A model generated the notes under the pieces. The model was not told where the DNA came from. It searched no databases and was given only the letters and a program-made list of their open reading frames with translations. From the IMG/VR virus record IMGVR_UViG_3300044630_003511, positions 1 to 64,000 of that record: 64,000 bases of DNA; one strand, written 5' to 3'. A program made the position numbers and the translations under genes. Of the stretch, positions 1 through 64,000 are shown in pieces. The DNA is from a virus. Position 1 is the first letter of the stretch. The number at the start of each line of letters is the position of its first letter.

Positions 1-571
1 AAAATCCGTTTTCTAAAATATAATCTCCCGAAAAAGTTAATTGTTCTGTTTTTCTTATTAAATATGAATCGTATGTGTTATTCCAATTTGTATTTGCTGA
101 TAAATTTGTTAGTTGTCTACCATCTCCTAAATAAGCCGATGCTGTTAGTGCTGCCGTATATTTTACAGTCTTTTGTCCACCAGCATTATTCTCAATTGAA
201 AATGATGAAGTTTCTTGCGTTACCGCATCTACGAAAATAATTGAACCTTGTGATATATAAAGGTCTTTCCAAGCATTTGATGGTGAACCTAAACTAAATG
301 AAGATGTGAATGTTCCTTGTCCAGTTGCCGGTACTAATGAACCACTAATTAGGATTGAGCCACTTATAACTTGCTCACCTCTAAAGGTATTCGAACCTGT
401 GATTGCAAATTTATTATTTAATGTGGCTTGTGATGCTGTATAATCATTAAAAGAAGATGTTGTTACTAAGAAAGATAAATCACTATCTTGTGCAGAATCT
501 CCTTTTGGTCCTTGAACACCAACCGATGATATAGTTACTTTTGTTAAATTTTGTGTTACTTTTATTGCCAT
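1..571 (-). CDS. Tail-fibre-like protein, 3' part beyond the window
   Basis: The frame opens at an ATG at 571 and stays open to base 1, so the C-terminal part is missing. The start is one base past the stop of the upstream gene, so the two are translationally coupled. Near the N-terminus there is a collagen-like GVQGPKGD stretch, followed by Ser/Thr/Gly-rich sequence and a GSPSNAWKDLYI segment. That segment resembles the 'SNRW..VYAD' repeats of phage fibre shafts; the giant fibre at 26026..34395 has a similar one. It is probably a fibre or adhesin shaft. Its receptor and length cannot be told from this window. Confidence 0.6.
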   Translation of the reverse strand, partial: MAIKVTQNLTKVTISSVGVQGPKGDSAQDSDLSFLVTTSSFNDYTASQATLNNKFAITGSNTFRGEQVISGSILISGSLVPATGQGTFTSSFSLGSPSNAWKDLYISQGSIIFVDAVTQETSSFSIENNAGGQKTVKYTAALTASAYLGDGRQLTNLSANTNWNNTYDSYLIRKTEQLTFSGDYILENGF

Positions 572-572
572 T

Positions 573-956
573 TTATCTCGTTACGTTTTTAGATAATTTA
601 ACTTTACCTTCCAATAATCTCGTAACTTCACACCCTTTAACCACTTCTAAATCATAAACTGCTTCACCAAAATCTAATAAAGATGATGAATATGCTGATA
701 TATAGATACCTATTGAACCACTTTGTATTGGTGTTATACCATTTGAACCACTTAGATTAATACCCGTTCCACAACTATCCGAAAGTGATGATGATAGTGA
801 TAACAATGTTGTTGTTGACTCTACGTGCGGACGTATTTGCATTCTCGCATGATAACCACTCAAATCAATTGCCGAACCACTTTCATCGGTCCAATCAATT
901 TGAAAATTAGTTGTTGCTCCTTGCTCTATTACAAATGAGTATCTTCCTGCTGCCAT
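573..956 (-). CDS. Small beta-rich virion protein, BppU-N-like
   Basis: A 127-residue protein with alternating beta-strand pattern. It starts with a polar strand (FVIEQGATTNFQIDW), has serine-rich loops, and ends in a VYDLEVVKG..VTRLLEGKVKLS hairpin. This pattern is seen in N-terminal domains of phage baseplate/fibre connector proteins such as BppU. It sits between a late-promoter motif and a tail-fibre gene, so I infer a role in attaching a fibre to the tail. I know no exact family; the BppU comparison is by pattern only. Confidence 0.45.
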   Translation of the reverse strand: MAAGRYSFVIEQGATTNFQIDWTDESGSAIDLSGYHARMQIRPHVESTTTLLSLSSSLSDSCGTGINLSGSNGITPIQSGSIGIYISAYSSSLLDFGEAVYDLEVVKGCEVTRLLEGKVKLSKNVTR

Positions 957-976
957 TATAATTGATGTTTAATACT

Positions 977-985
977 TATAAATAT
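977..985 (-). promoter_or_regulatory. Late-promoter motif ATATTTATA
   Basis: Reads ATATTTATA on the minus strand, 20 bases before the ATG at 956. It lies just downstream of the 1016..1045 terminator, so it would start a new transcript for the fibre-related genes. It is one of 19 intergenic copies. Confidence 0.5.
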
Positions 986-1015
986 TGTAAAATTTAGTAA
1001 TGGAAAAAAAAGCAT

Positions 1016-1045
1016 AAAAAAAGAGGAATAGTTCCCTATCCCTCT
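1016..1045 (-). terminator. Rho-independent terminator after the DUF2589 module
   Basis: On the minus strand AGAGGGATAG and CTATTCCTCT pair as a 10-bp stem with one G-U pair. The loop is GGAA, a GNRA-type tetraloop, and a run of T follows. It lies 17 bases after the stop of the gene at 1063. The surrounding 43 bases are nearly the same as those around the terminator at 2498..2527. Confidence 0.9.
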
Positions 1046-1062
1046 GATTTTATAATAAAATT

Positions 1063-1539
1063 TTATTTTTGATTCGGGTCTTCCAAATTTTTAATATATT
1101 CATCAATTAATCGACTAACCGCTTCCGGCTTTTCATCTGCCTTAAATTTTACTTTAATCTTAGCCATACCAGCTTCACTTGGATTGTAACCGGAATCAAC
1201 CTCAATACCTTTGATATTGTGTTCGTATCCCTTTTTCTTAAATAACCCCAATAGAGATTTTTTAAGATTGGAAACTTCCTTTTCTTCATCACCAAATATA
1301 AGTCTACAAGAGAACTCAATATCTAATTCTTCCAACCCAATAGATGAGTGGTCTGCTAAAATATAAAGAGGAACAATCATATCCCTACCACCTATATTAA
1401 AGGAAGTAGTTTTGGGTGTACCATCTTCATTGAAATAGTTTCGGAGAGCATTAATATGCTGTCTTTCACTTATACCTTGAGAAACCATGGCGGCCTCTAA
1501 CAGACCGCCAACTAGTTCCTCTACATTTAATCTTGCCAT
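1063..1539 (-). CDS. DUF2589-partner-like protein
   Basis: A 158-residue protein, the last gene of a three-gene module. The segment IVPLYILADHSSIGLEELDIEF matches the 'VPLLPLVPLPSL....D(I/V)EF' core of its upstream neighbour (1566..2168), so the two are probably distant paralogues. This one lacks the serine-rich middle. The second half is lysine/glutamate-rich and ends in a predicted helix. DUF2589 is a bacterial family of unknown function, often encoded as adjacent pairs. Its role in a phage is unknown; a late-expressed virion or assembly protein is possible because it follows the major capsid gene. Confidence 0.55.
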   Translation of the reverse strand: MARLNVEELVGGLLEAAMVSQGISERQHINALRNYFNEDGTPKTTSFNIGGRDMIVPLYILADHSSIGLEELDIEFSCRLIFGDEEKEVSNLKKSLLGLFKKKGYEHNIKGIEVDSGYNPSEAGMAKIKVKFKADEKPEAVSRLIDEYIKNLEDPNQK

Positions 1540-1565
1540 AATATATAACCTTTATTGTTTAATTA

Positions 1566-2168
1566 TTACTTAGCTGCAGTACCTTCTCCGAATGGAATTA
1601 ACGATGGCTCTAACATTTGAGTTAGGTAATCAGATAATTTCAACATACCTTCAGTTGCTGGTAATTGCTCAGCATGTACTTTTACATTGTATTTTGCTGA
1701 GTTATCAGTTGAACGAGTGTTTTCTTTGTTGGTTGAAACTTTACCTGCTACTTTAGCGTTAAAGCTCATTCCCCACCATTTTCCACCTGCAGACATTTCA
1801 TAGCTGTTTTCACTAGCTGATGTATCCTTCGATGCTTCAGATGTTTTAACTTCCATAGCGAATTCGATGTCCGCTGATGTAATAGCCAATGATGGTAGTG
1901 GTACTAATGGTAACATTGGAACTTTACTATACAATTTTTGTATTTCTTGTTCACCTGTATCTGCGTTAGTAACAACACGATTCATTTCTACGTCTAATGA
2001 ACGAGCAGATGTTTTACCTGTCTTTTCATCTTTTACGAAAGCAACTTCAGAAATGTACTTCCAAGTTACTTCATTTAATTTTGCTTGCCCTTTAGCCATT
2101 CCAATAATAGGAGAAACAATTAGTTCTTCTATTGGAAGACCTGCGAACTGGTCTGCGATTGATGCCAT
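1566..2168 (-). CDS. DUF2589-family protein
   Basis: A 200-residue protein. The start (MASIADQFAGLPIEELIVSPI) and the core VPMLPLVPLPSLAITSADIEFAMEV are typical of DUF2589, as are the serine/threonine-rich middle and the tail region where MLKLSDYLTQML forms a helix. A small zinc-ribbon gene lies upstream and a paralogue downstream. The family has no established biochemical role. The gene has its own late-type motif at 2214..2222. Family membership is fairly secure; function is open. Confidence 0.75.
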   Translation of the reverse strand: MASIADQFAGLPIEELIVSPIIGMAKGQAKLNEVTWKYISEVAFVKDEKTGKTSARSLDVEMNRVVTNADTGEQEIQKLYSKVPMLPLVPLPSLAITSADIEFAMEVKTSEASKDTSASENSYEMSAGGKWWGMSFNAKVAGKVSTNKENTRSTDNSAKYNVKVHAEQLPATEGMLKLSDYLTQMLEPSLIPFGEGTAAK

Positions 2169-2213
2169 AAAATTTATTTTTTTTTATATTAGTTTAACGT
2201 AACCAAAGTTGTT

Positions 2214-2222
2214 TATAAGTAT
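2214..2222 (-). promoter_or_regulatory. Late-promoter motif ATACTTATA
   Basis: Reads ATACTTATA on the minus strand, 45 bases before the ATG of the DUF2589 gene at 2168. The gap is longer than for most copies. Confidence 0.45.
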
Positions 2223-2248
2223 GTAGTATTTTTTGAAAGCAAATAGCT

Positions 2249-2452
2249 TTATGAAAATTTAACCATACCCTTATATTTCTTTTTTATTTTATCTATTTCC
2301 GAAATTGCTTCCGTAAAACTTTTTTTAATTTCTTCATTTACAGTAAAATCCATTATAACTTCACAATGTGGGCATGCCATCACTGGATGCTTTATAATAA
2401 ATTGTAAAGTTAAACCAAGTGGTTGTTTACATGCGGGGCAGGGTAAAGCCAT
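2249..2452 (-). CDS. Small zinc-ribbon protein
   Basis: A 67-residue protein with two CxxC knuckles (C5/C8 and C27/C30) and a basic, helical C-terminal half rich in lysine. A single structural zinc is likely. It is the first gene of the DUF2589 module, with its own late motif 15 bases upstream and a terminator just before that. It could bind nucleic acid or one of the neighbouring proteins. No specific family was recognised. Confidence 0.65.
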   Translation of the reverse strand: MALPCPACKQPLGLTLQFIIKHPVMACPHCEVIMDFTVNEEIKKSFTEAISEIDKIKKKYKGMVKFS

Positions 2453-2467
2453 AAAATTCTACTTTAT

Positions 2468-2476
2468 TATAAGTAT
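2468..2476 (-). promoter_or_regulatory. Late-promoter motif ATACTTATA
   Basis: Minus-strand ATACTTATA, 15 bases before the ATG of the zinc-ribbon gene. It lies just downstream of the terminator of the capsid transcript, so it restarts transcription for the module. Confidence 0.5.
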
Positions 2477-2497
2477 AAGAGTTTTAACAAAACCGCA

Positions 2498-2527
2498 TAA
2501 AAAAGAGGGATAGTTTCCTATCCCTCT
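2498..2527 (-). terminator. Rho-independent terminator after the major capsid gene
   Basis: The minus strand forms a perfect 10-bp stem (AGAGGGATAG / CTATCCCTCT) with a GAAA tetraloop and a following T run. It lies 23 bases after the capsid stop codon, so it ends the scaffold-capsid transcript. Confidence 0.92.
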
Positions 2528-2550
2528 AATTCTATAAAATTAAGTTTCTA

Positions 2551-4191
2551 TTAAATAGAAGCTAAATCTTTAACAAAAATACGACCGTAGTACTCAGGAC
2601 GAACCATTTTCTTAGCGTATCTTGTCATTACACCTCTACGAGGAGTAAAGTTTGTTGGGTCATACACCAAAGGAGTCATAATTAATGGAACGTATGGTGC
2701 GTAAACAGCTCCAGTTTCCAAGAAGTTTGAACCTCTGAATCCTAACAAGATTTCGTTTGAAGTCATGTAAGGGTTTTTGTAAACAGTGTATCTATTAGCG
2801 ATAGCACCAACTTGCGTTACACCAGCTGCGAAAGATGCAGAATCCTTATCAGCGTTCACTGTAAATGCAGGAATCGATTCTAAGATAGTACATACATCAG
2901 GAGAAGCAACAACGAAGTTAGCTCCACCTCTTAATGTCAATTGGTGAATTTTGTTAGATACTTTGTTTAATTTAGTACCTAAAGTTTGGAACCAAGTATT
3001 CTTTTGGTAAGCCATTCCAGTTGCTGCTCCAGACCATACGCCTGATGCTGCATTGTATTCTTCACCAATAGTTGCTGACCAATACTCAGTAGTTAAAGCG
3101 TTTGATTTTAACATATCTAAGATTTCTAAGTCAATCTCTAAAGAGATATAATCAGATAACATAGAAGTTAATTCCGCTTCAGCGTCAATTGAGTGGTAAG
3201 CGTTCAAATCTTGCGCCAATTCAGGAGTCCATACTGCTTTCAACTTACGAGTCTTAGCAACGATAGCCTCTGATTTCAATTCTAAGTCAACCTCAGGAAT
3301 ATCGATATCAGTTCCGATTGTTCCTTCAGTATCTGCTCTTTTACCAGAGTTTTTACCATCTTCAAAATCACCTCTAGAGTAATCATTTGGTACAACTGAG
3401 TAAGTTAATACTACAGTTTGTGCAGCAGTTTTAGCAGTTTGTAAACCAGCAGATGCTGATACGAACATTACTAAGTTAGCTCCAGATACTTTGTGGAATT
3501 GATTTAAGTTAGTAAGTGAACCACTTGCTACGTTAAATGAACGTACACCATCTAAATCAGCTGTTGTTGGAGCTGTGAAAGTTGCTTTATGCACTTGTCC
3601 AGCTGCTACAGAAGCAGAAAGTTCAGATGTAAATCCTACATCAGCCCAAGATGCTGAAGTATAAGTGATTGCAGAGTGAGCGAAAGATGCAGTTACATCA
3701 TTTACTGTGTATCCGAATCTACCTTCACCATATAAACCATTTTCAGCTACTGCAGTAGTACCGAAACCAGCACCAGCAGCAGAATCTTGTCCGTTACCAC
3801 CAAAAAGTGATTTTCCAGAGAAAGTTGGGTTACCACCTTGAGCAGTACCATATTTGAAATCCAAATAGAATACAAGTCCAGAAGGTAAGTTCATAGGTTG
3901 TACACTAACGAATTCTTTAGAAGCAATCTCACCGAAGATTCTTCTTACTAAAGGTAAAGCTACACCGCTCCACTCTTCAGAGTTTGCACCAACACCAGTT
4001 TGTGTTGCTTCATCAAGCAATTGTTTTGCTTGGTTTTCCAAAAGTACAGCCATTGCACTTTGGTCTTTTGTCTTTAAGCCTTCAAGAAGTCCAGTTTTTT
4101 CCCATTTTGATTTAAGTTGACGAGTTTCGTTCAACATAACCGATTGTGGGTTCTTTCCTTCCATTAACTTAGATAAATCGAAATTTGCCAT
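2551..4191 (-). CDS. Major capsid protein, T4 gp23-like
   Basis: A 546-residue protein that forms the hexamers of the head. Conserved gp23 features seen are an N-terminal region with RRIFGEIASKEFVSVQPM followed by PSGLVFYLDFKYG, and a later block LKAVWTPELAQDLNAYHSID with a glutamate-rich helix after it. T4 gp23 is about 520 residues and its N-terminal propeptide is cut by the prohead protease. A matching site, LLE followed by G, sits about residue 36-38 (TGLLEGLK). It follows the scaffold gene as in T4 (22-23). No late motif lies directly upstream, so it is probably read from the scaffold leader. Confidence 0.95.
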   Translation of the reverse strand: MANFDLSKLMEGKNPQSVMLNETRQLKSKWEKTGLLEGLKTKDQSAMAVLLENQAKQLLDEATQTGVGANSEEWSGVALPLVRRIFGEIASKEFVSVQPMNLPSGLVFYLDFKYGTAQGGNPTFSGKSLFGGNGQDSAAGAGFGTTAVAENGLYGEGRFGYTVNDVTASFAHSAITYTSASWADVGFTSELSASVAAGQVHKATFTAPTTADLDGVRSFNVASGSLTNLNQFHKVSGANLVMFVSASAGLQTAKTAAQTVVLTYSVVPNDYSRGDFEDGKNSGKRADTEGTIGTDIDIPEVDLELKSEAIVAKTRKLKAVWTPELAQDLNAYHSIDAEAELTSMLSDYISLEIDLEILDMLKSNALTTEYWSATIGEEYNAASGVWSGAATGMAYQKNTWFQTLGTKLNKVSNKIHQLTLRGGANFVVASPDVCTILESIPAFTVNADKDSASFAAGVTQVGAIANRYTVYKNPYMTSNEILLGFRGSNFLETGAVYAPYVPLIMTPLVYDPTNFTPRRGVMTRYAKKMVRPEYYGRIFVKDLASI

Positions 4192-4229
4192 TTTATTTTT
4201 CTTTTTTAATGTGTTTGTTAATAAATAAA

Positions 4230-5252
4230 TTATTTAATGTTTGCAAGTTCTTTGAATCTTGCAGCCATTAGATTTGTGTTCTCAGAAATGATTTCTTTCT
4301 TAGGTGCAGTTGAACGAGTTGGCTTAGATGCTACGCTTTCAGCGATTGCTCTTTTAGCTTTTCTTTCAGTACCTGTAAAGTTCATTGATTCTGATAACGT
4401 TGCGAAAACTAATTTTACTTCTCTAACAGAAGTTGTTCTGTCAAGATTTTCTACAACTTTACCTTTTTGCTCGTTAGTTAAATTATAACCTCTAAACAAT
4501 TTGTTAGCGTAAAGTAATTTTGCGTTCAATAAGTTTACTTCGTTGATTGTAGATTGTAATTTTTTGATTACTGAATAAGCTTCTTCTAATTCTGCTTCTA
4601 ATTCTGCAGAGTTATCAACAACTTCTTCTTCACCTTCAGTTACTTCCTCATCATCCCCGTAACCCATTTCTCTAAGGATTTCCTCTAAGTCGATTTCATC
4701 TTCTTCTTCAGATACAGGAGCTTCTTCTTCAGAACCCATTTCCATTTCTTCCTCTTCAGCTACAGGAGCTTCTTCGGGAGCAATTTCCATTTCTTCTTCT
4801 TCAGTTACTTCCTCTTCTTCAGAGTCCATACCCATTTCAAGTTCTCTGATGATTTCTTCTAAATCTAACTCATCTTCACCCATCTCATCTTCTTCAGACA
4901 TTGATGCGTCATCAGCGTTAGTCGGGTCATCATACCCTTCAGCTTCTTCCATTGCTTCTTCAGAGTCCATTTCTGTTTCCTCTTCTTCAACAACATCAGT
5001 AGCTTCTTCTTCATTGCTTACCATAGCAGTTTGTTCTTCGTCATCACCCATGTCTAAATCCATTGAGTCCATCTCTTCTTCCATAGTTTCTTCCTCTTCA
5101 CCTTCCATTTCAGCTTGTAGCTTTCTTGATAGGATAGATTGTAAACGTGGAGTAAAAGCTTCCTCTAATGCGATTTTAGCGTTAGCGATAGCGGTTTCCC
5201 TTACAGCCTTGGCATCAGCAATTGCTTCTTTTAACAATTTTGAATTTGCCAT
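4230..5252 (-). CDS. Prohead core scaffold, gp22-like
   Basis: A 340-residue, extremely acidic protein. Residues about 50-220 are almost only E, D, S and M, including two copies of a DLEEI(I/L)RE block. The first 45 residues form a basic/alanine-rich helix. The C-terminal 120 residues hold the conserved part (LLNAKLLYANKLFRGYNL and a VKLVFATLSES segment) found in gp22-type scaffolds of T4-like phages. It would form the assembly core inside the prohead and be degraded by the gp21-type protease. The acidic tract makes long serine-rich frames on the other strand that are not genes. Confidence 0.85.
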   Translation of the reverse strand: MANSKLLKEAIADAKAVRETAIANAKIALEEAFTPRLQSILSRKLQAEMEGEEEETMEEEMDSMDLDMGDDEEQTAMVSNEEEATDVVEEEETEMDSEEAMEEAEGYDDPTNADDASMSEEDEMGEDELDLEEIIRELEMGMDSEEEEVTEEEEMEIAPEEAPVAEEEEMEMGSEEEAPVSEEEDEIDLEEILREMGYGDDEEVTEGEEEVVDNSAELEAELEEAYSVIKKLQSTINEVNLLNAKLLYANKLFRGYNLTNEQKGKVVENLDRTTSVREVKLVFATLSESMNFTGTERKAKRAIAESVASKPTRSTAPKKEIISENTNLMAARFKELANIK

Positions 5253-5289
5253 TTCTTTTACCGTGTTTTTTAAAATTTTCTGAAGTTAT

Positions 5290-5385
5290 TTGAGGAACCT
5301 CAATGTAGTTGGTTTTGAATTGGTTGTTCGGTAACTACACATATAGGTGAGTATTCATTAACCAATAAACCCATAAGAATGGGTT
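5290..5385 (-). promoter_or_regulatory. Structured 5' leader of the scaffold-capsid transcript
   Basis: Three base-paired elements lie between a candidate promoter and the scaffold gene. Near the expected transcript start is a hairpin with 7-bp stem AACCCAT/ATGGGTT and a 4-base loop (5368..5385). Further in, TGTAGTT (5304..5310) pairs with AACTACA (5333..5339). Then comes TTGAG-GTTC-CTCAA at 5290..5303. A 5'-terminal hairpin could stabilise the mRNA of the most abundant virion proteins. No known riboswitch class was recognised. Confidence 0.4.
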
Positions 5386-5390
5386 ATTAA

Positions 5391-5421
5391 CAAAGATAAA
5401 TATACATATTTTTTAGAAAAC
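5391..5421 (-). promoter_or_regulatory. Possible host-type promoter before the scaffold gene
   Basis: Minus strand TATCTTTG (5391..5398) matches the Bacteroidota -7 box TAnnTTTG. At 19 bases upstream the -33 box is only GTTT, so this is weaker than the other five promoters. A near-copy of the late motif (ATATTTATC, 8 of 9) overlaps at 5395..5403, so either class may be used. Confidence 0.4.
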
Positions 5422-5464
5422 GATAAAAAATGTATAATTTTCTTTAGTTTTTTTTAAAATACAT

Positions 5465-5489
5465 AAAAAAAGATGGATAAACCACCTTT
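5465..5489 (-). terminator. Terminator before the scaffold leader
   Basis: On the minus strand AAAGGTGG and CCATCTTT pair (one G-U) around a 5-base loop and are followed by T residues. It lies 2 bases after the stop codon of the 95-residue gene, separating the core-protein genes from the scaffold-capsid transcript. Confidence 0.75.
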
Positions 5490-5491
5490 TA

Positions 5492-5779
5492 TTAATACGA
5501 TTGCCCAGTATTTATATTAAATTCAGGTATACCATAATATGCAATACCTACACCAGATGATTGTGTAATCTCAGTTATACTACCGAATACATCTACTCCA
5601 GCTGGTATTGTATTTAAACCAAATGAACCAGATATTTGTGAAGCATTAAATTTAAGGTCAGTTACTGTAGCTGTTACCGTCTTATAACGATATACATTAC
5701 TAACTGTTAATTGCCTAGACCCACTTATAATTTGAGCCCCACCTAGCCCATACGCATGTTTGTTAGAATCGATATACAT
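5492..5779 (-). CDS. Small beta-rich virion protein, unknown
   Basis: A 95-residue protein with no charged core. It is rich in G, S, T, V and I with alternating strands, for example QIISGSRQLTVSNVYRYKTVTATVTDL. This composition fits an exposed structural protein such as a head decoration or fibre-associated subunit. It lies between the core proteins and the scaffold gene and is followed at once by a terminator. No family was recognised. Confidence 0.5.
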   Translation of the reverse strand: MYIDSNKHAYGLGGAQIISGSRQLTVSNVYRYKTVTATVTDLKFNASQISGSFGLNTIPAGVDVFGSITEITQSSGVGIAYYGIPEFNINTGQSY

Positions 5780-5802
5780 AATAAAATTGTTTTTTAATAT
5801 AG

Positions 5803-6939
5803 TTATTTTTTTAATTTTAAACTTCTTTGTGCGTTGGTTAAACCATCAATGATTGATTGCAATCCCCCCTTAACACCATCAGTATCTTTATCTTTAACTC
5901 TCTTATCTAAAATCTTTGTATTCATTTTTAAAAAGTTAATGATTGCATTTTCAACTGCGCTCCATCTAATTTCTTCTTCATTTACCGATTCATTCTTTTG
6001 GTGAAGTTTGATTGTAAGTCTTTGATTTGGATTACCATCGTGTCCAACCAATGCACTAACAAAATTCATTTTACCTTGCAAGTTTGCTGATTTAATACTT
6101 TTGAAAAGTTTTACACCATCCAAATTATGTTTATCAATAAAGGCTTGAACCGCATCACCTCTTGTAGCAGTTAATGCTGCAATTCCCATTGCTTCTTTAC
6201 CAGCACCTTCAGTTACTACTGATTCTCTTTTATCAAGCTCAAAGTATATTCTACTTTTAACTTTTTGGAATGTATCAGCTGCTAACTTAGCGTTACCAGT
6301 AAATCCCATCTCCAATCCAATTTCTTTTGAACGAATACCTTTTTTAGCCAATGCCATTATTTGAGCTGCTACTGGTTTAGAAACTACTTGAGTTGGTGTA
6401 TCAACGTGAATGATATGTTTGAATGCCTCAGTTACTACTGATTCTAAATATACATATTTACCATCAAATGATGCTGCTATTTTTTTTGAATTTAAAAAAT
6501 CTGCTGCTTTTTTAGCATTGTTTGGTGAATCATAAACCATTGCACCATCATCTTCTACCATTTTAAATCCCTTATGAATACTACCCATATGTTTAGCAAC
6601 TTCAGGAGATAACGATTCTTTAATAATATTCTCCATTAATCCAATTGCAATATCTTTAACTTCTCTTTCTGCACCAGCTGCATATTTCTTATTTACAATT
6701 GCAATAGTGTTTCCAGATACTTTAATTCTATACATCGGTATCATTGAAGTTGAGAAATCATACTTTACACCAATTTTCTTTAATTCAGAACCAACGTTCA
6801 TAAATGATGATGCGTTTTTAACTGCTGCTTCAATTTTATCTAAATCAGCATCGTATCTTCCTTCGTTTACTGATTCTATTTCTGAAAGAACTGATTCTTT
6901 CATAGTTTCTCTTACTATTTTTCTTAATTGCTCTTTCAT
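5803..6939 (-). CDS. Modular prohead core/cargo protein with protease-site linkers
   Basis: A 378-residue protein made of short blocks joined by near-identical linkers: SVNE-G at residue 26, SVVTE-A at 171, SVVTE-G at 244 and SVNE-E at 321, plus VLSE-I at 20. Each fits the (I/L/V)-x-E cut rule of the T4 prohead protease. Cutting would remove a basic N-terminal targeting helix and release four small proteins of about 57-145 residues. Block 27-171 is mixed alpha/beta; the last block is a lysine-rich helical bundle. It lies four genes downstream of the portal gene and two after the protease gene. I infer an internal head protein; the individual blocks are not recognised. Confidence 0.6.
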   Translation of the reverse strand: MKEQLRKIVRETMKESVLSEIESVNEGRYDADLDKIEAAVKNASSFMNVGSELKKIGVKYDFSTSMIPMYRIKVSGNTIAIVNKKYAAGAEREVKDIAIGLMENIIKESLSPEVAKHMGSIHKGFKMVEDDGAMVYDSPNNAKKAADFLNSKKIAASFDGKYVYLESVVTEAFKHIIHVDTPTQVVSKPVAAQIMALAKKGIRSKEIGLEMGFTGNAKLAADTFQKVKSRIYFELDKRESVVTEGAGKEAMGIAALTATRGDAVQAFIDKHNLDGVKLFKSIKSANLQGKMNFVSALVGHDGNPNQRLTIKLHQKNESVNEEEIRWSAVENAIINFLKMNTKILDKRVKDKDTDGVKGGLQSIIDGLTNAQRSLKLKK

Positions 6940-6941
6940 AA

Positions 6942-7490
6942 TTATTTTTTTCCTAAACGTTCTTTTACAATTTCACCATCTAAATCAGAAATTTCATAGT
7001 ATCTATTTAATATGTTACCCATATCTTCATAAAGTGAATGTAATCTCTCATCTAACTGTCTTGCTTCAGTTGCAACCTTTTCAAATGCTTTATCCATTTT
7101 ATCTAACTCACTCATATTTCTTTTGATGGTTACTTTATCAAACCAATCATCAGCTTCAGAAAGTGTTAGGGTTTTAGCAGCTTCTACGATTCCACCCAAA
7201 GTTTCAGCTACCTCAACGATATCTGAATTTCTTTTCATTTGCTCTTGGAATGTTTTATAAGTTGAAATAATTTCTAAGAAGTGTTTTTTAACTTCGTTTG
7301 ATAATGGTCTATTATCTTCTAATGATTCAGCTATACTGAATTTACCATTAACTATTTTTACTTCATTGATATTGGTTTTACGAATATCATTATATCCCTT
7401 AGATACGTTATTACCACCCTTTTGTTCTACTTTTAAAGTAAAGGTGTTATTTGTTACATAATCGTATATGTCAAAGTTTTTCTTGCTCAT
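6942..7490 (-). CDS. Conserved head-cluster protein, helical
   Basis: A 182-residue protein. The second half is a conserved helical region (LTLSEADDWFDKVTIKRNM, then LYEDMGNILNRYYEI) that I know only from uncharacterised genes next to the prohead protease in environmental T4-like phages. LTLSE-A and SIAE-S fit the prohead-protease cut rule, so it may be a processed core protein. It touches the protease gene (1-base overlap at 7490). The exact function is unknown. Confidence 0.55.
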   Translation of the reverse strand: MSKKNFDIYDYVTNNTFTLKVEQKGGNNVSKGYNDIRKTNINEVKIVNGKFSIAESLEDNRPLSNEVKKHFLEIISTYKTFQEQMKRNSDIVEVAETLGGIVEAAKTLTLSEADDWFDKVTIKRNMSELDKMDKAFEKVATEARQLDERLHSLYEDMGNILNRYYEISDLDGEIVKERLGKK

Positions 7491-8077
7491 TATATTAATC
7501 CTGTTATGATTTCTCTCATTAAATCTTGTGCTTTACAAAATTCACCACAAACATCAGTACCAATAGATTTAACTACCGATTCGTTCATAGGTGTCATAAA
7601 TGCACCATGCGTAGATGGATTGGAAACAAAATCCCAACCGATTAATTCAAAGTCCTCTTGAACTTCTACTTTATTTCCTTCTAATTGTCTAGTAGAACCC
7701 ATACCTCTTGATGAGATACCTAATAGGATTCCAGCTCTTAACAATTCTTTTAATATGTTTCCAGATGGTGTTGGTAAGATTTCAACTGTACCACATAAAT
7801 CATTACCTTCCCAATGAATTTCTCTCACATTATGAGATACGTTCTTCAAGTTGATTACAGACGAATCAGGGTGGTCTAATTCACCTAATGCTCGTCTTTC
7901 TTTGATAAGTGTTTCATATCTCTTTGCTTCTCTTTGTAAGATTGGCATTGGATATACTCTACCATTTTGGTTTTCCGCCCCAGCTCTTTGTAGGATTCCT
8001 TTAACGATAGTTCTACCAGAGGCATCTTCGTTAACTAATCCCTTAAACAAATTCGTTTCTATTATTAAGCTTTTCAT
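7490..8077 (-). CDS. Prohead maturation protease, gp21-like
   Basis: A 195-residue serine protease close in size to T4 gp21 (212). It cuts scaffold, core and capsid proteins after the (I/L/V)-x-E motif during head maturation. A GELDHP segment carries the catalytic histidine (H69) and ISSRGMGS holds the catalytic serine (S122 or S123); both are conserved in this herpesvirus-protease-like fold. VNE-D at residue 17 could be a self-processing site. Its place among portal, core, scaffold and capsid genes matches T4 order 20-21-22-23. Confidence 0.93.
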   Translation of the reverse strand: MKSLIIETNLFKGLVNEDASGRTIVKGILQRAGAENQNGRVYPMPILQREAKRYETLIKERRALGELDHPDSSVINLKNVSHNVREIHWEGNDLCGTVEILPTPSGNILKELLRAGILLGISSRGMGSTRQLEGNKVEVQEDFELIGWDFVSNPSTHGAFMTPMNESVVKSIGTDVCGEFCKAQDLMREIITGLI

Positions 8078-8102
8078 ATCTGCTCCTCTTATTATTTATG
8101 GA

Positions 8103-9206
8103 TTAATTTATTGATTTGAATTTAGGATAGCCCCTACCCTCAACAAATTTAAAACCATTTTGTTTTTTCATACTACCTAAAAACAAATCTTTGTAGTATA
8201 TTTCAACATACGCATATCCAGTTACTTTACAAATATGTTCAGCTGCTTTAATTGCGCTTTCCAATGTAGTAGCCAAAAAGTTTGTTTCTCTTTCGGTATT
8301 TCTTTGATTGGAATCCGTATAGAAATCAAACATAAATCTTTTTTTAACGTCTGCTGCTTCATTAAATGTATCAGTTTCAGAATTTACATTCTCTTCCAAT
8401 CCAAATGGCTTTAACCAATTAATCCAATTTTTTGTAATCCAATTAGTTCTATTTTGTGGAGATACTGTCCAATACTTTTTATATATAGATTTAAATACCG
8501 GAATTAAACTACTATTTTTAAAACCTGCAATACCAGACCATCCTTGTCCACCTCTAACTGCTTGTAAAAAATCACTATCATCCTCATAATATTCCATTGA
8601 GTTGGATAATATATCTACCAATGCTAACATTGATTTATCATTACCAATTGCTTCGTTAACTGATTCTTTGATTACAACGATTCCGTTTTCATCACCTCTT
8701 TTAGCAGTTTTAATACCACCATCAATATCACCTAAACGATGTCTTACTTTTTTTGAACCCTTTGTATTACCATTTTTATCAGATGGAACGAATGTTGCTG
8801 AAATACTATCCATATCTACAACTTTATAATACTTCCCACCATCTATTCCCTTTAATCGGGTGAATCCTTGTCCTAATATTACAGAACCGATTTTTAAATC
8901 AGTTGGATATGATGCTTCATCTACTTTTTTACCAGCTCTTAAATCTGCTAAATCATCACTACCGATATCACCATCTTTATCAACATCTAATTTCTTTTGA
9001 CCACCAACTAATTCTTCATTCTTTTCACCTCTACCATCCCATGTGGCATCGATTTTATCAAAAAATGCTTTCTTTTCCTCATCACTCATAGATGGGATAG
9101 ATTTTCCAGCTTTTTCTAATGCGGCTTTGAAAAATGATTGATACTCCGATTCCTCATTAACGATTGTACGAAGTGTTTCTTTTAGTTTTGCTCTAGTAAT
9201 ATTCAT
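8103..9206 (-). CDS. Modular prohead core/cargo protein with EF-hand-like loop
   Basis: A 367-residue protein divided by candidate protease sites: VNE-E at residue 18, VDE-A at 97, SVNE-A at 185 and FNE-A at 283. The first block (19-97) has the segment YQSFFKAALEKAGKSIPSM and an acidic loop DVDKDGDIGSDDL that resembles a calcium-binding EF-hand or dockerin loop. The second block (98-185) is beta-rich, the third helical and rich in tryptophan, and the fourth (284-367) mixed alpha/beta. The N-terminal 18 residues are basic and helical, like a capsid-targeting peptide. An internal head protein is inferred. Confidence 0.6.
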   Translation of the reverse strand: MNITRAKLKETLRTIVNEESEYQSFFKAALEKAGKSIPSMSDEEKKAFFDKIDATWDGRGEKNEELVGGQKKLDVDKDGDIGSDDLADLRAGKKVDEASYPTDLKIGSVILGQGFTRLKGIDGGKYYKVVDMDSISATFVPSDKNGNTKGSKKVRHRLGDIDGGIKTAKRGDENGIVVIKESVNEAIGNDKSMLALVDILSNSMEYYEDDSDFLQAVRGGQGWSGIAGFKNSSLIPVFKSIYKKYWTVSPQNRTNWITKNWINWLKPFGLEENVNSETDTFNEAADVKKRFMFDFYTDSNQRNTERETNFLATTLESAIKAAEHICKVTGYAYVEIYYKDLFLGSMKKQNGFKFVEGRGYPKFKSIN

Positions 9207-9221
9207 AGTATAGGTTTCCTA

Positions 9222-9671
9222 TTATAGTTTGCTAATTGATGTAGCAATATTGTTTAATCTCTCTCTTATTCTGAATAAGTTTGATTTAGTTCTTTTCCAA
9301 TATTGGTCAGAGTTTAAATCACCTTCATTTTTAATCTTACCATACCAACCAAGGAATGTTTCGATTTCAGAAAGTTGTCTATTAACATTAGAAATTCCTC
9401 TACCAATTTTTTGTTTTGGAGAGGATTCATCTTTTCTTAATTCATGCCAACGATTTTCATCAACTTTTTTATATCCAGTTGATTGATTTATTCTTTTTGT
9501 AATTGCATCATCTGGTTCAGCTTCTTCATCAGTACCATCCGTTGCTTTGAATGCATTGGGAGTATTGTATCCAGCTACATCACCAGTTGTTGTTGCTTCA
9601 CCTAACTCTAACTCCTCTTGCTGAATCTCTTCTAAAAGTTCATCAATTAGTTCTCTTAGTTTACTTGTCAT
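9222..9671 (-). CDS. Conserved core protein with targeting-peptide-like N-terminus
   Basis: A 149-residue protein. The first 25 residues form an acidic amphipathic helix ending in LELGE-A, a match to the prohead-protease cut rule. The next segment, ATTTGDVAGYNTPNAF, recurs in uncharacterised head-cluster proteins of T4-like phages. The remainder is basic and helical. It overlaps the 9661..10539 gene by 11 bases. Probably a small internal or core head protein. Confidence 0.55.
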   Translation of the reverse strand: MTSKLRELIDELLEEIQQEELELGEATTTGDVAGYNTPNAFKATDGTDEEAEPDDAITKRINQSTGYKKVDENRWHELRKDESSPKQKIGRGISNVNRQLSEIETFLGWYGKIKNEGDLNSDQYWKRTKSNLFRIRERLNNIATSISKL

Positions 9672-10539
9672 TTAATCTACCCTTTAGTTCTTTAATTAAT
9701 TCGTATGATATCATTAATGATGATACGTGATTATCAGAAACAGTCTTACCAATTTTAGTTTTATTTAAAACAGATACAGTCTCAGCTAATTTAATTTTAG
9801 TAACTTTGTCATTGATAGACTTATGTAATACTTTTAATTCTTTTACTATTGATGGAATTTCCTTCTCAACGTATTCTTTAAATTTAGTAGTATTGGTAAT
9901 ATTATTAATAAACTGCTTTAATAATTCTTTTTGACTTTCATCTAAATTAGAATATTTTTTATTAAACGTTTCTACTAATATTTTGTAGGTAAGTAATCTT
10001 AAATCTTTATCTTGTTTTTTATAAGATTCTACTAATTTCTGAGCATCATCTGATTTTTCTACAATTACTGTTTGATTCGATGTTATATTTTCAATTAAAG
10101 TAATTTTAGAATTAAAAATATCTTTAACATCATAATCTACCATATTCTTAGCTTCAAATACTTTATATATTGATGCTAATACTTTATAGTTAGTTATTGG
10201 AGATGATAAGAAATCATCCATATCGAATGATTCATTAATCTTCTTAATAAGATTATATTTTTCTCTTTGTAATTTACTTTGATTGATACGGGTATGCGCT
10301 TCATTGATTGTATCAATAAATTTTTCAGCTCTGGATTCTGACTTATATTTCTCCTTTAGTAAGAGTTCATATAATCTATGTTCTTTATTCAATTCAGTTT
10401 TTGGTGAAAAGAATTCTCTAACAATATGCTTTGCTTTTTCAGTCGCATCTCCATTAAGCACTTCTAATGTAATTTGCCTTACAAGAAGTTCAAATAGAAT
10501 ACCTGTGTTCTTAAATTTCGAATGTTTTACCTTCTTCAT
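9661..10539 (-). CDS. Conserved helical phage protein next to the portal gene
   Basis: A 292-residue, lysine-rich, almost entirely helical protein beginning with HSKFKNTGILFELLVRQIT. That opening is conserved in uncharacterised proteins beside the portal gene in T4-like marine phages. No catalytic motif or membrane segment is visible. It sits between portal and core proteins and has a late motif 48 bases upstream. A core or portal-associated assembly factor is the simplest reading. Confidence 0.5.
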   Translation of the reverse strand: MKKVKHSKFKNTGILFELLVRQITLEVLNGDATEKAKHIVREFFSPKTELNKEHRLYELLLKEKYKSESRAEKFIDTINEAHTRINQSKLQREKYNLIKKINESFDMDDFLSSPITNYKVLASIYKVFEAKNMVDYDVKDIFNSKITLIENITSNQTVIVEKSDDAQKLVESYKKQDKDLRLLTYKILVETFNKKYSNLDESQKELLKQFINNITNTTKFKEYVEKEIPSIVKELKVLHKSINDKVTKIKLAETVSVLNKTKIGKTVSDNHVSSLMISYELIKELKGRLNDK

Positions 10540-10587
10540 TTATTTTTGTCCTATAATAATATATTCATAAACGATGTAATCATTGTG

Positions 10588-10596
10588 TATAAATAT
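10588..10596 (-). promoter_or_regulatory. Late-promoter motif ATATTTATA
   Basis: Minus-strand ATATTTATA in the gap after the portal gene, 48 bases before the ATG at 10539. It could start a shorter transcript for the core-protein genes. Confidence 0.45.
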
Positions 10597-10606
10597 AAGT
10601 TTTAAT

Positions 10607-12376
10607 TTATTTACTAATTTTTTCCTCGTCTAACAAATTTGAATCATCTAAAAAGTCAACTTTTTCTTTTATAATTTGTTTTTTTGATGATATTCCGTTA
10701 ATGTATTCTTTTGCAATATTTGCATTAACTCTAACCGCTGAACTTTCTCTTTTCAGAGCTTTTTGGTTTTCTTTAGCTCCTAATGGGTCTCTACCATAAG
10801 GATGTTTATCTTTACCATAAGTATTACCCTCTCTTGGTCTACCACCTTCATCCTTTAATTCCGTTTTAAGTTTTTCCAAACTTTCTTCGATATCAGTTGG
10901 TTGTTGTGGCATTGCCGGGTCATTTCCTTCGTTTTCAATAGCGTTATATCTGAATCTATCTTTGAGGTCATTTATCATTCCAGCTTTTTGTTGGTCTACC
11001 TCATCTTTACTCATATTGAATATATTTTCATATGCCCAATCTTTAGAAATCATATTTAATGCATTGATATCAGAAACTAATCTTACTTTCTCACTCCAAA
11101 GGTTTACTTTCTCTTGCTCATAGATTGTAGATGGATTTACCAATGATAATTCAAAATCAACCATATCAGCATCTTCGATACCTTGAGATGCTAAATGTAC
11201 AATTGCCAATTTAGTAAGTTCGGATACCAATGTTCTTTGGATTCTCTCAATCGTTCTTGCAAATCTTACATCTTCTGCAGCAAGTGTTGCTTTACCATTT
11301 ACATTCTCATCATACCCCAAATATGCTTTTGGAATTTTAAGAGCTGCAAACAATTTGTTTTTTAAGTAATCAATATCTTCAATAGCTGTGTATTGTAATC
11401 CACCTAATGAATCAATTTGAGTACCACTATCACCACCCCTAACAGGTAAGAAGAAATCTTCAGTTAAGTTTTGGATATTATATTTTAAGTTATAATCACC
11501 ACTATTCTTATCAACAAATGGAACTTTCTTCATTTTGTTGATAATCTTTTGCATGTAGTTATCCACTTCGTTTGGTGGAATATTACCAATATCAATTTTG
11601 AAAACTCTCTTATCCGGTGCTCTCATAATTCTATGAATTAACATAGCATCTTCCATAAGAGAAACTTGTTTCCAAATTCTTCTACCATTTTCAATCATTG
11701 CCTTACCATAAGGTAAGAAGTTGGTATCTGATAATAATCTAAAGTGTACTACTTCATAGTTCTCATATTCACCTTTTCCAATAGGGTCATGATTAACTTT
11801 GAACTTAACATAGTTTGGATTATTTGGGTCAGTATTTTCCAATCTTTCAGTTTCATAAACTGGAAGTGGTTGTACATTAATAATACCATTACCTGGTTGT
11901 ATTTCCACCGAAAGGAAAAAATCACCATACTTAACCATATTACGAGTCCATGCCCATAGGTTAAATTCAATATTTAAAATATCATAGAAAAGATTTTCTA
12001 ATAATGCTTTTACTTTTTCGTTTTGAGTTTTGATTTGAATTACATCTCCAAATTCATTCTTTAATGTAGATTCATCTGAGTATATATCTAATGCCGATGA
12101 TATAATCGGGTCATTATCCATAGCATCATAATCTCTAAATAATTCTCTACGAACTTGATGGTATGCCATTGACTGTGCAGCCATTTGGTCACCAGCAAAT
12201 CCTCTTTGTAATTTAGTGTACCTATCTCTAAGGTTCAATAAATTAGTACTTCCTTGCTGTCTGTCATCAACATCAACTACTTTTCTCTTCCCATCCTTGT
12301 CAATTTTGACTACGGCTTGAGTAGAAAAGAGTTTTGTTAATCTTTGAAAAAACGTACTTTGTTGTTGTTCTGCCAT
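10607..12376 (-). CDS. Portal protein, gp20-like
   Basis: Forms the dodecameric DNA-entry vertex of the head and docks the terminase. The frame is open from 12463, but the ATG at 12376 (MAEQQQSTFFQRL) is preferred: it clears the upstream gene (stop at 12408) and gives 589 residues, near the T4 size (524). Conserved gp20 features seen are the DNDPIISSALDIYSDEST region and the MRAPDKRVFKIDIGN block with a helical stem. Also present are KLFAALKIPKAYLGYDE and a following ERIQRTLVSEL helix. A lysine/glycine-rich tail (about 510-545) is probably flexible. Confidence 0.93.
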   Translation of the reverse strand: MAEQQQSTFFQRLTKLFSTQAVVKIDKDGKRKVVDVDDRQQGSTNLLNLRDRYTKLQRGFAGDQMAAQSMAYHQVRRELFRDYDAMDNDPIISSALDIYSDESTLKNEFGDVIQIKTQNEKVKALLENLFYDILNIEFNLWAWTRNMVKYGDFFLSVEIQPGNGIINVQPLPVYETERLENTDPNNPNYVKFKVNHDPIGKGEYENYEVVHFRLLSDTNFLPYGKAMIENGRRIWKQVSLMEDAMLIHRIMRAPDKRVFKIDIGNIPPNEVDNYMQKIINKMKKVPFVDKNSGDYNLKYNIQNLTEDFFLPVRGGDSGTQIDSLGGLQYTAIEDIDYLKNKLFAALKIPKAYLGYDENVNGKATLAAEDVRFARTIERIQRTLVSELTKLAIVHLASQGIEDADMVDFELSLVNPSTIYEQEKVNLWSEKVRLVSDINALNMISKDWAYENIFNMSKDEVDQQKAGMINDLKDRFRYNAIENEGNDPAMPQQPTDIEESLEKLKTELKDEGGRPREGNTYGKDKHPYGRDPLGAKENQKALKRESSAVRVNANIAKEYINGISSKKQIIKEKVDFLDDSNLLDEEKISK

Positions 12377-12407
12377 TTTTGTTTTTGTTTTTATAACCTT
12401 TATTAAT

Positions 12408-12815
12408 TTACCAAGCTTTACAACTCCAATACCTTGCTCCTGTTTTTGGACCAGGTGTATCACAATTGTGTCTTGCTCTAAATGATGCTCTTCGTTCTGG
12501 GTCTGATTTTTTAATTCTCATAGTTTCTTCACCTGCTGATTTTGCTGATGTTCCGCCATGCCCAAAATTTACTTTTACAACATTCCCTTTTGGATTGTTA
12601 ACATATACTTTAAACTTCTTAACATCACCTCTCATCGGTTTATTGAGTTTTACCTCTCTTCCCTGATATTCGGCTTCGTTAACTTCCCCCTTTATGGTTT
12701 TTAAGAATTCTATGAATTCTTTTAAATCATCGTAGTTTTCAACATAATATTCAGTAACATCTTCTTCGAAAATGCCTCTGATTTCATTGTAAAGTTCTAA
12801 AGTATAATTTTCCAT
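12408..12815 (-). CDS. Conserved phage protein between terminase and portal
   Basis: A 135-residue protein. The N-terminal half is acidic. The C-terminal half holds GDVKKFKVYV and the ending MRIKKSDPERRASFRARHNC...YWSCK, which recurs in uncharacterised proteins of environmental T4-like phages. The two cysteines and basic residues could bind zinc or nucleic acid. It takes the place where T4 has tail sheath and tube genes. A late motif lies 28 bases upstream. Function unknown. Confidence 0.6.
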   Translation of the reverse strand: MENYTLELYNEIRGIFEEDVTEYYVENYDDLKEFIEFLKTIKGEVNEAEYQGREVKLNKPMRGDVKKFKVYVNNPKGNVVKVNFGHGGTSAKSAGEETMRIKKSDPERRASFRARHNCDTPGPKTGARYWSCKAW

Positions 12816-12843
12816 ATATTTGACTAAATATTATCTAATACTA

Positions 12844-12852
12844 TATAAATAT
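12844..12852 (-). promoter_or_regulatory. Late-promoter motif ATATTTATA
   Basis: Minus-strand ATATTTATA, 28 bases before the ATG at 12815 and just after the terminase stop. It would serve the portal region. Confidence 0.5.
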
Positions 12853-12876
12853 CATTTTATATAACTTTACATAATT

Positions 12877-14463
12877 TTATAACCATTTACTTAAATCTTC
12901 AATACTACCATCCCCAACGTTCATTTGCCAAGGATTACTATCCATATCGTTACCACCATAAACACCACTATAAGTATATGATGATATACTGTTAATAGCT
13001 TGTTTTGTTAAATCAATACCCTCTTGTCTTAATCTAAGTGATGTATCTCTAACCCAAAGTGATATGGCTAATGCCATCGTAAGGTCATCATTATAACCAC
13101 GCATTGCCTCAGCTCTACCATTGTTCCAAATGAATGTAAATAACTCATCTATGGTTCTTACTGAACGGATTATGATTGATTTTTCTCTTACATACTCCTC
13201 CAACTTTGAAATAATCAAAGGTCGGGTTCTTGATGTGGTTGAGAATCCAGCTACCATACTTCTATCCTCCGAACGATATTTGTTTGATAATTGATTATCC
13301 ACATCCACATATTTTAAATCTCGAGATGTATAATACAAATTAGTATATCCCCTATCCAATACTTGTTGAATAGCTGCCCAACCAATATTTGCGTTTTCAA
13401 TTACCAATAGTGCGTTGTTATATTCGGTTGCTAATGATACTAAGAAATTTCCAAAATCCTTTGTATCCAACTTACCTCTATATTCTGCTACTTGCGCAGA
13501 TGCTTCAACATCAATAACGTGTGCGGTAGAGTAATCCGAAGAATCTCCCCTCGAAACGTCAGCTGATACTATGTAAGTTTTATTATAGTTAGGATATTCC
13601 CATCTCCAAAGGTTTCCATCAAATCCACCTTTTTCTACTGGGTCTTGCACAAATGTTTCTTTATAAAATTGTAGGAGTTGTGGTTCGATTACACTATCTC
13701 CAGAAGATACGAAATCACAATCACACTCTTGAGCTGCTCCCTTTGTTCCTAATAGAACCTCTTGTTCATCTCGCCAAGCTTGCTCTCTTTCAGGATGTAC
13801 ACTCCAATGGATTCTAATATTATTAAATGAGTTTGTTCCATCTTCAGAACCTACCCAAGTTTTGTGGAAAAAGTTTCCAACACCATTTGGTGTAGAAAGG
13901 ATAATTGCGTTACCCCCAGTTGATAATGTAGATTGTGCAGATACCCATATATCTTCAATCTTATCGATAAATGCCGCCTCATCAAATACTAATAAAGATA
14001 GTGCTTCAGAACGACCAGCATCACTAGCAGCAGATGTTGCTTTGATTTGAGAGCCGTTTGCATATCTAAGTGATAATTTGTTATCCTCCACCGTTGTTAG
14101 TTTTAACCAACTTGGTAGATATTGATTCATAACCCTTACCTTAGTTACTAAGTTTTTAGCAACCTCTTGCTTTGTTGCAATAACCAATACGTTAAAATCA
14201 TCATTAAATAGCATTTTCCAAAGTGAGAAACCAGCAGTCAATGTTGAGATACCAGTTTGTCTTGATTTTAGAATAATATTATAACGATGGTCTTTAAACT
14301 GAGTTAGTGTATCTTCTTGAAACGGAAAAAGGTGAAAGGGTATTTTACCTTTCACCGGATGTTGAATCATACAATATTTTCGCATGAAGTATATCGGGTC
14401 TTTTGCACACTTTTGATATTCTTCAGCAATAATTTGTTTTAATGATTTCTTTACTTCAGCCAT
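12877..14463 (-). CDS. Terminase large subunit, gp17-like
   Basis: A 528-residue packaging motor with ATPase and headful nuclease. The Walker A-like motif SRQTGIS (67-73) and Walker B LLVFDEAAF (D161, E162) form the ATPase half. The RNase-H-like nuclease half has VSADVSRGDSSDYS (D302), ALLVIENAN (E356) and YNDDLTMA (D459/D460). Length is shorter than T4 gp17 (610), mainly at the N-terminus. It follows a spanin-like pair by three bases. All expected catalytic acidic residues are present. Confidence 0.95.
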   Translation of the reverse strand: MAEVKKSLKQIIAEEYQKCAKDPIYFMRKYCMIQHPVKGKIPFHLFPFQEDTLTQFKDHRYNIILKSRQTGISTLTAGFSLWKMLFNDDFNVLVIATKQEVAKNLVTKVRVMNQYLPSWLKLTTVEDNKLSLRYANGSQIKATSAASDAGRSEALSLLVFDEAAFIDKIEDIWVSAQSTLSTGGNAIILSTPNGVGNFFHKTWVGSEDGTNSFNNIRIHWSVHPEREQAWRDEQEVLLGTKGAAQECDCDFVSSGDSVIEPQLLQFYKETFVQDPVEKGGFDGNLWRWEYPNYNKTYIVSADVSRGDSSDYSTAHVIDVEASAQVAEYRGKLDTKDFGNFLVSLATEYNNALLVIENANIGWAAIQQVLDRGYTNLYYTSRDLKYVDVDNQLSNKYRSEDRSMVAGFSTTSRTRPLIISKLEEYVREKSIIIRSVRTIDELFTFIWNNGRAEAMRGYNDDLTMALAISLWVRDTSLRLRQEGIDLTKQAINSISSYTYSGVYGGNDMDSNPWQMNVGDGSIEDLSKWL

Positions 14464-14466
14464 AAA

Positions 14467-14886
14467 TTACTTTATTAAAAGGACTGTAGTTGCAATTATT
14501 CCAACAATTGAAGTTACCTTATAAAATCCAGTTTTAAACTTCTGTCCTTTTAGTTCTTTTATTAAACTTTCCGATTTTTGTCTCTCTAATGAAAACTGCT
14601 CATCCTTTTTAGTAATGATTAATTCTAAGTTTCCAATCTTTTCGTTTTTAAGAGTATCCTTTTGTTTAAATAAACTTATTTGTTCATCTTTAAGTAATAC
14701 TGTTTTATTTAATTCAACAATCTCCAATTTAGCTCCATCAAAACGAATTAGGTCTTGATAAACTAATCTAGCAATTTTTGTTGGTAAAACTACAACACTT
14801 GTATCTTTCTTAGTTAGCGTATCTTTCTGTGAATAAGCGCTCGAGCTCAATGTTACCAATAGTAGCAACGTTATTAACTTTCTCAT
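14467..14886 (-). CDS. Secreted coiled-coil protein with C-terminal anchor, spanin-like
   Basis: A 139-residue protein with a clear signal peptide (MRKLITLLLLVTLSSSAYSQ) but no lipobox cysteine. A charged coiled coil follows (about residues 45-115) and a C-terminal membrane segment (YKVTSIVGIIATTVLLIK). It overlaps the next gene upstream by 77 bases in another frame. The pair resembles spanins, which join inner and outer membranes during lysis, but the outer partner here lacks the usual lipoprotein cysteine. Alternatives are an envelope or superinfection protein. Confidence 0.45.
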   Translation of the reverse strand: MRKLITLLLLVTLSSSAYSQKDTLTKKDTSVVVLPTKIARLVYQDLIRFDGAKLEIVELNKTVLLKDEQISLFKQKDTLKNEKIGNLELIITKKDEQFSLERQKSESLIKELKGQKFKTGFYKVTSIVGIIATTVLLIK

Positions 14887-15148
14887 CTGTATTATTTTTA
14901 ATTATAGTTATGTTTTTTGTTACTTGTTGAATATCTTTATCTACATTAGAGATATGTGTATCAACTAAATCAATTTGAGTATCTATCAAATCATTTTTTG
15001 TATAAACCGAATCAATATCCTTTTGGATTGAATCAATTTTTTGATTATAGCCAGCTATATCAGTTTTAATTTGGCTGGTTGTAAATATACTCCACCCTAT
15101 TAACACTGCGATAATAACCAATAAAATTACCAATTTGTTGTCTTTCAT
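14810..15148 (-). CDS. Membrane-anchored periplasmic coiled-coil protein, i-spanin-like
   Basis: The ATG at 15148 (MKDNKLVILLVIIAVLIGW) is preferred to one at 15181 because it puts the membrane helix at the N-terminus and avoids overlap with the upstream gene. The 112-residue product has one N-terminal transmembrane segment and then a long heptad-like region with repeated 'IDxVxxxI' units, typical of Rz-type inner-membrane spanins. It overlaps the signal-peptide protein downstream by 77 bases. Lysis function is inferred from architecture only. Confidence 0.45.
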   Translation of the reverse strand: MKDNKLVILLVIIAVLIGWSIFTTSQIKTDIAGYNQKIDSIQKDIDSVYTKNDLIDTQIDLVDTHISNVDKDIQQVTKNITIIKNNTDEKVNNVATIGNIELERLFTERYAN

Positions 15149-15158
15149 ATTATTAAAT

Positions 15159-15836
15159 TTAAAGTTTTGAAACCAATTCATAATTCTTATCTTTTAATAA
15201 TTCATATGCTGCGTTTCGTTTTTCTATAACTTCGATAAGTTCCAACTTACCACTATCAATATCTTTTTGTATTTCAGTTTTTAACTGCTCTACATCTTTA
15301 TCATTTTGCCATCTTTCAACTGAGCCATCTTCGTTTACATACTCATGTATATTGGATACCTCTTTATATGCGTTGTTTAATTTTTCCAAAACATCCGTAC
15401 CATAAGCTGCCATATTTGAATAAATTCTATATTCACTATATGCTTCCCATAAACCATCTTGTTTTATTTGAAATTCTCGTCTAGCTAAACAGCCAGCACA
15501 ATATCCAGTCTTTGAAATTAACTTCTTATCTGCATTTGAGTAGTTACCACTAACATCACAATCATTTGATTTACAACTTGAAATTTGTTGTAAATAATTT
15601 CTAACTTCAGACATGGTATCACTACTCTTAGATTGTCTTACTCTACCATATTCTTTTTGTTCCCAAAGATAACCATCTTTATCTTCCCAAATATCTCCAA
15701 TGGTTCTGGAAACTTCCTCTTTTATATTAGAGAATCCAACTTGCGTATTTTTTTCGTATTCACCAGTCTGAACCATATCAGCCAACTTTCTACGAGTTGG
15801 ATGCATGAAACTTTTCTTAAATTCTGTATTAGCCAT
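15159..15836 (-). CDS. Conserved protein upstream of terminase, zinc-knuckle-like
   Basis: A 225-residue protein. It begins with FKKSFMHPTRRKLADMVQTGEYEKNTQVG, split here as FMHPTRRKLADM and GEYEKNTQVG. Later come paired cysteines (CKSNDC and YCAGCLARREF) that could form a zinc site, then a helical acidic tail. I recognise the opening from uncharacterised proteins near the terminase gene of other T4-like phages. A small-terminase or packaging accessory role is possible from location but not shown. Confidence 0.5.
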   Translation of the reverse strand: MANTEFKKSFMHPTRRKLADMVQTGEYEKNTQVGFSNIKEEVSRTIGDIWEDKDGYLWEQKEYGRVRQSKSSDTMSEVRNYLQQISSCKSNDCDVSGNYSNADKKLISKTGYCAGCLARREFQIKQDGLWEAYSEYRIYSNMAAYGTDVLEKLNNAYKEVSNIHEYVNEDGSVERWQNDKDVEQLKTEIQKDIDSGKLELIEVIEKRNAAYELLKDKNYELVSKL

Positions 15837-15860
15837 AAATTGTTCTTATATATTCATATA

Positions 15861-15869
15861 TATAAGTAT
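15861..15869 (-). promoter_or_regulatory. Late-promoter motif ATACTTATA
   Basis: Minus-strand ATACTTATA, 24 bases before the ATG at 15836. It would drive the 225-residue gene, the spanin-like pair and terminase. Confidence 0.5.
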
Positions 15870-15880
15870 TGAATTTTTTA

Positions 15881-18800
15881 CTATTCGTAAAATAATCCAA
15901 GAATTTGATTTAATGGTGCAAATGTACCTGTTAGTTTCATTGTATTTCCATTGTACACAAATACGATACCTTCGTTTGGAACTATTTTATCTTTTCCACC
16001 AATAGCGTTTAATCTTTGTAATTCCATTTTAAGTTTTGCTATCTTCTTTTCATCACCACCAGTCTTAACATCTGATATAGTTTTATCTAATCTATCCTTC
16101 ATAGCTCTAACCGCAGAATCAGGGTTTGCTGTAAGTACTGAACTCATAAATGAAAGTACTTCAGAGCCAACACCCAAAAATATATCCTCAAAAGGTCTAA
16201 TATTATCCTTTGCTATCTTAGCGTGGTCATTCTTATCAATACCAGTTGCCCAACTTAATACTTTAGCATCGGTAATGTTTTTATTGTCTAAACGGAATGA
16301 TTTATCATAGAATGCCCATCTCTTAACCAATCCCATTAGAGTTCTATTATCAATCGGAGATGGTGATTTCTTAGTTACAAAATCAGTCCACCATGCTTGA
16401 TGATAATCAGCAATACCATCCGTATCGGATAGTTTAAACTTAGATTGTAGTTTTGTAATCTGTCCACTATATTTTCCTTTTAATGAAGTTAAGTTTTTTG
16501 ATTGTGGTAACTTAACAACTGGAGGTCCTTGTATTGTATAAGCCGATTGTACGTTTTGATTTACTTGCTTAATCATACCAGCCAAAACTTTAGCTGCTTC
16601 TTGATTTTCACCAATTGCTATACCAGCTTCATTATATTCCATTGTTCCATGAAATACTAATAGTGCTTGTCCATAAGGAATTACATTTACCGAAGTTGGA
16701 TATATTACCTCCAAATTCATAAAACATGCACCATTCTTAAAAACTTTTTCTCTTTGTTTTTCTGAAAGTGATTTTATTGCTTTTGATAAATCACTCATAG
16801 CAAAGTTGTATGCTTTTTCTAACTCACCTCTTCCGGCAAACTTAGTAGCTACTCCATTTATATCCAATGCCTTCTCACCTCTATTAGCTAGATGTCCTTT
16901 GTTTCTAGCAGCAACTAATCTTCCATTCACCCAACTGATTGCTAATGCTTGTCCATCAGTTTTTTCTCTTGTCAATTCCAACTTACCTTCTAATGCACGA
17001 TTCACAATATCTTTAAGTTGTCCAAATGTTAAGTTAATTTCAGTATCAAATGGATGATTCATATGTCCATACGCACCACCTTCAGTTAATAACCCCTCAG
17101 TTATGTTTGGGTTATTATCAGTTCCACATTTGTGACACATATAGGTATCACTTCCACCTTCAGAAATTTTCCAACTCCAACCACAATTATCACAAATTAC
17201 TTTACCATTTTCTACTCTTTCACTAATCCCACCACCCAATGCGTATGGTTCGTTATATTGTAATTTCTCAGCGTTAAATTTCTTTCTTAATCTTTTAAGA
17301 ACTTCTTTATGTTTATCAATCCATGCTTGGTCTGGGTAACCCATTCCAATTCCTTCAAATGCTGATTTGGTTTTTACTTTATACCAACCACCACCCGGTG
17401 TTCTGAATATTCTTGCAGGTATTTCTAATATTCCATTTGATGGTAATTTAGAATGATACTTTGAATCAATATGAACAACCTTTACAATGAATACTTTTTT
17501 CTTATTATCAGCTCCAATCAATTCAACTTCTAATGGAACTGCTACTCCACCTATTTTAAGTTTACCACCAAAGATATTACCTTTAGTGTATGCTTCTTCT
17601 ACTGATTTTTTAACCATTTCATATCCTTTATCTTCGGTATCCTTTGTATTTGTTTGATGACCAGGTTCTGTTTTTTTACTATCATCAAAATCAATTGTAT
17701 CCAATTCTGCACCATATCCCATATCAGGTGTATATGTTCCCGATTTGTGATGTTGTAAAAAATTATGGTCTATTGTACCATCCGATTTATGATTTTTTGA
17801 ATTAATATTTTCATTTTTACTTATTTCAATTGCTCTTAATTGCTTAAGTGCTTTCTCTTTAGTATCATGTGTTCCTAATCTATCACCACCATCCTTTGGA
17901 TATACCACCCACTTACCATCAATATGTTTGATTGTTTCAACAGTCAATTTCATTGATTCTTTGCTTCTAAAATCTCTAGTTCCACCTTTATTATCTTTAA
18001 ATCCGAATGATTTATAGAATTGGATTAATCTTCCCTTAGAACCCCCAAAATCAGATGATGGAGTTAAGAATACATCTTTTTTGGTTTTCTTTGCATAAGT
18101 AATAATATCATTCATTACTTTTGTACCAATACCCTCACTTCTTTTTTCTTTTGGAACAACTATTCTGTGAATTTCTAAGTATTCTGGATATTCATATACA
18201 TCCAATTCCACACCATGTTTTTTCCCCAAATGAGAGTCTAACGTTTCAGCAATTACTGATTCAAATTTATATTCAGGTGTTGTTGTTTTGAATTCACCTT
18301 TTCTCATTATAGTTTTTGCAATAGCTTTATTAGCTTGAAGCATAAATGGTATATTGATATTAGTTCTATTATCCTTTGCTACAACTTGGTTGTATTGAGT
18401 TAAGAATTCAACAAATTTCTTTTTATTTCTACCTAATCTTTTAAAGAACCCAGTTAGTTCTGCTGCTGATATTTCCTTACCATTTCTCGTATCATTTAAT
18501 CTATCGAAAAAATGTTTATCAGTAAGAACGATATCAATTGGATTTAATTGTCTATCAGCGTATTTATCAATTTGTTGTAAATCAGCCATTGGGATTTCGT
18601 TAATTACCGATTCGTTTTTACCAGTATCTGCTTTTTTAGCAGCAACACCAATTTCTTCTGCAAATTTATTTGACATTGGTATCACATCCTTTATATCGGC
18701 ATCAATAACAATAACTTTCATATTAGCAGGTTTCCCATCTCTAATTGCGTTTGTTGTTACAGCTGCCCAACGATGATGACCATCCACTACATATCCATCT

Positions 18801-20353
18801 CTACTTACATAGATTGGAGCAGTAATCTTTGGATGATTCGGGTCATTCTCTAATGCCTTTGCCATACCAGCTACCTTTGCACCAACTAATTCAGATTGAG
18901 TTGCTTTTAGAGAATCCGATGGTAATTCAGTTTGGATAGTTTTAATACCCTTTCTTTTCAATAGTTCTCTAAACATTGGTTCCGTATCAACTTCACCATT
19001 TATATCTTTTTCCATACTTGCCGCAGGTGAACCTTCGGTTGGTTTGCCTTTAAATTGTGGCATTTCCTCACGAGGAATTCCAGCATTACCAGCACAATAT
19101 AAGTTTGTTCCAGCTACAGTTATTTTACATAAATTGTAATTAGGAGCTGCTTCACCATTTTCTTTTGCCTGATTTGTTAGTTGAACCAACTTATCAATCT
19201 GCATTGAAATTTCTCTTTGTTGCTTATTTGAAATTTTAGGAATATCCGATTCTGAACTAAATGTATCTGAATCTGCTTTTGGTAATACCTTAGTTACATT
19301 ATCTAATGCAACATTTGGTATTTCAGTTTTGGGTTTTTCTTTTTGCTTAACATCAGGTGCATGTTTAAACATATCCGAACCGGCTACTTTAGTTCCTTTA
19401 GATGGTTCCGATTTTGTATCACTAGCTCCATCTATTTTAACATACTTACCACCATCATTCTTTGAAAAAGATGGAGAAGATTCATCATCCTCTTTACCTT
19501 TTTGTTTATACACACCATGTCCAATATGAGTGTATTTGGAATCATCATTTTCATCTTCAAAGATTACTTGATATCCTTCCTTTATCATTCTAAAAGTTGC
19601 TACCTTTTTACCATTGATAGTTGGCATTCCATGTTCATCTTTTCCAATAGTTTTTACAATAACTTTTTTATTTTTAAATCTACCCATTAAAATGGTATCT
19701 CCGATTTCAACATCTAATGTAATACCTTCATCTAAATTAATTGATTCTGGTAATTTGGAAAGTTTATCAACAACCATATCAAAAATTGATTGATTGAATT
19801 TACCATAAGCTTTCTTTACAAAGAAATCTTTTTTATCCTCAGTACTACCTTTTTTTAAACCAATCCTAACATCAGTACCACTAATTGCATTTGGTTGTGC
19901 TGGTGATATAAAAACATACCCCCTATCAGCATATCCTTCCAATTCAATACTATCTTTGTATTTTTCAAAATACTTCCCACCCAAACGACTTGAATCTTTC
20001 TCACCAACCACAGTTATAAATGCAGTAGTTTCTTTATTGAATTTGCTTAGGATTTCAGTTGGAGCATAGGGATTTTTGACCTGAGCTATTTTGTTTGATG
20101 GGATACCAAACATAGTGGTCATTACCTTTACTTTCTCCTTAAAATTGAATGGGGATTTTTGATTGTCTGTTTTATCAGAGGTTCCGATATAAACATTATT
20201 TTTTCCAAACTTTTTTACTAATGTTTGGTAAGTAGCGAAGTGCCCTTTATGAAAAGGTTGAAAGCGACCAGAGTAAACAACAACTAAGTCCTTTACACTG
20301 CTCGCTTCTCCTAATAATATACTCTCTACTAAAAACTTTGATAAATCACTCAT
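15881..20353 (-). CDS. Multi-enzyme head polyprotein: adenylyltransferase, ParB-like, acetyltransferase, zinc ribbon, nucleic-acid ligase
   Basis: A 1490-residue protein. Residues 1-16 look like a capsid-targeting peptide ending LLGE-A. Residues 20-200 are an NMN-adenylyl/cytidylyltransferase domain (GRFQPFHKGH, H35 and H38; ISGTDVR). About 370-575 is ParB/sulfiredoxin-like (DGHHRW at 524-529). Residues 587-700 are an unknown helical domain. Residues 704-800 are a GNAT acetyltransferase (RSEGIGTKVM). Residues 920-1040 are beta-rich and unknown; a CxxC zinc ribbon spans 1054-1076. Residues 1092-1490 are a nucleotidyltransferase ligase (K1131-T-D-G; FMNLE; EGIVF 1461-1465). Linkers NLDE-G (209), SVINE-I (586), SVIAE-T (703), SVEE-A (920), NITE-G (1086) and LLTE-G (1091) fit gp21-type cleavage. 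Packaging and injection as separate enzymes is inferred. Confidence 0.75.
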   Translation of the reverse strand: MSDLSKFLVESILLGEASSVKDLVVVYSGRFQPFHKGHFATYQTLVKKFGKNNVYIGTSDKTDNQKSPFNFKEKVKVMTTMFGIPSNKIAQVKNPYAPTEILSKFNKETTAFITVVGEKDSSRLGGKYFEKYKDSIELEGYADRGYVFISPAQPNAISGTDVRIGLKKGSTEDKKDFFVKKAYGKFNQSIFDMVVDKLSKLPESINLDEGITLDVEIGDTILMGRFKNKKVIVKTIGKDEHGMPTINGKKVATFRMIKEGYQVIFEDENDDSKYTHIGHGVYKQKGKEDDESSPSFSKNDGGKYVKIDGASDTKSEPSKGTKVAGSDMFKHAPDVKQKEKPKTEIPNVALDNVTKVLPKADSDTFSSESDIPKISNKQQREISMQIDKLVQLTNQAKENGEAAPNYNLCKITVAGTNLYCAGNAGIPREEMPQFKGKPTEGSPAASMEKDINGEVDTEPMFRELLKRKGIKTIQTELPSDSLKATQSELVGAKVAGMAKALENDPNHPKITAPIYVSRDGYVVDGHHRWAAVTTNAIRDGKPANMKVIVIDADIKDVIPMSNKFAEEIGVAAKKADTGKNESVINEIPMADLQQIDKYADRQLNPIDIVLTDKHFFDRLNDTRNGKEISAAELTGFFKRLGRNKKKFVEFLTQYNQVVAKDNRTNINIPFMLQANKAIAKTIMRKGEFKTTTPEYKFESVIAETLDSHLGKKHGVELDVYEYPEYLEIHRIVVPKEKRSEGIGTKVMNDIITYAKKTKKDVFLTPSSDFGGSKGRLIQFYKSFGFKDNKGGTRDFRSKESMKLTVETIKHIDGKWVVYPKDGGDRLGTHDTKEKALKQLRAIEISKNENINSKNHKSDGTIDHNFLQHHKSGTYTPDMGYGAELDTIDFDDSKKTEPGHQTNTKDTEDKGYEMVKKSVEEAYTKGNIFGGKLKIGGVAVPLEVELIGADNKKKVFIVKVVHIDSKYHSKLPSNGILEIPARIFRTPGGGWYKVKTKSAFEGIGMGYPDQAWIDKHKEVLKRLRKKFNAEKLQYNEPYALGGGISERVENGKVICDNCGWSWKISEGGSDTYMCHKCGTDNNPNITEGLLTEGGAYGHMNHPFDTEINLTFGQLKDIVNRALEGKLELTREKTDGQALAISWVNGRLVAARNKGHLANRGEKALDINGVATKFAGRGELEKAYNFAMSDLSKAIKSLSEKQREKVFKNGACFMNLEVIYPTSVNVIPYGQALLVFHGTMEYNEAGIAIGENQEAAKVLAGMIKQVNQNVQSAYTIQGPPVVKLPQSKNLTSLKGKYSGQITKLQSKFKLSDTDGIADYHQAWWTDFVTKKSPSPIDNRTLMGLVKRWAFYDKSFRLDNKNITDAKVLSWATGIDKNDHAKIAKDNIRPFEDIFLGVGSEVLSFMSSVLTANPDSAVRAMKDRLDKTISDVKTGGDEKKIAKLKMELQRLNAIGGKDKIVPNEGIVFVYNGNTMKLTGTFAPLNQILGLFYE

Positions 20354-20380
20354 TATATGATAATTATTTCTCTTATACCA

Positions 20381-20389
20381 TATAAATAT
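20381..20389 (-). promoter_or_regulatory. Late-promoter motif ATATTTATA
   Basis: Minus-strand ATATTTATA, 27 bases before the polyprotein ATG at 20353. It marks this gene as late, in line with packaging into the head. Confidence 0.5.
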
Positions 20390-20411
20390 AATAATTTATT
20401 GTTTTAGTTTT

Positions 20412-20738
20412 TTATTTAGCCGCTTGCTCTTTAAAAGCTGGATTATAAGTAATAGTACCTTCTCTTAAATCGATTTGACCTCTTGGGTATTCCTTTTCAA
20501 GACCAGCTACTAATTCTCTCATCGCATCATTTTGAGATTTAAAATCAGCTTCAGCTCTTTCTAAACCATCATGTAGTTTATCCATTTCTTCTTCTAATTC
20601 TTTTCTTCTCAAATAGATTTGCCCGAAAGCGTTTACTAATTCTTGAATTTTACCATTGCCTTCTCTTAGTGGAGTAAGGATATCTTCGGTTAATTCTACT
20701 GTAACTAACTCGATTTTTTGAATTGTTTCGTTTGCCAT
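20412..20738 (-). CDS. Small coiled-coil protein, paralogue of 25285..25557
   Basis: A 108-residue protein. Residues 25-85 form a charged coiled coil and the C-terminus carries YPRGQIDLREGTITY. The gene at 25285..25557 has the same layout and ends YPNGQIDLEAGTVVY, so the two are paralogues that flank the glycosylation cassette. Both have late motifs upstream. A structural or assembly role is likely; no family was recognised. Confidence 0.55.
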   Translation of the reverse strand: MANETIQKIELVTVELTEDILTPLREGNGKIQELVNAFGQIYLRRKELEEEMDKLHDGLERAEADFKSQNDAMRELVAGLEKEYPRGQIDLREGTITYNPAFKEQAAK

Positions 20739-20774
20739 TGTTTTTTTAATTAAAAATTGTTTTTGAATTCATAT

Positions 20775-20783
20775 ATAAATATA
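20775..20783 (-). promoter_or_regulatory. Late-promoter motif ATATTTATA
   Basis: Minus-strand ATATTTATA, 36 bases before the ATG at 20738, immediately after the last gene of the glycosylation cassette. Confidence 0.5.
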
Positions 20784-20784
20784 T

Positions 20785-21537
20785 CTAACTGAAATTTTCA
20801 GAAATTACACTTACCCCACGTTTTTGTATAACCTGAGATGAACATCGATTTCCAAATATAATTGATTCATTAATATTATTTGTTTCCAAATACTTTGTAG
20901 TGAATCCTGCTACAAAAGTATCACCTGCTCCTGAGATATCCATTATCTCAACTTTATCAGTTGGATACATATTGTTTAAATACATACATCCATCTTTATC
21001 TAATGTGATTATTAGTTTTTCTAAAATCCATTCATTATTTTCAATAAATGATTTATTATTTTGATATTCGGTTCTGTTTAATTTAATGAACTTTAAATCA
21101 GTGCACCATTCTCCTAATTTTTTTTTAGTATCACAAATTGTATTAGGGTGATTAAATGCTATTTTAGCAATATCAGTATCACTTAGAAATCCTTTGTTAT
21201 AATCCGATATGACTATCATATCAAAATCATAAAAATTTATTTCAGAAAGTGTATTACCAATAGGCGGAACTACATCATCAATATCAACTCGTAAAAGTAA
21301 ATGATTAAAACTTTCCTCAACATATCTCTTTTTTACAATCAATTGAGTATTACAAATCAATTCAGTTTTACAACCCAATGCTTCTAAATTTTCTTTAACA
21401 TTATAAGCCATACCACCATTGGTGATTGTATGTGATTCTATAAAAACAGGTGCAGGTCCTTCAGGTGATAATCGTGTAGCTTTTCCATAAACGAATTCAT
21501 CTAAACATCCCTCACCTATAATTAATACTTTACTCAT
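20785..21537 (-). CDS. Heptose-phosphate kinase, HldE/RfaE N-domain-like
   Basis: A 250-residue PfkB/ribokinase-family sugar kinase. It opens with VLIIGEGCLDEFVYG, has the sugar-binding region RLSPEGPAPVF and NGGMAYNVKENL, and ends with DISGAGDTFVAGF, where the aspartate is the catalytic base. RLSPE.PAPV is characteristic of HldE kinases, which phosphorylate heptose-7-phosphate at C1. The usual kinase domain is about 320 residues, so some outer elements are missing. It overlaps the adenylyltransferase gene by 8 bases. Together they would make ADP-heptose. Confidence 0.85.
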   Translation of the reverse strand: MSKVLIIGEGCLDEFVYGKATRLSPEGPAPVFIESHTITNGGMAYNVKENLEALGCKTELICNTQLIVKKRYVEESFNHLLLRVDIDDVVPPIGNTLSEINFYDFDMIVISDYNKGFLSDTDIAKIAFNHPNTICDTKKKLGEWCTDLKFIKLNRTEYQNNKSFIENNEWILEKLIITLDKDGCMYLNNMYPTDKVEIMDISGAGDTFVAGFTTKYLETNNINESIIFGNRCSSQVIQKRGVSVISENFS

Positions 21538-21919
21538 TTGTTAATATTTTAGTTGTACTGAAATCATCCATTCGATTAAAATACACAATTGATTTTGCGT
21601 ATTGTTCTCCCACTATTGGTTTATTTTTATAATCAGACCCAATTACAAATATATCAGGGTTATATGTTTTAATTACATTTTCTAATAATTCAGCTGAATC
21701 AAATATAACTACTTTACTAACTCCTTTAATTCTTTCCAAATTATACTTTCGTTCTTCTTCAGTATGGAACGGTCTATCTTCTCCTTTTAATTCCTTTACT
21801 CTCCTATCGGAATCAATTCCAATAATAACAATATCACCAAAGGCAGATGCGAACTCAATCATCTTAAAATGCGCATGATGTAAAACATCAAAACATCCAT
21901 TTAACCAAACCTTTTTCAT
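21530..21919 (-). CDS. Heptose-1-phosphate adenylyltransferase, HldE C-domain-like
   Basis: A 129-residue cytidylyltransferase-fold enzyme with NGCFDVLHHAH at residues 7-17. The canonical motif is GCFD.LH.GH, so the glycine is replaced by alanine while both histidines remain. A later DRPFHTEEER and the FSTTKIL segment (ISTT-like) fit RfaE2/HldE. It would form ADP-heptose from heptose-1-phosphate and ATP. In most bacteria it is fused to the kinase; here the genes are separate and overlap at both ends (ATGA-type). Confidence 0.85.
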   Translation of the reverse strand: MKKVWLNGCFDVLHHAHFKMIEFASAFGDIVIIGIDSDRRVKELKGEDRPFHTEEERKYNLERIKGVSKVVIFDSAELLENVIKTYNPDIFVIGSDYKNKPIVGEQYAKSIVYFNRMDDFSTTKILTNE

Positions 21920-23067
21920 AGAAACTTTTCTAATTCATTAATAACCATCTGAGATGTAATTGCTTTAGTACATTCAAATTGCCTATCCGTACCTTTATGG
22001 TCTGGACACCAATTCCAATCACCAGCATCTAATTTTAATCGGTTAAAGCATCCACCACATTTATCTTTAGGTGAAGTTATTCTAACACAATCTTGCATTT
22101 CTGCCCAATCATATGAGAATCCACTAATCAATACCGTCTTTGTACCCAATGCCCAACTTAACCAACTTAACCCACTACCAATACCAATGAATGCTTTTGA
22201 TTTTCTCATTTCATCCATTACTTTTTCCAAAGAACCGGCTGGGTGTTTGACTACTCCAGTTGGGTGTTTATTACCCATATAATCATTATTCTCTTGTGAT
22301 AATAGTTTAACTGTATAACCTTTATCATTTAACCAATTCACTACTTCTTGCCAACCATTTGGGTTATTCCAATACTTAGATTGAGCAGTTCCATGTATTG
22401 CTATTGTTATTAACTTATCATCTTTAACAATATCTGATGATGGTAACTTTGGTTTTATTTCTTTATATGGTAATCCCAATATATCAGAACCCATTTTTTG
22501 CATTGTTTGGGATTTAAAATCGTTTGGATTTTTTCTGTTATTTACACTACCATCTTCATTATAGAATAAACCAACAGTATACATTGCGTATAAATTTTCA
22601 ACACTTTGACCTGGTTTTACAAATTCTATATTTGGATATTGTGACTCTAACATTTCGTTATGAAATGTAGATACAATTAATTCACAATTATGTACTTTCT
22701 GAAATTCGTCAAAGTATGGAAACCATGCTAATGTATCACCCAATGCTTTTGATGATAGTGCTAGATAAACTCTCTTATTAGTTGCGGTATAATCATGTTC
22801 AAAAAATAAAGTATTACCTTCCCATATTTCAATTCTCCAATCTATAAAATACTCAATATTACATTTAGCCCAAGTATTGTTTGATAATTCGGTTGTGAAT
22901 AAAACATTACCATTACGTTTGTTTATAAACTTAACATTGTATTTACCCGTTTGGTTTCCCAATACTTCAGCCCAAGGACCATTTACGAAATGATAATTTA
23001 CTTTATTTCGTACTTCAACAATGTTATTTAAATTTTTAGTTAATTTATCGTAAATCATTAATTCCAT
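21916..23067 (-). CDS. Autotransporter-type O-heptosyltransferase, TibC/BAHT-like
   Basis: A 383-residue GT9-fold enzyme of the bacterial autotransporter heptosyltransferase family, which moves heptose from ADP-heptose onto serines of beta-helical proteins. Seen are ALSSKALGDTLAW near residue 105, AIHGTAQSKYWNNPNGWQEV, FIGIGSGLSWLSWALG, and a C-terminal metal-binding set of cysteines (C337, C340, C354, C366) around WCPDHKGTDRQFECT. All hallmark segments of TibC/Aah are present. ATGs at 23067 and 23058 are both possible. Likely acceptors are the phage's own beta-rich fibres or a host surface protein. Confidence 0.88.
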   Translation of the reverse strand: MELMIYDKLTKNLNNIVEVRNKVNYHFVNGPWAEVLGNQTGKYNVKFINKRNGNVLFTTELSNNTWAKCNIEYFIDWRIEIWEGNTLFFEHDYTATNKRVYLALSSKALGDTLAWFPYFDEFQKVHNCELIVSTFHNEMLESQYPNIEFVKPGQSVENLYAMYTVGLFYNEDGSVNNRKNPNDFKSQTMQKMGSDILGLPYKEIKPKLPSSDIVKDDKLITIAIHGTAQSKYWNNPNGWQEVVNWLNDKGYTVKLLSQENNDYMGNKHPTGVVKHPAGSLEKVMDEMRKSKAFIGIGSGLSWLSWALGTKTVLISGFSYDWAEMQDCVRITSPKDKCGGCFNRLKLDAGDWNWCPDHKGTDRQFECTKAITSQMVINELEKFL

Positions 23068-25220
23068 TTTTTTACTTCTCTATCAATAAGAGAAAATCCA
23101 TCTGCTTGTTTAACATACATTTTATTTGTAGTATATCGTAATTTAGATTCTTTATTAAACACATCAGTTAACCATAAATCATATCCCTCCCATAGGGTAT
23201 CATTAAATCTATCAATCCACCAACTCTTTGTTCTATTTGGTATTAGATACGCATGTGCTAAATCTTGGTTTGATGCAGTTTTACTGAATAAATCATCAAT
23301 GTATTCTTTACTTCTGGAATTATTGTTTGATAATCCAATAAAGTAAACATCATCTCTTTCAGAAATAAAACATGCTTTATGAACTGCTTCAACAAATTCT
23401 TTTAATCCAGTGAATATAAACGCATCAGCTTCAAATACTAATGTATAATCAAATTCATCATCCATAGCTTCTAATGCTCCCCTATGTGCGTTAAAGCACC
23501 CATAATGCCTACCCGTTAATGGACCTAATCCATTCCCAAAGTTTCCCGGCTTATCCGATATCTGATTTGGTCTTTTACAAAAATCAGATGGTGGTGTTCC
23601 ATCAAATGGAGTATTTACAATTGGTTGATACACCATTCCATAACTTTCCAATTGTTTTAGTGATTCTGAACTAATTTGTTCTCTCAAATCATTTGGCTTA
23701 GTCATCAAATGTTTAATTTGAATCTTTGGTTTTTTTCTAACAAATGAACGATATACGTGCTTTGCTTGATTATAAAAAAATTCATCAGCTGCTCTAGTAA
23801 CCCCCGGAAAGAAACTTCCACCATAATCATCTCCACTAATAACACCACCCGGTTTTACTTTATGATACCAAAAGTTTAAATCGGATTTTAAAGAATCATA
23901 AGTATGACCCGCATCCAACATAATAAAATCAATTGAGTTATGTTGAAATTGATTTGATGCGTTTTCAGATGTATCCTTTATTACGTTAAATAATTTTGAG
24001 TTATTACTTAACATAGTATTTTCCATAAATTCTGAAAATATATCCCCACCAAATCCACCAACTATTGTATCATGTATTTCTTCACCATCGGTACCTTTCC
24101 AAGTATCAACAGTTGTAAATTTAATATCTTTATTAGAATCTTTAATTAAGGTAGCCATATGATTGGTTGATTTACCCAACCATGCACCCAACTCAACAAA
24201 TACATCACCATCGGTTCCATTTTCAACCATTTCATTATACAAATGTTCATATGAAAACCAACCAGGAATTTCATTAAATTCAGGTTGTAGTTTTTCTAAT
24301 ATAATTTGTTTGGTTTGATTTAGGTTATCATCGATATAAGTAACCAATTCATTATTATCATATGAATCCAAATATGTGTGTAGTTTTCTGAATATAGATG
24401 GTAATCCATATCCCAATGCCTCTTTAATAGATAATGGATTTAATTCCAATTTAGAACTAAAGTAAAACATATCCGATGCTTTGTAGAATTTATCTACATC
24501 ACTACGTTCACCCCATACAATACAATTATCAGGTTTGTGTTTCATTATTGGTCCCCAATATGATTCAAAGTTCATAGCTTGGTTTCCGATAAAATGAAAT
24601 TTAATTTTATATTTTTCTAATAATCTAGCTACGTTGAATATTTCACCCTGATTCTTACCTTCAGTAAATAATCCAACCATAAGAACATGCTTCCAATCAG
24701 ATTCAAATCCCAATTCGTTTTTGAATTCGTTTTTATCATACTCAATAGTTTCTATTGGATAATCCCATACACGTGTATCTACTCCCACCAATTCAAATCT
24801 TCGTCTACTCCATTCAGATACTAAAACATATCTATCTGGATGATATTTGATTTCATTTGGATTTGTATGAGAACCATGTGTAGATGCTACAATATAGTAA
24901 TTTCTACTATTGTCAAAAATAGTATCTAATATATTGTGAGCTAAAAAATGTTCGGGGATTTCCGTAAAATGAATTATGTTTGGTTGAGTTGATTTAATAA
25001 TATCCACAAGTTCGGATTTATTATCACCCAATGTGTACAACTTACATAAATCAGCTATTTGATTCTTTTGTACTACAAAGGCATCACCAGAGTGATTGTT
25101 TACCTCAACTACCTCAATATCAAATTTATCTTTAAAGATTTGAATTTGCTTTAAAAGGTATTGTGGCATCCCACCAGTTGAGAGATGGGATGCTATATAT
25201 AACAATTTTTGTTTTGACAT
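23058..25220 (-). CDS. Three-domain fusion: GT4 glycosyltransferase, methyltransferase, GT25-like glycosyltransferase
   Basis: A 720-residue protein. Residues 1-300 are a GT-B glycosyltransferase (STGGMPQYL, VLMVGLFTEGKNQG, NPLSIKEALGYGLPSI). Residues 320-490 are a class I methyltransferase: FVELGAWLGKST as the SAM loop, VDTW, and DFIMLDAGHTYDS followed by KPGGVISGDD. Residues 520-720 resemble GT25/galactosyltransferase-like enzymes (HRGALEAM, YTLVFEADAF, then GYDLWL). It is the first gene of the cassette, 26 bases after a host-type promoter. It could extend and methylate a glycan begun by the heptosyltransferase; the sugar donors are unknown. Confidence 0.78.
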   Translation of the reverse strand: MSKQKLLYIASHLSTGGMPQYLLKQIQIFKDKFDIEVVEVNNHSGDAFVVQKNQIADLCKLYTLGDNKSELVDIIKSTQPNIIHFTEIPEHFLAHNILDTIFDNSRNYYIVASTHGSHTNPNEIKYHPDRYVLVSEWSRRRFELVGVDTRVWDYPIETIEYDKNEFKNELGFESDWKHVLMVGLFTEGKNQGEIFNVARLLEKYKIKFHFIGNQAMNFESYWGPIMKHKPDNCIVWGERSDVDKFYKASDMFYFSSKLELNPLSIKEALGYGLPSIFRKLHTYLDSYDNNELVTYIDDNLNQTKQIILEKLQPEFNEIPGWFSYEHLYNEMVENGTDGDVFVELGAWLGKSTNHMATLIKDSNKDIKFTTVDTWKGTDGEEIHDTIVGGFGGDIFSEFMENTMLSNNSKLFNVIKDTSENASNQFQHNSIDFIMLDAGHTYDSLKSDLNFWYHKVKPGGVISGDDYGGSFFPGVTRAADEFFYNQAKHVYRSFVRKKPKIQIKHLMTKPNDLREQISSESLKQLESYGMVYQPIVNTPFDGTPPSDFCKRPNQISDKPGNFGNGLGPLTGRHYGCFNAHRGALEAMDDEFDYTLVFEADAFIFTGLKEFVEAVHKACFISERDDVYFIGLSNNNSRSKEYIDDLFSKTASNQDLAHAYLIPNRTKSWWIDRFNDTLWEGYDLWLTDVFNKESKLRYTTNKMYVKQADGFSLIDREVKKWN

Positions 25221-25245
25221 AACTTATTTATATGTTCATATCTTA

Positions 25246-25276
25246 CAAAGATACAAAATTAATTTGGTATTTCCAA
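25246..25276 (-). promoter_or_regulatory. Host-type promoter of the glycosylation cassette
   Basis: Minus strand TTGG (25273..25276), 19 bases, TATCTTTG (25246..25253). This matches the Bacteroidota -33/-7 layout exactly in spacing. The ATG of the 720-residue gene is 25 bases further on. No late motif lies here, so the cassette would be expressed apart from the virion genes around it. Confidence 0.75.
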
Positions 25277-25284
25277 ATTATTTA

Positions 25285-25557
25285 TTAATAAACTACCGTC
25301 CCAGCTTCTAAATCAATTTGTCCATTTGGATATTTAATATCCAATTCAGCAAGTTCGGTATTCATATCAGCAATAGATTTATCGATTCTATTACCAAATT
25401 CTTTTTCTTGAGATTCAATATCTGCAATTTGAGATTGTAATTGTCTTTTACGAACAGCCGATTGTCCCAATGCAATAATCATATTGTTTTGTTCTTCTTG
25501 AATTGATTTTAATTTATCAATTACCGATTGTTCTAATTGTTCAGTTTTTTGTTCCAT
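25285..25557 (-). CDS. Small coiled-coil protein, paralogue of 20412..20738
   Basis: A 90-residue protein, mostly a charged coiled coil (about residues 5-70), ending YPNGQIDLEAGTVVY. The ending and layout match the 108-residue protein on the other side of the glycosylation cassette. A late motif lies 24 bases upstream. Probably a small structural or assembly protein; no family was recognised. Confidence 0.55.
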   Translation of the reverse strand: MEQKTEQLEQSVIDKLKSIQEEQNNMIIALGQSAVRKRQLQSQIADIESQEKEFGNRIDKSIADMNTELAELDIKYPNGQIDLEAGTVVY

Positions 25558-25581
25558 AATTATTGTGTTTGTATATTCATA

Positions 25582-25590
25582 TATAAGTAT
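25582..25590 (-). promoter_or_regulatory. Late-promoter motif ATACTTATA
   Basis: Minus-strand ATACTTATA, 24 bases before the ATG at 25557. Confidence 0.5.
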
Positions 25591-25612
25591 ATACTTTTTT
25601 ATTTAAACGAAA

Positions 25613-25999
25613 TTATTCAGGTTGTATTGGGTAAATATATGGAGTTGTATTTGTAATATCTCGTAATGCTTGTCTATAAGTTGCCCACTCCAATTTCTTT
25701 TCAGCTGATAGTGGTGAATCATTAAATTGAGTCCAATCGGATTCAGATAATAGATTATTTCGTTTCAGTCTAACCGTAAATAAATCCCGTTCAGCTTGTT
25801 CATCATTAGTAAGTGGGTTTTTAGTATGTACACTATTTACATATTTACATCGAGTACTAATTGCCTCTTGCCACTCATCATAGGTGAGTTCAATTCGATT
25901 TTCCGTAGGAATATACTTAATATCCCAAACATCAGTTGGGTAAAATCCAGTGTAATTCCCATCAGAATCGTATGTTGCAAAAATTTGTCTTTCAGTCAT
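25613..25999 (-). CDS. Tail-fibre assembly protein/chaperone-like
   Basis: A 128-residue protein. The segment RNNLLSESDWTQFNDSPLS followed by WATYRQALRDIT is typical of phage tail-fibre assembly proteins and tail assembly chaperones encoded right after fibre genes. Here it is 26 bases downstream of the giant fibre. It probably assists folding or trimerisation of the fibre tip. Confidence 0.75.
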   Translation of the reverse strand: MTERQIFATYDSDGNYTGFYPTDVWDIKYIPTENRIELTYDEWQEAISTRCKYVNSVHTKNPLTNDEQAERDLFTVRLKRNNLLSESDWTQFNDSPLSAEKKLEWATYRQALRDITNTTPYIYPIQPE

Positions 26000-26025
26000 A
26001 ATTTAATTTTAATTAATATAATATA

Positions 26026-29000
26026 TTATCCCGTTGGAAGATTACCAATAGCTATCCAATACCCATCAACACTATCTAATACTAAACTAACACCAGATGT
26101 GGTAAGGTTATATATATGATTATATCCATTTGAACCATTTGAACTTCTATAAGATGCACAAGTTACAACCGGTGGTGAACCAAATGTTACAGGGAATGTT
26201 ACGTTAGCAGAACTATTTATTCTTCCCCATTGTATAATACTACCATCTGATAATTTTTGGTAATTATTTGTAGACATTGAACTAGCAACCGTATTTGTTT
26301 GGTGTTGGTTTCCTAATCCAATAAGGTTATCGGTATAAGTATATGCAAACCTATTTGATGAGTTACCAATATTGTACAATGAATCAGATTCAGGTATAAT
26401 ATCACCCTTTGAATTAATAGCTGTTGAGGTATCAACCCCAAGACCAACTGTTTTTTCAAAATATGATATACCACCGGCTGCTTTAAGTACTTCTTGATTA
26501 GCTGAACCTGCTGGTTTTCTTGGTATTCTAACATAGGTATCAGGTGTTGATACTACTTGAATACCACCGGCTTTAATCTCAACGAAATTGGATGGAACAG
26601 ATACATTTAATATAGTATCGTATGTTGGTGTATTTGCTAAAGTTGGCCCAACAGTATGTGATTGGTATGTAAATGAATATGAATTAATACTGGAACCAAT
26701 ATTTGCTCTTTGACCCGAATACCCATAAAATCTAATTGAATATCTAAATCTAATATTACCAGTAGATGTTAGATTCATTGAGCGCGTTACACCAGTTTGG
26801 GCAGAAACATTATTTTGATAACCACTTATAGTGTTGGTTGAAATATATGTCCAAGTACCATCATTATGTGATATAATATCATCTGAAACATAGTTATGAA
26901 CTCCAGGTACAGAAAATGTATATACCCATTCATCGGTTTTAATAATTTCAACACTATCAACTAATACCAATTTAATACCATTACCATCTTTGATGTTAAT
27001 CATACTTTTACCAGCAACTAATTCAACAGTCTTTATTTGTTTATTATCGTTTAACCAAAATCCATGCGAATCAGATACTCTAATAGTTTTACCACCGGCT
27101 GATACTTTGTAAACTTTATCAACTTTTCTCTTTTTAATTTTAGCTATTTCAAATTCACTAAATTTGTTTACTTCAGTATTATCTAATTTATCATTCCAAC
27201 TCCATGCTATTATTTTTTCACCTTCAACAACATCTTTAGCAAGAATAGTTTCACCAGATGATAATATAATTTTAGTATCACCAGTTACGGATACAAAACT
27301 TTCAAGTTTTACGTTGTGGGTTAATATACCATTAACATAATAAGTATGCTTACCAGATACTCTAATGTTATAAACATCATCGGTTTTCTCATTTATAGTT
27401 ATTGATGTTATCTCAACTTCTTCATTTTCTGAATTTAGGAATATATCTCCAACATTTATTTTATCAGTTGTTTTAATACACCAAACACCATTTTGTTTAA
27501 TAATATGTTTGTGTGAGTGTGTACATTCAATTAATCCATTATTTATATTGTAAATTTCATTATCAGCATATGATTTGATATCCAACACCTCTTCAATTGT
27601 TTTTTCGGAATCGGATATATGGGTTGCAGTCCAATCATTTTCTTCGGAATATTTTGGTGTTAATGAATCAATATCTAATGATTTAATAAAATCACCAATT
27701 TGAATATCTTTAATTTGTTTGAATGAACCATCACCCATTTCAATTAGTGATGTTCCAACTAAACACGTTCCACCTCCCCCTTCTTCTATATATTCTCCGG
27801 TATAATAATTACCAGCATTATATGAACTAACAGCTGCGGCTGTTCCAAGTAAAGTTCTACCCACAACAACACCAGTAGAAATATTAACTGCTTCTAAATT
27901 TAATTCTGCGTATGCAACAGATGGTGATGAATACCCACCATGGAATTGCCCATTGAATGTAGGTAAATACGATGGGTATGATGTGGTATGACTAACTCCT
28001 GCTGGAATTGATACAGATACGGCTGGTATATTTAGTGCAACTTCAAGTGCTCCTGCTGCTGTAACATTATATGAACCCGTTGATGGTAATGATACCATAT
28101 AACTCGAATAAACAAAATTGGCATTAGATGTATTTGTTGTTACCGATTGTGGTGTTGGATATACAACCCCCGAACCCGTAAACTGAAAGTATTTAACATC
28201 ACCTGTGGTTGTTGTTAATTCATTTGAAGGTGATATAATTACCTTTTTTTCACTACCAGTATAAAATTGTAATTCAGGTAAAGATGGGTCAAATATTATT
28301 TCACTATTATCATCACGTAAATTACCACTATCAGCATCAATAATCCAATCTCCGATTCTACCATCAGTTGCGTTAATACTACCAGATAAACCTGCATTAT
28401 TAGCGTTTACATTTCCATTAGCATCAACAGTAAAATTATATCTAATTGGATTTGAACCAGAAATTATTCCTATGTTAATAGCTCCTCCATTTATTTCAGA
28501 ACCATTAATTGTTGAACCTTGAACGTTTCCTGAGAAATTAACACCATCACCCGTATAGTTCAAATATGCACCATCTTTACTTCGTAATGAGAATAACGGG
28601 TCATCTGACCCAGATGGAAATCCTAAAAATACACCAACCTCATCAAAACTTTGACTTAATTGCCCCATTGAAAGGTATGGTTTATCGGATTGATTTAATG
28701 TTGAACCTGATGTTGATAATCGCAATCCCTCACCAGAAATTATTCTAAATTCACGACTACCCGCTGATAATGAACCTTGTGTATATGTGTAATCACCATT
28801 GGTATTGGGATAATAATAAGAGGCACTTGCGGCGGAATTAAATTTAATTGTTTGACCATATGGATTTGATGCTGATAGAAATAATCGAGTTTCATCTTCA
28901 GAAATTCCATAAATTTTCATTGCAGGGAAATTCAAAACATTACCAATACCCAATACAGCTACATCAAATGCTTTTATAATATGAGATTTTAAATCACTTG

Positions 29001-32000
29001 GTACTTCTGGATATGCACTTTCAGGTTGGTCATAAAGTAATTCTTGTATAAAATCATAATATGATAATGGAAAATCACCAGTTTGCCTTACTTCTAAATA
29101 ATTTGCACCAGATGGCCATGCAATATATGAGTCTAAAGAAGAAGATACGACTTGCAGTGATGATGTTGTGTGGAATGCAATTTGATAAGATGAACTATCT
29201 GCATATAATCCATTTGATAAAAATAATTTTGAATTACCAATTTCACTATTACTTGCACTATTACTTGCGCTTAATATTCTATGATTCGTAGTAAGTGTAC
29301 CAAATACCGTTAAAAGTGCAGAACCACTACCATCAAATGGATTAGGTCCTTTAAGTGCTCTATTTGCTCCAAAACCTACTAGATTATTCAACCCAGCATA
29401 TACATCATTATGTAGAGATGCTGTTACTTCCGTATTATATTGATATCCAACGGGGAATGTAGTTGGGAAGTAGATACCAGATGGGTCAATTATCCATCCA
29501 CCAAATTTACCAGCAGATGCTGATACAATACCAGATACATTTAATTCATTTCCATCCCAACGTAAGTGTCTTGTACCATCACCATTTTCAATTGATAATA
29601 ATCCAGTTGTTCCAGCAGTTCCAGTAGGTCCACCATCTTCAGTTACACCAATATAAACTCCCTTTTGTCCATAACCTTGAATTGATTGTCCGATTGATAT
29701 ATATGGTTCACTATCTCCACCATAAATTGTAATTTGTGGATTAACATCATATGAAGTTGCTGGTGAACCTACATTAATTGTATTTTTAATAAATGATTCT
29801 TCGAAGATACCAATCTTAGCTGCTACAAAGAAATCTTCTTCTCCTAACTCTTCCCAATAATCAGTTTGAGTATTAGGTTGTTTGGCGCCAATTAAAGTAT
29901 ATCCAGAGGGTACAGTATCAATTGATTGAGTATATAATCCAGAAACAGTATTTGATAAATAAGTATGAGGACCCGATGGTAATTTAGTTGCGTAATACAT
30001 CTCAGGTGTACCATCTCCATTCTTATCAAATAAAACTGCATCTCTCCTTTTCTGATTTAAATCAAAAAGATAATTAGTTGAACCACTCCACTCTCCTCTA
30101 AATACAACACCAGGACCAGTTGCTCCTTCAAATACTGTTGTTAATGATTGTGATAAGAAATAAGTTGCTCTACCATTTTCTATATCAACTTTATAAACAA
30201 TTGTAGCTGCTTTATTATCTTGTGGATTTGCCCAAGTTTGAATTGGTGCCACCGTAGCAGGACTTCCTGTTGGTCGATTTGTTTGAGTTATAAATCCGGG
30301 TTTACTATATAATGATGCTGAGAATTCTCCCAATGTACCAATAACATTACCAATTAAATCTAATGTTTCCTCAGAGTAAGTACTAACATGCGTTAATTCA
30401 GTAGTTCCTTTAAATGCTCTAATTTGTGTACCAGTACCAGTTAACGTTGTACTTCCATCAGTTTCAACTAATACAGCAGTTGCTGGATTTGTTAATGAAA
30501 CTTGATAGTTATCAGCTCCCGCTTTTATACCAGTAATAGTTACTTCAGATGTAGCAATTACCCCAGAGGTAGTATTACCATCTCTAATTTGAACTTGCCA
30601 TGTTGCATTTTCGCCAGGAGATGTAGCATCACCGGAACCAATTTCAAATACATTATCAGTACTAATTGTACTATAAGCAAATCCATCTTTAAAATATTGG
30701 TAATAAGTTTGAGATGCGGTAACATTAAATGCAGTTGCCGTTAAAAATATTGAATCTAAGGGAGAAGTTACTACACCATCTCCATCAAAATTAACTACTA
30801 ATGATGATGCAGCCAAACTAACCGAACGAGCATTTACTCCTTCTTTTTGTTTTGTAAAAGATTGTGTACGAGTTACATATTGTGAACCAGTTACAATACC
30901 ATTTGTAATTGAAAATGGTCTTATTAAAATTGAATAATCAATACTAGCTGAATCATCCGTCATATTACTCATTGATACAAATAACATTGTATCATTTAAC
31001 CCATTATCAGTTGTTTCCGTTTTTGATGCAGTTAATAAACCAACAGTAATATTATTTACCGAAATAGATGCGGTAAATGTTCCTGGTAATTCTTGTGAAT
31101 TAAACTCTAAATATTCATCACCTTGCTTAACTTTTAAAGTTGTGTTTGTTGTTGTGTAATCATATACACCACCATTTTCATCAGCAGATAACGCGAGTAT
31201 TGTTGGGGCTAATTCAATATTGATTGCAGCTGCCCCATCAACACTTTTTTGGAATTGTTGAAAGAAACTTTGTGTATAATAAGATGCGGTATAGAATGGA
31301 TGAATTTCTAATTTATATTCAACACTAGCGGTTAAATCAGTCATATTGCTAAATCCACTTATACTCATAGATGCATCTCCCATTATTTCATCAAAGGTAG
31401 AATATTGAATTCCTTTTGTAATAATAGATGCAGTTGTAAATGTACCCGGTTTTTTACTACTTGTAAATATAAGTGGTAAGAATCCCTGCGTTATAGTAAT
31501 ATCCGTAGCTGCTGTTTCATAACTAAATACTCTACCTCTTTGGTCAGCATTTAAAGTTATTGGATTTGGATTAATTTTTACTACAATTGCATCATCACCC
31601 GGGTCTCCATCGGGTACAGATACGAATGTTTTATCAATACTAATAGATGCTGATGTATAATCTTCTAAATAAGTAAATTTAGTACTTAATTGTTTTGTTT
31701 GAACTGCTTCATAAAATGGAATACCATTTTGACCGGGAATACCACTATTAATTATATTATTATCAAAATCCGTTACCTCAACACTAATTCTTCTATCAAA
31801 TGTACCGGTAACATAAAACATATAGTAATATGGTTCAATTGTTTCCGGGTCAACAGACATCGATGGGAATATATTCAATGTACCACTTATAGGTGCTTCG
31901 TTTGTTCCTCTCAAATAGAATGAACCAGTTACTCTACCAATATTTGGAGTAAACTCTCTTTCGGTTCTTGATTTAATACCAAATTGTTCGGTATCGATTG

Positions 32001-34395
32001 GTATAAATCCAGATGCTAAACCATCTTGTAAATCGGTTAGGATAATTGAAGTTAAAATATCATTTTGAGTTGGACCATCCATAAGGAAAACCGTCAACTC
32101 CCCATCAATAGAATCTCTATTAAATGTTGCGTTATAATTCAACTCACCACTACCAGTTGTACCAGCTTTTAATCCTCTAATAAATCCACTACTACTTGCT
32201 TCAGATAATAGATAATATGATGATGTTGGTTGTCCTAATGGTGTTAATGATGATGATAATACTCTTAACTTTGCATCGGAGAATCCAATTTGTGGTAATC
32301 CATTTTTTAATATAATTTCATTTGTACCATCAATACGAATAGCTTGTAGTTCTAAATCGTTATCAGAACTATTCTTTATAAATGTTCCTCTATAAGGTCT
32401 AATTTCAAAGTTTACACCACCCTTACCATCAGCAACTCTTGTAATTACAACTTCATCAGTTACTCCTTCTACTTCTCCAGTAAATCTGATATATTGTACA
32501 GTGATATCATTTCTAGAACCAGTAAAATTAGAAACGTTTAATGTTGGAGTAAGTGTGTTTATATTATTTAATAAACCCGGATATCTTCCACCAATATATT
32601 CAGATGGTAATATATAATCACCAAACTCATCATAGGCACCAGACGTATATGTGATTGAACCAGTTATTACACTTGTTTCAACATTAAATATAATTGTAGT
32701 TGGTGGTAATGGATTAGCAGGTGCAGATGCGGAATCAAACGCAAAATATAATTGATTTGGTGTAATTGTAAGACTCTTATTATAAAGATTCAAATTACCA
32801 CCATCAAATGTTTTTGTTTTTTCTACTGCTACTGGAATGTAATTATTGTTAATATCGTAGAATTCAAAACGATAATCAAATGTTTCTTTTTGTAATGTTT
32901 TTGGTACAGTTTGTACAAATGTTATTTCATCAGGTGAAAATGAAGTTTCTTGCGATGCTTTAAAACTAATATCACTTATATACCAATCACTTCCCTTAAC
33001 TTCAAAATATAATCTAGCATTATCAAAATCATTAGCTATAATATTTTCACTTAAGTTTACTTTTTGTAATACTGAAGTTGATGAATCAATTGTAGTAATT
33101 GTTTGAGATGTAGGTGTTCCATTTAATGAACCACTTAAAAATACTTTAATAAAATCACCAGTTGTATTTTGTGATTTTCTTGCATTTAAATTTAATGTAT
33201 ATTCAACACCTTGTTGGATACTTAAACTTTGAGTTGTATAAAAATACGTTCCCGCATTTGAATTTATTTTGGCCGAATTAAATAAGAAATCTCTATTAAA
33301 TTCAACCGAAACTGCATTTGATGAGGTTAACCAATAATTATCTAACCTAATATCAGTTAAATTACCATAGTATTCTTCAGTAGCAGTTACAGTTTCAATA
33401 TCTCTTAATAATTCATTAGATTCTAATTGTAAATCTTGAACAAATTCATAATCAGTAAGATTTGATTGAGAACGTCTAAATACTTTAACTCTTGCCGCAT
33501 CACCAACGAATGTTTTCATATCGGTGATATTGATTTTTGCAAATGAACCAGTAAGTGCAGTTGCTAAATCAGAAACCCCCTCCAAATAATTGAATGTTAC
33601 TGAGTAGTTTTGATTTGTAAATGATTTTACAATACCATTTTGAGAATATGGTGTAGTTACTATAATTTCAGTATCGCTTACAATATCATCAATTATACTA
33701 CTATAATTTAAGCTATCTACCGTAATAGTTTGACCAACAACAGACCCTGTCCAATTATCACCACTAGCTACATTTAATCTGTATGATGTTGGTAATGTGA
33801 ATCCCGTTAATTTTGCGTTTTCATTTGGTACTAAAGGAACACCATTAACAGTACCTGTCTTAGTTATTGCTAATGAATTATTATTAAAAATTGGTTTATT
33901 TATTTCAGTAATCTCAACTTGAGGTCTACGATAAAATCTAACTCTATCTTCATTGGCAAGGTTTTTATTAACTTGAAAAGTTCTTTCCCATTTAACATTA
34001 TATGCACCCTTCCATTCAGCAGGAATATCTCTTGTTACACCATTGTCAACATATTGATTAAGTTCACCTAATACAGTAACTTTACCTAATCCAATTGGAG
34101 TATCTTCATAAATGTAAACTGCTATTAGTTTGGAAATTCCTTCATAATATTCAGGTATACCATTTCCAGGTTCGTAATAGATAGGGTCACCATTAACATC
34201 TAATATTTCAATTTTGATTTCAGTAGATGGTTGCAAGTATTGCGAACCTTCAATTAGGAATCCATTTTTACCACCTGTAAACGTATCATTAAATTCAGTA
34301 ATTCTGAAATAATCCGAATTTGGGTTATTATCTATTACAAATGTACCAAATGATGATAAATTTTGTTCTGGTGAATATTTTTTAATTCTAGCCAT
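26026..34395 (-). CDS. Giant tail fibre with two tandem Hint domains
   Basis: A 2789-residue protein. The N-terminal 200 residues are probably the tail-attachment domain. The middle has Ig-like repeats beginning with a DG.....V.L pattern (near residues 930, 1053, 1190 and 1298). A GPGVVFRGEWSGS segment lies near 1430, and two fibre motifs of the GGWIID/GDWIID kind lie near 1633 and 2015. Two intein-like Hint domains occupy 2211-2361 and 2369-2511. The C-terminus has a YNIGNSSNRF shaft motif and the tip segment LSDGSIIQWGR, common at receptor-binding ends. A late motif lies 29 bases upstream; an assembly-protein gene follows. It is the main candidate receptor-binding protein and a plausible target of the adjacent heptosyltransferase. 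Confidence 0.85.
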   Translation of the reverse strand: MARIKKYSPEQNLSSFGTFVIDNNPNSDYFRITEFNDTFTGGKNGFLIEGSQYLQPSTEIKIEILDVNGDPIYYEPGNGIPEYYEGISKLIAVYIYEDTPIGLGKVTVLGELNQYVDNGVTRDIPAEWKGAYNVKWERTFQVNKNLANEDRVRFYRRPQVEITEINKPIFNNNSLAITKTGTVNGVPLVPNENAKLTGFTLPTSYRLNVASGDNWTGSVVGQTITVDSLNYSSIIDDIVSDTEIIVTTPYSQNGIVKSFTNQNYSVTFNYLEGVSDLATALTGSFAKINITDMKTFVGDAARVKVFRRSQSNLTDYEFVQDLQLESNELLRDIETVTATEEYYGNLTDIRLDNYWLTSSNAVSVEFNRDFLFNSAKINSNAGTYFYTTQSLSIQQGVEYTLNLNARKSQNTTGDFIKVFLSGSLNGTPTSQTITTIDSSTSVLQKVNLSENIIANDFDNARLYFEVKGSDWYISDISFKASQETSFSPDEITFVQTVPKTLQKETFDYRFEFYDINNNYIPVAVEKTKTFDGGNLNLYNKSLTITPNQLYFAFDSASAPANPLPPTTIIFNVETSVITGSITYTSGAYDEFGDYILPSEYIGGRYPGLLNNINTLTPTLNVSNFTGSRNDITVQYIRFTGEVEGVTDEVVITRVADGKGGVNFEIRPYRGTFIKNSSDNDLELQAIRIDGTNEIILKNGLPQIGFSDAKLRVLSSSLTPLGQPTSSYYLLSEASSSGFIRGLKAGTTGSGELNYNATFNRDSIDGELTVFLMDGPTQNDILTSIILTDLQDGLASGFIPIDTEQFGIKSRTEREFTPNIGRVTGSFYLRGTNEAPISGTLNIFPSMSVDPETIEPYYYMFYVTGTFDRRISVEVTDFDNNIINSGIPGQNGIPFYEAVQTKQLSTKFTYLEDYTSASISIDKTFVSVPDGDPGDDAIVVKINPNPITLNADQRGRVFSYETAATDITITQGFLPLIFTSSKKPGTFTTASIITKGIQYSTFDEIMGDASMSISGFSNMTDLTASVEYKLEIHPFYTASYYTQSFFQQFQKSVDGAAAINIELAPTILALSADENGGVYDYTTTNTTLKVKQGDEYLEFNSQELPGTFTASISVNNITVGLLTASKTETTDNGLNDTMLFVSMSNMTDDSASIDYSILIRPFSITNGIVTGSQYVTRTQSFTKQKEGVNARSVSLAASSLVVNFDGDGVVTSPLDSIFLTATAFNVTASQTYYQYFKDGFAYSTISTDNVFEIGSGDATSPGENATWQVQIRDGNTTSGVIATSEVTITGIKAGADNYQVSLTNPATAVLVETDGSTTLTGTGTQIRAFKGTTELTHVSTYSEETLDLIGNVIGTLGEFSASLYSKPGFITQTNRPTGSPATVAPIQTWANPQDNKAATIVYKVDIENGRATYFLSQSLTTVFEGATGPGVVFRGEWSGSTNYLFDLNQKRRDAVLFDKNGDGTPEMYYATKLPSGPHTYLSNTVSGLYTQSIDTVPSGYTLIGAKQPNTQTDYWEELGEEDFFVAAKIGIFEESFIKNTINVGSPATSYDVNPQITIYGGDSEPYISIGQSIQGYGQKGVYIGVTEDGGPTGTAGTTGLLSIENGDGTRHLRWDGNELNVSGIVSASAGKFGGWIIDPSGIYFPTTFPVGYQYNTEVTASLHNDVYAGLNNLVGFGANRALKGPNPFDGSGSALLTVFGTLTTNHRILSASNSASNSEIGNSKLFLSNGLYADSSSYQIAFHTTSSLQVVSSSLDSYIAWPSGANYLEVRQTGDFPLSYYDFIQELLYDQPESAYPEVPSDLKSHIIKAFDVAVLGIGNVLNFPAMKIYGISEDETRLFLSASNPYGQTIKFNSAASASYYYPNTNGDYTYTQGSLSAGSREFRIISGEGLRLSTSGSTLNQSDKPYLSMGQLSQSFDEVGVFLGFPSGSDDPLFSLRSKDGAYLNYTGDGVNFSGNVQGSTINGSEINGGAINIGIISGSNPIRYNFTVDANGNVNANNAGLSGSINATDGRIGDWIIDADSGNLRDDNSEIIFDPSLPELQFYTGSEKKVIISPSNELTTTTGDVKYFQFTGSGVVYPTPQSVTTNTSNANFVYSSYMVSLPSTGSYNVTAAGALEVALNIPAVSVSIPAGVSHTTSYPSYLPTFNGQFHGGYSSPSVAYAELNLEAVNISTGVVVGRTLLGTAAAVSSYNAGNYYTGEYIEEGGGGTCLVGTSLIEMGDGSFKQIKDIQIGDFIKSLDIDSLTPKYSEENDWTATHISDSEKTIEEVLDIKSYADNEIYNINNGLIECTHSHKHIIKQNGVWCIKTTDKINVGDIFLNSENEEVEITSITINEKTDDVYNIRVSGKHTYYVNGILTHNVKLESFVSVTGDTKIILSSGETILAKDVVEGEKIIAWSWNDKLDNTEVNKFSEFEIAKIKKRKVDKVYKVSAGGKTIRVSDSHGFWLNDNKQIKTVELVAGKSMINIKDGNGIKLVLVDSVEIIKTDEWVYTFSVPGVHNYVSDDIISHNDGTWTYISTNTISGYQNNVSAQTGVTRSMNLTSTGNIRFRYSIRFYGYSGQRANIGSSINSYSFTYQSHTVGPTLANTPTYDTILNVSVPSNFVEIKAGGIQVVSTPDTYVRIPRKPAGSANQEVLKAAGGISYFEKTVGLGVDTSTAINSKGDIIPESDSLYNIGNSSNRFAYTYTDNLIGLGNQHQTNTVASSMSTNNYQKLSDGSIIQWGRINSSANVTFPVTFGSPPVVTCASYRSSNGSNGYNHIYNLTTSGVSLVLDSVDGYWIAIGNLPTG
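26863..27291 (-). other. Hint (intein-like) domain 2 within the giant fibre
   Basis: Fibre residues 2369-2511, 143 residues, with no endonuclease insert. It starts SVTGDTKI, so serine takes the usual cysteine place. Block B is RVSDSHGFW with the expected histidine. Block F is VYTFSVPGVHNYV and the end is ISHN followed by Asp. The +1 residue is not Ser, Thr or Cys, as in A-type bacterial intein-like domains, so cleavage or atypical splicing is expected. Confidence 0.8.
27313..27765 (-). other. Hint (intein-like) domain 1 within the giant fibre
   Basis: Fibre residues 2211-2361, 151 residues. It starts with the nucleophile in CLVGTSLIEM after a GGGGT stretch. Block B is LIECTHSHKHI (TxxH), block F is VYNIRVSGKHTYYV, and the end is LTHN followed by Val. 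All splice-site motifs are present except a nucleophile at +1, the pattern of A-type bacterial intein-like domains. Only seven residues (VKLESFV) separate it from Hint domain 2. Confidence 0.88.
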
Positions 34396-34424
34396 TTAAC
34401 TAAGATTTCTTTGTTGTTTCTCTT

Positions 34425-34433
34425 TATAAGTAT
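34425..34433 (-). promoter_or_regulatory. Late-promoter motif ATACTTATA
   Basis: Minus-strand ATACTTATA, 29 bases before the giant-fibre ATG at 34395. Confidence 0.5.
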
Positions 34434-34461
34434 TTGTATTTTTTAAATATACATACTTATT

Positions 34462-34488
34462 CTAAAGAAAACTAAAGAGTTCTAAAGA
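34462..34488 (+). repeat. Three CTAAAGA repeats at 10-bp spacing, candidate operator
   Basis: CTAAAGA occurs at 34462..34468, 34472..34478 and 34482..34488, each 10 bp apart and so on one face of the helix. The array lies 24 bases before the ATG of a ribbon-helix-helix gene and between it and the divergent fibre gene. Such phased repeats are typical binding sites of Arc/CopG-like regulators, so autoregulation is likely. Confidence 0.6.
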
Positions 34489-34512
34489 ATGGTTAGTTTA
34501 ATACGATAAATT

Positions 34513-34686
34513 ATGAATAAGAAATATGCTATGTTACAAATTGATGCTGAGGTTCATCAATTGTTAAAAGATTTTTGTAAAGATAAGGGTTATAAAATGA
34601 ATGGGTTGGTTGAGAGTCTAATTAAAGATAAAGTATCCCCATTTAAAACTCAACAACCAACCAATATTTTAAGAACTAGAACTTAA
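34513..34686 (+). CDS. Ribbon-helix-helix DNA-binding protein
   Basis: The only plus-strand gene supported in this window; 57 residues. The order is a strand (KYAMLQID), a helix (AEVHQLLKDFCKDKG) and a second helix (KMNGLVESLIKDKV), the Arc/MetJ/CopG fold. A short basic tail follows. Its 3' end overlaps the convergent Mre11-Rad50 gene by 11 bases. It faces away from the fibre gene across a 117-base region with three phased repeats. I infer a repressor acting on its own promoter and perhaps the fibre promoter. Confidence 0.75.
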   Translation: MNKKYAMLQIDAEVHQLLKDFCKDKGYKMNGLVESLIKDKVSPFKTQQPTNILRTRT

Positions 34687-37600
34687 CGCTAGAGAACCCA
34701 TTCACTTTTTTAATTTCCATTAAGGAATCTACTACATCTCGCATTGAATCAATATGTGATATAATCATCACAAAGTCAAATTGAGTTTTAAGATAAGCGA
34801 ACAACATATACAATGATGTTAAGTTCTCATTATCTAATGTTCCAAATCCTTCATCCACTACTAAGAAGTTTGGACGAGGCAGGTTACATACGTTGATTAG
34901 AGCGATTCTAATTGCCAATCCTGATATAAACTTCTCCATACCACTACACATCTCTAAACTCCATTTCTGGTCATCATAGACAATATTAGCGTTGATGTTT
35001 TTACCATCCATATCCAATTGAACTCCGAACTCTACAATTTGACCTAAGATATTATTAACCTCACCTTCAATCATAGGAAGTGCCTTTGATATCAATTCAT
35101 ATGATATACCATCCTTACTTAATGCATTTAAATAGTATTCATATAATCCAAATTGTTCTTCTAACTCCTCAACCTCTTTTATTCTCGCCTCAATAGTTTC
35201 CTTTTGATTTGTAAGGGATGATACATCACCATTTAAGTTAAGAAGTAATTTATTCTTTTGCTCTACTAATGTTTTAGAAGATGCTAAATCAGTTCTTACA
35301 ATTTGAATTTCAGTTCTGATTTCTTTGTTCTTTTGGATTTGTTTTTCATTCTCCAAATAATCAGCTATAAGTTGTGTAACTTCCTTAACTTCATTCTCTA
35401 GCTTAACTTCTTGAGTTTCAATTGTTGATAACTTGTTAATAAGTGTTGATAACTCTCGTTCTACCTTAGTTTCATCTGATTTGGTATCACTTAACAACTT
35501 CCAACTTACTTCATAATTCAATAATGAATTTACAGATGATTCTAATTCTAACTTAGTTTCATTATACTGAGATTGCCTTTCCTTAAATTCTTTAATAGAT
35601 TCAACGGCTTCCTTTTTAGCTTCTAAAATAGTTGCTGAGTTTTCCATACAAACATTACAATCTTCATTGTACTTATGGGAATCTAAATGTTCCTTTTTAT
35701 CATATAAAGATTCTAACTTAATATCAATCTTTTCAATTTCGTTTGTAAGGGTTTGTAATTGCTCCCTTTGAGTTTTTAATCTACCAATACCACTTTCTAT
35801 ATCTGCTTCATCAAATCCCTCCAATGCCCCTAATAACCTATCTCTATCGGATTGTAATATAACGATATCAGCTTTAGTTTTAGATTGTTGTTTCAACAAG
35901 TCGATTAAATTATTTCCTAATGTCGATTTTTTATTTTCTAATTCAGTTAATGAATATGTATCCGATTTTAAAGGAACTATTTTTTCGTTGAGAGAAATTA
36001 ATTTTTGATTGTAGGTATCCACACTTCCAGTTGCTTCATTAAGTTGAGCTTCTATCAAACTATACTCTTTGTTCTTACTAATAAGGTTAGTTTCTATATC
36101 AGCTAATCGTTGAGTGAAATCATCCTGCTTAAACTTTCTGATTAGAGAAGCGTTATCCCTATTTTCATCCGATGCTATGGTGTATAACTTATCAAATACA
36201 TCAACTCCCATAAACTGAGCAAGAATCTCTTTACGTTCGGTTTGTGATTTATCAATAAATAGTGCGTTATTACCCTGAAGTGATAATGTAGTTAATACAA
36301 AATCCTCATAACTTCCCATATATTGTTGGATGATGGAATTGGTTTCCCTCCTTTGCTCTCCATTCAAAGAGGTAACCAACCCATCTTCAACTTTCCAAAA
36401 GTCAACATCAACTTTGATGTTTTTTCCTTTATTAATTATTTTTGCTTTCCTTTCAATAAAGTAATTAATCCCATCGATTTGGAAATTAAGTTTACAGTCA
36501 AATTCCGTTTTTCTATTATTAAGAATGTTCTTTGCTAAATACGTTCTACTTGTCTTGTCAAAAATACAAAATGAAATAGCATCAAATAGAGATGATTTAC
36601 CACTAGCATTTGGTGCAAATACACCAACCATTCCCTTAGCGTTATCAAAACGAATTAAGTTGTTTGGTCCATATGAAAACATATTTGAAAACTCAAATGT
36701 CTTTGGTATCCATTGTATATTAGGAATACTTTCCTCATCAACTAATCGAGTATTTAATTCTCTATTAATTTGTTGAATCTTATCAATCGTATCAGCATCA
36801 GCGAAGTATTGTCTTTTTAGATAATCTCTAATCAATTCATTTTGGAATTCAACATCCCTAACATTACCAATAGAAAGTTTATCATCATAATTACCAGTCT
36901 TTTGTTTGGATAATGTATCCATTCTAGTTACTGTAAATTCTTCAACTTTGTATTTCTTTTTGATATCAGTTAATACTCTTTTAATTTTAGATGGGTCAGT
37001 ATTGGAAATACGAACTCTCAAACGAGGTTTTGCCGGCATATCCGTAACCGCTGGTACAACCCCATTAATTACATCTAATGTATAAAACCCATAATCATTT
37101 TCAATATCAAATTCCTCAAATGTTCTTGATTCAACATCCCATAAAAGGTAACCATGCTTATCCAATGATTCTCCGTGGTTTTGTTGGATAAGTGAACCAG
37201 CATATGCAATGGTAGGAATACCCAACGTTTGTCTTTTATGGATATCACCTAACATAACCATATCAAATCCTTCAAACATATCAGTTGTAAATGAATTTGA
37301 TGATACAGTATAACCAATATCAGTTTCTGCATTATTTACAGGCCCGTGAAATAAACAAATTTTATTCTCACCTTCTACCACTTCAGCCTTTGGCCAATTC
37401 TCTTTTTTGTCAAGTATCGAATACACAACAAAAGTAATATTGTTAAAGGGATAGATGCCAGTATCTCTAAGATAGTGAATTCTTTCATTATTTAAGTTTT
37501 CTACGATTGGTGTAAGTACATCCAATCTATAATTATTATTTAAGTTACAGTCGTGATTTCCGGTAATTAAAAATGTTTCTTTTAAATTAGCACATTCGGT

Positions 37601-37807
37601 TAGAAACCAACTAATCTCTCTAACCAATTCCGGACTCATTTCAGTTTTAGCATGGGCAATATCACCAGCCAAATAGATAATAGAATTTTCAATATTATCT
37701 TTTCTAACATTTTCTAAAAACTTATTGAATACATCTCTGTACTCATTATGTCTTTTTAAGTTACGGATATGTAAATCCGCTAAGTGATAGATTTTTTCTA
37801 CTTTCAT
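34676..37807 (-). CDS. Fused Mre11-Rad50 (SbcD-SbcC, gp47-gp46) recombination nuclease
   Basis: A 1043-residue protein. Residues 1-330 are the Mre11/SbcD phosphoesterase with DLH (11-13), GD (48-49), GNHD (83-86), FHG (153-155) and GDIH (187-190). From about 370 comes Rad50/SbcC: Walker A PNASGKSS near 399-406, long coiled coils, a zinc hook C717-N-V-C720, the signature CSGMEKFISGLA and Walker B LVVDEGFG (D985, E986). In T4 these are separate genes 47 and 46, needed for DNA-end processing and recombination-dependent replication. All catalytic residues are present in one uninterrupted frame. The start overlaps the primase stop by 4 bases. Confidence 0.93.
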   Translation of the reverse strand: MKVEKIYHLADLHIRNLKRHNEYRDVFNKFLENVRKDNIENSIIYLAGDIAHAKTEMSPELVREISWFLTECANLKETFLITGNHDCNLNNNYRLDVLTPIVENLNNERIHYLRDTGIYPFNNITFVVYSILDKKENWPKAEVVEGENKICLFHGPVNNAETDIGYTVSSNSFTTDMFEGFDMVMLGDIHKRQTLGIPTIAYAGSLIQQNHGESLDKHGYLLWDVESRTFEEFDIENDYGFYTLDVINGVVPAVTDMPAKPRLRVRISNTDPSKIKRVLTDIKKKYKVEEFTVTRMDTLSKQKTGNYDDKLSIGNVRDVEFQNELIRDYLKRQYFADADTIDKIQQINRELNTRLVDEESIPNIQWIPKTFEFSNMFSYGPNNLIRFDNAKGMVGVFAPNASGKSSLFDAISFCIFDKTSRTYLAKNILNNRKTEFDCKLNFQIDGINYFIERKAKIINKGKNIKVDVDFWKVEDGLVTSLNGEQRRETNSIIQQYMGSYEDFVLTTLSLQGNNALFIDKSQTERKEILAQFMGVDVFDKLYTIASDENRDNASLIRKFKQDDFTQRLADIETNLISKNKEYSLIEAQLNEATGSVDTYNQKLISLNEKIVPLKSDTYSLTELENKKSTLGNNLIDLLKQQSKTKADIVILQSDRDRLLGALEGFDEADIESGIGRLKTQREQLQTLTNEIEKIDIKLESLYDKKEHLDSHKYNEDCNVCMENSATILEAKKEAVESIKEFKERQSQYNETKLELESSVNSLLNYEVSWKLLSDTKSDETKVERELSTLINKLSTIETQEVKLENEVKEVTQLIADYLENEKQIQKNKEIRTEIQIVRTDLASSKTLVEQKNKLLLNLNGDVSSLTNQKETIEARIKEVEELEEQFGLYEYYLNALSKDGISYELISKALPMIEGEVNNILGQIVEFGVQLDMDGKNINANIVYDDQKWSLEMCSGMEKFISGLAIRIALINVCNLPRPNFLVVDEGFGTLDNENLTSLYMLFAYLKTQFDFVMIISHIDSMRDVVDSLMEIKKVNGFSSVKF

Positions 37808-38742
37808 AAATTATTAAGTTTGGATAGGATTAAGGAATCCCATTCCGTTATATTTGCGTTTTTAACTAAATCATTAACCTCATCAAATCCCATATCACCA
37901 GCATCTTTACCAATTGGAATAATGTTTTTAACACTTATCCCATTTTTAGTAAAGTATTCAGAATGTTTAACTGAATCACTAACAGCATCCGAATCTAATA
38001 TGATTGTGATTTCCTTAACGCCTCTTTCAAATATTTTCTTCTTTAATGTTTTTGGTAAAAACTTACCTAAGATTGGAATTACATTTCTCTTAACTGAGAA
38101 TGAATCAAATACACCTTCCACCAATGTAATAGGTTCGTTCCAATTGATTTGATTATCAAATACAATTACATCTCTACTAACAGGTGGATTTTTATATTTC
38201 ATTGTAGCATCTTCATAAAACGAACGAGCTACAAAATAATTTAATTCATCATTCTCATTATAAGATGGTACAATTACTCTACCACCATATAATCCATCTT
38301 CACAATACCCCATACCATATTTAAGAATCTCATCTTTAGAAATTCCTCTACGATGTAGATATCCCAACGCTTGGTTGTATGCGATGTTGATTGATTTTGG
38401 TTTGATGTGTAATGGTTTGAATTCTTTTGGAAGTTGTAGTTTAATTACTTCCTCATTCTCATCCGAACTAGTTGGTGTGTAATCACCATAAATGGATATT
38501 ATTTTACCCAACTCATTTCTATCCACATTTAATTTGCGGAGTAATGATTGGATACTACGTCCTTTTGAATCACAAACCCAACAATGCCAATATTGGGTAT
38601 CCAAATTGACTTGTAGTTTCTTTTTGTGGTGATGACAAAATGGACAATGATGGGTTTGTTCGTTGCCCTTCAAAGAAGTACCAACGCCTAAAACACCATC
38701 TAATACATTTATAACAATTAATTTATTTCTAGCGGAGAGCAT
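37804..38742 (-). CDS. DnaG-type DNA primase
   Basis: A 312-residue primase. The zinc-binding domain has C33/C36 (HCPFC) and C54/C57 (HCWVC). A linker with YLHRRGISKDEILKYGMGY follows. The Toprim catalytic region has VEG (E209) and ILDSDA (D250, D252). It lacks a helicase domain, so it would work with a separate replicative helicase, as T4 gp61 does with gp41. It has its own host-type promoter 22 bases upstream and is coupled to the Mre11-Rad50 gene. Confidence 0.9.
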   Translation of the reverse strand: MLSARNKLIVINVLDGVLGVGTSLKGNEQTHHCPFCHHHKKKLQVNLDTQYWHCWVCDSKGRSIQSLLRKLNVDRNELGKIISIYGDYTPTSSDENEEVIKLQLPKEFKPLHIKPKSINIAYNQALGYLHRRGISKDEILKYGMGYCEDGLYGGRVIVPSYNENDELNYFVARSFYEDATMKYKNPPVSRDVIVFDNQINWNEPITLVEGVFDSFSVKRNVIPILGKFLPKTLKKKIFERGVKEITIILDSDAVSDSVKHSEYFTKNGISVKNIIPIGKDAGDMGFDEVNDLVKNANITEWDSLILSKLNNL

Positions 38743-38763
38743 ATATTTAAATTATGGTTTATA

Positions 38764-38794
38764 CAAATATACGAATAATATTTGATATATCCAA
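38764..38794 (-). promoter_or_regulatory. Host-type promoter of primase and recombination nuclease
   Basis: Minus strand TTGG (38791..38794), 19 bases, TATATTTG (38764..38771): an exact-spacing Bacteroidota promoter. Transcription would start about 15 bases before the primase ATG. Confidence 0.78.
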
Positions 38795-38795
38795 A

Positions 38796-38996
38796 TTAAA
38801 TACCAGAATTCTTTACTTCTCTTAAAAATTCAGCTAATAGTTCTAATTGCTTGATTACATTTGTATCACCATTACGTGCTTGCATTCCCCTAACAATATC
38901 TTGGATTGAAGTTGCTGCTACAATTAGAGCATCATCCTTTGAATTTAAGAATGCTTCCGAAATATTGAATTTTTGTGCTACTTGTGTTAAGTTCAT
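38796..38996 (-). CDS. Small unknown protein of the replication block
   Basis: A 66-residue helical protein (NLTQVAQKFNISEAFLNSK, then DIVRGMQARNG and a leucine-rich ending). It begins like a helix-turn-helix but is too short to assign. It lies between tandem host-type promoters and the primase promoter, so it is probably expressed early. Function unknown. Confidence 0.5.
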   Translation of the reverse strand: MNLTQVAQKFNISEAFLNSKDDALIVAATSIQDIVRGMQARNGDTNVIKQLELLAEFLREVKNSGI

Positions 38997-39027
38997 AATA
39001 TGTTCTATTTAATTTATAGTTTATACT

Positions 39028-39058
39028 CAAATATACGAAAAATTTCCCAGTATACCAA
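39028..39058 (-). promoter_or_regulatory. Host-type promoter, proximal copy of a tandem pair
   Basis: Minus strand TTGG (39055..39058), 19 bases, TATATTTG (39028..39035). The ATG at 38996 is 31 bases downstream. A second copy lies 72 bases upstream with the same spacing and similar flanks. Confidence 0.75.
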
Positions 39059-39099
39059 ATATTTTTGATAAAATTTTCCACTATAAATTGATTTAAGTA

Positions 39100-39130
39100 C
39101 AAATATAGTGAAAATTTTCCATTATACCAA
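39100..39130 (-). promoter_or_regulatory. Host-type promoter, distal copy of a tandem pair
   Basis: Minus strand TTGG (39127..39130), 19 bases, TATATTTG (39100..39107). It overlaps the 3' end of the GIY-YIG gene. Flanking GGAAAATTTT repeats are shared with the proximal copy, so the region is a 72-bp tandem duplication. Confidence 0.72.
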
Positions 39131-39583
39131 GTCTTTTCGGTAAAATTTTCCACTAATATTGCCATTTAGGCAATTGTCATCTGAAAGGACATCGTATTTG
39201 AACATCCAATATACCTCATAATAAGATAGTGATTTTTTAGAATTGCAGAATTGGATGATTTCTCGTTTGAACTCATCTTGCTTTCCTTCTTTAACTTGTT
39301 CGTTTATCCACTCATTAGATGAGTAGTATTTTTCCCAATCGGATGTTTTACGAACCTTCTTTTTAAGAGGAGCTCTACCACCCATTCCGGCTGCCTTACG
39401 CTCCCCCTTAATTTTTGCAAGTTCTCTTACTCCGATTTTTACATTACGAACACTTTCAAGTGATTTCTTTCCAATGTAGTATTTGCCGCTTGGGGTGTGT
39501 GTTATCATATAGATAAACCCAACAGCTTCTTCAGAGATTACATCTTCGGTAATCTCTTTATTTTCACATAACCAATTTGACAT
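39122..39583 (-). CDS. GIY-YIG nuclease-like protein
   Basis: A 153-residue protein with GFIYMITHTPSGKYYIGKKSL at residues 22-42, the GIY-YIG motif in its phage variant. A central basic region and a later KREIIQFCNSKKSLSYYE segment carry the family's conserved glutamate. This form is common as free-standing genes in T4-like phages, as homing (Seg-like) or DNA-processing nucleases. It lacks a recognisable DNA-binding repeat domain, so whether it is mobile is uncertain. Confidence 0.7.
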   Translation of the reverse strand: MSNWLCENKEITEDVISEEAVGFIYMITHTPSGKYYIGKKSLESVRNVKIGVRELAKIKGERKAAGMGGRAPLKKKVRKTSDWEKYYSSNEWINEQVKEGKQDEFKREIIQFCNSKKSLSYYEVYWMFKYDVLSDDNCLNGNISGKFYRKDLV

Positions 39584-39586
39584 AAA

Positions 39587-39799
39587 CTATTTTTTAAATT
39601 TATCAGAATAAGGTTTACCTGGAGCAAATCCAGAGGCACCTTGTCCTAATTTTCTTCCGCCAGCAGCTTCAATTGCTTTTTCATCTTTTGATAAATCTCT
39701 TCCGCCATCAGCTTCAAGTGGAGTTTTGTCACCACCTTTAATATTTGCTTTAGATGCAGCGGGTGGAGTTTTTGCTAATAATTCTTCTAATGTTGCCAT
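39587..39799 (-). CDS. Small disordered virion-type protein
   Basis: A 70-residue protein rich in A, G, K and D with no hydrophobic core (for example AIEAAGGRKLGQGASGFAPG). It is probably disordered. A late motif lies 13 bases upstream, so it is likely expressed with virion genes. The GIY-YIG gene follows after 3 bases. No family recognised. Confidence 0.5.
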   Translation of the reverse strand: MATLEELLAKTPPAASKANIKGGDKTPLEADGGRDLSKDEKAIEAAGGRKLGQGASGFAPGKPYSDKFKK

Positions 39800-39812
39800 A
39801 ATTTTTGTTTAT

Positions 39813-39821
39813 TATAAATAT
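39813..39821 (-). promoter_or_regulatory. Late-promoter motif ATATTTATA
   Basis: Minus-strand ATATTTATA, 13 bases before the ATG at 39799. Confidence 0.45.
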
Positions 39822-39824
39822 TAT

Positions 39825-40763
39825 TTAAGTATCGAAACGTACAATAAAATTAATAGGATAATCCGGTAATGATTTTATTGGTTTTGGTAATTTAGCTACT
39901 GCTACCATATTAAGTCCATCATCATATAATCCAATTGTTGTAATATATGGTGCTAAGTATGAACCAGTAGGGTCAACTGAACCACTATTGATATAATCAT
40001 CAAAACTTCCAATAGATACCCCATCTAATTGAGAAACGTATGGATGTTGTGAATCACGAATTAATTTAAACCCAGGTTTATAATATGATGCAGTGGTAAA
40101 CTGATTTGATGATAGTTTTTTATCTCTTCTATTTGTTACAATATCAATTTTTTCTGCACCTTGCTCATAAACAGCAGTTGGGTTTTGTGATACGTTAAAT
40201 TCATTCTCATTAACTGATAGGAATATTTCATTCTCATAAATTGTCATTGTAGAACGATATGATATTTCAAAATTACTAAGAGTTGTTTCATCAACAACAT
40301 CTTTAGTAACTACAACTAATCCCCTATCGTAAAATACATTTCCTTTTATATTACCAGAATTATCTACCAAATTAGAATTACCATCATCAGTTACACTAAC
40401 CGCTCCATATTGTAATTCCATTGTTCCTATTTTTATACCCTCACCATAATACTCCTGTGGTATTGATATTACACCAATAGCATTACCCATAATTCTTTCA
40501 TTAGTGGATGCATATGATTCACGATTACCAACTTCAGTTAATACCGATGCGGTTGCTGGATTTAAATAGAATTGTGCATATATTGAATCATACAAAGTTC
40601 GTTTGGATATACCATTGGAATTTGTATCGTCTGTTTCAGAATCATACAAATCACTTTGTAGTGTTCCATACAATGGGGTAATATCAGTCTCATCCAAAGT
40701 CCACTCTTTGTAAACTTTGAAAGGTCTAACGATTACATCCGATTTTGGAATTTCTTTTATCAT
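39825..40763 (-). CDS. Tail/virion structural protein, paralogue of 40854..42059
   Basis: The frame is open from 40799, but the ATG at 40763 (MIKEIPKSD) is chosen because a late motif and a terminator lie between the two. The product is 312 residues and beta-rich. Its end, ITTIGLYDDGLNMVAVAKLPKPIKS, parallels the end of the upstream protein, as do NEFNVSQNPTA and FYDRGLVVV inside. A tail or baseplate component is likely from location; no T4 counterpart was identified. Confidence 0.55.
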   Translation of the reverse strand: MIKEIPKSDVIVRPFKVYKEWTLDETDITPLYGTLQSDLYDSETDDTNSNGISKRTLYDSIYAQFYLNPATASVLTEVGNRESYASTNERIMGNAIGVISIPQEYYGEGIKIGTMELQYGAVSVTDDGNSNLVDNSGNIKGNVFYDRGLVVVTKDVVDETTLSNFEISYRSTMTIYENEIFLSVNENEFNVSQNPTAVYEQGAEKIDIVTNRRDKKLSSNQFTTASYYKPGFKLIRDSQHPYVSQLDGVSIGSFDDYINSGSVDPTGSYLAPYITTIGLYDDGLNMVAVAKLPKPIKSLPDYPINFIVRFDT

Positions 40764-40779
40764 TCGAAATATACTTTCA

Positions 40780-40788
40780 TATAAATAT
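40780..40788 (-). promoter_or_regulatory. Late-promoter motif ATATTTATA
   Basis: Minus-strand ATATTTATA, 16 bases before the ATG at 40763 and just after a terminator. It supports that start codon over 40799. Confidence 0.55.
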
Positions 40789-40797
40789 CTAATAAAC

Positions 40798-40823
40798 AAA
40801 AAACCCCCTTATTCAGGGGGTTT
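40798..40823 (-). terminator. Strong rho-independent terminator
   Basis: The minus strand has AAACCCCC and GGGGGTTT around a 7-base loop, followed by a six-T run: a perfect 8-bp stem. It lies 31 bases after the stop of the 401-residue gene and ends the long tail transcript. Confidence 0.93.
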
Positions 40824-40853
40824 CTATAATTTAGGGTTTATTAATTTCTAATT

Positions 40854-42059
40854 TTAGAATGATAATTTAACTTTTATAAGTACCTCTTTATCAAATGATT
40901 TGTTTATAGGTTGAGATGTTTTAGCTACTGCGATTAATTCGTTTGAATCGTTTAATAATCCTACTGTTGTTATGAATGTTTGTGGGTCAGTTTCGAAAGT
41001 TGTTTCTACAAATGTTCCATCAGTATTTGTGTACGTTGGGTTATTTGAATAGTTGAACTCTCTATTTGTTGCTCTAACAAAGAAATGTTGTGTAGAAACG
41101 TTTTCAGTTCTACGAGCTTCAAAATCTGCACCATTAGCAATTGCTTGTACTAATCTTTTGTGATTTTGTTGTTCTGCTGCTACTGATATAGAACCACTAA
41201 CATTAACAGACGTTGTTCCCCAAGGTTTAACAGTACCAATTGTTGTACCAATTGCGGTTGGGTTTAATATAATAATACCTCTATCAGGATAGAACAATCC
41301 AAATCCTTCGTTTGTAGAAGATGTTGTTGTATTGATTGTAGCTTCGTTTTCAGTACCTAAGTTAAGTGAACCACTTACTACTTTAAATACTCTACCAGCT
41401 TTACCTAATGTATCACCAAATTTCTTACCACTATCATCAATGAAAGTGAAAACTCCATTTGAACCAGAAACGGTCATTGACCAGTTTCCTGCATCCATCT
41501 TTTCTCTATATCTTGCTCTATTTAATGTGATAGCGTAGATTGAATTTGAATCATTAGCTATACCACTTCCATTTTCAAATGAGAATTGTGTATCAGTTGG
41601 GTCTAATAGAATAGAACGATATTGTGCGTAAGTTGCTTTAGAAGCAAGTAATGCATTATCATCATTCTGAAGTGATACTGAACCACTACCATTCACATGT
41701 CCATAAGCTACACCGAATTGAACTTCAGCAGCAGTATCCGTTCTTGGGTCAGTACTATACACATCATAATAGTAATTACCACTTTGGGCTACTTGCGTTG
41801 ATGAAGTATAAGCTGCGGTTAGGGAACCAGCATCTCCACTCCATATTCCAGTTGTTACGATTTCTACTTTTGCATTTACTTTATCGAATTCACCGAATCT
41901 TTTGTAAACTCCAGTAGATACTCCAGCACCTGCTTGTAGTTGTTGTCCAGCCGGTAGGGCTGAATTTAAAAGAGCTACGATATCATTACTATCGATTTGC
42001 CCTCCAGCTGCTAGTGCTGCGATTTGGGATGCGATTTGTGGGTTGTTTATAATTGCCAT
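40854..42059 (-). CDS. Tail/virion structural protein, paralogue of 39825..40763
   Basis: A 401-residue, beta-rich protein. An N-terminal helix (about 1-35) is followed by a body with many S, T, N and G residues, including FYPDRGIIILNP and ATNREFNYSNNPTY. The ending ITTVGLLNDSNELIAVAKTSQPINKS matches the downstream paralogue. It is the last gene before a strong terminator. Probably a tail-end or collar component; the sequence does not resemble sheath or tube proteins I know. Confidence 0.55.
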   Translation of the reverse strand: MAIINNPQIASQIAALAAGGQIDSNDIVALLNSALPAGQQLQAGAGVSTGVYKRFGEFDKVNAKVEIVTTGIWSGDAGSLTAAYTSSTQVAQSGNYYYDVYSTDPRTDTAAEVQFGVAYGHVNGSGSVSLQNDDNALLASKATYAQYRSILLDPTDTQFSFENGSGIANDSNSIYAITLNRARYREKMDAGNWSMTVSGSNGVFTFIDDSGKKFGDTLGKAGRVFKVVSGSLNLGTENEATINTTTSSTNEGFGLFYPDRGIIILNPTAIGTTIGTVKPWGTTSVNVSGSISVAAEQQNHKRLVQAIANGADFEARRTENVSTQHFFVRATNREFNYSNNPTYTNTDGTFVETTFETDPQTFITTVGLLNDSNELIAVAKTSQPINKSFDKEVLIKVKLSF

Positions 42060-42073
42060 ATCTTATTTTCCTT

Positions 42074-42697
42074 TTATGCTCTATATGTTACAGTTACAGG
42101 AATAGTTTGTGAACCTCCAGTTTCGTTACCATAAACAGTTATTGTTGTTGAAATATTTGTAGTTAACGATGGATTTGGTGTAAATGCAAATGATAAACCA
42201 TTTACTACTTGTGCAGTAGTTGTGATTTCCTCACCTAAAAATACCGGTACAGTTCCTGCCCCAGCTGCCCCTTGCGATACTGATAATGTTCCAGCTCTTT
42301 GGTCAGCTAATACAACAGTGTATCCAGCGTTTGTATTTCCAGCAGGAGAAGTTGTTGGAGAAAGAGAAACGATTCCCTCATTCTGAAAAACTCCTATTGA
42401 TGGAATACCCAATGATACAATTGGAATTTGTGTTGTACCCTTTGGTAGTGTAACTAATTTATAACGTAATACCTGCGTTTCATCAGGCGATGCTTCCAAA
42501 ATTGGAATTGCTTTTATTGCCGAATCATAATATGCACTTCCTTTTGGATGAGCTGGTTCGTACAATGTATAATCAATCTCATCATCACCTAATGCAAATT
42601 TGGTTATGTTAAGAGATTGACCCGATGCCAATTTTTGTCTACCTTTTTTGGTAAGAATAGCATCTACTGTAATTGATGTGTTATTTAAATATCCCAT
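42074..42697 (-). CDS. Conserved phage tail structural protein
   Basis: A 207-residue protein beginning with ITVDAILTKKGRQKLASGQ followed by NITKFALGDDEIDYTLY. That opening is found in conserved virion proteins of several environmental myoviruses. The rest is a beta-rich, S/T-rich domain. A late motif lies 27 bases upstream. Probably a small baseplate or tail-associated subunit. Confidence 0.6.
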   Translation of the reverse strand: MGYLNNTSITVDAILTKKGRQKLASGQSLNITKFALGDDEIDYTLYEPAHPKGSAYYDSAIKAIPILEASPDETQVLRYKLVTLPKGTTQIPIVSLGIPSIGVFQNEGIVSLSPTTSPAGNTNAGYTVVLADQRAGTLSVSQGAAGAGTVPVFLGEEITTTAQVVNGLSFAFTPNPSLTTNISTTITVYGNETGGSQTIPVTVTYRA

Positions 42698-42724
42698 AAT
42701 TTTTTATTATCCCTTTTGATATAC

Positions 42725-42733
42725 TATAAATAT
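42725..42733 (-). promoter_or_regulatory. Late-promoter motif ATATTTATA
   Basis: Minus-strand ATATTTATA, 27 bases before the ATG at 42697. Confidence 0.5.
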
Positions 42734-42761
42734 AACTTTTTTTAAATTTAATTAATTTTGA

Positions 42762-45700
42762 TTAGTCAACCTCCAATATTGGTTCACCTGAACCTCTACC
42801 AGTATTAGCCACTCTAAGAATGTTAGGATTAGTAGTAAATATTTCAACCGGGTCTAATCCATCAGGCGTTGTAGTTGATGTTTGTTGTGAACCTTCGAAA
42901 AATGAATATTTTAATCCTTGTGTTAAATTATTTTTATAACGATAATGTGATGGGAAGTAACCATTTAATGGAGTTACCTCTATTACATTATTACCAATCG
43001 ATGGTGGAGTTGCCCCAACCGGTACAATTGATACATTATACCTATAATTAGTTACTTCTTGAATTTCGTACTTAATTTGTTCATTATTTGTTGTTGCCGG
43101 CCAACCTTCAGTTTGAACACTTACTTTTTCTATATAAGATTCCTTAACTTTATATATTTGCTTTCTTGATGAAGTCATATTACCAAATATATCTAATGTT
43201 GTCAACGAACCAGTTCCATTTAATGCATATAATCCAAATCCTGCCAAATCCAATGATTTATCATCCATTCCAATTTGTGTAGATGAGAATGAATCAACAG
43301 TAGATTCTAATTTGGAACCATTTGGAATTTCAATTTCTACTTCATAAGTTGGATATGAACCTTCTAATACCGTAACATCTTCTAATTCAATTAATGAATC
43401 ATATGTAGGATAATCAACTAATAATCTTGTAATTTCATCTGAATTAATGGTTGCTTCATAGTTATCCATTTGAAATGAAAACTCAACATTATCAGTTGTA
43501 TTAATAGATGTATCATGTACATTATAAGTAGATTCAACTTCTATATTATCACGTGTATCAATTGATGATTCATAATCACCCCTTTCAGCTGCTGGTTGTT
43601 TCCATTTAGTTTTACTTCTTTCTAAATAATGTGGTTCAATTAATAAACCTTTAGAAACACTAGCTCTAGCCGGAACTAAATCTTGTAATACATCAAATAA
43701 TGATTTGTCGATTTGTCTAACTAACTGAATGTATTCATAAATATCTCTATCTAATCTTTCAAAATAGTATTCTCTTAAAATTCTAAGTTCGTTGTAATCA
43801 TCCTTATATTCATCAGCAGGTGCACCAATATAATTGTCAATGTTGAATGAACCAAATGATTTTAAGATATCCATATTCAATTCCTTAACAGGCGAAAAGA
43901 ATAATCCTAATCTATTTGAATCAACTGGTGCTCTATCAAATGCTTTTTTGGTTGCTCTAACTTTGTGAGATAAATCACCAACTAAAGTTTGTTGTTCAAA
44001 TCTAATTTTATCAGATTGATTAAATCCTAATGACGGTACGTTTGCCGTTACAGTCCTATCATATGGAGTATATTGGTATGGATAAATGCTTGATGATGGG
44101 AATGATACAGTTGTACCATATGTTACACCATAAGCTTGAGAAACCGCAACATTCAATAAGTTGTTATCGGCTGTTCTATCTTTTGGGTATTCAAAATCAA
44201 ATCTAACCCATAAATCTTCAGTAGATGCTGTATATGAATTTCCATTGGTTGCATCAGGTAGAAGTGTATGTGTTTCAATTACACCATCTTCCAATGGTTG
44301 TTTCCATAAACGGAACTCATCCATTGAACCACTTAATGCATATCCAATTTTAATCAAACTACCAGTATTCCAAGAAGTATTACCAGTTAATACTAATGGT
44401 GCCGATGTTACTTGCGTTCTAATTCTATCACCCAATGCATCCTTTGCAATAATTTGAAAAGATGAATTAGCTCCAACTAATGTTCTATTAATTACAATCT
44501 CAGTATATTCATCATTGAATATATTAAATTCAGATGTGGATGCGGATGCTACTAATCCAGTCGATGCTGATACATAAAAATCTAATGTACCAAATGTACC
44601 CTTTGTATTAGTAACTCCCAGTTTCCAATTTTGAATAGAACCACTTTCAGCTTTTACAATACCATAATTACCCGGCTGAGTTAGATTAACTCTTAACTCA
44701 ACTGAATTTGGATATGTACCACTTACTTCTTTCCAATCCGTTTGAACATATTCATTTGTATTGGTAAAGTTAATAGCTGCCGTTCTATCATCAAATGTAA
44801 ATTTGGTGCTACCACCCAATGTTGGGTCTTGTGGTCCACCAAACTCCATAATAGTTAATAGAGATTGTGGTACTCCATAACAAGCCATTACAGCTTTTAA
44901 AGAACGAGCCGTACCTTTATGTTTTAATAAATAAGGTAAGTTGTTTAATATTCTTCTCCAAACTTCTTCGTTTGCAGATTTTAAACTTGTACCATATTTT
45001 TCAGTTCCATCTTTGTTTTGTCCAAATGCATACTCCCATAGGAATTGAGAATCGTATGCACGTTTCCCCTCCCATCCCATTGATTCCAACATTTGGAATA
45101 CCAATTCATCTGAGAATCCATTTGAAGTGGCTTGGTTAAGATTTTTTAATTGTTTTAATGAATTTATGTATGCCCAAATGATATCAAAGTGCTGTCCAAT
45201 CATATCTAAGAATAACATATATTCTTCATTGTCATAATCCTCTTTGATAAATCTAGGAAGATTATTATTTAGATAGTTTGGATTATACTTATCATAATCA
45301 TCAGCCACACTTATAATAGTATCATACCAATCAATTGCCGTATTACTTGTAGTTGCTACAATTGTATTAGAAACTTTTGGATATGCTAAAGAATTTGTTG
45401 ATGTATATAAGAATGTTTCAAATCCATCAAATGAACCAATTAAATTATTAATATTATCTAATTGTTTATTTGCTTCAATTTGAGATAGAATATTGTAAGA
45501 AGGAGTTTCGTACTCTAAAAATAAATCATTTTCGGTTAATAAATAATAATCATTCTCCGTTGTTAAATAAGTTAATACAACATTTTGAGAAGAAACTGAG
45601 TTATAGGTTGTTTGGTATGTTTCTAATAATTGAATCTTATACCAAAAGTTTTTAACTCTTTCAGCAGATGAACCAAAATGTACATAGTTATCAAAGGTAT

Positions 45701-47018
45701 ATGTTGAACCAGATACATATTCAATATTTAATTGAGATGTATCAATATCATTATTTGTTATATACTTTTGTATTAATGATGTTGATGTAGTTGAACCACT
45801 TGCAATCAAATCAGCAAAGATTTGCATTCCAGTTCCATTATCAGTTTCTAATGTAAAATTAGGTCCTTTTAATGGTTGACATAAACTATCTAATTTACCA
45901 ACCAATGTAACCATTTCAATCATTGGTTCCGTTTGTGCCTTTGTTATCCAAACTTTTTGGTTTGGTTGCACAGACGTTGGTAATGGTTCGTATAATTTAA
46001 GGATTAATGAATCCTCAGTTGGAGATAATACTGCTTTATCAATATTACTCTCATCTAATCCAGTCCAAGTTGTAATTACTTTGTTATCACCATTACCTAA
46101 ATGTAATAAGTGAGTTAAGAATTTAGATTCATCAAATATTTTTCTATCGAACTGAGCAACAAATCCTTCAACAATTCTATTGATTGCTAAATCTCTTGGT
46201 ATCTCTAAGTCACCCTTATCAAATAGGATAGGAATAAATTCAATAGGCCCCGTTACAACTTCTTTACCTGCAGTATTATATGGTATTAATTTAAGAGGAA
46301 TTGTTACTTTATCAGTAGTAGATTGGTTTATATTAACCATATCTCCATTTCTTCTAAAATCAGATTGAGCTATGCCATCTTCCAAATTAACTGAAATTTC
46401 TTTTTTAGTTAATTTAGTACTAATTGGAGTAGCCGTTTCAAAAACACTAGCTGGGTATTTCTCAACTAATTGTTTTACATTAAATGTTTGCGTACCCTTT
46501 GGTGAAACTTGAATATAATCAGTTGAATTACCAACATATATTCTAACATATGTAGTATCAACAGAATTCCAACTAATATCAAAGTTTACATCATACCCAA
46601 TAAAATCAGCACCTCTAACTACTTTAGGATAACTAATTTCTCTAATATCAGGCACATTTACAAATACATCATCAACTACATTAATGAAAATATCTAAACC
46701 AAATTCAGATACATTTATTGATTCTTGAGTAGGTTGATTTGTAACAATACTTTGAGCTACAGTTATTGGAGCTGGTTTGATTTGTTCCCTTATAGGATTA
46801 TTTGTAAGTAATCCAATTTCATTTTTAGGTGTTGTTGGAAATGTAATTGGTGTTATTGGAATTGTTATAGGTGGTTGTGATACAATTGTCGCACCTCCAC
46901 CGCCGCCTCCTCCTCCATAATTTGGAAAATTAAAGCCACCGCCTCCACCACCATCATTGATGAATGAAAATCCACCCTCTGTGTTGGAACCTAAATCCGT
47001 TTGTAGTGCTCTTATCAT
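42762..47018 (-). CDS. Large baseplate/tail protein with gpI-like and LamG-like domains
   Basis: A 1418-residue protein. The N-terminus has two glycine runs (about residues 22-43). The segment NNLPYLLKHKGTARSLKAVM with ACYGVP (about 690-715) resembles the P2 gpI family of baseplate wedge proteins. Residues about 740-900 resemble a laminin-G/concanavalin-like domain, ending DEFRLWKQPL. The rest is beta-rich with helical stretches (KQLKNLNQ; YEYIQLVRQIDKSLFDVLQDL). It may replace T4 gp7 or a wedge-fibre connector. Its first codons and late motif nearly duplicate those of the next gene upstream. Confidence 0.6.
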   Translation of the reverse strand: MIRALQTDLGSNTEGGFSFINDGGGGGGFNFPNYGGGGGGGGATIVSQPPITIPITPITFPTTPKNEIGLLTNNPIREQIKPAPITVAQSIVTNQPTQESINVSEFGLDIFINVVDDVFVNVPDIREISYPKVVRGADFIGYDVNFDISWNSVDTTYVRIYVGNSTDYIQVSPKGTQTFNVKQLVEKYPASVFETATPISTKLTKKEISVNLEDGIAQSDFRRNGDMVNINQSTTDKVTIPLKLIPYNTAGKEVVTGPIEFIPILFDKGDLEIPRDLAINRIVEGFVAQFDRKIFDESKFLTHLLHLGNGDNKVITTWTGLDESNIDKAVLSPTEDSLILKLYEPLPTSVQPNQKVWITKAQTEPMIEMVTLVGKLDSLCQPLKGPNFTLETDNGTGMQIFADLIASGSTTSTSLIQKYITNNDIDTSQLNIEYVSGSTYTFDNYVHFGSSAERVKNFWYKIQLLETYQTTYNSVSSQNVVLTYLTTENDYYLLTENDLFLEYETPSYNILSQIEANKQLDNINNLIGSFDGFETFLYTSTNSLAYPKVSNTIVATTSNTAIDWYDTIISVADDYDKYNPNYLNNNLPRFIKEDYDNEEYMLFLDMIGQHFDIIWAYINSLKQLKNLNQATSNGFSDELVFQMLESMGWEGKRAYDSQFLWEYAFGQNKDGTEKYGTSLKSANEEVWRRILNNLPYLLKHKGTARSLKAVMACYGVPQSLLTIMEFGGPQDPTLGGSTKFTFDDRTAAINFTNTNEYVQTDWKEVSGTYPNSVELRVNLTQPGNYGIVKAESGSIQNWKLGVTNTKGTFGTLDFYVSASTGLVASASTSEFNIFNDEYTEIVINRTLVGANSSFQIIAKDALGDRIRTQVTSAPLVLTGNTSWNTGSLIKIGYALSGSMDEFRLWKQPLEDGVIETHTLLPDATNGNSYTASTEDLWVRFDFEYPKDRTADNNLLNVAVSQAYGVTYGTTVSFPSSSIYPYQYTPYDRTVTANVPSLGFNQSDKIRFEQQTLVGDLSHKVRATKKAFDRAPVDSNRLGLFFSPVKELNMDILKSFGSFNIDNYIGAPADEYKDDYNELRILREYYFERLDRDIYEYIQLVRQIDKSLFDVLQDLVPARASVSKGLLIEPHYLERSKTKWKQPAAERGDYESSIDTRDNIEVESTYNVHDTSINTTDNVEFSFQMDNYEATINSDEITRLLVDYPTYDSLIELEDVTVLEGSYPTYEVEIEIPNGSKLESTVDSFSSTQIGMDDKSLDLAGFGLYALNGTGSLTTLDIFGNMTSSRKQIYKVKESYIEKVSVQTEGWPATTNNEQIKYEIQEVTNYRYNVSIVPVGATPPSIGNNVIEVTPLNGYFPSHYRYKNNLTQGLKYSFFEGSQQTSTTTPDGLDPVEIFTTNPNILRVANTGRGSGEPILEVD

Positions 47019-47022
47019 ATCT

Positions 47023-47031
47023 TATAAATAT
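47023..47031 (-). promoter_or_regulatory. Late-type motif ATATTTATA abutting a start codon
   Basis: Minus-strand ATATTTATA only 4 bases before the ATG at 47018. If it is a promoter the transcript would be nearly leaderless; it may instead be a duplicated leftover of the copy at 48483..48491. Confidence 0.35.
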
Positions 47032-47065
47032 CCAATTTATAATTCTTATTTGTCTTATTTACCAC

Positions 47066-48478
47066 TTATCTAAAGTTTTGTTCCCTATTTCTACTAGGTC
47101 CTCCACCTCCACCATAAGGTGAACCACCTCCACCTGATGATGGTTTTGGTGTTACTGTAACTGGTTTTGGTGTTCCTATTGATGGAGTTCCTCCACCAGC
47201 ATAAGGATTAGATACTACCTTTGGTGGTGTTGATACTACTACCTCAGTAAGAACTTCACGAGATGGTCCTCCACCTCCACTATATGGATTTGTTGTTATT
47301 TTTATAGGTGCTTCAACCGGTCTTACTTCATTTTCATAATCACTTAATGAAAATGGAAAAATCTTAGCACCATATTTACCAATATTTTTAAATACAGAAT
47401 GTGGTATTGTTATTCCAGCTACATCACCATCCTGTAAATCATCAAACTCCAATATATCTTGTCCAATAATAACAGTAACAGCTTTAACATCTGCGTTTTT
47501 TAAAAATCCAATAGGTACACCTAACTTAGAATTTATGTTATATATTATTGATTGCTTTTTTAATAATGTTATTTGTGGGTTTAATGCAGGTCTAGGTGCT
47601 TTAACCAACTCAGTTGTAATTGTTATTGATGCGTTATTATTTAATGTTATATTATAACTTAAACTTTCATTTGGCGCTGCTGATATTGGTGGTCTTGTAT
47701 TTGATTGTATTTGTGTTATTCTGTATAGTGAAGTATTTGCGGATTCTACTTTAAATGTAGTTCCACTAATATCAGAATATGGAGTTGAACCATTATCAGG
47801 AAAAAACTCAACACTTCCATTTTTTACAACCCTAACCGAATTACCAGCACCACTTACGTTTACAGTAAAATTATATAAAGCGGTATCATTTTCAACTGAT
47901 TGTTGGGTTAAATTAAAATTTAAATTTGAAACAACAGATGAAACAGCGGCTGTTGTATTTGTTGATTGTTCCACATCATTTATATAATGCTTTACTTTCA
48001 TTTGAGTTGATGTAATTCCCAATGTACCCAATGATGATAAATCAGGTAAATTAAATATATTAAGGAATGGTCTATTAATAATAGTTGCACCATTTGGATT
48101 TTCTAATGAAATTACATATTTATCACTACTGGTGTATCCTTGTTTTTCTATTGTTATTACCTTATCACCATTTTTTAATTCTTCTTTACTAAAAGTTAAA
48201 TTTTCTGATGTTGTTTTTGATGAATTTATACCATTAATATAAATACTTGCACCAGCTATGTTTGATGTTATTTGAAATGTTCTATTAGATGGTGTTGCTA
48301 TAATTGTTGGCGTAGGTACAGCTATTGGTGTTGGTGTAATAAAAGTACTACCACCACCGCCGCCACCGCCGCCACCACCAAAAGATAAGTTTGAACCGAA
48401 ATTACCAAATTGGTTTTCGCCAAACCCATTACCAAAGGAGTTTAAATTAAAATCATCATATTGTAATGCTTGTATCAT
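47066..48478 (-). CDS. Baseplate/tail protein with glycine-rich ends and PEGA-like domain
   Basis: A 470-residue protein. It begins MIQALQYDD and then has a run of ten glycines (about 35-44). A PEGA-like beta domain follows (about 68-125): ITSNIAGASIYINGIN and KVITIEKQGYTSS. The tail is rich in P, T and G with SGGGGPSR, AGGGTPS and GGGGGPSR units. It lies between two other proteins with related glycine-rich ends. Probably a baseplate or fibre-network component; enzymatic motifs are absent. Confidence 0.55.
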   Translation of the reverse strand: MIQALQYDDFNLNSFGNGFGENQFGNFGSNLSFGGGGGGGGGGSTFITPTPIAVPTPTIIATPSNRTFQITSNIAGASIYINGINSSKTTSENLTFSKEELKNGDKVITIEKQGYTSSDKYVISLENPNGATIINRPFLNIFNLPDLSSLGTLGITSTQMKVKHYINDVEQSTNTTAAVSSVVSNLNFNLTQQSVENDTALYNFTVNVSGAGNSVRVVKNGSVEFFPDNGSTPYSDISGTTFKVESANTSLYRITQIQSNTRPPISAAPNESLSYNITLNNNASITITTELVKAPRPALNPQITLLKKQSIIYNINSKLGVPIGFLKNADVKAVTVIIGQDILEFDDLQDGDVAGITIPHSVFKNIGKYGAKIFPFSLSDYENEVRPVEAPIKITTNPYSGGGGPSREVLTEVVVSTPPKVVSNPYAGGGTPSIGTPKPVTVTPKPSSGGGGSPYGGGGGPSRNREQNFR

Positions 48479-48482
48479 ATCT

Positions 48483-48491
48483 TATAAATAT
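48483..48491 (-). promoter_or_regulatory. Late-type motif ATATTTATA abutting a start codon
   Basis: Minus-strand ATATTTATA 4 bases before the ATG at 48478, the same arrangement as at 47023..47031. The surrounding 35 or so bases are nearly identical in the two places. Confidence 0.35.
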
Positions 48492-48496
48492 CAAAT

Positions 48497-49699
48497 TTAA
48501 GAATCTCTACTAATTCCACCACCACCTCCATATCCACCACCGCTAGTTTCGGTTGGTGTTGGTGTTATTTGGCTTGGGGTTGGTATTGTTACTGGGTCAG
48601 GAGACACTACCGTTGATTTAACTGGGTTAGGTGTTGAAAATACAGGTATAGGAATTCCAACAGGTATAGCATCTTGAATACTAACATCTCGTGTTGGATT
48701 ACTAACTTCAGTTTTTTGTTTGGTTACCATTACCACAGCAGGTTTAGCTCCAATCATAACATCCGATTCTCTTCTTTGTAATACAACACCAACATCATCT
48801 TTACTTTCATCAAAGCCAGCATCGATTTCAGTTTTTGTTTGTATCGTTCTCATTGGTAAATAAACTTGTACAATTTCTATTAAGATTATTTGTGCTATTT
48901 TAAACACATCTTCTCTGGATAATTGTAGTGGTAAACTTATCGATTTTTTATTTCCATAATTTGCCGATTTAATTGATGACTCTCTACCAGCAAATTCATA
49001 TTTAACTGCTTCAACAAATTTAGTATGTATTTTAGTAGCTAATGTATCCAATCCAGCTATACCAAATTCAGCAACTAATTTATTATACCATTGTTGACTA
49101 TAAGTTCTTTTAATAAAATCATCAACTATTGATGGATTTATTGATTCCAAAAAAGTTGGAACATATGGAATAACATCATCTTTAAAATCTCCACCATTAA
49201 TTAATATATTAAATCTCTGAAGTAAATCAGTTTTTTTAGATACATCATTTATTAATGGTAATAGTTTAACTTCAGTTCTGGATGGTGATATTTGCTTAAT
49301 CCACATTTTTTCATTTGGTGATTCAAACCCAACTCGTTTATTTAATAAAGTTATTTGAGTTTTAAATATACCATTATCATAACCACTTTCTTTTAACAAT
49401 CTTTCTATATCAATAAAGTATTCTTTTGGGAATTGCAATGCTTGAAATAATGTGTTATCTGCAATTAAAAAGTAATCACTAATATTTTGTGAGTTTAATG
49501 GGACATACCTAACTAATTCACCAAATTCACCCTGTGGTAATTGTGTATCGTTAACATCATAGATGATAAATTCAATCATATCCGAATCAGAAAAACCAAA
49601 GAATGATTGAAGAGTTCCCTGTTCAAAAATTGCTCGGTCTTTAGCACTAATTCTAAATGCTTGATTATCAATTATTTGTTTAAATGTTTGTATTGCCAT
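48497..49699 (-). CDS. Baseplate/tail protein with glycine-rich C-terminus
   Basis: A 400-residue protein. Residues 1-290 are mixed alpha/beta with repeated hydrophobic blocks (MIEFIIYDV; DIERLLKESGYDNG; YSQQWYNKLVAEFG). After about 330 it becomes proline/threonine-rich and ends GGGYGGGGGISRDS. The glycine ending echoes the ends of the next two proteins. It is downstream of gp6 and of two other tail proteins. No T4 counterpart recognised. Confidence 0.5.
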   Translation of the reverse strand: MAIQTFKQIIDNQAFRISAKDRAIFEQGTLQSFFGFSDSDMIEFIIYDVNDTQLPQGEFGELVRYVPLNSQNISDYFLIADNTLFQALQFPKEYFIDIERLLKESGYDNGIFKTQITLLNKRVGFESPNEKMWIKQISPSRTEVKLLPLINDVSKKTDLLQRFNILINGGDFKDDVIPYVPTFLESINPSIVDDFIKRTYSQQWYNKLVAEFGIAGLDTLATKIHTKFVEAVKYEFAGRESSIKSANYGNKKSISLPLQLSREDVFKIAQIILIEIVQVYLPMRTIQTKTEIDAGFDESKDDVGVVLQRRESDVMIGAKPAVVMVTKQKTEVSNPTRDVSIQDAIPVGIPIPVFSTPNPVKSTVVSPDPVTIPTPSQITPTPTETSGGGYGGGGGISRDS

Positions 49700-49713
49700 T
49701 TTTATATTTTATA

Positions 49714-50778
49714 TTATGTAGCCCTTCTACGTCTTGCTTGCCAATAATGTGTGTTTAATGTAAGTGTACCTTTTGAATTAGCATCTTTTAAAACTACTTT
49801 ACCATCAAATGTACCTTCATTATCATATTTACCACCTCTTCTAGAAACTACTATGGCTACTTTACCAGGTGTACTACCACCATCAGTTGATTTTGGTATT
49901 GTTATTTTACCACCAACAACATTACTAAAATCAAATGCATTATTTCCTTGTTCTGATACTGTTAATACCGCATCAATATCACCCACATTATACAAATCAA
50001 ATCCATTTCCAATAAGAAATCCCCTAGCATCTTTTTTTCTATCATCATACCAAATCTGGAAACCTTCATTAAACTTATCTGCAATTTGTACTTGTATAAC
50101 TTTATATCCGATTTTTTCCGATATTGCGTATTGGTTTGGTAATCCATTTATAAAATCTAATAAACTAGCTTTCTTAGCAGCATCAGTTGCTAACTCTTGT
50201 TGCTCTTTAAGTTTTCTTTCAAGTTTAAATGCTTCCTGCAATGCCTCAACCCTAGCTTCTAAGGATACCCTTTGTATTGCTTCATTTAATGAATTAACAA
50301 TTGCGTTTTGTAAATCAATTGTAGTTGTTGCTATTTGTGAGTTAGCAACTGTAGATTGATTTTCAGCAATACTAGCTTTAAGCTTTTCACCATCAACTTC
50401 AACTCTCAAACTTTGTGTTACAATTTCAAGACCACTAACCTTAGAACGTAAATCTGATACTGTCCTAGTTAAATCCTTTACCTGAAGTGTTAAATCAAAT
50501 ACACTTTGAGTTGCTTCATTATATATAGGTCTAGCTACACCATCAAATGGTTGAACACGTCTTTGTGGTATTAATTCAAATATAGTTGTATCAACTGCTT
50601 TAGTTAACTCATCTATATTATAGTTAGGTTTAACCAATTTACCAGAAATAATACCATCTGCCAAATCTGATTCTTGAAACAAACGGACACCAGCTGCGTT
50701 CTTCTCATTTAATGCTTGAGAACCACTAACTATTATTCTACCAACTTGTTGTTCGTTTTTTAAACCGGAATCTTTCAT
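49714..50778 (-). CDS. Tail/baseplate protein with central coiled coil
   Basis: A 354-residue protein. An N-terminal region (1-90) precedes a long coiled coil (about 95-215; DLTLQVKDLTRTVSDLRSK, LQEAFKLERKLKEQQEL). A beta-rich C-terminal domain (225-354) ends in a basic QARRRRAT tail. The layout suggests a trimeric fibre-like or wedge-connector protein. The gene touches its neighbours on both sides in the gp6 transcript. No family recognised. Confidence 0.5.
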   Translation of the reverse strand: MKDSGLKNEQQVGRIIVSGSQALNEKNAAGVRLFQESDLADGIISGKLVKPNYNIDELTKAVDTTIFELIPQRRVQPFDGVARPIYNEATQSVFDLTLQVKDLTRTVSDLRSKVSGLEIVTQSLRVEVDGEKLKASIAENQSTVANSQIATTTIDLQNAIVNSLNEAIQRVSLEARVEALQEAFKLERKLKEQQELATDAAKKASLLDFINGLPNQYAISEKIGYKVIQVQIADKFNEGFQIWYDDRKKDARGFLIGNGFDLYNVGDIDAVLTVSEQGNNAFDFSNVVGGKITIPKSTDGGSTPGKVAIVVSRRGGKYDNEGTFDGKVVLKDANSKGTLTLNTHYWQARRRRAT

Positions 50779-50780
50779 AA

Positions 50781-51845
50781 TTATGCTATAACACTAAATG
50801 TATAATCTTCATCAAAAAATTGAGGTGTTCCATCAACCACAACTTTAATTTCTATTTTATATACTCTGTCAACTTCCCAATTAGATAAATTTAATTTAAA
50901 GAAGTTTCCATCCGTATCACAACTTACTTTAGTAAATTCACCAAATGGTACAATTACATCACCACTGTGGTAATCTGATATTTGGTAATACGTTTGTTCA
51001 TTTAAGAACTTTGATGTTGAGTATTGAGCGGTTGAACTAAATGTTTTAATTGGATATAATTCTCTACCAACTACTCTTATTTTAGGAGTTGTATTTACTT
51101 TATATTCCTTTTTAAAATTTCTTAATCCAACTTTTATTTCTTCTGCTACCAATTCAGTCATTGAACCAGTTACAAAAGTTGTATCATCCCAACCAATTCT
51201 AATTTTTGGTTGATGTATTGTTTTTGTTTCTTTACTAAAGAATTTTAAAATACCATAATCAGATGTATTATATTCATTTGCAAATGGTAGTTTTAAAATA
51301 AGACCATCATTTGGAATTGAACCACTAATCCAATCTTGCATAATATCGTTGATATCCATATTGACATCAGTTGTACGATATTCAAAATCTTGCGTAGCAA
51401 ATACATTTGAATAAAATGTACCACCTAAACCAGCATAAGAACCAGTAGATACTTCAGAAAATTCTGCGGTTTGTAACCAACGTAATACTGAATCTCCCTC
51501 TCTATTGTTCCAAGTTACCCCAGCGGTTGTGATATCATCAAATCGAGTACCCTTGCCCATTTCCCAACTTTGTGAGATTGGATATGCCTCCAATGTAAAT
51601 TCCAATGGTAGTTCCTCAGAATCAGTTTCTCTCAAAACTAACTCAGCAGAACTCATTGTTACATCACCACTAGCTATACTAGCTGAGAGTGGCTCTATAT
51701 CGAATTTAAGGAGTGCTCTTGATATATCTTTTATGTTACCATAAAATACCTTACTCACTTCCAATACTTCATCTAAACCAGTGTTTTGGTCTGGTTGTTG
51801 TAAGTACACCGATGCATCTTTTGATGCTGTTAAAAAGTATATCAT
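50781..51845 (-). CDS. Tail/baseplate structural protein downstream of gp6
   Basis: A 354-residue, beta-rich protein. The first 200 residues (DASVYLQQPDQNTG; SRALLKFDIEPL; SWEMGKGTRFDD; GVTWNNREGD; INDIMQDWISG) read like a carbohydrate-binding or DNRLRE-type beta-sandwich found in some phage virion proteins. The C-terminal 130 residues are another beta domain. It overlaps the gp6 stop by one base. I infer a baseplate-periphery protein. Confidence 0.5.
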   Translation of the reverse strand: MIYFLTASKDASVYLQQPDQNTGLDEVLEVSKVFYGNIKDISRALLKFDIEPLSASIASGDVTMSSAELVLRETDSEELPLEFTLEAYPISQSWEMGKGTRFDDITTAGVTWNNREGDSVLRWLQTAEFSEVSTGSYAGLGGTFYSNVFATQDFEYRTTDVNMDINDIMQDWISGSIPNDGLILKLPFANEYNTSDYGILKFFSKETKTIHQPKIRIGWDDTTFVTGSMTELVAEEIKVGLRNFKKEYKVNTTPKIRVVGRELYPIKTFSSTAQYSTSKFLNEQTYYQISDYHSGDVIVPFGEFTKVSCDTDGNFFKLNLSNWEVDRVYKIEIKVVVDGTPQFFDEDYTFSVIA

Positions 51846-53878
51846 TATTTAGCTCTTCCTTTTATATCCACGTCCGGAAACTTAACTTCAAAAACCGATG
51901 GGTCCAATGATGGATAAATTACTTTATCTTTAGTTGCCGCCATTATATTATATGAATTAGCAGAATATTGTCCACCACATTTATTTACAATTTCCATTTT
52001 TGGTACTGAACTTACCCCATCCACATTAGCTACTATTAATTCCAATTCACTTAAGTTGATAGTATTATTAAATGTCCAATTATCAATATTAAAATAATCT
52101 TTTAATTCTTGAATACAATTAGATAGTACTTCACTATTGTTGTAATTTCTAAGTGTAATAATTTCAAAATTAATTCCAATGTTTATAATATATCCATTTG
52201 ATATATTTACACCATCGGTAAGAATTTTATATTCTGTTAAATATGTTTTTAAGTTTTCCTTAACTGCTCTATTCAGTTCCGAAAGTTTACCATCTGCATC
52301 ATATCCTAATAAATAAAGATTGATTGCGAATGGGTTATTTTTTTCATTATCATTTGAAGTTTTACCAACTAAGAAATCTCTAATTTCAGTTTGTACACTT
52401 CTCCTATCAGGTTCTTCATTATCCGGCTTATTAACAAAACTCATTACCAAATCAGTAAACTCATTTAGAGCCGATGGTGATGATAATATTGCTGATGGGG
52501 AGTTGTTATCCAATGTACCATCTGCCGTAGCGTATGCCTTTGCAATACCCCCAAATTTGGATGGCATTGCCAATACTCTAATTTGATAATCTTTAGCAGT
52601 TACTGCTCTATTTTGTGAACCAAAGTTTGCTAATGCATTTTGTCTAATCTCTTCAATTGCTTCACCATCTCTACCACCAGTTGCAGGTACTTCATTATCA
52701 ACGGCAATTGATGCTTTTGTTGTATTATAAATTGCACGTTCCGTATCAGTAAATAATTGTGTATCTTCTTCAAATTGAATACCAGTAATTCTAGTAAGTG
52801 TACCTTTACCAACATTTGATGAAACACCACCACCAACTAAATACTTAAGAGTTATAGTTGTATTTGATGGTGAAGTACCATAAGTTTTAGTATGTAAGAA
52901 ATTGGTTGGGTCAAATGATGCTTCCAATCTATTGATTGAATTTGGTAAACCTAATCCAACATTTTTTAAATTTGGAATTAAAGTTTCATCATTTGCAGTT
53001 GGGTCACCAGCACCAAATTGAACAGTAGTTGTACTATCTGAATTTACTTTCTTTACAAAACGTTTTGGTGTTTTTATTGTTTTAAGAATGTAAGGTACTG
53101 TTGTTTTAAATTGATATAAGTCCGGGTCATTATTTTCAGTATTTGGGTAATCCACAAATACCATTTCTTGTCCTAAATATGGAACCTCATAATATTTGTT
53201 TCCGTTTAAATCTCTTACATCATAAATATCAATTACATTAGTATCAGCAATATCAATTTTTTGAAATGCTTCATATGAACCAAAATCAAAATCTTGCGTT
53301 TTTATTTCAGCTGAAATTGCGTTTACATATTTCTTAACTAAATAAAATGATGGTTCACCAGAAATGGCATCCCTTTCATATAAAGTTAGTTCTCTATCAG
53401 TTGAATCGGTAAAATCTATAACATTTTGAGTAATGAATTTAATACCACTTGCTGATTCAACCTGCATACCCTCTTTAATCCTAAGTAAAAACTTAGTATC
53501 AATTGTATTATTAACACCAGTACCAATAGCTGGTACTAATTGGTAAACCGATAATGTTGTAATTGCAGGTGATGTTACTTTTGGAGTGTATCCTAAATAT
53601 TGTGATAATGCAATAACATTTTCAATATCTTCCGCATGAACCATTAATGATTCCTTTAACGTATCATCAATGTAATATGAAAGTGAATCACCTATATACG
53701 ATGCCATTTCAATGAACATCATACCAGGAGATGATTCATTAAAATCAGAATATGTTTTAGGGAAATAAGTTTTACTAAACTCTATTAAATTATTTCTAAA
53801 GTCCGTAAAATCTTTATTAAGGTATTTTATATCCTTACCCTTATTCTTAAAATTCTTATTTGTTTTAGTTATTGCCAT
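51845..53878 (-). CDS. Baseplate wedge protein, gp6-like (baseplate J family)
   Basis: A 677-residue protein, near T4 gp6 in size (660). Conserved features are DFRNNLIEFSKTYFP with ESSPGMMFIEM near the N-terminus, the ANFGSQNRAVTAKDYQIRVL segment and MPSKFGGIAKAYA. The C-terminal region ends with a VDGVSSVPKMEI segment. gp6 forms the ring that joins wedges of contractile baseplates. It lies directly after gp25, as in T4-like and P2-like baseplate operons. Confidence 0.9.
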   Translation of the reverse strand: MAITKTNKNFKNKGKDIKYLNKDFTDFRNNLIEFSKTYFPKTYSDFNESSPGMMFIEMASYIGDSLSYYIDDTLKESLMVHAEDIENVIALSQYLGYTPKVTSPAITTLSVYQLVPAIGTGVNNTIDTKFLLRIKEGMQVESASGIKFITQNVIDFTDSTDRELTLYERDAISGEPSFYLVKKYVNAISAEIKTQDFDFGSYEAFQKIDIADTNVIDIYDVRDLNGNKYYEVPYLGQEMVFVDYPNTENNDPDLYQFKTTVPYILKTIKTPKRFVKKVNSDSTTTVQFGAGDPTANDETLIPNLKNVGLGLPNSINRLEASFDPTNFLHTKTYGTSPSNTTITLKYLVGGGVSSNVGKGTLTRITGIQFEEDTQLFTDTERAIYNTTKASIAVDNEVPATGGRDGEAIEEIRQNALANFGSQNRAVTAKDYQIRVLAMPSKFGGIAKAYATADGTLDNNSPSAILSSPSALNEFTDLVMSFVNKPDNEEPDRRSVQTEIRDFLVGKTSNDNEKNNPFAINLYLLGYDADGKLSELNRAVKENLKTYLTEYKILTDGVNISNGYIINIGINFEIITLRNYNNSEVLSNCIQELKDYFNIDNWTFNNTINLSELELIVANVDGVSSVPKMEIVNKCGGQYSANSYNIMAATKDKVIYPSLDPSVFEVKFPDVDIKGRAK

Positions 53879-53884
53879 ATTATA

Positions 53885-54313
53885 TTATCCTTGTACATTA
53901 AATGTTACTTCATTTAAATCTACACTACCATTAACTTGAAACTTTAGTGAAATATTTATTTGATTCCTATCTTTTAATGCATCTGTTTGTTCAACTACTA
54001 TATCAGCTATTGTAACATAAGGTAGCCATTGTTCAAATGCCTCATTTATAGCATCCTCAATTTTGCCCTCAATATCATCATTATTAAAATCAAATAGTAT
54101 TTCATGTAATCCACTACCAAATTCAGGTTGTAAAATTCTTTCACCTCTTTGTGTTAATAATAAATTTTTTATGTTTGACTTTATTTGGTCGGTTGTATTA
54201 TATGTTTGAGTGAATCCATTTCCTCCAATTTGAAGAGGCAAAGATATACCTATCGCATAATCATTGTACGTTTGGGTATCTTTTACTATCTTTGAACCTA
54301 ATTCAATTGCCAT
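53885..54313 (-). CDS. Baseplate wedge protein, gp25-like
   Basis: A 142-residue member of the gp25/GpW family (T4 gp25 is 132). Seen are DQIKSNIKNLLLTQRGERI, LQPEFGSGLHEILFD with the family's conserved EFG segment, and a following DIEGKIEDAINEAFEQWLPYV helix. gp25 forms part of the wedge core that starts sheath polymerisation. The next gene is gp6. Confidence 0.92.
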   Translation of the reverse strand: MAIELGSKIVKDTQTYNDYAIGISLPLQIGGNGFTQTYNTTDQIKSNIKNLLLTQRGERILQPEFGSGLHEILFDFNNDDIEGKIEDAINEAFEQWLPYVTIADIVVEQTDALKDRNQINISLKFQVNGSVDLNEVTFNVQG

Positions 54314-54322
54314 ATCTTATAA

Positions 54323-54871
54323 TTACATTCCAGGTCTCCAACCACCTTTTGATTTATCAAATGCTTTAACTAATGCTGAGTTATCTCTATTAAGAATTCT
54401 ATCCAATCCAGCTAATCCAGTTGTTATACCCAATCCAGCTTTAGATGGACCTGAGCTCATATCACCATATCCCATTTTTTCTGCTATATTTTGTGCACCC
54501 ATTGTATGAACATCTGATGTATTAAAATTTAATGTTTTATATTCATCTCCCATTGGAGCCCCAGCGTATGGTGATTCCGTATGTTGTGTTCCATTAAATG
54601 GCTGTGTTTGGTTTAACACTTCATTCAATAAAGGATTTTTACTTAACATTCTAGTTGGTTGTGGAGTATGTTGAATACCCTCACTAACCTCATTATCCAT
54701 AAATGTTGGTTGAGCAGGTTTTTTAGTTAGAGCTCCTCTTAATTGAGAATTCTCTCTTAATAACTTTTTCATTTCAGCCTTTACACCTTCTTTAACTAAG
54801 GTTGGTAATACGGCTTTTATTTCATCTTTAACAATAATTTGTATTGCTTTTACTAATTTATCAGTATCCAT
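54323..54871 (-). CDS. Unknown baseplate-cluster protein
   Basis: A 182-residue protein. The first 45 residues form a charged helix (KLVKAIQIIVKDEIKAVLP, then AEMKKLLRENSQLRGAL). The rest is polar and rich in P, T, Q and G, ending in a basic RPGM tail. It has its own late motif 26 bases upstream and precedes gp25. A hub or wedge accessory protein is possible. Confidence 0.45.
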   Translation of the reverse strand: MDTDKLVKAIQIIVKDEIKAVLPTLVKEGVKAEMKKLLRENSQLRGALTKKPAQPTFMDNEVSEGIQHTPQPTRMLSKNPLLNEVLNQTQPFNGTQHTESPYAGAPMGDEYKTLNFNTSDVHTMGAQNIAEKMGYGDMSSGPSKAGLGITTGLAGLDRILNRDNSALVKAFDKSKGGWRPGM

Positions 54872-54897
54872 ACTTGTTTAGTTTTTATTCCCTTCAC

Positions 54898-54906
54898 TAT
54901 AAATAT
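54898..54906 (-). promoter_or_regulatory. Late-promoter motif ATATTTATA
   Basis: Minus-strand ATATTTATA, 26 bases before the ATG at 54871. It would drive the gp25-gp6 transcript that ends at the 40798..40823 terminator. Confidence 0.5.
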
Positions 54907-54951
54907 CTTATTATAATTTTTTGGTTATTGAAGTGATAGGTACGTTATGTT

Positions 54952-56343
54952 CTATTTTTTTACACAAGGAGGTGGTATAACAAACCCATCATATTTTTTT
55001 GGTGCTTTTGAAAATACACCACATCCATTTCTATTAAATCCACCACCACCAGTGTTTCCTTCTATTGTTGTTATTGAACCATTTGGTAAAACCGCTGATA
55101 CAATTCCAATATGATGTGCATGTCCTGTCTTATCTGAATATATTACAGCTGCTCCTAATACTGGTTTAGATGACCAATATCCTTTTGATTTTGCCCAAGA
55201 TTTCCAACTTGCACAAGCTGCTGCTCCGGGTGGAGTTGGTAAACCGGCTTCTTTCCACCAAGTAGTTACAGCACCCGCACACCAATAATAACCAGAACCA
55301 GATGATTTAACTTTCGCTTGATTATTTAATCCAGCAAATCCAATCATAGCATCAATTCTACCTGCTTTTGGTAATTGCCTACCTCCAGTAAAACCACCAT
55401 AGTTTTTACCAGGTGGAGTACCAGTTTCTAATATACCAATATCCTTTTTGGCCGCATTAACTACCTTAGCCCCAGCAGGACATTTAGCATCAGTTATTTC
55501 AGCCAATGCATCAACTTCCTCTTCAGTTAAATCAACATCAGCTGCGTTTTGTTCACCTGCTTCTAATTCTTCTTCTTTTAATGTAGCATATTCTGCAGCT
55601 GGTTCCCTTTCTTCTAATGAAAGTGTTTCATCATTAGCTTCTATTTCAGCTTCAGCTTTTTCAGCTTGAAATGATTCAATTTGCTCAGGTGATAATGTTG
55701 TATCAGCTGCATTTTCAACCTTTGCTAATGCTACGGCAGCTGCTGCAGCTATAGCGGGTACTGATACCGATGGTGAAGATGGTGGTACCATATATCCAGT
55801 CCAAGGTAAAATACCCGGAGCTGGTAATGGTGATGGTACGGCTGGGTATAATGATGTAGTTTGTACAACTCCAGATACCGTTGTTAAATGAATCGTTGCT
55901 GCCAAAATGAATTGGTCAACAATTAATCCAGTATTATCATTTGGTGGTATTGGTGGTTGTGGAGTCCAAACTCCAGGGTTTACAACCAAATTAGATATAA
56001 CCGCAACGTTTTGAACCGAACCGGGTGCAGGTATCATTGGTATTGGATAATTGTTCATAATCCCACCGGCCCAATAAGCTTGTACACCTTTTCCAAATTC
56101 ACTAACTAAACTAAAAGCAGGTGAGTTAGATGCTTGTCCTTGATATAATGAAATTTTAAATAAATTTTCCATTACAGATGTATTTCCATTTTGAAGAGAA
56201 ACCATATGAAGTAAATCCTTACCTGCTTTTATGGCTTTATCATACTCAGTTGCCCATAGGTTCGCTACAAAGTCAATATCCTCTATATTCTCAGGTGAAT
56301 TTGCTTTATTTAATATGTTTGATTTAAAAGTTGCCCAAGACAT
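54952..56343 (-). CDS. Tail-associated CHAP-domain peptidoglycan hydrolase
   Basis: A 463-residue protein. Residues 1-190 are a proline-rich structural domain. Residues 195-285 are an alanine/glutamate-rich, probably helical linker. Residues about 290-463 are a CHAP/NlpC-P60-type amidase or endopeptidase: YYWCAGAV (C355), HAHHIGIV (H410 or H411) and TIEGNT. It directly follows the spike gene, so it probably acts at the tail tip to open the cell wall during entry, much as T4 gp5 lysozyme does. Confidence 0.82.
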   Translation of the reverse strand: MSWATFKSNILNKANSPENIEDIDFVANLWATEYDKAIKAGKDLLHMVSLQNGNTSVMENLFKISLYQGQASNSPAFSLVSEFGKGVQAYWAGGIMNNYPIPMIPAPGSVQNVAVISNLVVNPGVWTPQPPIPPNDNTGLIVDQFILAATIHLTTVSGVVQTTSLYPAVPSPLPAPGILPWTGYMVPPSSPSVSVPAIAAAAAVALAKVENAADTTLSPEQIESFQAEKAEAEIEANDETLSLEEREPAAEYATLKEEELEAGEQNAADVDLTEEEVDALAEITDAKCPAGAKVVNAAKKDIGILETGTPPGKNYGGFTGGRQLPKAGRIDAMIGFAGLNNQAKVKSSGSGYYWCAGAVTTWWKEAGLPTPPGAAACASWKSWAKSKGYWSSKPVLGAAVIYSDKTGHAHHIGIVSAVLPNGSITTIEGNTGGGGFNRNGCGVFSKAPKKYDGFVIPPPCVKK

Positions 56344-57576
56344 TTATGATGTTTTATTTAGAGTACTTAAAAATTCTTTAAGTCTTGATTTAATAGAGTT
56401 AAAATCTGCAATATTTGTTGGGCCTGTTGCTGATGGGCCTGATGGTGTTAAATATATTTGTGCTACAATAGCATCAATTAATTCTTCCATTAATCCCAAT
56501 AGAGTTTCTCCTCTAACTAATGATTCCAAATCAACATTACCAATATTAACTTTACCATTATTAGTATTTAAGTTTATATCCTTATCGTTTGTTAAAACGT
56601 TAATATTATCACCAACACTTACTTCAATCCCAAGCTTATTATCAATTGATAATGTACCATCTGAAATAAAACCATAATTTTTCTTAGAATAGAAAATCAT
56701 TTCAGATGTCTTTGCTGAAAATATTAATCTATCAGAATTTATTAGGATTTGATTTCCTTTTAAATCAGATGGGTAACTTTTAAATGCCGATGGTTTGGTT
56801 TCAAAATCAGATGTACCAGAATCAGAAACAGTACCAGGTTGAAATGGTAATTGATATTCGTTACTACCAAATACAATTACACTACCATCTCTATTTACAT
56901 CCTCTTCAGTTGATTTAGTATTATCCTCTTTTAAACTTATTGAGTTTTCAATATTTCTAATAGTAATTGTTGGTGAGAATGAATTATCAGGATTGTTATA
57001 TCCAGAAAATCTAATTGATTGTCCGAAACGGCTTTCAATTGTAGTATCACCCTCATATAACTTTAATTTATGCAAATTACCATTTGCTTTAAAGTATTTA
57101 CCATATCCATCTAATTCTTCAGATTCAGCATTACTTCTAACTATCCCAGTTGATTGAACTTTTCCATAACTAGCACTTTTATTTACAGAACTTTTATCAG
57201 TTGGTTTTGCTGATTTTATTGTAGTCTCTTCCGAATTTATATTTGGTGTAGCCGATTTACCAATACGTTCATAATACGTTGCACCACCAGCTCCACTTAC
57301 AATGTTTACAACTTCATTTATAGTTGGTAATGAATTATAATTTAGATTTTTTGGAAAAGCAACAGACTCAGCAGTTCCTTTATTACTACCACCTTGTGAT
57401 TTATATTGAATTGCGCCTATATAAATAGCTTTATCACCATTTGGAATTTCTAAATCAGTTAATACAGAATCATCTGAATTTAAAATTACATGATATACTA
57501 TACCCGTTGTAGATGTGGGTGCTCCACCCTTACCACCACTTTGATTTGCTCTAACTGATGAATTTCTATCAAACAT
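56344..57576 (-). CDS. Central spike / baseplate hub protein, gp5-like
   Basis: A 410-residue protein. The N-terminal 100 residues are a beta-barrel-like region. Residues 155-260 include GDTTIESRFGQSIRFSGY, a segment seen in spike proteins. Residues 270-350 form repeating short strands (ILINSDRLIFSAKT, DINLNTNNGKVNIGN), the look of a triple beta-helix needle as in T4 gp5 or VgrG. A helix ends the protein. Unlike T4 gp5 it has no lysozyme domain; the adjacent CHAP protein probably supplies that activity. Confidence 0.75.
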   Translation of the reverse strand: MFDRNSSVRANQSGGKGGAPTSTTGIVYHVILNSDDSVLTDLEIPNGDKAIYIGAIQYKSQGGSNKGTAESVAFPKNLNYNSLPTINEVVNIVSGAGGATYYERIGKSATPNINSEETTIKSAKPTDKSSVNKSASYGKVQSTGIVRSNAESEELDGYGKYFKANGNLHKLKLYEGDTTIESRFGQSIRFSGYNNPDNSFSPTITIRNIENSISLKEDNTKSTEEDVNRDGSVIVFGSNEYQLPFQPGTVSDSGTSDFETKPSAFKSYPSDLKGNQILINSDRLIFSAKTSEMIFYSKKNYGFISDGTLSIDNKLGIEVSVGDNINVLTNDKDINLNTNNGKVNIGNVDLESLVRGETLLGLMEELIDAIVAQIYLTPSGPSATGPTNIADFNSIKSRLKEFLSTLNKTS

Positions 57577-57577
57577 A

Positions 57578-57973
57578 CTACTTTTGTATTTTTTGTTTTA
57601 ACTCTTCTACATCATTCTGAATAGAATCAATACGTTCTACTTCCTCTTGCACTTCTTCAATCTCTGCTAACAATTGTTCTCTTTCGGCTGCTGATAAGAA
57701 TCCATCCTCACCATCATTCTTTTGATTTGCCAACATTATACGTTGTGCTATTGTTGCTAATTTAATTAATTGGTCATCATTTCTAACGGATGAATCAATT
57801 AAATCTTTTAAGATTGGACCAACTACCGCCATATCACCAGCGTGTCTAATCGTTTTCCTCATTTCAGCAATAAGTTCTGAAATATGTTTCTTTTTGGTGA
57901 TTTGGTTCGTGTAAATATCCTCAAATAACCCACTTAGGTTCTTTCCAGGAAATAATTCAAAATCTATTGACAT
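57578..57973 (-). CDS. Small coiled-coil tail-cluster protein
   Basis: A 131-residue, mostly helical protein. Residues 25-90 contain conserved-looking helices (HISELIAEMRKTIRHAGD, IAQRIMLANQKND), and 95-131 are a glutamate-rich coiled coil. It is one base from the spike gene and has a late motif 27 bases upstream. A tail or baseplate accessory protein is inferred. No family recognised. Confidence 0.45.
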   Translation of the reverse strand: MSIDFELFPGKNLSGLFEDIYTNQITKKKHISELIAEMRKTIRHAGDMAVVGPILKDLIDSSVRNDDQLIKLATIAQRIMLANQKNDGEDGFLSAAEREQLLAEIEEVQEEVERIDSIQNDVEELKQKIQK

Positions 57974-58000
57974 ACTTTATTGGTATATATTGTTTATATA

Positions 58001-58009
58001 TATAAATAT
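58001..58009 (-). promoter_or_regulatory. Late-promoter motif ATATTTATA
   Basis: Minus-strand ATATTTATA, 27 bases before the ATG at 57973. It would drive the spike and lysin genes. Confidence 0.5.
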
Positions 58010-58029
58010 CAATAAAGTAAAAAGTGATT

Positions 58030-58824
58030 TTAATTTGAAAGTTTAGTAACTACAATTTTGATTTTAGGAGTATATCCGTTTGGTAGGTCTCTTTTAATTC
58101 CCTCAAACGATTCTATTTGATTTTCTCTAAAAGTTAGCTTTAAAACTTTGTTTGTTAAATCTAAAAGTAATTGTGATGATGTAACCATTTTATTGGTATC
58201 TCTCATCATATTTAGATTAGAAGAATGTTTGTATAATTTTTTTCTCATCAATGGTAAGATATCATCTACCTTTTCAGCACGAGTCATCATTTTTTCAGCT
58301 GACATTTTCCTTAATTTTGATGATAAGTAATCAGGCCCTTCTATATATCCAGCCCCATGATGTAAGTGTCCGTGATTTGTTCTAACTACATCTCCATCAG
58401 TATGCAATTCAAACTTAGGATTATGCTTTGATGTTGTTTCAATTGATATCATTTTATGTGGAGTAGATATAAAGGTATGTCCTTTAATTCCACCATCAAA
58501 TGTTATAGCTGAATTTACTACATCTTTAATGGTTTTCTTAGATAATGCGGTACGAATCTTATTACCATCTTTAGAAGGTTTACCACCTTTTTTAACGATT
58601 TTCTTTTCGTTCTCATCATACCCAACCATAAGTGCAGTATTAACTAAACCAATACCATACTCATTTAGGCCTTCAGACCAATCGGTAACAGTATCTCTTA
58701 GATATGCAACCTCAACACCATTGATAACAGTGTGAACTATCTCTAATGAGGGTTTATAAGCCCTATCTCTATTTTTGGCTAATATTTTAGAACCATCGAT
58801 AGACTTACTAACAATTATACACAT
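58030..58824 (-). CDS. Ntn-hydrolase-fold protein (choloylglycine hydrolase / acyltransferase / NRDE-like)
   Basis: A 264-residue protein. It begins MCIIVS, so removal of Met would expose Cys2 as an N-terminal nucleophile. AKNRDR follows at 16-21, close to the 'GRN.D' of choloylglycine hydrolases and the 'NRDE' of TANGO2-like proteins. GLNEYGIGLVNTAL and RTNHGHLHHGAGY fit the same superfamily. These enzymes cut linear amide bonds. In the host it might act on acyl-amide signals, lipids or cell-wall peptides; which one is unknown. A late motif lies 41 bases upstream. Confidence 0.6.
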   Translation of the reverse strand: MCIIVSKSIDGSKILAKNRDRAYKPSLEIVHTVINGVEVAYLRDTVTDWSEGLNEYGIGLVNTALMVGYDENEKKIVKKGGKPSKDGNKIRTALSKKTIKDVVNSAITFDGGIKGHTFISTPHKMISIETTSKHNPKFELHTDGDVVRTNHGHLHHGAGYIEGPDYLSSKLRKMSAEKMMTRAEKVDDILPLMRKKLYKHSSNLNMMRDTNKMVTSSQLLLDLTNKVLKLTFRENQIESFEGIKRDLPNGYTPKIKIVVTKLSN

Positions 58825-58865
58825 ATGAGTTTTCCCAATTGGATGGGAGCCGTTTTAATTACTGA

Positions 58866-58874
58866 TATAAATAT
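58866..58874 (-). promoter_or_regulatory. Late-promoter motif ATATTTATA
   Basis: Minus-strand ATATTTATA, 41 bases before the ATG at 58824. Confidence 0.45.
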
Positions 58875-58890
58875 CTAATTTAAAAATAAA

Positions 58891-59031
58891 TTATCTACCC
58901 TGTCCCCTATAAGATTTCTTATAATGCTTAGAGGTTTTTGAATTAGATGTTCTTGTTTTAGAATGAATACCCGGATTTGATACTTTTTTCTTTACTCTAA
59001 TTGTAGTGCTTGTTGAACTTGCTTTTGCCAT
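58891..59031 (-). CDS. Small basic protein, conserved-looking
   Basis: A 46-residue, strongly basic protein. After a Ser/Thr-rich start it has RVKKKVSNPGIHSKT and ends HYKKSYRGQGR. Short ORFs with this kind of ending occur in other environmental T4-like phages. It has a late motif 21 bases upstream. Likely roles are DNA binding inside the head or a small virion protein; neither is shown. Confidence 0.6.
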   Translation of the reverse strand: MAKASSTSTTIRVKKKVSNPGIHSKTRTSNSKTSKHYKKSYRGQGR

Positions 59032-59052
59032 AATATATTGAGGTTAATTTTT

Positions 59053-59061
59053 TATAAATAT
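59053..59061 (-). promoter_or_regulatory. Late-promoter motif ATATTTATA
   Basis: Minus-strand ATATTTATA, 21 bases before the ATG at 59031 and just after the sigma-factor terminator. It is the first late motif after the early block. Confidence 0.5.
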
Positions 59062-59088
59062 ATGTATAAATTTGAAACATCAACTTGA

Positions 59089-59119
59089 CAAAAAAAAAGT
59101 GATAATTTCTTATCACTTT
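59089..59119 (-). terminator. Rho-independent terminator after the sigma-factor gene
   Basis: On the minus strand AAAGTGATAA and TTATCACTTT form a perfect 10-bp stem with a GAAA tetraloop, then a long T run. It lies 26 bases after the sigma-factor stop and divides early/middle from late genes. Confidence 0.93.
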
Positions 59120-59144
59120 ATAAATTTATTTGTAATGTAACATA

Positions 59145-59861
59145 TTAGTATGCGAAAAAGTCCATTTCATCTGCTTTTGAAACTGTACCATAATCCAAAT
59201 ATTCATTTAACATTCTTATTTGATGTTCCTTCATTACATTAACAACCTTTGTAATATAATGCGTTTTACAATCTGTCATTTCTCTTATTAAGAGATATAA
59301 ATGTTTTTTGTTAAAATTTTCAATATTTTGACTTCTACGGAACAATTCTAATATTGCATCTGCAATTTGAATATCTCTTTTCTTAGTGAATACATTAGTT
59401 AAATTAGTATCCCAATAATTAAGCATTAAATCTTTAAATTCATTATACTCATCACCTCTTTGAGTTTCGTAAAAATCATTTTCAGGATTCCAACTTTCAG
59501 GCATTTCTGATAATAATGATGTTTTCTTAAATCGTTTGTAATTTGAATTATTATTTAATATTAAATAATTTTTAGCAACAATAGAAAAATATGAGAATGC
59601 TTTTCCCCTACCTTCTTTAAACATATGAATTTTTTGAATTAGAATCGCAACAACTTCACATTGTACATCTTCTTTAGGTACATCAAAATATGTAAACTTA
59701 AATGTGTTTAAAATATTCTCTGCTAATTTTTCAAAGGGATATTGTATCCTATCTTTATATAATTGATTTTTTTCCCTATCGGAAATTGATTTATTATACG
59801 CAACGATAGCATCTTCGGTATCTTGCGTAAAATACATTTTATTTTTTCTTGGTCTTGGCAT
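59145..59861 (-). CDS. Late-transcription sigma factor, gp55-like
   Basis: A 238-residue protein. It opens YFTQDTEDAIVAYN, continues with NQLYKDRIQYPFEKLAENI and NTFKFTY, and has GKAFSYFSIVAKNYLI, which corresponds to sigma region 2. This is the pattern of gp55-type sigma factors of T4-like phages, which direct host RNA polymerase to late promoters. The C-terminal half is helical and less conserved; T4 gp55 is 185 residues. It sits after a host-type promoter and before a terminator, as expected for a middle gene. Confidence 0.85.
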   Translation of the reverse strand: MPRPRKNKMYFTQDTEDAIVAYNKSISDREKNQLYKDRIQYPFEKLAENILNTFKFTYFDVPKEDVQCEVVAILIQKIHMFKEGRGKAFSYFSIVAKNYLILNNNSNYKRFKKTSLLSEMPESWNPENDFYETQRGDEYNEFKDLMLNYWDTNLTNVFTKKRDIQIADAILELFRRSQNIENFNKKHLYLLIREMTDCKTHYITKVVNVMKEHQIRMLNEYLDYGTVSKADEMDFFAY

Positions 59862-59863
59862 TT

Positions 59864-60130
59864 CTATAAAGTGTTTTTATATTTTTCAATAATATCCTTT
59901 AGCTCAGTAAATACCGTGCCAACTTCATCATCTGATTCAAATGAACCCCTTAAATCAATTGCTCTCATATCTTCCAACATGGTTTCAAATTTTTCTAATG
60001 TATATTCATTTAATTCATAATAATCCGTTTGCGCCTGTTCAATTTGACTTACTAATTCTATTCCCCTAAGAATCAGTACCACATTTACAACTAATGATAA
60101 TAACAGTAAAGTAAATAAGATTGCTTCCAT
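59864..60130 (-). CDS. Small membrane-anchored protein
   Basis: An 88-residue protein with one N-terminal membrane helix (about residues 4-22, LFTLLLLSLVVNVVLIL). A cytosolic or periplasmic acidic domain follows, with FESDDEVGTVFTELKDIIEKY. That ending recurs in uncharacterised proteins of environmental T4-like phages. It is two bases from the sigma-factor gene and 17 bases after a host-type promoter. Function unknown. Confidence 0.55.
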   Translation of the reverse strand: MEAILFTLLLLSLVVNVVLILRGIELVSQIEQAQTDYYELNEYTLEKFETMLEDMRAIDLRGSFESDDEVGTVFTELKDIIEKYKNTL

Positions 60131-60146
60131 ATATTTTATATTTTAG

Positions 60147-60177
60147 TAAAGATACAAAAAATAATTGATATATCCAA
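60147..60177 (-). promoter_or_regulatory. Host-type promoter of the sigma-factor operon
   Basis: Minus strand TTGG (60174..60177), 19 bases, TATCTTTA (60147..60154). The last base of the -7 box differs from the consensus. The ATG at 60130 is 16 bases further. Confidence 0.68.
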
Positions 60178-60184
60178 ATTTATT

Positions 60185-60397
60185 TTAAGCCTCTCCGATT
60201 GGGCCGTTGAATAAATTAGAATAATCTATATCATTTCTTTCTATTGTTTTTAATTGATTTTGTAATTTTTGTATTTTAGCCAAAACAACTTTATCAAATT
60301 TATCTTTATCAATTACATCATTTTCAAATAATTCTTCTAATAAAGTATCTAATATAACTTCTAATGTTATTACTTTACTTATCAATAATTCTTCCAT
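60185..60397 (-). CDS. Small acidic helical protein, unknown
   Basis: A 70-residue protein. The first 60 residues are helical (VITLEVILDTLLEELFEN; DKVVLAKIQKLQNQLKTIE) with a short glycine-containing tail. It is one base from the 83-residue gene upstream, so the two are co-translated. No family recognised. Confidence 0.45.
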   Translation of the reverse strand: MEELLISKVITLEVILDTLLEELFENDVIDKDKFDKVVLAKIQKLQNQLKTIERNDIDYSNLFNGPIGEA

Positions 60398-60398
60398 A

Positions 60399-60650
60399 TT
60401 AAAATGTTAATGAACCAGTTAATTGTCCAATTGATTTAATAAATTGCTTAAACTCTCTATCCGATTCAGATTCATAATCCGTATCTCCAAATGATTTTTT
60501 AATTGTATAATCGGTATATCCCATAGCTGATGCCATTCGTACACACATAATTTTAAATTCAAAAATATTCATATCATCGGGTACATCAAATGATATGTTC
60601 TTTGCTTCTCTATTTAAAGGTTCTTCGGATTTGTATGATAATATTGCCAT
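60399..60650 (-). CDS. Small unknown protein of the early block
   Basis: An 83-residue protein, mixed alpha/beta. DVPDDMNIFEFKIMCVRMAS forms a helix after a strand, and the C-terminus is helical. It lies between the 189- and 70-residue genes with 1-2 base gaps. No family recognised. Confidence 0.45.
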   Translation of the reverse strand: MAILSYKSEEPLNREAKNISFDVPDDMNIFEFKIMCVRMASAMGYTDYTIKKSFGDTDYESESDREFKQFIKSIGQLTGSLTF

Positions 60651-60652
60651 AA

Positions 60653-61222
60653 CTATACTAATTGATAACCCTTAGATATTAAAGATTGTGCGTTTTTAAA
60701 TTTAATAAACGCCATATCACCATTCGGCCCCTGTAACATTACTTTATCATTTCTACCAGGTTGTTTGGTTGAAATTACTTGGGTTGTATATCTACGAAGT
60801 TCTGAATTAATATCAATTCCATCAATAGCATCAATTAATCGTTGAGCTAATATACATTCAAATAAACCCATATCTTCCATAAGGTCTTGTTCGGTTTTCC
60901 AAGTTTCCTTATCTGCTGAAAATTCAACTATACCCAAATTATCCGTATTAACTTTAAATGATGTATGTCTAATTGTTTTTCTTGTTTTTTCTTTGTTACT
61001 ATCTTTTTCAAAGTACAAAACTAATTTATCAGATTTTTCAGTAACTGTTGGATTTACCAATGTTAATGGTGCATCTTCAACTAACCTTAATGTAATAATT
61101 CTTTTGTCCATATCCACATCATGTGATGTAAATGAAATACCTTTTAATTTTGATATCTTATTATTATAATCACTTAGTTCATCATTTGTAACTGGTGATT
61201 GTTTAATCAATTTTACTTTCAT
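60653..61222 (-). CDS. Unknown protein of the early block
   Basis: A 189-residue protein. The N-terminal 110 residues alternate strands (ISFTSHDVDMDKRIITLRLVE). The middle has helices (EDMGLFECILAQRLIDAIDG) and the end is a small beta region (VMLQGPNGDMAFIKF). Its start overlaps the 57-residue gene by 20 bases in another frame. No catalytic motif was seen. Confidence 0.45.
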   Translation of the reverse strand: MKVKLIKQSPVTNDELSDYNNKISKLKGISFTSHDVDMDKRIITLRLVEDAPLTLVNPTVTEKSDKLVLYFEKDSNKEKTRKTIRHTSFKVNTDNLGIVEFSADKETWKTEQDLMEDMGLFECILAQRLIDAIDGIDINSELRRYTTQVISTKQPGRNDKVMLQGPNGDMAFIKFKNAQSLISKGYQLV

Positions 61223-61376
61223 AATATTCTTTAATTTTATTTTCTAAATACTCAATTGAATCAGAATTTCCTATAAATCCCATATACTTTATATAGTAAC
61301 GAATATTAGTTGGATTTGTTTCTAACTCTTTTTTTAATACATCTAACTCAGGTAAATATTTTGTTATATATGTCAT
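61203..61376 (-). CDS. Short helical protein, unknown
   Basis: A 57-residue protein with two helices (YLPELDVLKKELETN and IEYLENKIKEYYESK) and a central NPTNIRYYIKYMGFIG. Its ATG overlaps the cupin stop codon (ATGA) and its 3' end overlaps the next gene by 20 bases, which supports translation. No family recognised. Confidence 0.55.
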   Translation of the reverse strand: MTYITKYLPELDVLKKELETNPTNIRYYIKYMGFIGNSDSIEYLENKIKEYYESKID

Positions 61377-61759
61377 AGTAAATCCTCCGGACTTTGTCTA
61401 TAAATTCTATATGAATCTTCATCAAAATGTTCTGTTGATACTTCAAATATAATTGAGTTATCTTCTAATGCGATTAACTGATGAGGTAAACCCCGTTCAA
61501 TTAAAACTGATTGACCCCTCTCTAATGTAGTACCTTCTAATTTCCCATTTTCAACATCAATCCAATTAAATTGGAATCTTCCTTCTTGAACATACCAACT
61601 TTCTTTTTTAATCAAATGGTAATGCATAGAAAACCTATTTCTATCTTTTGTAAACACTAATAGTTTACCACAATATTCATTGTCATTATGAACCCATAGT
61701 TCATAACCCCATTTCTTTTCTACTCTTTTTGGAGTATTGATGTTTACTTTTATTTCCAT
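61373..61759 (-). CDS. Cupin, mannose-6-phosphate-isomerase type II-like
   Basis: A 128-residue single cupin. KKWGYELWVHND opens the fold. FSMHYHLIKKESWYVQEG gives the first metal-binding motif (two histidines and a glutamate) and GLPHQLIALED the second. ST.H...DSYR closes it. This is the C-terminal type of sugar-phosphate isomerase and GDP-mannose enzymes. Possible roles are sugar-phosphate isomerisation for surface or DNA glycosylation, or a binding protein. It overlaps uvsE by one base. Confidence 0.75.
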   Translation of the reverse strand: MEIKVNINTPKRVEKKWGYELWVHNDNEYCGKLLVFTKDRNRFSMHYHLIKKESWYVQEGRFQFNWIDVENGKLEGTTLERGQSVLIERGLPHQLIALEDNSIIFEVSTEHFDEDSYRIYRQSPEDLL

Positions 61760-62700
61760 TAACTATAACTGTCTACTTTTAATAATCCACTATACTCACA
61801 TATATGCTCTTTACCAATGAATGGTAGTATTGCTAATTCTTTTGCTTTTGCCTCAACCATAATGTCCACATCGTACCCATATGTGTTGGGGATTCTATTA
61901 ATGTAATCGGAATGGGCTTGGTCTTTGATTTTTGTGTTGTTTTCATGTAATGATTTTGATTCTGAATAATGTACAACCGGCGTAATTGATTTAGGCCAAG
62001 TTGATACGGCTAATTTTAATGCCATTTCCTCTGATAAATCACCAGTACAAAATTTGTGGTGGTGATAATCAAATACAATTGGAATACCAATTATATTATG
62101 TATGAACATTAAATCTTTAACTGAGTACATTGATGCTTTATCATCATTCTCAATTGTAAGTCTTTTTCTAACCGATGGTGATAATCGTTTGAAGTTTTCA
62201 CAAAATCGCATCATAGCAGAAATCTTATCACCATACACACCATTACAATGTATGTTAATTTTATTATATGGAGATTTTTCCAATCCCATCATATCAAATA
62301 CTTTACCATGTAGTTCTAAATCAGCAATTGTTTTAAGTACAACTGATTCATTAGGTGAAACTAATACGTTAAATGGACCAGGATGGGATGTAATACGAAT
62401 ACCCCAAAACTTAGCAAAATCACCTGCTTTTTTTAATTCACGCTTAATCTCTTTGTAATCTTTTAACTGAGTTAAATCTAGTTGGTCACCCCACGGAATA
62501 AGTGCTGATGATAATCGAAAGAAACTAATTCCATTCAATCGATTCCATTCTAAAATTCTAACAATATCTTTTGCATTGAGTAATGCAAGTTCTGACACAT
62601 AATCCATACCCCTTGCTTCAAAAGTACGTTTAACCATAGTACGATTTGTGGTAACCTGTTTACCCATTGACATATTAATACAAGCGTATCCTAATTTCAT
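61759..62700 (-). CDS. uvsE: UV-damage endonuclease UvsE/UvdE
   Basis: A 313-residue TIM-barrel endonuclease that nicks DNA 5' of UV photoproducts. Conserved segments seen are KLGYACIN at the start, FFRLSSALIPW, RITSHPGPF, LTIENDDKASMY, IVFDYHHHKFC and VHYSES, which hold the metal-binding histidines, glutamate and aspartates. Length is typical (about 300). It is first in its operon, 19 bases after a host-type promoter. It may repair phage DNA by a route different from T4 DenV. Confidence 0.93.
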   Translation of the reverse strand: MKLGYACINMSMGKQVTTNRTMVKRTFEARGMDYVSELALLNAKDIVRILEWNRLNGISFFRLSSALIPWGDQLDLTQLKDYKEIKRELKKAGDFAKFWGIRITSHPGPFNVLVSPNESVVLKTIADLELHGKVFDMMGLEKSPYNKINIHCNGVYGDKISAMMRFCENFKRLSPSVRKRLTIENDDKASMYSVKDLMFIHNIIGIPIVFDYHHHKFCTGDLSEEMALKLAVSTWPKSITPVVHYSESKSLHENNTKIKDQAHSDYINRIPNTYGYDVDIMVEAKAKELAILPFIGKEHICEYSGLLKVDSYS

Positions 62701-62719
62701 AGTTTATTTGTTTTATACT

Positions 62720-62750
62720 CAAATATACGAAATTAATTTGGAATAAACAA
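62720..62750 (-). promoter_or_regulatory. Host-type promoter of uvsE
   Basis: Minus strand TTGT (62747..62750), 19 bases, TATATTTG (62720..62727). The -7 box and next ten bases match the promoter at 39028..39058. The ATG at 62700 is 19 bases further. Confidence 0.7.
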
Positions 62751-62755
62751 ATATT

Positions 62756-64000
62756 TTAATAAGTTTTTGTATCGAAATCGGTTGGATATGAAGTATCCTT
62801 GTCGTTTTTAACATAAGTTAACCAATAGTTAACTGCATTTTGGTCATTTATCCATGCCTTTCTATCACCCCAATTGAAATTTGGTTTAGCGTAATAGGGT
62901 TTTTCATTTCTAGCGTATTGTGCTCTACGGGATGATTTTGGTGTAAATTCATCAATTAAACCATCACCAGTGTTATCATATCCATCAATGGTACCATCAC
63001 CATCGATATCAATACCACGTCTATTAACATCCTTTATTAAAAAAGATAATTCATCTTCTTCCACATTTGTTGTAGCGGTACTAGTTTCTTTTTTTTTTAC
63101 GTCCTCATTATATTGAGAGGCCGCTTTTAATAATTCTTCGTTTGGTTCTGAGGGATTTCCAATTTCATTAAAGAATACTTCTGCATCTTTTTCTGATAGA
63201 GTTATTGGTTCATCGTATAATCCCAACTCCTCATCGTTTTCCATCATTTCAACCAATGCTTCTTTTTGAGTTTCCTTTTCATCTGGCTCCTCACCATATA
63301 ATTCTCTTTTCTGAATTACTTTCTTTACATCATCCTCACCCTTATCAATTTTTAATGCGGTGTTGAATGCAATTACTAATGTTACAGCTAATGGGTCAAA
63401 TACAAATATAATAAGAAGTGCAAACCAGTTAACAATAGTTGACATCGGTTTACCTGTTATTTCAGCCATAAACTTTAAAGGTCCTACCTCACCAGCCACC
63501 TCTGAACTTTGTTGTACATCCAATGCTTTTAATTCTAACTTTGTAATTGAATCAGTCAATACTTCGATTTTTTCTTCAACTTTGATTCGTTGTTCTTTTG
63601 CTTCGTTTAATTGAGTAGTTAATACTCGTCTATTAGCAGATGATGATGATGATAAAATATTACCATTTCTATCCTTAGATGTTTGTACGTTATTAGACAA
63701 TCCACCTGATAACGAGCCAATAGTTTGAGTTAATTGAGTTTTCTCTTCATTATAAGATTTCAATTGTTCTTCAAATCTATTCTTTTTAAGATTTACAATT
63801 TCAGTTTGTTTATCAACAACCCCCAATTGGTCTGCGGTTGTTTGATATGCGGATGTTAGGAACCCATATATACCAGCTGATGTAATAACGATAAGTACAC
63901 ATACTCCAATCAATAGATAGGTTCTGAGTACTTTGTTTATTTTGTCCCAATAATTATAAAGGAATCCAGCTGATATTAATTTTCCAAATTCTAAAGAACT
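62756..64000 (-). CDS. Phage inner-membrane protein with calcium-loop-like motif, 5' end beyond the window
   Basis: The frame is open to base 64000 with no start codon that must be used, so the N-terminus is missing; at least 414 residues are present. The first membrane helix is YLLIGVCVLIVITSAGIYGF and the second is NWFALLIIFVFDPLAVTLVI. Between them lies a coiled coil of about 110 residues, presumably periplasmic. The C-terminal domain is acidic and has DIDGDGTIDGYDNTGDGLIDEF-type aspartate loops, as in calcium-binding repeats. Similar membrane proteins occur in other environmental T4-like phages, without known function. Confidence 0.65.
   Translation of the reverse strand, partial: SSLEFGKLISAGFLYNYWDKINKVLRTYLLIGVCVLIVITSAGIYGFLTSAYQTTADQLGVVDKQTEIVNLKKNRFEEQLKSYNEEKTQLTQTIGSLSGGLSNNVQTSKDRNGNILSSSSSANRRVLTTQLNEAKEQRIKVEEKIEVLTDSITKLELKALDVQQSSEVAGEVGPLKFMAEITGKPMSTIVNWFALLIIFVFDPLAVTLVIAFNTALKIDKGEDDVKKVIQKRELYGEEPDEKETQKEALVEMMENDEELGLYDEPITLSEKDAEVFFNEIGNPSEPNEELLKAASQYNEDVKKKETSTATTNVEEDELSFLIKDVNRRGIDIDGDGTIDGYDNTGDGLIDEFTPKSSRRAQYARNEKPYYAKPNFNWGDRKAWINDQNAVNYWLTYVKNDKDTSYPTDFDTKTY

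Follow-up and report, generated by a model that had tools for sequence, protein, structure and literature searches.

Why does a T4-related phage encode predicted activities as disparate as a nucleotidyltransferase, a GNAT domain (sub-cut-off) and a ligase-like enzyme, at least two domains of unlike function, in a single chain, and might the domains become separated? The window analysed here comprises 64,000 nucleotides of the virus record IMGVR_UViG_3300044630_003511 (positions 1 to 64,000). The ORF at issue was recovered at the coordinates of the preliminary description, 15881..20353, and lies on the minus strand; it has an ATG start, encodes 1490 residues and has 35 distinct full-length homologues. 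We computed where the modules end, how the sites are placed and conserved, which residues they prefer, the co-occurrence with the prohead protease and the ligase-like fold; cleavage, packaging and ejection of the chain are what we infer. According to its sequence, the chain is probably a precursor that is packaged and on which the prohead protease acts in trans, and its best reading would be that of a "polyvalent" protein joined onto the internal-protein route of T4. The earlier proposal of packaging and of cutting between the domains by this protease is well supported in silico.

The chain starts with a capsid-targeting-like (CTS-like) peptide, MSDLSKFLVESILLGE (residues 1-16; 20306..20353, minus strand), with a predicted cut after E10 and/or E16. 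The peptide preceding the first domain contains (I/L/V)xE in all 35 homologues, and in each of them it appears to end in (L/I)xE, as in T4-type internal head proteins; in a sequence comparison, T4 IPII and IPIII begin MKTYQEFIAEA. A standalone ligase of a distant huge phage (LR756500) has the start MKFLKSYEEFLNE/NLILE/GGSYGH, comparable to that of T4 IPIII. Judged by eye, three of four distinct standalone module ORFs near polyprotein-type genes have a CTS-like start and one has none. The module-C protein of immuto starts MKKSQLRQIIKE/A, and a CTS-like (I/L/V)xE start is absent from two other module-C proteins, phiN3 gp356 and that of Melnitz-3. The latter two would suit an intracellular late multidomain enzyme that is never packaged and whose N-terminal likeness is due to chance, as would the finding of virion proteomics for none of the relatives. 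We nevertheless regard this explanation as extremely improbable, given the N-terminal site in 35/35 homologues, the T4-IP-like start of the standalone ligase and the concentration of CTS-like starts in the head cluster (31 of 73 proteins from 10 relatives, protease included, versus 18 of 390 internal-Met windows). When a 270-kb relative was scanned loosely for CTS, no enrichment appeared (32/289 vs. 30.5).

All cleavage-type sites named earlier are present in the chain (LLGE16/A, NLDE209/G, VINE586/I, VIAE703/T, SVEE920/A, NITE1086/G and LLTE1091/G), and additional (I/L/V)xE motifs lie in the linkers at E10, E203, E259, E266 and E1045. Their total is ordinary for a chain of 1490 residues (18 vs. 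18.8 expected from composition), and in a motif count per gene the polyprotein is absent from the top 22 genes. Their placement is uneven, with 12 in 368 linker residues versus 6 in 1122 domain residues (OR 6.3, p 1.9e-4, the latter being indicative because domain limits were set after the family matches were known). The control motif (I/L/V)xD shows the reverse, with 1 in linkers versus 15 in domains. Under the cutting model, the six sites within domains (E118, E721, E977, E1065, E1198 and E1249) would need to be shielded.

The homologues range from 639 to 1999 residues. Their ends are constant, with a nucleotidyltransferase of HIGH type at one and an RNA-ligase-like domain at the other, and their middle is mosaic. 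That relatives would share the linkers held true at the two constant junctions: motif-less homologues were sought there, and 35/35 keep the motif, including the site directly before the ligase. In a viral collection we found 346 encoding stretches (duplicates included), the best 80 of which gave 74 loci; over these, all 71 ligase starts found by pattern have (I/L/V)xE, identical copies included. Eight different triplets occur at this place, so that P3 and P1 are kept and P2 drifts. From alignments of 30 non-redundant homologues we obtained 285 breakpoint clusters, 158 with (I/L/V)xE within 10 residues (63.9 expected, z 13.4) and 127 without. No such enrichment was seen for (I/L/V)xD (z 0.6), (I/L/V)xK (z 0.5), (I/L/V)E (z 0.9), (F/A/M/Y/W)xE (z -1.7) or (I/L/V)x(Q/N) (z -2.9); the shifted motif (I/L/V)xxE was likewise enriched, at 119 versus 82.7 (z 4.7). 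After similar contexts had been collapsed, (I/L/V)xE(A/G/S/T/I) stood at 38 of 117 breakpoints, whereas at random positions it was met in 30 of 266 (p 1.3e-6); the shifted motif fell to p 0.11, and the controls with D, K or Q/N or with a wrong P3 were flat. The p values are optimistic, since linker motifs in common can attract the ends of BLAST alignments and the homologues share ancestry. The flat Asp control fits T4 IPIII, whose processing, according to passages of PMC9026906, is inhibited when Asp occupies the cleavage position. In the LR756508 polyprotein many (I/L/V)xE motifs lie within domains, so the linker rule may fail there.

A polyvalent protein that is packaged and ejected whole, uncut or only trimmed at its N-terminus, would have linkers that are merely flexible. 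The virion RNA polymerase of phage N4 is packaged unprocessed, as stated in parts of PMC5512222, and the ordinary number of motifs would agree with such a protein, but for neutral linkers neither the residue-specific enrichment at breakpoints nor an invariant pre-ligase site with a drifting P2 is expected, and we judge this alternative improbable.

The predicted cutter, a gp21-like prohead protease at 7490..8077 (minus strand), was confirmed by a Peptidase_S77 match (E 2e-25) and has the N-terminal motif LIIE/T itself. An S77 protease was found in 17/17 related records (15/15 and, in huge phages, 2/2), and protease and ligase domain are each present in 15/15 records, some of them from near-identical phages. 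The head genes listed here lie on the minus strand. The gp23-like major capsid protein (2551..4191; gp23 family in 5/5 relatives) has a propeptide that, from three distinct sequences compared, probably ends ...KQLLDE/ATQTG, and an acidic scaffold-like protein with relatives has (I/L/V)xE near its start (4230..5252). The product of 5803..6939, with a CTS-like start and internal ESVVTE/A, ESVVTE/G and ESVNE linkers, is a candidate for a second multi-cut head protein. A candidate packaged protein (8103..9206) combines the CTS-like start KLKETLRTIVNE with an internal KESVNE/A, and a candidate head-core protein with a CTS-like start is encoded at 9222..9671. Portal (gp20-like, 10607..12463, E 5.6e-69) and large terminase (12877..14463, profile matches) complete the features identified here. 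With head proteins bearing similar linkers among its neighbours, the 1490-residue chain could itself be a prohead core or scaffold protein whose fragments are mostly expelled after cleavage, like T4 gp22 and gp67; sections of PMC9026906 describe T4 core proteins as cut into several fragments, most of which leave the head. Enzyme-like modules with conserved motifs (EKTDG in 41/41, CTP_transf_like in 35/35) and the exchange of middle modules are unexpected for a scaffold, and this role is very improbable.

For a packaged and processed precursor, we propose that the 16-residue peptide of T4 type would bring the entire chain into the prohead core, where the S77 protease, which would also mature the capsid, would remove the peptide and cut after the (I/L/V)xE motifs of the linkers. 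The predicted pieces are the nucleotidyltransferase (17-209), the ParB-like part (210-586), module C (587-703), the GNAT part (704-920), the beta/zinc-ribbon part (921-1091) and the RNA-ligase-like enzyme (1092-1490). Each precursor would yield a single copy of every piece, and these would remain inside the head until their ejection together with the DNA. Since targeting and release would be generic, the middle modules could be swapped between the two constant enzymes. By analogy, a Gag-Pol-like strategy in a DNA phage seems rather probable: one signal would import a multi-enzyme polyprotein, and the capsid-maturation protease would process it and release an exchangeable kit of enzymes, an RNA-repair core with variable anti-defence modules, which would reach the host ready-made upon infection.

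Polyvalent proteins, as portrayed in parts of Iyer et al. 2017 (PMC5512222), likewise are large late multidomain chains of mosaic build and disparate activities, which include GNAT and perhaps ParB-like blocks and are predicted to be injected with the DNA. Their processing, where proposed in those parts, is ascribed to embedded zincin or C-terminal assemblin-like peptidases, whereas a Pfam search of the 1490-residue chain detected no peptidase and its sites suit a separate S77 prohead protease. The same parts place T4-type ARTs outside genuine polyvalent proteins and state that the 2H domains surveyed were never met with RNA ligases, in contrast to the RNA-ligase-like constant partner found here. 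T4 IPI-III and Alt resemble our protein in the N-terminal peptide ending in L/I-x-E, the S77 protease in the genome and the head gene cluster; in the T4 accounts consulted they are trimmed at their ends (Alt at both), whereas about six modules are predicted here. The head proteins of phiKZ and SPN3US share cutting by a prohead protease after xxE, with several cuts per propeptide, but in SPN3US the motif is A-x-E and 13 of 14 sites serve to take off N-terminal propeptides; the portions of PMC10052503 concerned describe no case in which several enzymes are released from a single chain. If our reading is true, a T4-like prohead protease doubles as a polyprotein-processing enzyme, and its simple motif, combined with a targeting peptide that can be recognised, would make it easier to predict packaged, injected enzymes from sequence. 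As the 346 encoding stretches (duplicates included) indicate, this family is not rare; it supplies concrete candidates for early anti-defence enzymes and would represent a natural way of bringing several proteins per head into the host at a fixed ratio.

The HIGH-type, NMN-adenylyltransferase-like nucleotidyltransferase (residues 17-209; 19727..20305, minus strand) matches PF01467 (CTP_transf_like, E 4.4e-8) at residues 26-163, above the Pfam cut-off; its core is hardly depleted in (I/L/V)xE (39 seen vs. 44.4 expected). The preliminary description had taken the pairing of an NMN-adenylyltransferase-like domain with a ligase to suggest NAD or RNA/DNA end repair; of this, the PF01467-type domain stood. 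Replenishment of NAD+ against NAD-depleting defences, instead of RNA repair, would agree with the matches to 2qjt (E 9.1e-6, residues 24-79) and PRK01153 (E 1.7e-8) in a module kept in 35/35 homologues. We consider this function unlikely: all matches to NMN-adenylyltransferase-specific models are partial (about residues 21-88) and fall far short of the cut-offs, TIGR00125, a generic domain model, being the sole curated one that passes (28.5 vs. 27.7 bits), and the HxGH stretch is altered in the Mel-JY01 copy. Moreover, the constant partner is RNA-ligase-like, and NadV was found in 0/7 records searched, possibly fragments, although sections of PMC9503650 report that NadM never occurs in a phage without NadV.

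Residues 210-586 (18596..19726, minus strand) comprise a small module near 206-261, whose position varies among homologues, and a block at 407-573. A ParB-like domain had been proposed here; its DGHHRW stretch is present, but the matches behind this call are weak (phrog_2159, E 0.0017; phrog_1033, E 0.035) and the stronger match is to the unnamed phrog_2859 (E 3.5e-23). Module C (587-703; 18245..18595, minus strand) has a core (589-698) that matches proteins of other phages. Its AF2 model is poor, hhalign with T4 RegB gave a probability of 0.2 from a shallow profile, and Pfam REGB_T4 gave E 0.0021 in 1/27 and 0.0056 in P0002, both under the cut-off. Residues 704-920 (17594..18244, minus strand; phrog_10691, E 2.8e-19) include the GNAT domain claimed earlier, for which a match at about 710-801 exists but stays under the cut-offs, and a weakly matching DUF2188-like region (about 803-863). 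In residues 921-1091 (17081..17593, minus strand), the beta module of the preliminary description is accompanied by a zinc ribbon, seen as a match at 1048-1083 that is weak, and by the double site NITE1086/GLLTE1091/GG. Block 421-536 recurs in F116-like phage proteins, a part of which bear the annotation PLxRFG, structural protein or internal virion protein. Together with block 617-801 it matches phage proteins, some annotated PLxRFG, internal virion or DarB-like, and residues 704-920 match proteins annotated DarB-like in Parlo and Skulduggery. In these Parlo-, Skulduggery- and F116-like phages, only the two blocks match and not the constant end modules (among the 60 of 166 records listed).

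The C-terminal module (residues 1092-1490; 15884..17080, minus strand) is a predicted covalent nucleotidyltransferase with the motif EKTDG, invariant in 41/41; Mel-JY01 and LR756500 have EKLDG in its place. Its AF2 model (pLDDT 81.3, junction residues in a low-confidence tail) contains a long helical stretch. The KTDG-type ligase proposed earlier gains support from fold searches with this model: top matches of Foldseek and VIA are RNA ligases, and among the VIA matches listed 50/50 are nucleotidyl ligases, with Z up to 7.1, in the tool's middling range. The top Foldseek rows are all ligases, with a best E of 2e-3 at a TM of about 0.2 and 0/98 matches reaching E 0.001. T4 Rnl1/Rnl2 and other ATP-dependent RNA ligases are fold neighbours with KxDG in common, but too distant in sequence for profile search, which gave no ligase among 10 PDB matches at E up to 1. 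To our knowledge, the T4 ligases are not packaged. Because of the ligase fold and the CCA-adding modules that occur in some relatives, we tentatively favour, as a possible purpose, an early repair of RNA that host defences have cleaved. The ligase core is depleted in (I/L/V)xE, with 55 seen versus 124.5 expected.

The 1490-aa polyprotein is encoded on the minus strand (20353 to 15881) within a T4-type head block, and is followed in transcription order by terminase, portal, the gp21-like prohead protease S77 (7490..8077, minus strand), a scaffold-like protein and a gp23-like capsid protein. The source record of the window is an 86.7-kb virus record; a 270,865-bp record encodes the polyprotein at 100% identity. 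Microcystis phage Mel-JY01 has a two-domain version, terminase, protease and capsid in the same order as the window. According to our proposal, the polyprotein would be a precursor that is packaged in the head and that the prohead protease cuts in trans.

A homologue scan gave 346 encoding stretches, the best 80 of which corresponded to 74 loci. Forty-five ORFs at these loci have both ends; 35 of them are distinct (639-1999 aa, one from Mel-JY01), homologues missing the N- or C-terminal end at contig edges having been excluded. Across the 35, the ends of the protein are constant and the middle is mosaic. The small module 206-261 precedes module C (residues 587-703) in the window but follows it at locus L014, where the ORF is cut by the contig edge, and in several relatives module C is joined directly to the ligase via TTESLIME/GG (predicted cuts are marked here by a slash). 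In the Mel-JY01 protein, of 639 aa, one main cut between domains is predicted, at NNIIAE/GGLGGHMNHPF. Among the modules seen elsewhere in the family are CCA-adding/poly(A) polymerase heads (4/35, best E 4.8e-31), DUF5661 (15/35) and GNAT (2/35). The 1846-aa polyprotein of locus L034 carries a zincin-like HELVH motif, so that an embedded peptidase may occur in some family members.

The T4 protease motif is given as L/I-x-E in PMC9026906. The polyprotein contains 18 (I/L/V)xE motifs, which is not above composition expectation. Their placement is uneven: linkers make up a quarter of the length but hold 12 of the 18, whereas (I/L/V)xD shows the opposite, with 1 of 16 in linkers. The preliminary description had seen cut-motif linkers between the domains, and the same motif, sought in the homologues, was kept at both constant positions, namely in the N-terminal peptide and immediately upstream of the ligase (35/35 distinct homologues each). 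Over the 74 loci, identical copies counted, each of the 71 ligase starts identified had it. For breakpoint tests, near-duplicates (>93% identity across 80%) were removed, leaving 30 homologues, and clusters with single support were dropped from the count of 285 breakpoints. The motif occurred at 158 of these (63.9 expected), and with a favourable P1' residue at 101 (28.6 expected). Controls with D, K or Q/N at P1, or with aromatic residues, Ala or Met at P3, showed no excess at the 285 breakpoints. The D control is informative because processing of the T4 IPIII peptide is inhibited when Asp occupies its cleavage position (PMC9026906). The shifted (I/L/V)xxE was enriched too (119 versus 82.7 expected), perhaps because two consecutive hydrophobic residues are common in real sites. 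With similar contexts collapsed, the favourable-P1' motif was found at 38/117 breakpoints versus 30/266 random positions (p 1.3e-6), and neither the shifted motif nor the other controls reached significance. When S(V/I/L)xxE was counted per gene, the neighbour at 5803-6939 came first and the polyprotein was absent from the top 22 genes listed.

As to packaging, T4 IPII and IPIII share the N-terminus MKTYQEFIAEA. In ten relatives, starts resembling this capsid-targeting sequence (CTS), several of the form MIKLxxLLNE, were found in 31/73 head-cluster proteins versus 18/390 internal-Met windows. The module-C proteins of phiN3 and Melnitz-3 lack a CTS-like start, which counts against targeting. 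In the 270-kb relative, a loose scan gave no signal (32/289 proteins, 30.5 expected), and a stricter pattern matched 17/289 (7.2 expected), a number attained in 1 of 1000 random draws; some of the 17, e.g. terminase, are probably chance matches. Replacing E by D, Q, N or K in the stricter pattern gave a raw count of 33 matching proteins. S77 was present in 15/15 related and 2/2 huge-phage records. The capsid propeptide end QLL(S/D)E/(A/T)T was kept in three distinct capsid proteins, which were the distinct sequences obtained from six loci supplied. Huge phage LR756500 has a standalone ligase, which reads MKFLKSYEEFLNE/NLILE/GGSYGHLNHPF, with a protein bearing GRFQPFTLGH encoded adjacent to it; the S77 match, a more distant one, lies about 40 kb from the ligase.

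The N-terminal module (residues 17-209) is a HIGH-type nucleotidyltransferase (PF01467, above cut-off). The C-terminal module (1092-1490) had been described as a KTDG-type ligase, and the fold matches of its predicted model (AF2, pLDDT 81.3; loci L076 and L077 were excluded from the AF2 alignments), middling as they are, agree with this, EKTDG being invariant in 41/41 aligned sequences within the C-terminal 400 residues. Foldseek ranks RNA ligases first (top match: E 2e-3, probability 0.91, TM about 0.2), with 0 of 98 matches reaching E 0.001. In VIA-align, a re-alignment of Foldseek's own match list, nucleotidyl ligases account for 50/50 matches listed (top: Z 7.1, 178 residues, 4.5 A). Each single number is middling, and the call is made because the matches are consistent and the motif is present. 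When the ligase alignment was searched against PDB profiles, ten matches came up, seven of them to ribosomal protein eS6 (best E 2.6e-4); these helical matches were judged chance.

For the proposed ParB-like domain, the block itself stands, residues 407-573 matching phrog_2859, and the name is backed by weak profile matches. Its part 421-536 is also found in F116-like phages, where some records annotate PLxRFG, structural or internal virion protein. Similarity to the giant family phrog_10691, and to proteins of Parlo and Skulduggery annotated DarB-like, covers residues 676-802. PADLOC returned for the polyprotein weak PDC-S16 matches alone, on a DUF2188-like stretch (805-862, E 4.3e-4). Module C is at most a possible RegB-like RNase, as profile comparisons gave no support; its AF2 model (pLDDT 51.6) was too poor for use.

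NAD or RNA/DNA end repair had been envisaged as the function. For NAD synthesis by the first module, support does not go beyond a partial match; NAD salvage via NadV is made less likely by a NAPRTase match in 0/7 records, which may be fragments. The constant pair of nucleotidyltransferase and RNA-ligase-like enzyme, with CCA-adding modules in some relatives, suggests that the kit may repair RNA that host defences have broken (this theme is reviewed in PMC9503650). The family would work like polyvalent proteins, for which processing by embedded peptidases has been proposed (PMC5512222), and also like T4 internal proteins, which are trimmed at the ends (PMC9026906). In titles and abstract starts of the open-licence papers listed we found no description of a T4-type polyprotein that the prohead protease divides into enzymes, and no phiM12 virion proteomics among the matches listed; no prior description of a polyvalent protein combined with a T4 internal protein was found in the searchable open-licence literature.

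Further proteins may be packaged or cut. A P-loop kinase (AAA_33/zeta-toxin-like; L093:13045-13797, minus strand, G001 208045-208797) is a candidate packaged kinase by its CTS-like start, MISLKEIIKGILSE/G. A second cluster of CTS-like proteins lies apart from the head genes (L094:13182-18822, minus strand, G001 227.7-233.3 kb); one member, with weak HAD-phosphatase matches, starts with MLTIKQENMIARSLLVE/S, and another has a second, internal CTS-like stretch, MIKLTDLMSE/S. A 755-aa ORF adjoining the prohead protease (L110, from 3683, minus strand) has 14 (I/L/V)xE(A/G/S/T) sites and is a candidate multi-cut protein. Flavobacterium phage immuto (L077:5668-15068) encodes two such late proteins: one of 907 aa, with a NadR-like annotation, combines a GGFKPPHLAH stretch with a zincin-like HEMIHH motif, and one of 841 aa has the linkers ESVNE/G and ESLNE/D.
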